Made by a program: the position numbers and the translations under genes. Source: Bolinopsis microptera (lineage: Eukaryota > Ctenophora > Tentaculata > Lobata > Bolinopsidae). From it: a DNA stretch of 64,000 nucleotides. The DNA lies in the NCBI RefSeq assembly GCF_026151205.1, contig NC_087080.1, forward strand, positions 11,889,837 through 11,953,836, in the 5' to 3' direction. The notes under the pieces were generated by a model, which ran no database searches, was not told the DNA's origin, and saw only the letters and a program-made list of their open reading frames with translations. Of this stretch, positions 1 to 64,000 are shown in pieces (within the stretch, counting starts at the first letter, position 1; each line of letters opens with the position of its first letter).

Positions 1-1001
1 GCCATGGTCCTGTGTACTCTGCAATTTGTCTTTGAATTCTGTGTAGAGTAATCAAGGAGAGCAGTTTCCTAGTTCCATTCAGAAGGCAAAGAGGTCTAAG
101 GCTCTTTAGAGGTCCTTTTGGTTTCCCTGGCTTCTGAAGAGGGGTTAGAAACCCTTCCGTAAAAGAGGGTACATGCTCATGTACTTCGAATGATCGATTA
201 ATGAGACATGCATATTGCTGGAAGAATACAGGTGGTGCGTACTTCAGCAGCTCGTTAGGAATCTCATCAGGACCTACTGCTTTCCCATTTTTCAACTTTG
301 AAGCAGCATATTGGACTTCTAAGGAAGTTATAGGAGTATTCAGAGGACGTGGGAGTCCAGTGAAAGGTACCAAAGGAGGGTCTGAGCTGGTGTAGTGATT
401 TTTTAAACCACTCTCTAATGATACTTGCTTTCTCATCGTCACTTGCAACTAGCTGATTTTCAGAGTTGAAGACAGATATTGGCTCTGACTCTTTGTTGGC
501 AGCAAGAGCTCTGGTAGCCTCGAACATCCTCTTCGTGTCATCTGCAGCGTTGATGGTGTCAGCTAGTTGGTTGGCTAGAGCTGTCTCTAGCACTTTAAGA
601 CGTTTATTGATATCGTTCTTGAGTTTATTGATACGTTTTCTCAATACTGTCCTGTCTCTAACTGAATTGTCGTTCAGTTCTTGTAAAAGTTTGTGTCTCT
701 CATCAGACATATTACATACATGCTGATCTGATGAATGATGATGTCTTTGGGTTTTCTTCTTGACACCCACAGTGTTAGAGGCTGAAGACTTGATAGTTTC
801 AAACAGCTGTTCGAAACCTGTCTTAGTGTCAGCGGAAGGTGGAAGACTGTCAATTTGCTGAGTGACAGTTTGCTGGTACTGATCTTGTAGTTCCTTGTTA
901 CAAACCAGCGATGTCGTGTTGTACCTTTTAGCAGCTGATGTACTGTTTCGGTATAACTTAGTTTGCTGCCTCAGGTCTATGGTAGCTTTTACAATCTTAT
1001 G
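1..1001 (-). mobile_element. LINE-A, linker and start of reverse transcriptase (decayed)
   Basis: This is part of ORF2 of a non-LTR retrotransposon read on the minus strand and cut by the left window edge. Positions 1001 down to about 405 encode a charged linker (KATIDLRQQTKLYRN, then a Lys/Arg-rich helix and IIREWFK). From about 400 down to 1 the reverse transcriptase N-terminus follows in another frame (LEVQYAASKLKNGKAVGPDE, LINRSFEVHEHVPSF, LCLLNGTRKLLSLITLHRI). The change of frame falls at a run of six T at 399-404, so one inserted base explains it. The endonuclease half lies beyond two insertions, at 3328-3472 and 12663-13318. Bases 993-1001 are the left TSD copy of the Mutator-like insertion. 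The element is inactive. Recognition as LINE ORF2 is firm; the exact clade is not determined. Confidence 0.88.
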
Positions 1002-1570
1002 TAGGGCCTGTCGTGATATCATGGATCGCTTAGGTTCCACCAGGATCTGGTAGTCCTTATAATTCTGCGGCCTCTATGTTTTGTCATCTCGCACAACTCT
1101 TTAAGAATCTTGTGGATTTGGCATGTGAAAATTTGCAGCCTTCCAGACATTGATTGGGTTAACGAGGTGTCGTACGTCACCTCAAGATCGGGTGACAGGG
1201 GGCTGACCAGGCCAGAACCCAATTGATTGGGTCTTAGGTCACGTGATTATGAGCCTGAGGTCACGTGACTATGACGTCACCAGACCTTCCTCTCCGTTTC
1301 CCGCTCATTGGACCAGGTGAGCTTGCATGCATGTGAATGTGGGTGTAAGTATAGCTGTACTGTAGTTTATACCTAATTAAACCCCTATAGAAACCGAAAA
1401 TTTATTTTCTGGCAGAAAGCTAGAAATTTACCAAAATATCGTCATTGTTTTAAATTTATTTTGATGACCATTCCTGACCTAAAATCGCACGAGAAATCGA
1501 TTAAACTTGGTTTCAGAACTCAACAATGCTTCCTTATGTCTTAAAATCCATGTTTTACCAATACAATCAA
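1002..1570 (+). repeat. Left long terminal inverted repeat of the MULE-type element
   Basis: Matches the reverse complement of 2750-3318 almost base for base by eye. Both arms contain the same spurious 67-codon reading frame (minus 1019-1222, plus 3098-3301), which simply reflects the repeat. Each arm carries two TCACGTGA-type sites and a TGACGTCA-type site about 250 bp from the tip. Confidence 0.9.
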
Positions 1571-2194
1571 CATCTCGATCATGTAGTTAAACTTATTACT
1601 TAACGGATTCAAGTATAGTTACGCGGTAGACAAACTAAAAGAAGGTAATATTTGGAACAAATATTTTACGAGTATCACCCGTTAAATAAACTTATATTAT
1701 GTATAAAAACCTTGTGTTATGTGGCAGTTGTATTGCAATTTGTGCAATTTCAGTTGGGCAGCCTTTTTTAAGTGTCTGTTATTTCAATTTTCGTAATTAA
1801 TCTGGAAGTATTATCGGCATCTTTTCACACATATATGACTACTAGCACATACACAGTGGCCAATAAGCTGTACACAGCAGGGTTTCAGCGTAATAATCGA
1901 TCTTTTAGAATGTTCTAGTTTGAGTGTAGAATAGCCATTAGAGCTGAGTGTAAGATTAGGTAGGATTAGTGTATAGCTTTTGGATGGTTTTGCGGAGTAA
2001 GACACGCGTTAGTAGGGTGCATTAGTTAACAATATGTGGCCAATTGCAACAGCTTATTCTACTGATAGAATATATCGACCAATGGCAGCAGTTTTAATCA
2101 AGATTACGCTAAAAAGGGCTGCTAAATCACGCAAGAAATGCAAGCATTATTTTAATCGTTACATTTTCAATTCGTTACAATTTTCCATTCAAAA

Positions 2195-2754
2195 ATGAAG
2201 TTTTCCTCCCTTATTGGAGAGCCTCTTGAGTTACCTCAAACGATTCCTTCGACTAGGAGAGTGCTTCAATTATTACTTCTTAGAAGTGACCAGCAACCGA
2301 AGGTACAGATTAACAGAATTCTGACCTTGGTGGCTGAGGAACTTGTTCAATTTTATGCTGAATCGGAATTATTGATATCTCTTAACAGTAAAGCCAACAT
2401 CTTCAAGTATGTAGTTTCAATTTCCCTTGTAAATATTGTCGCTGAATATATGATCAAGCTATTAGATATATTATTACTTGCAACTTTACACGTGAATTTT
2501 TTATTCTTTTTGTTACAATTCGTTCGATATCCGTAGATTAAGACAGAAGTTGAGGGAGCGAGTGTGAGCATAGAACACGTATCAGCAAATTACGGACTTT
2601 GTTTGTTTATGATGTAACACTTATTTCGGAGGTTTTTATTCATTCATCTTTTACTTTTAGAAAACTGAAGAAACTTCATGCAACCATGAAGAAGATCCGT
2701 AACTGTAAAGTCAACAATACACCGTACGCCGACTTCCAGGATGAATTGAACTGA
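2195..2754 (+). CDS. Small two-exon ORF carried inside the MULE-type element
   Basis: Exon 1 (2195-2406) starts at an ATG. A GTATGT donor at 2407 pairs with a pyrimidine-rich TTTTAG acceptor ending at 2660, and exon 2 (2661-2754) keeps the frame to a TGA. The predicted product is 101 residues: a Pro/Leu-containing N-terminus (LELPQTIPSTRRVLQLLL), a helical middle (ILTLVAEELVQFYAESELL) and a basic helix (KKLKKLHATMKKIRN). I do not recognise a domain with confidence. It resembles, from memory only, short helical N-terminal regions of element-borne proteins in invertebrate genomes. The stop codon lies at the inner edge of the right TIR, so it may be a truncated captured or element-derived gene. 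The splice prediction is inference. Confidence 0.4.
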
Positions 2755-3318
2755 TGTATTGATAAAACATGGATTTTAAGACATAAGGAAGCATTGTTGA
2801 GTTCTGAAACCAAGTTTAATCGATTTCTCGTGCGATTTTAGGTCAGGAATGGTCATCAAAATAAATTTAAAACAATGACGATATTTTGGTAAATTTCTAG
2901 CTTTCTGCCAGAAAATAAATTTTCGGTTTCTATAGGGGTTTAATTAGGTATAAACTACAGTACAGCTATACTTACACCCACATTCACATGCATGCAAGCT
3001 CACCTGGTCCAATGAGCGGGAAACGGAGAGGAAGGTCTGGTGACGTCATAGTCACGTGACCTCAGGCTCATAATCACGTGACCTAAGACCCAATCAATTG
3101 GGTTCTGGCCTGGTCAGCCCCCTGTCACCCGATCTTGAGGTGACGTACGACACCTCGTTAACCCAATCAATGTCTGGAAGGCTGCAAATTTTCACATGCC
3201 AAATCCACGAGATTCTTAAAGAGTTGTGCGAGATGACAAAACATAGAGGCCGCAGAATTATGAGGACTACCAGATCCTGGTGGAACCTAAGCGATCCATG
3301 ATATCACGACAGGCCCTA
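2750..3318 (-). repeat. Right long terminal inverted repeat of the MULE-type element
   Basis: Reverse-complement partner of 1002-1570. It ends in GACAGGCCCTA directly before the second TSD copy at 3319-3327. The inner boundary is approximate, because similarity fades around 2745-2760, next to the stop codon of the internal ORF. Confidence 0.9.
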
Positions 3319-3327
3319 AATCTTATG

Positions 3328-3472
3328 ATCAGAATGTAGTTTAGCTCCTGCATAGGCCCTTGCATCATTGAGAAAAACAGTGCTGCGTGACCGGCATAAA
3401 ACATAATCAATCTGAGAAAAATAAGGGCGACTTCTTTTGGTCTTCTTGTCTTTCACCCAACCAGTTCTTGTT
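3328..3472 (-). mobile_element. LINE-A, endonuclease C-terminal fragment between two insertions
   Basis: On the minus strand these 145 bases read in one frame as the end of an apurinic-type endonuclease: GWVKDKKTKRSRPYFSQIDY, VLCRSRSTVFLNDARAYAGA, KLHSD, which runs on across the MULE TSD to HKIVKATID. The QIDY and SDH motifs are the conserved end of the exonuclease-endonuclease-phosphatase fold of LINE ORF2. It joins 1-1001 on one side and 12663-13318 on the other once the MULE-type element and LINE-B are removed. It is a third piece of the same retrotransposon, not a gene of its own. Confidence 0.85.
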
Positions 3473-3866
3473 GTTATTAAATAGAAAACTTATATATTTT
3501 AACAGTTTGATTCGACGTAGGCTGCTCCCGTCCAATTTTGGTGTCAGTTATGTGGATGGATTTGATGAGTTCTGTGATAGAGATGGTCTACTTGACCGCT
3601 CTCTCTCTCGCGACCTCAACAAACACCAAAAACCAGACTTCCTTCACCTCAACTGGAGGGGACTAGCAAAGTTAGGTCAATTTATTCGTAACACTGTTCT
3701 TCTCAGGATTAACGGTGGTATCGACAAAAGGAAGAGGAGGTCCACAAAGGTAGACAGTAGATCCTTCAGGGATGTGACTGCTGGAAGAGAAACTGGTCCT
3801 GTTGTTCCTGCTGCTGCTAGTCAGGGTCACGTGGATGGCTACCAACCACATGACTCCCCTCATTAA
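3473..3866 (+). pseudogene. LINE-B ORF1, 3' end only (esterase-like tail)
   Basis: The open frame from 3473 to the stop at 3864-3866 reads through YVDGFDEFCDRDGLLDRSL and PDFLHLNWRGLAKLGQFI. The D-x-x-H-x-N...G arrangement matches the catalytic Asp/His block at the C-terminus of SGNH-hydrolase (esterase) domains found in ORF1 of CR1-like LINEs. The N-terminal part, with the nucleophilic Ser, is absent because the element is 5'-truncated. The frame seems to begin upstream at 3387, but that part is LINE-A sequence. It overlaps the start of ORF2 by 32 bp, as in compact two-ORF LINEs. Confidence 0.65.
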
Positions 3867-5627
3867 GGAGGTATGTCTTGTCTGTTCTAAGAACATAGTC
3901 ATCGGCCAAACAATAGTTGAATGTTTCCACTGTGACTGCATAATGCACCATAAATGCTATCGCAAATCCAATACAAATAGCCAATCTAATGAGTTTTACT
4001 GTACTCGTTGTATCCATTTAGACAAGGTTAAATACAACCCATTTAAACTACTCACTGACAATGACAACGACGACAACAACCTAGACGAATACACAACCAA
4101 AATCTCGAATACTTTAAATAATTGTAACTCATACACTGCATCTGACCTTACCAATATTCTCTGCAACCAAGTAAAGAAACAATCATCTATTCTCTTTCAA
4201 AATATTGATGGAAATAAATCAAATTTTGACAACCTTGCCATTGAAACCTGTAGGTACAAAACAAAATTCTCCGTAATAGGCCTAGCTGAAACCAACACTG
4301 GGAAAGAATTAAGCAACCTATTTCAGCTCGACGGTTATAATAGTTACTATCAGGACACAGCACCTAACAAACAAAAGGGCACTGGAGTAGCCCTTTATGT
4401 TGACGATAGATTAAATGCTACAGTAATTGAAAATATATCACAAGTCACAGAAAATCTAGAAATACTTGTCTTATCATTAAGTAACGAAGATCAACCTGTT
4501 AATGTAGGTGTTTTGTATCGTCCACCAAGTGGCTGTATTTCCCAAGCTCTAGTTGAACTTTCTAACCTTCTTGATCACATGCCGAAGTTTAGTTATCTAG
4601 CTGGAGACTTTAATATCGATCTTCATGATAAAGATAACAAAAATGTACAAAAATATGAAGAAATATTGTTCAGTAAAGGATTTTGTCCGTTAATATCTAT
4701 TGCTACTCACGAAAAACCAGGCTGTAAAGCATCTTGCATAGACAACATAATTACCAACGACATTGAGAATGTTATTACTTCAGGCACCCTAAAAGAACGA
4801 ATAACTCACCACTCGCCTATTTTTAACATATTTAACTGGAATGTTGAAGTCAACTCTGGAAAAACTTCTATTAAACAGTATTACGATTTCTGTCAATCAA
4901 ATGTTAACGGCTTCCTAGTGGATCTTGAAGATGAGCTTAAAACTAAAATAATCCATAACTTTACTGAATTCCATGACACTTACAAAAACTGCATCGAAAA
5001 ATCGTTTAAACTAGAAACCCCGAAAACCTCTAAGAGAACTGTTAAGGTTAACCCTTGGATAACTCCCGGTCTCATTTGCTCAATTAATAATCAGCATAAA
5101 CTGTACGAAAATTGGGTTGAGATAAGAAATAGAAAATGTAAACTCGGGGAAACTGATAACAAGGGCGGGATTTGCCAGTGCCCTGAATGCTCACTAAAAC
5201 GTAGTCGCTACCTTATCTACAAAGAATACAGAAAAGTCCTAAAGAAAACACGTCAAACAGTGAAAACAGATTACTTCTCTGGTAAATTTGCAGAAAATAG
5301 CGGGAATAGTAAAAAGACCTGGGAACTAATTAATAGTATAAGAGGAAAACGGCGGCGTGAAATAAAGCCGCTGTTCACCATAGACAACGTTAAGATAACG
5401 AACAGGAGGATCATAGCAAACGAATTCAATAAGTATTTCGTATCATTGGCCTCTGACCTAAATACTGCTTACAATGAACTTGGTCAAATGAACATAAACA
5501 ATCTACCTAGTTTCTATGACTATTTACCGCTCTCAAACACCTCCAGCATTTACATGCATGACTGCACAACAGACGAGGTTAGCAAAATCATATCTGAACT
5601 TAAGAACGGTAAGGCAAGTGATATTCC
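3835..5627 (+). pseudogene. LINE-B ORF2, N-terminal part: PHD-like finger, endonuclease, start of reverse transcriptase
   Basis: The first ATG in the frame is at 3835; the open frame extends back to 3802. Residues about 12-60 form a PHD-like zinc finger (CLVCSK, ECFHCDC, HHKCY, FYCTRC). An apurinic-type endonuclease follows (NIDGNKSNFDNL, GLAETN, GDFNIDL, THHSPIF) and then a Lys-rich linker. The frame enters the reverse transcriptase at LKNGKASDIP and is broken there by the DNA transposon at 5628. Codons continue exactly at 9503 (IHVVK), counting one copy of the 8-bp TSD, so this half and 9495-11078 are one former ORF. The apparent end at 5649 is transposon sequence. Confidence 0.9.
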
Positions 5628-8600
5628 CCCATATCCAAAAAATTTTTAATTTCCTACATTCTCAATTTTTTCGTTTTCTGTGGCCCGCTCGCTTCGCTCG
5701 CATAAAATGTCTTTGTATTCGCGTGGTTCAAAGATTTTTCATGGCGGATTCCAGATTCTCAATTTTACTTTTTTAGGGCCCGGAATGCTTTTTAATAGAT
5801 AATCCTAGGTTACTTTTGGGGGCGAAGCCCCCGAAAATTTTGGAAATTTAAACTAGATTTGGCCTCTGGAACGAATCTGACAATGGAGAACGATTTTAGC
5901 ATACTATTTTCTGATTTCAATTTTTATTGGGATAAATTGTCTGGATTCTAGAATCCCTAAACACTTGGCTTAACTAAAGCACGAAATAGGAGACAGCATG
6001 AAGAATCAAGAGTTTATAATTTTGGCAAAAATGTTTTCTCATCTACTACCATCACTTTCTGCTTTCAAGCTATAAACTAATACAGGGTTAAGGGAATTTG
6101 GAGAAGGAAGCAAGTAAGCGACCAAATATTCAAGAAACAAGGAATTTAAATTTCCAAAAATATAATAATGACTATTAGTATTTACTATTTAAATAAGATA
6201 GGAAACGCAACAAAGAATGCTTATGCATTATGCATGTTTAGACGTATTACATCAACTCATAATACTATATAATGTTCTTTGAACTCCTGACATAAAGTTA
6301 TTACAATTGCATTGATGACCGTTCACAACATTACATGATTGATAATGCTATTATCAAAACTGGAATGGTAGTCTATATTGGGATTTGCAGAAGTTTTCTA
6401 TAGCCGCCCCCATCCCCCCATGGGTGGTTTTTAGAAAAGAGTGGTTTTTTGCAATTCTCGTAGCAACCCGTTGAACAAGCTTTTCACCCTCAGCAGAACA
6501 TGGTGATGGGGCCATCAGCCTAATCTGGTCTGGAGTCGCCACATAATCGATAACTTGTTATTTTATTTAGATTAAAAACAATTTGAACGTACATGAGCAC
6601 ATCTGAACTGGTTCTCAGTGAGTTCTCATTGAGTCCAGACCCTGTATTTTCTGCACTCAAGTCAATGTTTGACGTTACTTTAGTTGTATCACGTGCTTTC
6701 TGAAAACTGCTACATGCGATGTTTTAACGATAAATACGGGGTTGTAAATTTTGCTCATACTTAAAGCTTTTGATCAGTTTTATAAATTCTGAGTCAAGAT
6801 CAATCCAAGATATGTATATTTAGCAAAGTGATACCTAACTAGGATCAGGAGCATGTAAAGATAATTAATGCAAAAATGATTTCCACCCGATTAATGTCTT
6901 AATGTGATAGCTACCTCAACTAAGGTTGATTCGGTATGAATTCATAGGGCTGATGCCCTGGGTGACACCTCTTAAAATGAACTTTTAGATTATCGGCTCG
7001 AGTACAAACTTCTTTGCATATACCGCATTAGACCTCGGATTTAGACTTGAACTTTGGACGATTCATGATTAATAGGAAGTTCAACAACCCAATGTAAGCA
7101 ACAAAAGCAAGCGGGCAGAGCGACTAATTAAAAAACTAGAAAAAGTCCAATTCTCACGCCCATTCTAGCATCATCGTACAGATTAGTTAAAACGCCCTGT
7201 TTTTCTGATAGCATCTCATTAAGTAACCACGTGGTATAGCAACTAGCCAAGCAAACCTCTCCAAATAACCACGTGGTATGGCAACTAGCCAAGCAAACCT
7301 CTCCAAATAACCACGTGGTATGGCAACTAGCCAAGCAAACCTCTCCAAATAACCACGTGGTATGGCAACTAGCCAAGCAAACCTCTCCAAATAACCACGT
7401 GGTATGGCAACTAGCCAAGCAAACCTCTCCAAATAACCACGTGGTATGGCAACTAGCCAAGCAAACCTCTCCAAATAACCACGTGGTATGGCAACTAGCC
7501 AAGCAAACCTCTCCAAATAACCACGTGGTATGGCAACTAGCCAAGCAAACCTCTCCAAATAACCACGTGGTATGGCAACTAGCCAAGCAAACCTCTCCAA
7601 ATAACCACGTGGTATGGCAACTAGCCAAGCAAACCTCTCCAAATAACCACGTGGTATGGCAACTAGCCAAGCAAACCTCTCCAAATAACCACGTGGTATG
7701 GCAACTAGCCAAGCAAACCTCTCCAAATAACCACGTGGTATGGCAACTAGCCAAGCAAACCTCTCCAAATAACCACGTGGTATGGCAACTAGCCAAGCAA
7801 ACCTCTCCAAATAACCACGTGGTATGGCAACTAGCCAAGCAAACCTCTCCAAATAACCACGTGGTATAGCAACTAGCCAAGCAAACCTCTCCAAATAACC
7901 ACGTGGTATGGCAACTAGCCAAGCAAACCTCTCCAAATAACCACGTGGTATGGCAACTAGCCAAGCAAACCTCTCCAAATAACCACGTGGTATGGCAACT
8001 AGCCAAGCAAACCTCTCCAAATAACCACGTGGTATGGCAACTAGCCAAGCAATCCTCTCCAAATAACCACGTGGTATGGCAACTAGCCAAGCAAACCTCT
8101 CCAAATAACCACGTGGTATGGCAACTAGCCAAGCAAACCTCTCCAAATAACCACGTGGTATAGCAACTAGCCAAGCAAACCTCTCCAAATAACCACGTGG
8201 TATGGCAACTAGCCAAGCAAACCTCTCCAAATAACCACGTGGTATGGCAACTAGCCAAGCAAACCTCTCCAAATAACCACGTGGTATGGCAACTAGCCAA
8301 GCAAACCTCTCCAAATAACCACGTGGTATGGCAACTAGCCAAGCAAACCTCTCCAAATAACCACGTGGTATAGCAACTAGCCAAGCAAACCTCTCCAAAT
8401 AACCACGTGGTATGGCAACTAGCCAAGCAAACCTCTCCAAATAACCACGTGGTATGGCAACTAGCCAAGCAAACCTCTCCAAATAACCACGTGGTATAGC
8501 AACTAGCCAAGCAAACCTCTCCAAATAACCACGTGGTATGGCAACTAGCCAAGCAAACCTCTCCAAATAACCACGTGGTATGGCAACTAGCCAAGCAAAC

Positions 8601-9494
8601 CTCTCCAAATAACCACGTGGTATGGCAACTAGCCAAGCAAACCTCTCCAAATAACCACGTGGTATGGCAACTAGCCAAGCAAACCTCTCCAAATAACCAC
8701 GTGGTATGGCAACTAGCCAAGCAAACCTCTCCAAATAACCACGTGGTATGGCAACTAGCCAAGCAAACCTCTCCAAATAACCACGTGGTTAGTCAGCCAG
8801 CTGTGTATCATGACCCCACGTGTAATGGTCCTTCTCCACTGCTCACTAAAACCCTTCCTAACCCAGGTTCTTACTTTTATCAGTGTTCTTCATTGTAGTA
8901 ACCTCCACCACGCATCAATACTGTGCTCTGATTGGCTGATATTAGCCACATGACACCAATACTGCAATGTGATTGGCTGTTTAAAGTCACGTGATATTTT
9001 CTCACGCCACACGAATTTGGGCTGGGTGTGTGCAGTGTGATACACACATTGAAGACGTGATGTGTATATGCTACTGCTTGCCAATACAGATATCGGGTGA
9101 CACTGTAGACATATCCGGTTTTATAGACTAGATAAGTAGATAGTAAAATGTTAATAAAGTAATAATGACAACTATTTATGTCGTGTACATGAAAATGCCC
9201 CAATAATTAGCATCTGGTTAGTGGTTACTTGAAGCACAGATTTTGTAGCTAATAGCAACAAACTTTGGTCTGTGAAACGAAATTTGATAGACTGGATCAG
9301 TGGATCCCTGACTGAGGACATTTAAATAACGGTCCAGCAACTTTTAGTCTGCTCTTTCACTTAAATTCCTACTGAAATATTATCGAAAATTCTCAGAGTT
9401 GGCTCTCGAATTTCCTACTTTTTGTCAAAAATTTCCTACTTTTAAAAATTTCCTACATTCTTAGAATGCGAGAATGCGGGTTTTTGGATATGGG
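5628..9494. mobile_element. 3.87-kb non-autonomous TIR transposon carrying a 42-bp minisatellite, 8-bp TSD
   Basis: The ends are a perfect 14-bp inverted repeat, CCCATATCCAAAAA (5628-5641) and its complement (9481-9494). The same 8 bases, GATATTCC, flank it at 5620-5627 and 9495-9502. The subterminal motif ATTTCCTAC occurs once near the left end and several times near the right end, as expected of transposase-binding repeats. No transposase reading frame is visible. The interior holds AT-rich filler (about 5.7-7.2 kb), a 37-unit minisatellite (7227-8788) and a segment with two ATTGG sites and a TCACGTGA. It inserted into the LINE-B reverse transcriptase. The 8-bp TSD fits hAT, P or Zisupton-type mechanisms, but the CCC terminus is not diagnostic and the superfamily is left open. 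Confidence 0.88.
7227..8788. repeat. 42-bp minisatellite, 37 full units
   Basis: Each unit is 42 bp and begins with the perfect palindrome CCACGTGG. Counting from the first palindrome (7227) to the last (8781) gives exactly 37 periods. Units are nearly identical; the visible variants are a G/A change (TATGGC or TATAGC) in a handful of units and one A/T change at about 8052. Because 42 is divisible by 3 and the unit lacks stops in several frames, long reading frames appear on both strands (14-residue repeats such as WQLAKQTSPNNHVV). These are consequences of the repeat, not genes. It lies wholly within the 5628-9494 element. Confidence 0.97.
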
Positions 9495-11078
9495 GATATT
9501 CCTATTCATGTTGTAAAACAGTCCTCAAAAATAGTCACTCCTCTACTTACTGTACTGTACAATGAATGTATGAAAGATGGCATATTCCCTGATGACCTTA
9601 AGATTGGAAGGATTAGTCCAATTTACAAGAAAGATAACCAGGAACTCCTTGAAAATTATAGACCTGTGTCGACACTTGCAGTATTTGGTAAAATATTTGA
9701 AAAAATTATATTCAACAGATTATATAGCTTCTTTCATTCACAGAATTCCTTGTATGAAAACCAGTACGGATTCCGTAAAAATCATTCGACTAGTTATGCT
9801 TTAAATTACTCAGTTAACCACATAGAATCACGTCTCAAGAAAAAACAACACGTACTTGGAATATTTATTGATCTTAGCAAAGCTTTTGATACAATCTCAC
9901 ATGAAAAGTTACTGCATAAGTTAGAAAATTATGGGATCCGTGGAAATGCAAACAACCTTATAGCAAGTTACCTGTCGAATAGATACCAGTATGTCTCAGT
10001 ATTAGGTGAAGACTCTGAGAAACTGCCCGTTGTCTACGGAGTGCCCCAAGGGTCCTGTTTAGGTCCCCTGCTGTTTATCATCTACATAAATGACATCCGA
10101 AACTCATCAATTATAGGAACGTTTATACTATTTGCCGATGACACTAACATATTTATTGAAGAAACATGTGTCAGAAGACTGTACGAAAAGGGAAATGAAG
10201 TTTTAGCATCTGTTTATAAGTATATGAAACTAAACTTATTACATATTAACATTAAGAAATGCTGTTTTATCCACTTTAGACCGTCACGTGCCAAAGAGGA
10301 AGTAGAAAATGACGAGAACATATTAACTTTGAACAATGTTGTCATTAAAAAAGTCCAAGAAGCTAAATTTCTAGGTGTCATTATCGATGATCAACTTAAT
10401 TGGAAAACTCACACACGGTCACTTAACTCAAAACTTAAATGTGAAGTAGGTAAGTTATGCAGAATACGACACATTGTCCCTAAACAGTATTATAAGGATT
10501 TATACCATACTTTATTCGAATCACATTTGGGATTTGGAATATCTGTATGAGGTGGTATTAGCAACAACCGACTCGAACCTCTCTTTAAAACACAGAAAAA
10601 GTGTATAAGAATTCTATTTGGGGATAAAGAAGCTTACTTAGAAAAATTTAGAACTTGTGCCCGGACACGACCATTTGGTGAGCAAAGACTAGGTGTGGAC
10701 TTTTACAAAAAAGAACACTCTAAGCCCTTGTTTAAGAATCAGAAATTGTTAACTGTTCACAACCTGTATAAGTACACTTGTCTCTTAGAACTATTCAAAA
10801 TTAATAAGTTAGAGGAACCATTATCACTGTACTCATCATTTAACAGGTCACCACGACGAGAGGATTATTTCATCACATCACAACCATCCTCACAATTCAT
10901 CTACCAATCATCCTACATGTGGAACAGCTGTCGACAAACATCAAGTAAGATAAGTTTTAATACTCCGACAAACGGGTTTAAGAATACATTGAAAATTGCT
11001 TTACAAGAATTGCAATTCAAGCATGATACACTTGATTGGTGTGAGCTTAATTTTGCCACGAATAAGCTCAAGTTTTGA
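9495..11078 (+). pseudogene. LINE-B ORF2, reverse transcriptase and C-terminal part, with one nonsense codon
   Basis: This continues the ORF2 frame after the transposon. Reverse transcriptase motifs are in order: PIYKKDNQELLENYRPVS, FGKIFEKIIFNRL, FIDLSKAFDTISHEKLL, GVPQGSCLGPLLFIIYINDI and the catalytic FADD in FADDTNIF. At 10548-10550 a TGA interrupts GISV-stop-GG, where LINE proteins of this group have Trp, so TGG to TGA is the likely change. The same frame then stays open to 11078 and ends with a C-terminal block containing WNSCRQ and FKNTLK. The element therefore carries few disabling lesions apart from the 5' truncation, the transposon insertion and this codon. The apparent start at 9474 lies in transposon sequence. 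Confidence 0.92.
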
Positions 11079-12662
11079 TTAATGTGAGTTACTAAAATAA
11101 CCACTTATCTTTCCTCATACATGCAACCACTGCACTCCAACTAAACACATTATTTACCACAGTCCACACACCATACTCCACAGATGATATATTTATATAT
11201 ACACACAAACACACTAGTACCGAACAATTGCACTGTAAAACATGCTCACGATACACTCAAAATTAGAAATATTCGGCTCGTATATGAAACTTAGCGACTT
11301 ACACTCAGTGTACACCCAGTGTTAACCAGTATTACACACTAGTAAATTCTACGTAACGCGCGAAAACAATAATTCTGTAGCGTTTTCATTGTCACATTTC
11401 ACGTCGACGGGATTAAACGCGCGCGCGCGTAACAACTTATCTTACTGCTAACTCAGCGACTAGACACACAACGACTTCGACATTTGACAGATGACTAAAC
11501 AATTGTGAGTTATGACGGACTTAACTGTATGGGTCAACTACTGAAACTATATTGTTTACTATCTTATTCATTATACTGGACATGAGATGACGAAGTATCT
11601 TAAGCAGCACTTTATACCCCCACTTAGAACTTGATTAGTCACGAACAATAGAATCATCAAAAACCAATACAATAAAACATCTTGATCAATAAATGCCTAG
11701 CAGCACCAGACAGCAGCCGTGTACCTTTTTCGACTCCGTGGAGTCCCTGATGGACTTTTGTTTACTTTTGTTAATAATCGGACTAACCTTTCTTTCTCGA
11801 AACATGTATCCTATTGTATTTCATTATAGTATTAAGATGTGAAGATATACTAGATATTACAACGAAATAGAGGTATACCAAATTGGCCCTTGATATGAAC
11901 TATAACCGTGTTGATGGTTTTAAATTTTGTATGTTGTAAGCACTTTAGTTTGTGAAGCGTTTACTCCTCCCCCTCAGCAAGACAGCTAGATTATAGATTA
12001 ATGATAATAATTGTCAAATGTCGTTATATATTATATAACAGTTATAAATGTTCAATATTTGTAGAGCGACTTTAAGAGTAGTGGTCCACAGGGGTCCGAA
12101 AAAGCCGTACAGGCACTTGGGTCCTTATCCTTGTCACTAATCTCAATTGGATTCGGTTTACACAAAGCATGAACATTTAGACGTACACATTGACACGATA
12201 TTTATTAGAAAGCAAAAAGTATAAAATAATACGTGCGTGCGCGGCTTGAGCCGCGCCGCATAAGAACGGATGCGTGTAGGGGCTGGAGTACGCTTGTATG
12301 TAAATTAATGAAATGTTGCATTGTAAATATTTAGAATTGACGATATATTTTGATCTAAAAGTAAATTTTACAAAGCTGGCTTTGGATTTAGGTAAGATTA
12401 TAATTTATTTTTTTAAAAAAACCACGGATAATTTTAAATGTATTTCTATTTGTCGTATAATCATAAACAATTTAATCATGTTTTTAAGAATGCGCGGCTT
12501 TGGCGGCCAGTTATTGACTTATACATTAAATTGAATTTTAAATAGAAATGTGAATATATTAAAATTTAAAACTTTCAAAACGGAGGCTTATAAATATTAT
12601 TATATTATGATTGTAAAATAAAGGATAAAATTTTAAATTTGTTTCACTAAAAATTTGTTTCA
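11079..12662 (+). mobile_element. LINE-B 3' untranslated region
   Basis: Non-coding tail of LINE-B. It contains a (CG)n stretch near 11420, several short hairpins (for example GCGCGGCT-TG-AGCCGCGC near 12240) and ends in two copies of an AAATTTGTTTCACT repeat instead of poly(A). The last 1157 bp (11506-12662) are repeated at 16789-17929, which confirms this as an element 3' end. Reading frames in it, such as 12313-12534, are not supported. Confidence 0.85.
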
Positions 12663-13318
12663 CTTGTTATATGACGACTGGAATGACGAAATGCAGTGTT
12701 TGCAGCAAACAAACCATTAGAAACAAGAAAATCCAATAATCTCCCACCATTTTCATTTCGTCTTCCGACGCCATGCCTTCCAATGTTCTTATGAAGGCCA
12801 TTTTGAAAGTCATGATCAGACCTTTTGCCAAGTTTGGCATTGAAATCTCCTAGGATCCAGATTTCATGTCTTGCAGGCACATTAATTGCTTCCTGAAGCT
12901 CACAGTAAAACTGGTCAGTAGCAGCCGGATTTGATAAAGTTTTTGGGTTGGTTGGACTGTAACAGTTCACGATTCGCATTTTGCATGGTGGTTTGTTAAC
13001 AAACTTGGATGGAATATAAAAGTCCATGAAAGCAACTCGATCGCTGATCTGATGAAATGAACGGAAATAATGATTTACACGAGCGTTGATTAAGAAACCC
13101 AGTCCACCATGACGTCCTGTCTTCTGATCAAACAAAAGGAGGCGATGATTTCCTGGTAGTTTCTTATCCTCAAACTGACAAATTTTAGTCTCTTGTATCC
13201 CTATAATGTCCAAGTCATACCTGTCACAGTCGTTAGCAAGCAAGCACTGCTTGTCTGTCTTCGTCAAACCTCGAACATTCCAAGTAGCAAAGCCGAGAAG
13301 AGCAATTGGTAACAAGGA
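12663..13318 (-). mobile_element. LINE-A, endonuclease N-terminal part
   Basis: Minus-strand frame from about 13318 down to the LINE-B junction. It encodes the first two thirds of an apurinic-type endonuclease: ATWNVRGL, LDIIGIQETK, GGLGFLIN, IVNCYSPTN, IWILGDFNAKLG, GGRLLDFLVSNGLF and RHIT at the junction. ETK supplies the metal-binding Glu and GDFNAK the catalytic Asp/Asn. A stop lies just upstream and there is no good ATG, so the 5' end is degraded or truncated. The three bases of apparent coding beyond 12668 and the stop near 12647 belong to LINE-B. The domain is completed at 3472-3328. Confidence 0.88.
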
Positions 13319-13913
13319 TTACGGTGACCAGTTCTACAGTCTTTCTACTCAGCCGAATACTCGAGAAATCGGGTGTGAGGGTTAAATGAGGAGCTGCACA
13401 TTGCAGCAAAGTCTCGGGCGAAGAAAGTATGGTACACACTACCTTAACCGTCACTGGCTAAAAACAAATCCTTCGGCTTCCTGTAATTGGCTGGTTGCAT
13501 TTGTGTAACAATGTGGCTGTTGGAATACTCCGAAGTAAAATAAGTGTCTTGATAAAAAAAGAATGATTTGTGATTGCTGGAATGTCAATGATATCTTAGC
13601 TGTTGACATAACGTAGATATTAGTACTAGTATGAGCACATAGATAACATATATAGCTTAATATATTGTAAAAAGTAACAATAACTAACCAGACATTGTTA
13701 TACAGCGTCAAATCAAGCCAATTTTAAGACAAAAATAAAGAAAAACATACACAAACTATACATACAAATATAACCTTTTAAAAGCTATTTAATTTTACCA
13801 CAATAATCTAATCCTGATTTTACAATAATCGAATCAATAAATAATGTTGTTTATAGATATTTGTCGACCAACATAATTAATAATTTATGAACAATTTTAT
13901 TAAATAATATGAT
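13319..13913. other. No gene seen
   Basis: AT-rich sequence next to the LINE-A 5' end. Two short minus-strand reading frames (13233-13454 and 13451-13711) have no recognisable motif. Some of it may be LINE-A 5' untranslated sequence. Confidence 0.5.
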
Positions 13914-14030
13914 ATTGATTGACAATGTCAACTCATCGAAATCGTTGCTTTGCGAAGCAATCAACGATGCGAAGCAAGAAAACTAGTAATTGCGCGGCGC
14001 GTCGCGAAGCCTAGCGGCGAAGTCCTTCAA
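13914..14030 (+). repeat. Degenerate copy of the 109-bp small element found at 15316-15424
   Basis: Shares the order of blocks with 15316-15424: TTGATTGAC, ATGTCAAC-CATCG, TCGTTGCT, GCGAAGCAA, GCGCGGCGCGTCG and GGCGAAGTCCT. Flanking bases are only weakly similar to each other (ATATGATA, ATATAATC), which suggests an older insertion than the second copy. Confidence 0.65.
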
Positions 14031-14213
14031 AATATAATCAAGAAACCAACAATTTCAAGAAAACAATAATATGAAATACATTTTATTTTAAAACCTATAG
14101 CTATTCATACTTCCCAATAAAATTAAAATATAATAAGTTTATTTTTGTTACCTGGCTCGTCAATCCTTGTGCGCACTGCTTTTTTCAAGCTTCATGGACA
14201 AGATAAACTTTTT

Positions 14214-14450
14214 ATTTGTAGATTTACAACCTACCAGGACGCGCGCTGAGTTGGACTGGATATTTTACAATCAGTATCACCCGTTTATTTTTTATAAGTA
14301 ATAGAATCAAGCATTACTTTGGGACCTCAAGCTATCATGTTCATAAACCATAAACTTGTAGGTTTACAACCTACCAGGACGCGCGCCGCGTTGGACTCGT
14401 CGACGGTCCAATATATGGAACAGATATTTTACGAGTATCACCCGTTAAAC
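14214..14450 (+). repeat. Two related interspersed repeat units ending ATCACCCGTTTA/ATCACCCGTTAAA
   Basis: Units at about 14214-14288 and 14352-14450 share TTTACAACCTACCAGGACGC near the start and ATATTTTAC...AGTATCACCCGTT at the end. The 26-base ending at 14424-14449 is identical to 1661-1686 within the MULE-type element, so it is a dispersed element end. The family is unknown. Confidence 0.55.
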
Positions 14451-14880
14451 CATAAACATGTTCATAAATAGAGATTAGGCGGAATGTTGCTCTTACCAGA
14501 GCCCTCTCGCTTGCAGTAGCGCGCGACCGCCGCGTCACGCAGTACGCGTATACACATGGCTATGTGAAGGCGGAATGACAGGCTGAGCGCGGCCCAGTAA
14601 AATCAAGCAATAAACTGTATTAGCAAGCTAAATAACTATAACCAAATCCGCATTGAATTTTTATAAAAGTTCATTTAATCATTTAATATTAATTTTACAT
14701 ATTTTTGATGATGTTCAACTTATTTCAGCATAATTAAACAATCAACAATGCATAAATGTAAATGTTTTAATATTGAGGTAATAAATTTGTGAGCACAAAA
14801 TTATTTATTTTGTATTATAGTACTACTATTTATTCGTATAATAAATAACTAAATAAATGCGCGCAGACTGATCATATTCT
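14451..14880. other. No gene seen
   Basis: A GC-rich patch (14500-14600, several GCGCG and ACGCG steps) followed by AT-rich filler. The last ten bases, ATCATATTCT (14871-14880), are the left TSD copy of the next element. Confidence 0.5.
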
Positions 14881-15092
14881 TGTTTGTATCACGTGGTGAC
14901 CCGCACTGTCGCTTCACTATAGTAGCGTCTTCGACGCTACAGGGGGAGCCGCGCACGAGTGCGCGTCGGGTCATACAACGTATGACAAATTCTTGTCATA
15001 CGTTGTATGACCCGCCGCGCACGAGTGCGCGGCTCCCCTTGTATCGTAGAAACTCTATAGTGAAGCGACCGTGGGGGTCGCAACGTGATACA
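14881..15092. mobile_element. 212-bp foldback (hairpin) MITE with 10-bp TSD
   Basis: The whole element is an imperfect palindrome. Outer arms share TGTATCACG and GTCGCTTCACTATAG, inner arms share GGGTCATACAACGTATGACAA, and the GC-rich block GCCGCGCACGAGTGCGCG is present in both halves. It is flanked by the same ten bases, ATCATATTCT, at 14871-14880 and 15093-15102. A reading frame at 14880-15104 is a by-product. A 10-bp TSD occurs in IS4EU and some Mutator-like groups; the class is uncertain. Confidence 0.82.
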
Positions 15093-15315
15093 ATCATATT
15101 CTAGGCTGTTGTACATTCATAAATTCTACAAGATCTTCGGATAGACAAAAAATTTTTTGTAAGAGTAAATATACATAAATTGATTTTGGTTGATATGTGG
15201 CCCATTCCATCACGTCTGAGTATGTTTTCCTATAATTTTGTATTCTGTCTTTTTGGCTGTTCTTTGAAGAGCTTACAATATCAGACATTTACCTTTCGTT
15301 CTATAAACAATGGTG

Positions 15316-15424
15316 TTGGTTGACGATGTCAACCCATCGAGATCGTTGCTCTGCGAAGCAAGAATGCTAGTTCGCGAAGCAAGAATGCTAGTTCGCGCGG
15401 CGCGTCGAAGCGGCGAAGTCCTCC
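15316..15424. mobile_element. 109-bp small non-autonomous element with 10-11-bp TSD
   Basis: AAACAATGGTG occurs directly before (15305-15315) and after (15425-15435) this insert. Inside, a segment containing CGAAGCAAGAATGCTAGTTCG is tandemly doubled and is followed by GCGCGGCGCGTCGAAGCGGCG. Terminal inverted repeats are short and imperfect. A diverged copy sits at 13914-14030. Confidence 0.72.
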
Positions 15425-15435
15425 AAACAATGGTG

Positions 15436-16068
15436 CTATAGACTGGCATGGAAGTACTGTTCACAACTTGGATGAGCATAAATATATGAGCCTATTTCTT
15501 TATCGTGCTATTTTTACCTATAGTTTACCGTTACGTTGTACCAAGCTAATCGTCTAGGCTATAAGCTGTTCTTACGAACATTGGAGGCATTAAAAAAACC
15601 TAGACAACTCAAATCTATTTTCGACTTTTTGTTTTTTGGGTATTTAATACCTTGCATACTTTCTTTATAGGAATCGCTTCCCTCAGCCTCTTGTGTAACA
15701 CAGCCATTTTTGCTGATTGTGCACATACGGCCCAAAATAAAAATCATTGATACATTATAACATAATTTGCGTGCAAACGTAGTTCACTTTCTCAATGCTG
15801 CATTAAGGTGGCCTTATCTGGAGATAGAGTCAATCATATTTTGGTATGATTTCTCCTCTTTTTCCTTTTTCAACCCAAATCTTTCTTGTGCTTGCTGTTG
15901 GTCACCAGATATTATTCTGAAGGAGAGTCCTTGCTTTTTCATTATTATACTAATCTTCATTTATTGATGCGAAAAATATATCATTGGATAGAAATATGGA
16001 TTATGGAGAATGTATGAGAAATTTAGTCACTCGGATTGTTTGTTATGTCGAGTGGACTCAAATTCATA
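15436..16068. other. No gene seen
   Basis: AT-rich sequence with several unrelated 60-70-codon frames on both strands and no recognisable domain or splice-coherent structure. Confidence 0.5.
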
Positions 16069-16076
16069 ATATAGCA

Positions 16077-16365
16077 CAGTGGCGTAACGTTGCCTGTTGG
16101 CGCCCCCCTGCCGAAAAGGCGCCCCCCTGTTGGCGCCCCCTCCCCTTTTGGTGCCCCTCCCTAAAATTGAACAAATTAGGTGATTTTAGAAGATATGCCG
16201 GTAAAAATCTCTAAAAAAGTGTGTATCTAGAGCAAAACGCGCATTTTTGCTAGTACTTTAGTTAAGTTTTCGAAATTGTCCCACATTCAAACGACGATTT
16301 GGCGCCCCCCTAAGACGGCGCCCCCCTGCACAGCGGGGTCAGCAGGGCCCTTCGTTACGCCACTG
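16077..16365. mobile_element. hAT-type MITE, 289 bp, 8-bp TSD
   Basis: Starts CAGTGGCGTAACG and ends with its exact complement CGTTACGCCACTG. Flanked by ATATAGCA at 16069-16076 and 16366-16373. CAG-starting TIRs with 8-bp TSDs are characteristic of the hAT superfamily. The interior holds several copies of GGCGCCCCCC on both sides and no coding frame, so it depends on a transposase in trans. Confidence 0.92.
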
Positions 16366-16373
16366 ATATAGCA

Positions 16374-16788
16374 TAGTGTCGTACAATGGCAGATTCTAGA
16401 TGTTTTAACAGAGCGCCTCATTTAAACCTCAATCACCGATTTCCCAATCATCTCAATAGTTTTTCTATCTGAGCTGTTTGGTTCACAGAAAATCAGATAA
16501 TATGGACAGTTATACGTTTATGACTATGTTTTGAACAAAGTTTGTTTCAGTAACCATTGAGAACTTATGTCCACATGCCCAAATTGGTGTAAATGAAAAA
16601 TGTTAAGACATGCACCTTATTTATATGAAAATATTTTCCTTATAAAGGGCAACCACATTTTTTTGTTTGATACTGCGTTGTTTGTGATTTTTCTCATTCA
16701 AAGAAACAGGGCTCGGAGATGAATGAAATGGTCTAAATTTCAGGGGGCCATAGTTAAGGTATGCAGCAATTTTTATCCATGAAAGTTA
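16374..16788. other. No gene seen
   Basis: AT-rich intergenic sequence between the hAT MITE and the LINE-B 3' copy. Nothing recognisable. Confidence 0.5.
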
Positions 16789-17929
16789 TGAGTTATGACG
16801 GACTTAACTGTATGGGTCAACTACTGAAACTGTATTGTATACTATCTTAATCATTATACTGGACATGAGATGACGAAGTATCTTAAGCAGCACTTTATAC
16901 CTCCACTTAGAACTTGATTAGTCACGAACAATAGAATCATTATAAATCAATACAATAAAACATCTTGATCAATAAATGCCTAGCAGCACCAGACAGCGGC
17001 CGTGTACCTTTTTCGACTCCACGGAGTCCCTGATGGACTTTTGTTAATAATTTGACAGCAACCTTTCTTTCTCGAAACATAAATCCTACTGTACTTCATT
17101 ACAGTATTAAGATAATATAAAGCAAATCATGTCAATATATGACTACGAAATAGATCTATAGATTTGTCCATAATATTTAATACCGTATTGATGGTTTTGA
17201 ATTTTGTATATTGAATTTTAATGTGAAGCGTTTACTCTTCCCCCTCGGCAATTAATTAGAAAGTTAGATTAATGACAATAATTGCCAAATGACGTAGTAG
17301 ATATAAATGTTCAATGTTGTAGAGTGATTTCAAGAGTAGTGGTCCACAGGGGTCCGAAAAAGCCGTACAGGCACTTGGGTCCTTATCCTTGTCACTAGTC
17401 CCAATTGGATTCACTTTACACAAAACATGAACGTTTACAATTTAGACGTACACATTGGCACGATATTTATTAGAAAGCAAACAATATAAAATAATACGTG
17501 CGTGCGCGGCTTGAGCCGCGCCGCATAACAATTTATTGCGTTTAGGGGCTGGAGTACGCGTGTTTACAAATTAATGAATTGTTGCATTGTAAATATTTAA
17601 AGTTGACGATATATTATGATTTAATAGTAAATTTTTCAAAGCTGGCTTTGGACTTAGGTAAAATTATAACTTATTTATTTAAAAGAAAAAACCACGGATA
17701 GTTTTAAATTTACATAGTCGTATAACTATAATCAAGTTAATCCTGTTTTCAAGAATGCGCGGCTTTGGCGGCCAGTTATTGACTTGTACATAAAATTGAA
17801 TTTTAAATAGAAATGTGAATGTATTAAAATTTAAAACTTTCAAAACGGAGGCTTATAAATATTATTATATTATGATTGTAAAATAAAGGATAAAATTTTA
17901 AATTTGTTTCACTAAAAATTTGTTTCACT
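16789..17929 (+). mobile_element. 5'-truncated second copy of LINE-B (3' UTR only)
   Basis: Collinear with 11506-12662, sharing long blocks such as TGAGTTATGACGGACTTAAC, ACTCC(A/G)(C/T)GGAGTCCCTGATGG, the GCGCGGCTTGAGCCGCGC hairpin and the final AAATTTGTTTCACT repeats. Differences are scattered substitutions and small indels, including about 10 bp missing near 17045. It begins abruptly inside the 3' UTR, which is what incomplete target-primed reverse transcription produces. No clear TSD is seen. Confidence 0.9.
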
Positions 17930-18847
17930 AAATTCCATACACCACAAGAATTTGACCTCTGCGATGTTACATTTTAACAAAGATGGGTATTGTGTTCGTC
18001 TCAAAATCGCCACAAAGTGCCAAATTTATATTTTAAATTCACTGTAACCTATCTCTTCTGAAGGGAGTACCATAGAAATAACCAGCCTCATATCTTTGAA
18101 GGTACACATTTTGGAGAGAGTTCCCAACTTGTTGCATCCGTAACATTTTTGAAACTGTTACAAAAATCTAAAATTGCATTTTTGAGACCTAAGCAAAAAG
18201 ATGTCCTCAAATCGAAAATTCGACAGAAAATAACTGAGTTATGCATAATTTTGTAAATGCCCATATATAGGTGTAAGGCTTTGCACACCTTAGACTATTT
18301 TTACCATTTTTACCATTTTTTCATTATTCTGACTGAAACCAAAACAAATTGAAGTCATATAGGGTTTGACTATTTTTCCGTTATGGCTGCTTTCTCGATG
18401 CAAACTTATTGTTGCTGATACATAACCATCATATTATAAGAAGATGCACTTCTCTATGTCTTAAATGTACACAGTACTTGTGAATAATATGATAGCATAA
18501 TTCCTACCTCCTACTATGAATGATAGATTGAACCAAAGCATGAGATCAACTTGCTAGCAATAAATTAAACAAGCGCGGGTGGCCAGAAAAAAGCAAAAAT
18601 ACCAAGTTCATTAATATCTAACTATAATATTGCTTATCTAATCCTTTGCTCATCTAATCCTCTGTTAGTCCTGTTTGGCGTATTTTAGCTTGGCATGAGT
18701 TTTGTAAACTACAGTTATGAAATTACTTCCTCATTTAAACACTGTTAACAGAAACGTTTTTAGCATGCAAAAGAAGATAGGCATAATGTGAGACAGAACT
18801 AATAACTAACAATAAATGGATTTAATGCTGATATATGGTAAGTTACC
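17930..18847. other. No gene seen
   Basis: AT-rich. The part at about 18000-18290 contains AACTGAGTTATGCATAATTTT and AAATGCCCATATAT, phrases similar to the interior of the TTAA palindrome (23874-25233), and may be a distant relative of it. No coding frame is supported. Confidence 0.4.
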
Positions 18848-18900
18848 ATAAATTATAATTATGATAAAATCTTATAAATTTTATCATAATTATAATTTAT
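18848..18900. repeat. Perfect 22-bp AT-rich hairpin
   Basis: Arms 18848-18869 and 18879-18900 are exact reverse complements with a 9-base loop. There is no T-run and no gene end beside it, so it is recorded as a cruciform-prone site and not as a terminator. Confidence 0.9.
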
Positions 18901-20477
18901 ATTTGATAGTTTGCCTTTTCGAATTCATCACCTTCAGTTCTGAAATACCACCCCAATTGTGTGATGTCATTGATTTTCTTTCAACAGATTCATTGAGACT
19001 CAAACTTTTCAGGTTTCTTGTGGTTGCTATGGTTGCCAAGTTATGTTAGTCAAGGTGAGTTGACTTGCTTTAAACTTATCAAGTGTCAACGTATTTACAA
19101 ATATATGCAAATCTATGCAATTTTTAAAATGCAAAACGACAGTTGAAAATATGTTTGGAATTCTGACATGACTATGACAGCTGACTGATAAGACACTGCA
19201 AAAACACTGGGTATTAAATTCTTTGTGTTGTACCTTCTGTTGTGGTAATATGTAATTGAACGATTAACACTGTCTTCGTGGACTCAATTTTCTTATTTTT
19301 GGCTGATCAGATGAACTGAAAAGATAAAATATTCCATGATTGTATAAGGTTTCCCTTGATAGCAGACAGTTATTTCCGCTGGTGATGTAGCAGAAACCTT
19401 TCCAACCATAATCCGATCTCCCTAGACTTTTGGAGATTACTGTTGCCGCTTCAGATCTCAACTATTTCGTTTCAAGGTGTTGCCAATTATCCTAGCAATA
19501 AATTGTCTGGCGCACGACGTCATTCTGCGCACGTCATAGCGCACAATTCATTAGCAATGTGACCTCATGCGCAAGTCACAGCACTTCCTCACCTGAAAGA
19601 AGGTTTTGAATTTAATTACAGTAGTTTTACAGCACCCGCACGTGTCGTACAGACCATTAAAATACGGGACATGTGACCATAAGATTGTAATGACAGGCGT
19701 ATCACAGCCAATCATAGCACAGGAACAGCTCGTTTACCCAATCAGAGGGCAGGGAATGAGCTGTGCGATCTGCACACTTTTCCGGGGAGGTGAAAATATA
19801 TCATGTTTCATTATTAACGACATTTGTAGTTATGTATTATTGGGTTTAACAGTTATCTACCGTCACAAAACAGCTCCATATTTTAAAACGAGTGCAGATT
19901 CTCTCTTTGCCGCTTGTACTTTTTTCACTCTTTAGGTTTCTTTCTACAGTTTTTAAAACTGATTATATCCACTCTCTCAGTCCTGCAAACTTTTCGTCAT
20001 CGTTATCGTGTTTTCTTCTCGGCAGTTAATCACAATATTACGTCACACACATAACTTGTCACACCCAGCTGTTCTAGTTTGTAGGTTCAAGGTTCTGTTA
20101 TCATGTTCAACAGGATTTGCTGTGTATTGCCACCCCACACTCAGTTACCATTGTCGTTAACGTTTAACTCCAACAACAGATACGAGACGTAAGTCTTCTT
20201 ATTAAAAGAGATCCCCAAAATTCCTAGCCCCCTGATGTGACCTCAGGTTGCACCAGCTATCACAAGGAACGTTTCCAGTTTCCACTACTATTGTTGTCGA
20301 TAATCGGGCGCACTTTCCCTTTTCTTCCCCTGTAAAACTATCCGAGGAGACCAGCATTAGCCGGCTCCCTGCCCTCTGCTCTCTGCTCTCTCTCTCCCTC
20401 TGGTGTTTAGTGGGCCTGACTCCCGTGCTATCGAGTTACCGTGACTATGAGAGTTGTCAGCTCATTCCTTTGTAACG

Positions 20478-20514
20478 TGAGAGAGAGAGAGAGAGGGAGG
20501 GAGAGGGGAGAGAG
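20478..20514. repeat. (GA)n microsatellite
   Basis: A GA dinucleotide run grading into GGGA/GAGG steps. Confidence 0.9.
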
Positions 20515-23512
20515 TTTTGTGCTCTGTTTAATGGTTGTCTTGTGATTCAGTGTAAGGTTTGTGTTTGACTTCGTCTTCTTGTCATCTTGCTGTTTGTACC
20601 AAGCGTCTGGTGACGTTGCAAGGTGGCACTTGCTAACAGTGGCAGGTTCTTTAGGGTGTTCCCCTTGCGAGGCACCTCCTCAGATCTCTTGTACGGAGTG
20701 AGTGTTGCAGGTTGTTTGTTGAAGTCACTCTCTCGGTAACTATTTGAGGATGTGATTTCAATTTCTTTTGTTTTAGAATTTATTTCCTCTTCCTTTTTAG
20801 GTTTCGAATTTAGTTTCCTAATCTCCAGCCCATTTCCTCACAGCTTTTTGAAGTTTCTTGAGTTCTAGACATTTTCTGAAATTAGCTATGGTTGCCAAAT
20901 TTTGATTCGAGTTCCTTTTCTCCTGGGAAATTTCTTCTCTTTAACCCCATGATCTCTATTTCATCTACTCACCGTCCACTTTCACCTAAATTTAGTTTTT
21001 ACATCCCCTGGTTTACGATATGGTGATTTCCAGCTGATTAAGGCTGTTACAGTTTCCATATTCTTTTGATTTGGCTAAAAACCTCAACGTGCTTATTATC
21101 TTTTGCACATAATTTTTTAAATTTATAAGAATTATAAATCAAGCTCCCAAAAAAGATAAATCCTAACGATTTCAGCTAAACTGGTCATTGAATATCTCAA
21201 TATAATCACATTCCTCAGTAAACTGATAGATTTCCTAGCTCTCTCTCCTTGACAAGAGAAGCCGAACTATTTGGCTCTCAGAGAGTAGTTAAACTGAGAG
21301 GAAGCTATCCTAATTGACTCTTCCTCGCCTAGGCTAGCTAATTCTATTCTACAATATTAATTCTGATACAGTCAGACTATTCTCTCTTGTTACTGTTAGG
21401 CTGTGGGACGTATCATGGCACTATGGTGCGTCTGTTATCACTTTAACTCACTGTTGCTTATTTTCAATATAGTCCGGTCTTTCTGACTGCAGACTTTAAC
21501 TTTCGGTCTAAAACTGTCGGTTTTTCTCTGTCCTGATACAAACTTGCAAGTATAAAATATATGTTGTCCTTGCCTTCAATTTGACAAGGTTTATCCTGGG
21601 CATTAGAAATGTTGCTAAGTGGGAATGTCGCCAAGTCCAGTGTCTGTCTAATGTATCCATTAACCTGCCCCCAACTGCCACCTTAGTTCATACTCAGCCA
21701 GACTTCACACCTGGATCAAATTAAACGCGAGACCTCTGTTCATGACGAACACTGGCTGTTTAGTTACCAAGGTTACTGATCGGTCAGGGAGTCTTGTACC
21801 ATCAAGCTTTGAGATACCCAACACCACGTGTTCCTATACCACTAATTAGCACTTTGATCCCTTATCATGTTTAAGACGGATACCTCGTCATGTTCAACTC
21901 CCTCCCTCATCTGTTTCAGCCGACGTGTGTCATGATTTCCGGGGGCCACATTCCATCCCGACCTCAGGGCCACATTCTCACCTCTCTCACAGGATTCACC
22001 GCTGCCTTTGAACCTTTATTTCGTCTGTTTTAAGTATCTCTAGTACCCTGAAACAGGTGTAGACCTCTACCCTTATTTGGCTCTCTCAGCTACGTAACTT
22101 TACTACAAGTGGCGCCAGATGTCTCAGCATTACATCACGTTCCACATTACGTCTGGCATCTCGCACTATCTGACGACCAGAGCTGTGTGTTCTTACTGCC
22201 AGCCATCTTCATCCCTTAACTCTGATTAACCTCACGTGCCCACCTCCCCAGATAAACCTTGCGTTTAAACTCCGTACTACCAGCTAGGTCGAGTGTTCCT
22301 ATTTCCTAATTCCTGCCTCCCCATCTCGTTAACTATCACGTGACTATGACGTCACCTCTCTCTCGGAGAAATTAAAATTACAGATTACCTGCTGGACGGG
22401 TAACTTGATATTTTCATCATTCAGATTGTTTTGTCTCGAGCTGTTGGTGGTGGGGAGGTGTTGGTGTTGAGTAGAGAGTGTTGAGGGAGATGATCTGATT
22501 AGTCGCGGGTTTTTAGGGACGAGTATACTCGGGTAGGTAAGGTTTAGTAACCCTATACTGCTGTTTGAAAGGAGGGGTGGACTCTTTGAAACCTGATTTA
22601 ATCCTGTCATCGTTAATATGCAGGGTAATTGTTGGGGTTCTTTGATGCTCTTTGTTTTGATTCCGTCTGAATGGGAACTATCTGATTTAGTTGTTTCGTC
22701 ATTTCTGGTAACTACGTTGTTTTCATGATCGCGACACTTCCTTGAAAGTAATTTGTTCTGATGACGAACAGTGGTTGGAACCACTAAATAGCAGTGGTGG
22801 TATTTGTGGTATTTACAGTGACGTAACAGTGAATGAATTGCCCATCAATCATTAGAGACTACAACATCAGAGTTCAGTTCTCTTTGACTGCGAAAATTAG
22901 TCCTCTTCCGACATTTCCGGTGATTAAGTTGTTAAAAGGAGCGCATGTAAACAAGAAGATGTGCCCTAACTATGACCCGCTGTAAATACGGCGGTAGATT
23001 AATGTAGTCCCTGAAATTAAATTCTAATTTTAACTAATTACCACACCTACTATAGAGATACTAGGATGCAGCTTTTCTCAAGTTAGAGTTATTAACTTGG
23101 CCGCTCTCCGCTGGTCTCGTAGTCCGGGCCAAGATAGTAGTCCCTTAGTAGCAGCACGCTTTGTGACTGGACAGTCAGTGAGATTGAGGCTTTTCATTGG
23201 CTGTTGCCAAGTTGGGGTGACGTTGAGCGGAACTATTTAACATTGATTGGTAGCGTGCCTTGCCACTTCAACTTGGTTAGGGCGTGAACTTTCAGCGAGC
23301 TTATCAGCCGTTTCTAGAATGCCCTTTACTAACTGCATTTTAAACTCGGAGGTCGAGACACAGTGCCGATATTATTCATTGTGTACATTTTGTTGATGGG
23401 TGAATTCGTGGTTATTATTTTAAACTCGCGCCGCTTAGTCAGTGTTAGTGCTACTTATTGTTCAACAGTAGCAGCCCTTCACTTGCACATCACTTTAATG
23501 TCCGTAACAAAG

Positions 23513-23537
23513 ACTCTCTCTCTCTCTCTCTCTCCCT
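23513..23537. repeat. (CT)n microsatellite
   Basis: Uninterrupted CT repeats grading into CCCTCTATCTCC. Confidence 0.9.
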
Positions 23538-23873
23538 CTATCTCCATTACGGCCCCCCATTTTTCGTATTGTCACTTAGTACGGTCACAGTCTCGCGTTC
23601 CATTATGGAATCGATTATAAAAAGCTTTTAGAGTGTAGCGTATGGGAGAGAATATGTGTCCTGACTTCTTCTTCTTTCCCTGCTTGCTTTGCTTTGGGTC
23701 CGAGCTGACTTTTACCTCTCTTTTTGTTGTGTTGTGTTTTACGGATTTGTGTTGCTCTACTTTGACAATTAATTGTCGGTGCGTTGTTTTATAGTGTTTG
23801 TGTTTAATTTACAATCACGCTTTTTATTAAAATCTTGTCATATCCCGGTTTCAATAGTTTAACTTTATGTTAA

Positions 23874-25233
23874 GGGGGGGGGGCCAATGGATATTTTTTT
23901 GTGAAACTTGATTTCGAGATAGCAGTTGACCAACAAACTAAGACCAGTGACCGAACTTTTGAGGGGGTCCCGGACCCCAACCGCCAAACGGTGCCCGCGG
24001 GGCAGCCACGCCCATATTTGGTCCAAATTAGGCCCAATTTAGCCAAATACTCTGAACATGCCCAAAACCCAAATTTTAGGTGCTCTACTTGTAGCTAGTG
24101 GTCTCTTGAAGTCGTATATGAAATTTCATCAAGATTGGACAAAAAATGACTGAGTTATGAGCCAAAAACCATATGCCCATATTTGGGCATACGCACCAAA
24201 TTTGGTAGATTTCGTCCCATAAATTGGTCAAATATCAATATTTTTCACTGAAACTTACTTTATATGAAAGGTAAGCCTAAACTACATATTCTCTGTAAGT
24301 TATAGCTTTATATCTGTTTAAATGTGGATACTAAGGCGATAAGACCACAAAAAATGAACTAAATTGCCCATATCTTGGTTCGCGATATTCGCGGAATTGA
24401 TCTCATTAAAATTGTAACAACTCAATCAGTTTTCAAAATTTTTCCATGAAATTTTCGGAATCGACTCGAAATCGCATTTCCACCTTAGTTTGAGAACAGA
24501 TTTTTGATTAAGGCCTCAAAAAAAATTTGGCGGCCAAATTCTGAATTTCTCCGGGAAAATTTTGGAATTTGGCCGCCAAATTTTTTTGGAGGCCTAAATC
24601 AAAAATCTGTTCTCAAACTAAGGTGGAAATGCGATTTCGAGTCGATTCCGAAAATTTCATGGAAAAATTTTGAAAACTGATCGAGTTGTTACAATTTTAA
24701 TGAGATCAATTCCGCGAATATCGCGAACCAAGATACGGGCAATTTAGTTCATTTTTTTGTGGTCTTTTCGCCTTAGTATCCACATTTAAACAGATATAAA
24801 GCTATAACTTACAGAGAATATGTAGTTTAGGCTTACCTTTCATATAAAGTAAGTTTCAGTGAAAAATATTGATATTTGACCAATTTATGGGACGAAATCT
24901 ACCAAATTTGGTGCGTATGCCCAAATATGGGCATATGGTTTTTGGCTCATAACTCAGTCATTTTTTGTCCAATCTTGATGAAATTTCATATACGAGTTCA
25001 GGAGACCACTAGCTACAAGTAGAGCGCCTAAAATTTGGGTTTTGGGCATGTTCAGGGTATTTGGCTAAATTGGGCCTAATTTGGACCAAATATGGGCGTG
25101 GCTGCCCCGCAGGCACCGTTTGGCGGTTAGGGTCCGGGACCCCCTCAAAAGTTCGGTCACTGGTCCTAGTTTGTTGGTCAACTGCTATCTCGAAATCAAG
25201 TTTCACAAAAAAATATCCATTGGCCCCCCCCCC
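23874..25233. mobile_element. 1.36-kb near-perfect palindromic element flanked by TTAA
   Basis: Two arms of about 668 bp (23874-24541 and 24565-25233) are reverse complements with only scattered mismatches, separated by about 23 bases. The tips are ten G (23874-23883) and ten C (25224-25233), each followed inward by GGCCAATGG-type sequence. TTAA lies directly outside on both sides (23870-23873 and 25234-25237), a TSD used by Kolobok and piggyBac superfamilies. The same 65-codon frame appears once per arm (plus 23901-24098, minus 25009-25206) because of the symmetry. No transposase is present, so it is a foldback-type non-autonomous element. Assignment to Kolobok over piggyBac is a guess. Confidence 0.88.
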
Positions 25234-25237
25234 TTAA

Positions 25238-27716
25238 AACTGTTGGGAATGTTTACTGATTAGGTCATTTCCCTGCAATATTCCATCCTCTTTTTCTGAA
25301 TCCTGTAAATGGCGGAGCATTCCCAGAGTTGGTTGTAATGGCTGTTTTAAAACAGTACACAGCTGGCAGCAGATCACTTGAAGCCGTATCTGACACACAG
25401 TTCCTGGTTCCCAGGGAATATGAGGTGATGGGTTGATCACTTCATCACTTCACAGTGGTTAATATCCCACATATGCGGATAATATCAAGGATAGTATCCT
25501 ACATTTGTATCTCCCTAAGTCCTAACAAGAACCCCACCAAATGATCGCCAACTCGTCATCATTAAAACTTGCAACTAATTCCGCTACATTTGTCCAGGAT
25601 AAACCCTCTGTTAACGTATAAATCCTCGACCAGACACTTCAGCGACATCTGCATCACGTGACTTTCTATCTTGCTTCTGATTGGTTAATAGCGATCTCGT
25701 GATTGCAACCGGGCCTGCTGATTGGCTGTCGTGATTTTCGACAGCTCACATCAAGATCTATTACGAGCTTCATCGTGTTGAAAGGCTCGGCGTCAGGGTA
25801 AAAATTTAATACATATATCTGGCTTGAACAGCCCTGACTTTTGTATAGTAGCACCTTGTAGCTAGCTTGCTTTTTATCTACCGCCTTGATATAGATCTTA
25901 CCGCTCTGATAAAGATTTTGCTCTGATATAGATTTTACCGCTCTATGTTTTAACGCTCTTATTTCATTGTACCGCACCATTTTGGGACGATTTACAGAAG
26001 GTGATTGAGATCATTGAACTGCTTAAAATGACGCCCATTTCTTCAGATTACTTGTTTTCTGCGCATTCTTGTTCACTGAGCTTGTGTGAATTTCAGTGAT
26101 TTCAGTCGACACCATCAGATCATTCTACTTAATCTCATATAATTATGCTTGTTGACTTGAATACACACTTCGGGGTTGACTGATGTAACGAACTTCAAGT
26201 TTTATTAAAACTGTGGTAAGATCTGCAGGTGTGGTTAGGTGTTATACTATATGGTGCCTGGAGTCTGGAGTCTGCTTACTGAGGGACTGTGAGAGTTGCT
26301 TTTTTTGATTATTTGACCAACTTGTTACTTTTGTTTGTTACATTGTTACGATGTGTGTATAGTATTGTTGCGCTGTCTTGGTGCTTTAACTTTCCTGATC
26401 TGTTTTGGTGCTTCATTGATGTGCGATATTTTCTGTTTTGATCACCTGAGCCAGGAAAATAAAACCGTTGGATCACACACTTTTATTAATTTGGTAGCAT
26501 TAACAGATTGGAATATAAGTACCACATTTATCCTAGGGGCCCTACTTCAAGATAGCATTCCTTTCCCACCAACCCTGACCTCAGAACTTATTTTAGAACC
26601 TTTATCATTCCTTACTTTCCTGTTTATTATTAGTTCAGTTTATTAAAACCCTCTAAAGATCTTACGGAACTCCAGATTTAATTGCTGATAATTCGTAGAG
26701 CCTCTTATCGGATAATGAAATTAACATTTCGCACGTGCAACATGTACTGTGGGTTTAGAGAGTAGTTGTTAGATTTCAGACCCCTTAAAAACATTCGGTT
26801 TCCGTGTACGGGGTCCACTAAAAATTATCACATTTGGTGGCTGATTTAATGGTTTCATATAGCAGCATGTGAAGCAGTATGAGAGTATGGTAGAACGTAG
26901 TGATGTATAATATAATATTAGGGTAGTGCAGGATATGGCTTGATGATGTAGTCACTACTCCAGTCTCTCTGTACACGTTTTAGTTAGTCTGATCTTAGTT
27001 GTCATCTGATTTGTTAGTTGTTGCCACTCTCTCTCTCTATCTCTCTCTCTCTCTCTGCGTTCAAAGTGTACTATTGACCTCTCAAACTTGTATTACATTC
27101 TCCTAAATTCTCTCTCTTATTTTCCGTTCGTTTAGTTTACAATGTTTGATAAATTCTCTTTGATTTTGTGAGAACGAAGAGTTGCCCCCTCTCAGTGCCT
27201 CTTTGATCTGGCCCACGTGACACACCACGTGGCCCTCCCACATGACAAGTGCTTCCTTGTACCACCATGTAGATGCCCCTGTATGTTTACACCTTTATCC
27301 GTCAACTATTTACAGTGAACTCTCTAACACTCTCTAACAGGTTGTGTGTACTGAATATCCGGTGAAGTGGGATATCACAGCAGATAGTGTGTACTGCCAG
27401 AGAGATAGAGAGACATTGTATATAATACGGCACCAGGAGGGGGGCCTTGTAGATTCTCATGTTCACCATTTTAAAATTGACCTGTCACATTTTGCCATTG
27501 GTTTGTTCTTCCTGTGGCCTACTCAGACCCTAAATTGTCAAACTAGTGTAATTCACAGTGAATCACACCGACAGTTAACACGTGACTCTTGTATATTTGA
27601 CACGTGACTATCTGTACAATATTCCCACGGCGACTCACAAGTAACATTGTCCCCCCTCACTAACACATTAAATGTGACACATGTGTTATTTAAACAATCT
27701 CCTCTGTTATACAGAT
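25238..27716. other. Immediate upstream region of the RTK gene, no coding sequence recognised
   Basis: Contains CACGTG near ATTGG at about 25656-25730, a (CT)n tract at 27026-27056, and paired CACGTG sites at about 27216, 27227, 27580 and 27600. A CAG acceptor two bases before the start ATG (27713) suggests a spliced 5' untranslated leader, so the transcription start probably lies further upstream. The frames at 25666-25980, 26335-26646 and 27344-27607 show no domain. Confidence 0.45.
27205..27260. promoter_or_regulatory. E-box cluster upstream of the RTK start
   Basis: Two CACGTG palindromes 11 bp apart with a CACATG close by, about 0.5 kb before the RTK start codon. CACGTG is the core of bHLH-ZIP sites (USF, MITF/TFE, MYC). 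Function is inferred from position only, and such sites are common throughout this window. Confidence 0.3.
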
Positions 27717-60206
<32,490 letters not shown>

Positions 60207-61790
60207 AACTGATGTTTCAGACTGAGTCATTAAATAATAGACTGATATTTAATCCGAGGCCCTGATCATTTGGAGCTGTGTTCCGCTGCCTGAGGCCGAA
60301 ATTTTTTAAGATAAATGACTCTAAAGACACATGTAATTTTTTAAACGATTATCGATGATCCGTGATTGTTTTTGTTGTTTTTTATTGTTGTATATTTAAA
60401 ATAATGTTATTTTATATTATACCTAAATTTAAAAGATTTTTGGGAAATAAGCCATGAGAAATGGCTCAAAACGACTGAAAAACGATCAAGTAATTTATTA
60501 ATACGCTTTTATAAGCATAATGAATTAGATCTGTTTTGATTAGTCGGCTTTATTCTCAACAGCAATAGTATCTAGATATATGATCTTTATAGTATCTAGA
60601 TATGTTCTTGATAAGTTTTTAGTAATGATTTTTTCGGGACATGTGGTAACTTGTTGAGGGTTCTGGTACCAGGCTATAGTCAGTAGTTTGCTGATAGTTT
60701 TGACGTATTTGATATACGATTGTAGAGCAGCTCTGTTTACGTTAAAGACAATAATATGACTGGACATGAATTACATGTATGTTTAAAGAAATTATATAAT
60801 AGATTGATTCTCTTTTTCTTCATGAAAGTTGCTTTTAAAGCATTATATCATAGAATAGATTAAAGCTTCCATTTAAGCTTGTTTTACATAATTGATAACC
60901 CCAATTGGGCATTTGTTTGATTTAAATTTTTATTTCCATTGGTTACAATGTTGTTTCTTTTAGTACATTACTCATATTCTATGTCCACTTAAGATGAATT
61001 GTGAGACAGATGGTAATAAAAGTATAAGGATGAAATGCAATCGGGTAATGAGTAACCAAATAGTGTTGTTTTGATCCGATGAAATAGAGAGAATTAAATA
61101 ATTAGTTATGTCTAATCGCATCATATCAGTTATAATCAATCTTGAAAAGTTAACGAGGATTGCTTTCAGAATTTCAGGGGCGTGCAAGACTTTCTTTTTT
61201 GAAGAAGTTGTGAAATTAAAGAATGCTTTACAGTTCAAATAAGGGGAAATGGAGTCGTGATATTAATACATAATCCTCAATCTTAGCGGCTGAATAATAT
61301 ACGAATTGATATTGGGCTTCGGCCTTCGAAATTTGGAAATTGCAGCGTTTTGAAAATACTGTCCTTTCTTTCTACAGAAAACTGTTTAAAAAATGAATGG
61401 TGTGTTGTGAATTGATGACTTGTGATTGGGATGCATGATTAGCAGTCTGATCTAGGTTCAGTCATTGACAAATAAAACTCTGCCTTCCTTCATATTTTGG
61501 ATAATATGCGGTCATACTGTCAAACTTTTGTAGGTGCCCTGAAATTTTAAACCCGATCTAAATTTCCTTATCTTCATTATGTAATTCAATAATTTCTGAT
61601 GATAGAAATTGGTTCAAAATTAGATTAAATTGGAGAGGTGTTTGGAGTGTCAGTAAATTAAGTCACTTGTCGTGTTAGTGGCATGACGCATTTGTGACAA
61701 ATTTTTAAAAGACTACCTTATTCAGCCCATTTCATCAATTTTCAATAGATTTAAGTCCTCCTTCAATTTTTTATGTAAGACAGCTTTTAC
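60207..61790. other. RTK 3' untranslated region and intergenic sequence
   Basis: AT-rich. The RTK 3' UTR begins at 60207; its end is not fixed (ATTAAA near 60229, AATAAA near 61015 and 61470). Two minus-strand frames (60540-60767 and 60972-61238) have no domain. Confidence 0.45.
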
Positions 61791-62099
61791 TAAAAGCGAG
61801 ATGAGCTATGGGCAGATCAGCTTTATGGAACGCGCGGCAAAAGTTTCCAAATTTGTGATGAAAGCACTACATCGTAATAGTATAAAGCGCGGGACTCATG
61901 TCATCCACACATGAGCCGCGCAAGCATTGTAGAGTTGTAGGTCACAATTTCAAGGTAATCGACCTTTTCATCTATGATCTAGAATTGAAACAAATTTTTC
62001 ATCATTAACCACCCTGAGAGTAAGTCCCGGGCCCATTTACCGAGCTGAACAATGAACATAGCTAACCACTATTCCAGTCATAGTTTTAAGAATAAAAAG

Positions 62100-62583
62100 T
62101 CCAAAGTTGATGACAGACGTTTCTCAAGCCATGCATGCACCGGTTGCATGGAACTCTCTTCCAATGTTGTTGAGATGTATTACTGATACCAACTGTTTCA
62201 AGCGAATGTTAAAAAACCATTTATATAATCATTGTCTTTGCAAGACACCTTGGGTTTTCTTTTTCTGCACTCCATTTATGTCTTGATCTCTTCCCTTCTA
62301 GAATCTGTTTCTTTCTTGATTGATTATGTCACTGTACTAACCTTTATTATACCTACATATATTGTATGGTTTCTGCTTCTATTTAGTTTAGTGTGATTTA
62401 CGTAATAAAAGATGTTTTAATTGTGTCTTTGCCTTATAATGAGTTATACTTTTGTTAACTTTTACACATTTGCATTTGCTCACATCACTCACAGTCAGCC
62501 GCTCTGACATGGTTAACCACCTTCCTTGTGTTGTTGGTTAATCATATGAGCGGGATATAAATACCACATTTCATTTCATTTCA
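62100..62583 (+). mobile_element. 3' end of a decayed LINE
   Basis: Around 62125-62215 the plus strand reads, with a 4-base insertion (CATG) between frames, DRRFSSHA then PVAWNSLP...TDTNCFKRMLKNHLY. This is the C-terminal signature of many LINE ORF2 proteins (FS..AP..WNSLP....FK..LK). A non-coding tail follows, ending in GGGATATAAATACCAC and ATTTC repeats near 62580, typical of LINE 3' termini. The 5' part is missing. It differs from LINE-A and LINE-B. Confidence 0.72.
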
Positions 62584-63809
62584 AGAATGTTATCAGAAAC
62601 TAATCGTTCGATATTTTGACTAATTTCTGTCGGCCTTCATTGTTCATTTTTCCGAACGCTGCACATTCCGGTCGCTTCCGGTAGTGCCCCGAAACCATCA
62701 CTTTTTTAGAGTCAGCACCCCGTAAAACATCGCAACGATAAATCAAAGTGAATTTAATGTTTCCTTTAAAATCTTCTACTAATTTAACGACAATCTGAGC
62801 CAATCTGTCACTCCTCTTCTGAAGTGTGTAGAACATTAACAATAACTGTCACAAAGTTGATACATTAAAAAGTTCCTCTCCTAATAGAGTCACTTAACTC
62901 TATTTATTAATATACAACATTCATTCGCAATTCGACCGCCTATACATAATATATATATGATAATTAACAGGAGCCAACTAAAATTATATGTGAGTGTTCA
63001 CTTACAATCCAACTCATTATCATGTCACACAACAGTATCATGTAAATCAGATTATCAAAATGAACATTTTTAGTCTCCCAGCTACCCGGACCGTCATCAA
63101 AAAATATGAGCTTCTTGACCCTAACGACGCCAAAGTTGCTGTAGACTGTAGACTTAGAGCAGTATACAATCAGCAGGATCACCATCACGGCGAGTTCGCC
63201 CAGACTCTTGAGTCTTGGTAGAAACCCTTCATGCTCTCAAGCAGTTTATGCTAAATTATGCTGGATTACGTACCGCACCTTTGTCTATTCCCATACCGAA
63301 TGCTATTGTAGCACACACTAACTGCGGAGAGATGAGACATTTTAAGAACGTAATTCTAGAATAAACAAGTGGAATTAATTTTTAGCTTATATTTATAAGA
63401 TAAGACATTATATTAAATGAAGTGAACGTGGGGGGGAGGGGGGGGGCAACCCAATACGCCGAGTCGATTATCGTTCGCATATTTTGGACGGCAAGATTAT
63501 GATACACGACCGGCCGCGAATATGAGATTAGGGGGGTGTAGAAACTTGTTACTTTTGGTTGAATAAATCTCTTTGCCTTTTTCGCTCTTTTCGATAGGTA
63601 CAAATTTTAGGAGACCCCCTTTTCCTGGTACCACAATATGAAATATTCTCCCACGTATAATCGTGCCACACAGATAATATTATAATAAGTTTTAAATTCA
63701 ATTTAGTAATAGTGGACCGCCGATTTCAAGAGCGAGTAACCTTGCTACACGTTGTATACAGCGTGTGTCCAGAGTAACCCTCCAGTCCCATTTCTGCTCA
63801 TTACTGAAA
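62584..63809. other. Intergenic, probable promoter side of the pentraxin-like gene
   Basis: AT-rich. Small frames on both strands (minus 62600-62842; plus from the ATG at 63060 to 63221) have some coding-like composition but no recognised motif. A poly-G tract with GGGGGAGG lies at 63430-63446. Confidence 0.4.
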
Positions 63810-64000
63810 ATGAAGTTTTTATTTTGCATCGTTATTCTGATTGTGTCCACTGCTGAAGGCAGTGGGTTCAACAGGGTATTGCAGTTTCCACGAGAAGTTT
63901 CTTTAAAAAACTACGTGCTGCTCCAACCAGATTTCAATGATATTCAGGAGCGAACTCTCTCTATTTGCGGATGGGTTAAATTCTATCGGTCTGACCCAAA
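63810..64000 (+). CDS. Pentraxin-like secreted protein, 5' end (cut by the window edge)
   Basis: An ATG at 63810 opens a frame of 63 codons that runs off the window. Residues 1-18 are a signal peptide (MKFLFCIVILIVSTAEGS). The following VLQFPREVSLKNYVLLQP and ERTLSICGWVKFYRSD match the first strands of pentraxin domains, which typically have F-P-R near the start, then a block with T-x-C-x-W-x-(R/K). The Cys in SICGW is the first of the conserved pentraxin disulphide pair. Family members are secreted, calcium-binding lectin-like proteins, and the domain also occurs in larger proteins including adhesion GPCRs, so the full architecture is unknown. Confidence 0.75.
   Translation, partial: MKFLFCIVILIVSTAEGSGFNRVLQFPREVSLKNYVLLQPDFNDIQERTLSICGWVKFYRSDP

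Follow-up and report, generated by a model that had tools for sequence, protein, structure and literature searches.

The order in which transposable elements arrived can be inferred from nested clusters of such elements, as in REANNOTATE (PMC2672092) and TinT (PMC3014933), and both nested insertion and ordering by nesting are routine and established practice. We analysed a stretch of 64,000 nucleotides (G000:C9:11889837-11953836, hereafter the window) in a 265-Mb genome of 232 contigs, in which a nested stack had been described at positions 1-13318. Four mobile elements and a fifth, foreign piece are found nested inside one another at this locus. Almost certainly, the stack was built by successive insertions of LINE-A, LINE-B, a MULE-type element, a TIR element and a minisatellite segment.

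Reconstruction of the stack

The features are given below in window positions, with the strand where one is assigned and the basis in brackets.

1-1001, minus strand: LINE-A piece, RT side of the ORF (many copies of about 99% identity run on across the window edge and stop at a common place)
993-1001: left TSD of the MULE-type element, AATCTTATG (gap-free empty site in copies of about 99% identity)
1002-3318: MULE-type DNA transposon, putatively non-autonomous, with 564-bp TIRs (TIRs and TSD)
3319-3327: right TSD of the MULE-type element, AATCTTATG (empty site, TSD length in the family)
3328-3477, minus strand: LINE-A middle piece, endonuclease domain region (comparison with intact copies)
3471-3477: probable left TSD of LINE-B, TTGTTAT, replacing CTTGTT (intact LINE-A copies; LINE-B copies continuing upstream of TTAAATAG)
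3478-12663, plus strand: LINE-B, a non-LTR retrotransposon truncated at its 5' end and split by the TIR element (copy comparison, domains)
5620-5627: left TSD of the TIR element, GATATTCC (empty LINE-B site; 8-bp TSD in nine other copies)
5628-9494: TIR element with 14-bp TIRs CCCATATCCAAAAA, carrying the foreign segment 7211-8991 (TIRs, TSD, copies)
7211-8991: fifth layer, a 37-unit 42-bp minisatellite (7224-8789) with about 200 bp of flank (absent from other TIR-element copies)
9495-9502: right TSD of the TIR element, GATATTCC (empty LINE-B site)
12664-12670: probable right TSD of LINE-B, TTGTTAT (intact LINE-A copies and LINE-B copies continuing upstream)
12671-13334, minus strand: LINE-A 5' piece, start of the endonuclease domain, 5'-truncated (intact copies go on with CGATC...)
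13335-13346: right TSD of LINE-A, TACAGTCTTTCT (left copy at L009:4588-4599)

The inserts were closed in silico and the joins were searched in the whole genome for uninterrupted copies. The 745-base LINE-A join, in which both inserts are closed, was fully covered by ten copies with 98.4-99.3% identity, and several more diverged copies also matched it. The 600-base LINE-B join was covered without gap by 20 copies (98.5-100% identity), six of them at 600 of 600 bases. Since intact copies span the joins, the reconstruction is right in outline, far beyond chance, and the nesting is real. This bears out what the initial annotation had proposed, namely a LINE-A in three pieces, split by the MULE-type element and by LINE-B, and a LINE-B split by the TIR element: intact copies elsewhere are contiguous across every proposed junction, and the empty LINE-A and LINE-B sites were both found uninterrupted. 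These intact copies and empty sites demonstrate the insertions of LINE-A, LINE-B, the MULE-type element and the TIR element, whereas we infer the names of mechanisms, such as target-primed reverse transcription, from anatomy. Multi-copy, nearly identical elements such as all of these invite misassembly, and the stack might in principle be a chimeric join of repeats. However, misjoins make no TSDs. Here a matching TSD pair flanks every insertion, each empty site is found exactly elsewhere, and both DNA elements show the TSD length of the rest of their family; an assembly artefact is thus extremely improbable.

LINE-A combines the endonuclease and reverse transcriptase domains of a LINE (non-LTR retrotransposon). 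Exo_endo_phos was detected by Pfam profile in the 5' piece (3.8e-10), and the FDTI and YADD motifs of the reverse transcriptase were read by eye in the intact copy L004. The frame of the window copy is broken by a one-base insertion compared to other copies (900 versus 899 bases, with a frame change in translation). The outer limit of 13318 proved too short, as LINE-A reaches 13334-13339, where CTACAG is followed by CGATC in intact copies and by TCTTTCT in the window. At the other end the element leaves the window by about 1.4 kb on the left, its 3' end lying at G000:C9:~11888436 (L009:4600); in the genome comparison most LINE-A copies stop at about L009:4597-4610. A 12-bp TSD, TACAGTCTTTCT, is present on both flanks, and its first five bases, TACAG, may be microhomology with LINE-A. 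The copy is 5'-truncated by a short part yet nearly full length, because the conserved sequence of other copies extends only a few tens of bases further. As a first step, LINE-A, an endonuclease-type non-LTR retrotransposon, landed, probably by target-primed reverse transcription, losing this short 5' part and creating the 12-bp TSD.

Other LINE-A loci were seen in the genome. Three tandem partial copies of the 3' region, of about 930 bp each, lie at G000:C7:11175315-11178151. Copies at G000:C5:5457339-5502232 and C6:14443537-14466460 have identical scores and are spaced 22.0 kb apart on both contigs, which points to a 22-kb repeat or segmental duplication common to C5 and C6.

Target sites of the MULE-type element and LINE-B

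Regarding the MULE-type element, the proposed TSD AATCTTATG was confirmed with exact 9-bp boundaries, giving an element of 1002-3318, and closing the site restored LINE-A without gap. All five other copies with both ends readable carry perfect 9-bp TSDs of differing sequence (CAGTACATT, TGACTCCCA, CATTCCGTA, GTATATTGA and TTGTGGAAG). Together with the window copy, they fall within the 8-10 bp, normally 9 bp, of MULE TSDs, and the 564-bp TIRs (>99% identical, three mismatches in the alignment) match the long TIRs of MULEs. Among 88 genome matches to the MULE transposase profile PF10551, none lies inside copies of this family; the 4.8 kb that were read of a long copy on C2, part of that copy, hold another LINE and no transposase, and the interior ORF of the window element gave no Pfam match worth noting. 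Because no MULE transposase domain was found in family copies, "MULE-type, non-autonomous" is the limit of the assignment, the putative superfamily being read from TSD and TIR structure. This element inserted into LINE-A, at a site apart from that of LINE-B, with a 9-bp TSD.

The interior of the window element may hold a short two-exon ORF at about 2195-2753 (about 101 aa, joined by eye). The LINE inside the long C2 copy has a 1001-aa open ORF (L094:845-3850, minus strand) and belongs to a third family, so nesting is not special to the window.

The TSD initially proposed for LINE-B, CTTGTT, has to be replaced. Closure at CTTGTT leaves a 3-nt gap compared to the intact LINE-A copies of about 99% identity, which read CCAGTTCTTGTGGTTATATGACG at this site. 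The window reads CCAGTTCTTGTTGTTAT/TAAATAG on the left of the insertion and TTTGTTTCAC/TTGTTATATGACG on the right (the slash marks the boundary). When 3478-12670 was removed and one TTGTTAT kept, there was no gap and a single substitution compared to intact LINE-A. This G-to-T change at 3472 is synonymous: ITTRTG is kept, whereas the CTTGTT closure gives ITRTG, and the open frame after closure is 510 aa with TTGTTAT versus 509 aa with CTTGTT. The claim that each junction restores a protein motif in frame therefore stands, except that the LINE-B closure first proposed drops one codon. From the comparison of copies, the LINE-B TSD is best read as TTGTTAT, of 7 bp, which places LINE-B at 3478-12663. 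CTTGTT is literally present on both sides of LINE-B and could still be the TSD if this LINE-A copy had already been short of three bases at the insertion point. However, the intact copies read CTTGTGGTTATATG, so that an exact 3-nt deletion would be needed versus one substitution for TTGTTAT, and LINE-B copies share sequence from TTAAATAG onwards only, which leaves the preceding GTTAT unexplained under CTTGTT. Such a history is disfavoured and very unlikely. With TTGTTAT as the TSD, the G-to-T change at 3472 is present in both TSD copies; by parsimony, it most likely predates LINE-B, and would have arisen in the window LINE-A copy as a second step, before LINE-B arrived.

LINE-B also has the domains of a LINE (non-LTR retrotransposon), with RVT_1 at 8.1e-38, above the Pfam curated cut-off, and a weak match to Exo_endo_phos at 1.4e-4, slightly under it. 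LINE-1 ORF2p and R2 were among its PDB matches. Once the join is closed, its endonuclease-RT frame stays open across it, with one private stop at 10550. Other copies continue upstream as ...GCTGACTTAAATAGAAAACTT, and the window LINE-B is thus 5'-truncated. Nine 5' stretches taken from other loci were examined; seven run into LINE-B upstream sequence, two are not LINE-B there, and no LINE-B 5' end was reached in these nine. The tails of most copies end in CACT followed by varied flank. The family gave 392 first-look candidates, and the six copies elsewhere that match the window exactly for 600 bases (e.g. L030-L035) mark LINE-B as a very recently active LINE. As a third step, LINE-B, with SGNH-like and PHD-like upstream sequence and an RT that is putatively CR1/L2-like by its motifs, inserted into LINE-A in 5'-truncated form, with the 7-bp TSD TTGTTAT. 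It should be noted that the LINE-B family has another 3' piece in the window, at 16786-17928, which is older (86% identical) and carries the common AAATTTGTTTCACTAA tail repeat.

The TIR element and its minisatellite segment

For the TIR element at 5628-9494, the exact 8-bp boundaries at GATATTCC agreed with those first described. Perfect 8-bp TSDs were present in the nine other copies with both ends readable, ten including the window copy. This is the TSD length of hAT elements; TSDs of 8 bp are also made by other superfamilies such as P and Zisupton. No transposase was seen in the window copy, and ORF reading of the longest copy seen (L093, 4.1-kb interior) found short stop-to-stop ORFs only. 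Neither DNA element's family yielded a copy with a transposase, and the superfamily of the TIR element, like that of the MULE-type element, is a provisional reading of TSD and TIR structure. As a later step, the TIR element inserted into LINE-B with its 8-bp TSDs.

The minisatellite had been counted as part of the TIR element, which the comparison of copies contradicts. It consists of 37 units of 42 bp, 31 of them identical, followed by a right flank of 202 bp, and the whole segment (7211-8991) lies between direct repeats of TGATA at 7206-7210 and 8992-8996. This segment is missing from about 25 other TIR-element copies, among them the longest seen, on C3, and those holding both sides pass straight from about 7210 to about 8992; the segment is thus private to the window copy. 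In the genome search a single further clear relative came up, on C12; it has about six units and a like flank (86-92% identity), and the 2.8 kb read around it contain no TIR-element sequence. The similarity to the C12 relative runs to GTCACGTG, so part of the TGATA repeat may be microhomology. No TIRs were seen at either end of the segment, which is therefore more probably a templated or captured insertion than a transposon in its own right, and the TIR element would have gained this foreign segment either before or after landing.

Conversely, the segment could have belonged to the TIR element from early on, a single deletion between TGATA repeats having removed it from nearly all other copies. 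The flanking TGATA repeats would fit a microhomology deletion, and internal deletions are common in the family. However, the approximately 25 copies, the longest included, have one common junction, the window copy is no outgroup in the family tree, and the related C12 segment is not within a TIR element; such a loss is unlikely, and a gain by the window copy is preferred. The 42-bp units carry CACGTG palindromes and the flank contains ATTGG. That the TIR element captured a promoter-like piece of the host and mobilised it as this segment, with expansion of the array from about six to 37 units, is a speculative and rather doubtful idea. A palindrome (fold-back) of about 1.37 kb at 23870-25237 of the window is 86% identical to L092:63-1408, beside the C12 minisatellite locus.

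Chronology of the insertions and comparison with known systems

Private differences numbered 11 in 3219 bases for LINE-A (0.34%), 1 in 3600 for LINE-B (0.03%), 7 in 2314 for the MULE-type element and 13 in 1600 for the TIR element (0.8%); large private counts of some LINE-B copies were excluded, since these loci probably extend past the element end. The values of LINE-A and LINE-B agree with the nesting order. The TIR element has more private differences than the surrounding LINE-B, and a simple clock would call it older. Its family tree is star-like, with branches of up to about 1% per copy. The disagreement with nesting arises because a cut-and-paste element can bring earlier mutations with it; LINE-B might also seem younger than it is through gene conversion by its near-identical copies. 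Dating of the TIR element by private differences contradicts the nesting and was rejected: its arrival must be younger than that of LINE-B.

Taken together, these results support the order LINE-A, LINE-B, TIR element, with the MULE-type element placed only after LINE-A. Because the MULE-type element and LINE-B occupy separate sites in LINE-A, their mutual order is not readable, and they were rightly left independent of each other. The insertion order first proposed thus holds, except that the minisatellite is a further layer. At this locus, in an unannotated genome, the relative chronology of several apparently recently active mobile families is well resolved. Two cautions are also illustrated: a short direct repeat picked by eye may prove not to be the TSD once intact copies are compared, and nesting can date a cut-and-paste element whereas private mutations cannot.

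The locus is ordinary nested-transposon biology at base-level resolution, with nothing outside known transposon biology; the present analysis confirms the stack at the level of single bases, corrects boundaries and adds one layer. LINE-B resembles CR1/L2-like LINEs in its endonuclease-like region, RVT_1 reverse transcriptase and PHD-like and SGNH-like upstream sequence, as well as in its 5' truncation and in a 3' tail formed by a short tandem repeat. The MULE-type element resembles MULE (Mutator-like) DNA transposons in its long TIRs (564 bp) and in the 9-bp TSD of every copy that could be read at both ends, but the window copy lacks a MULE transposase and the longer family copies lack a PF10551 match. 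The Tetris foldback transposon (PMC4079207) is likewise a DNA transposon carrying tandem repeats able to expand, whereas the present array is private to one copy and not a family feature. As in REANNOTATE and TinT (PMC2672092, PMC3014933), the younger element interrupts the older, order is taken from nesting and fragments are rejoined across the insert; those methods address genome-wide sets, whereas the present comparison concerns the empty sites of one locus, at single-base level and within one genome.
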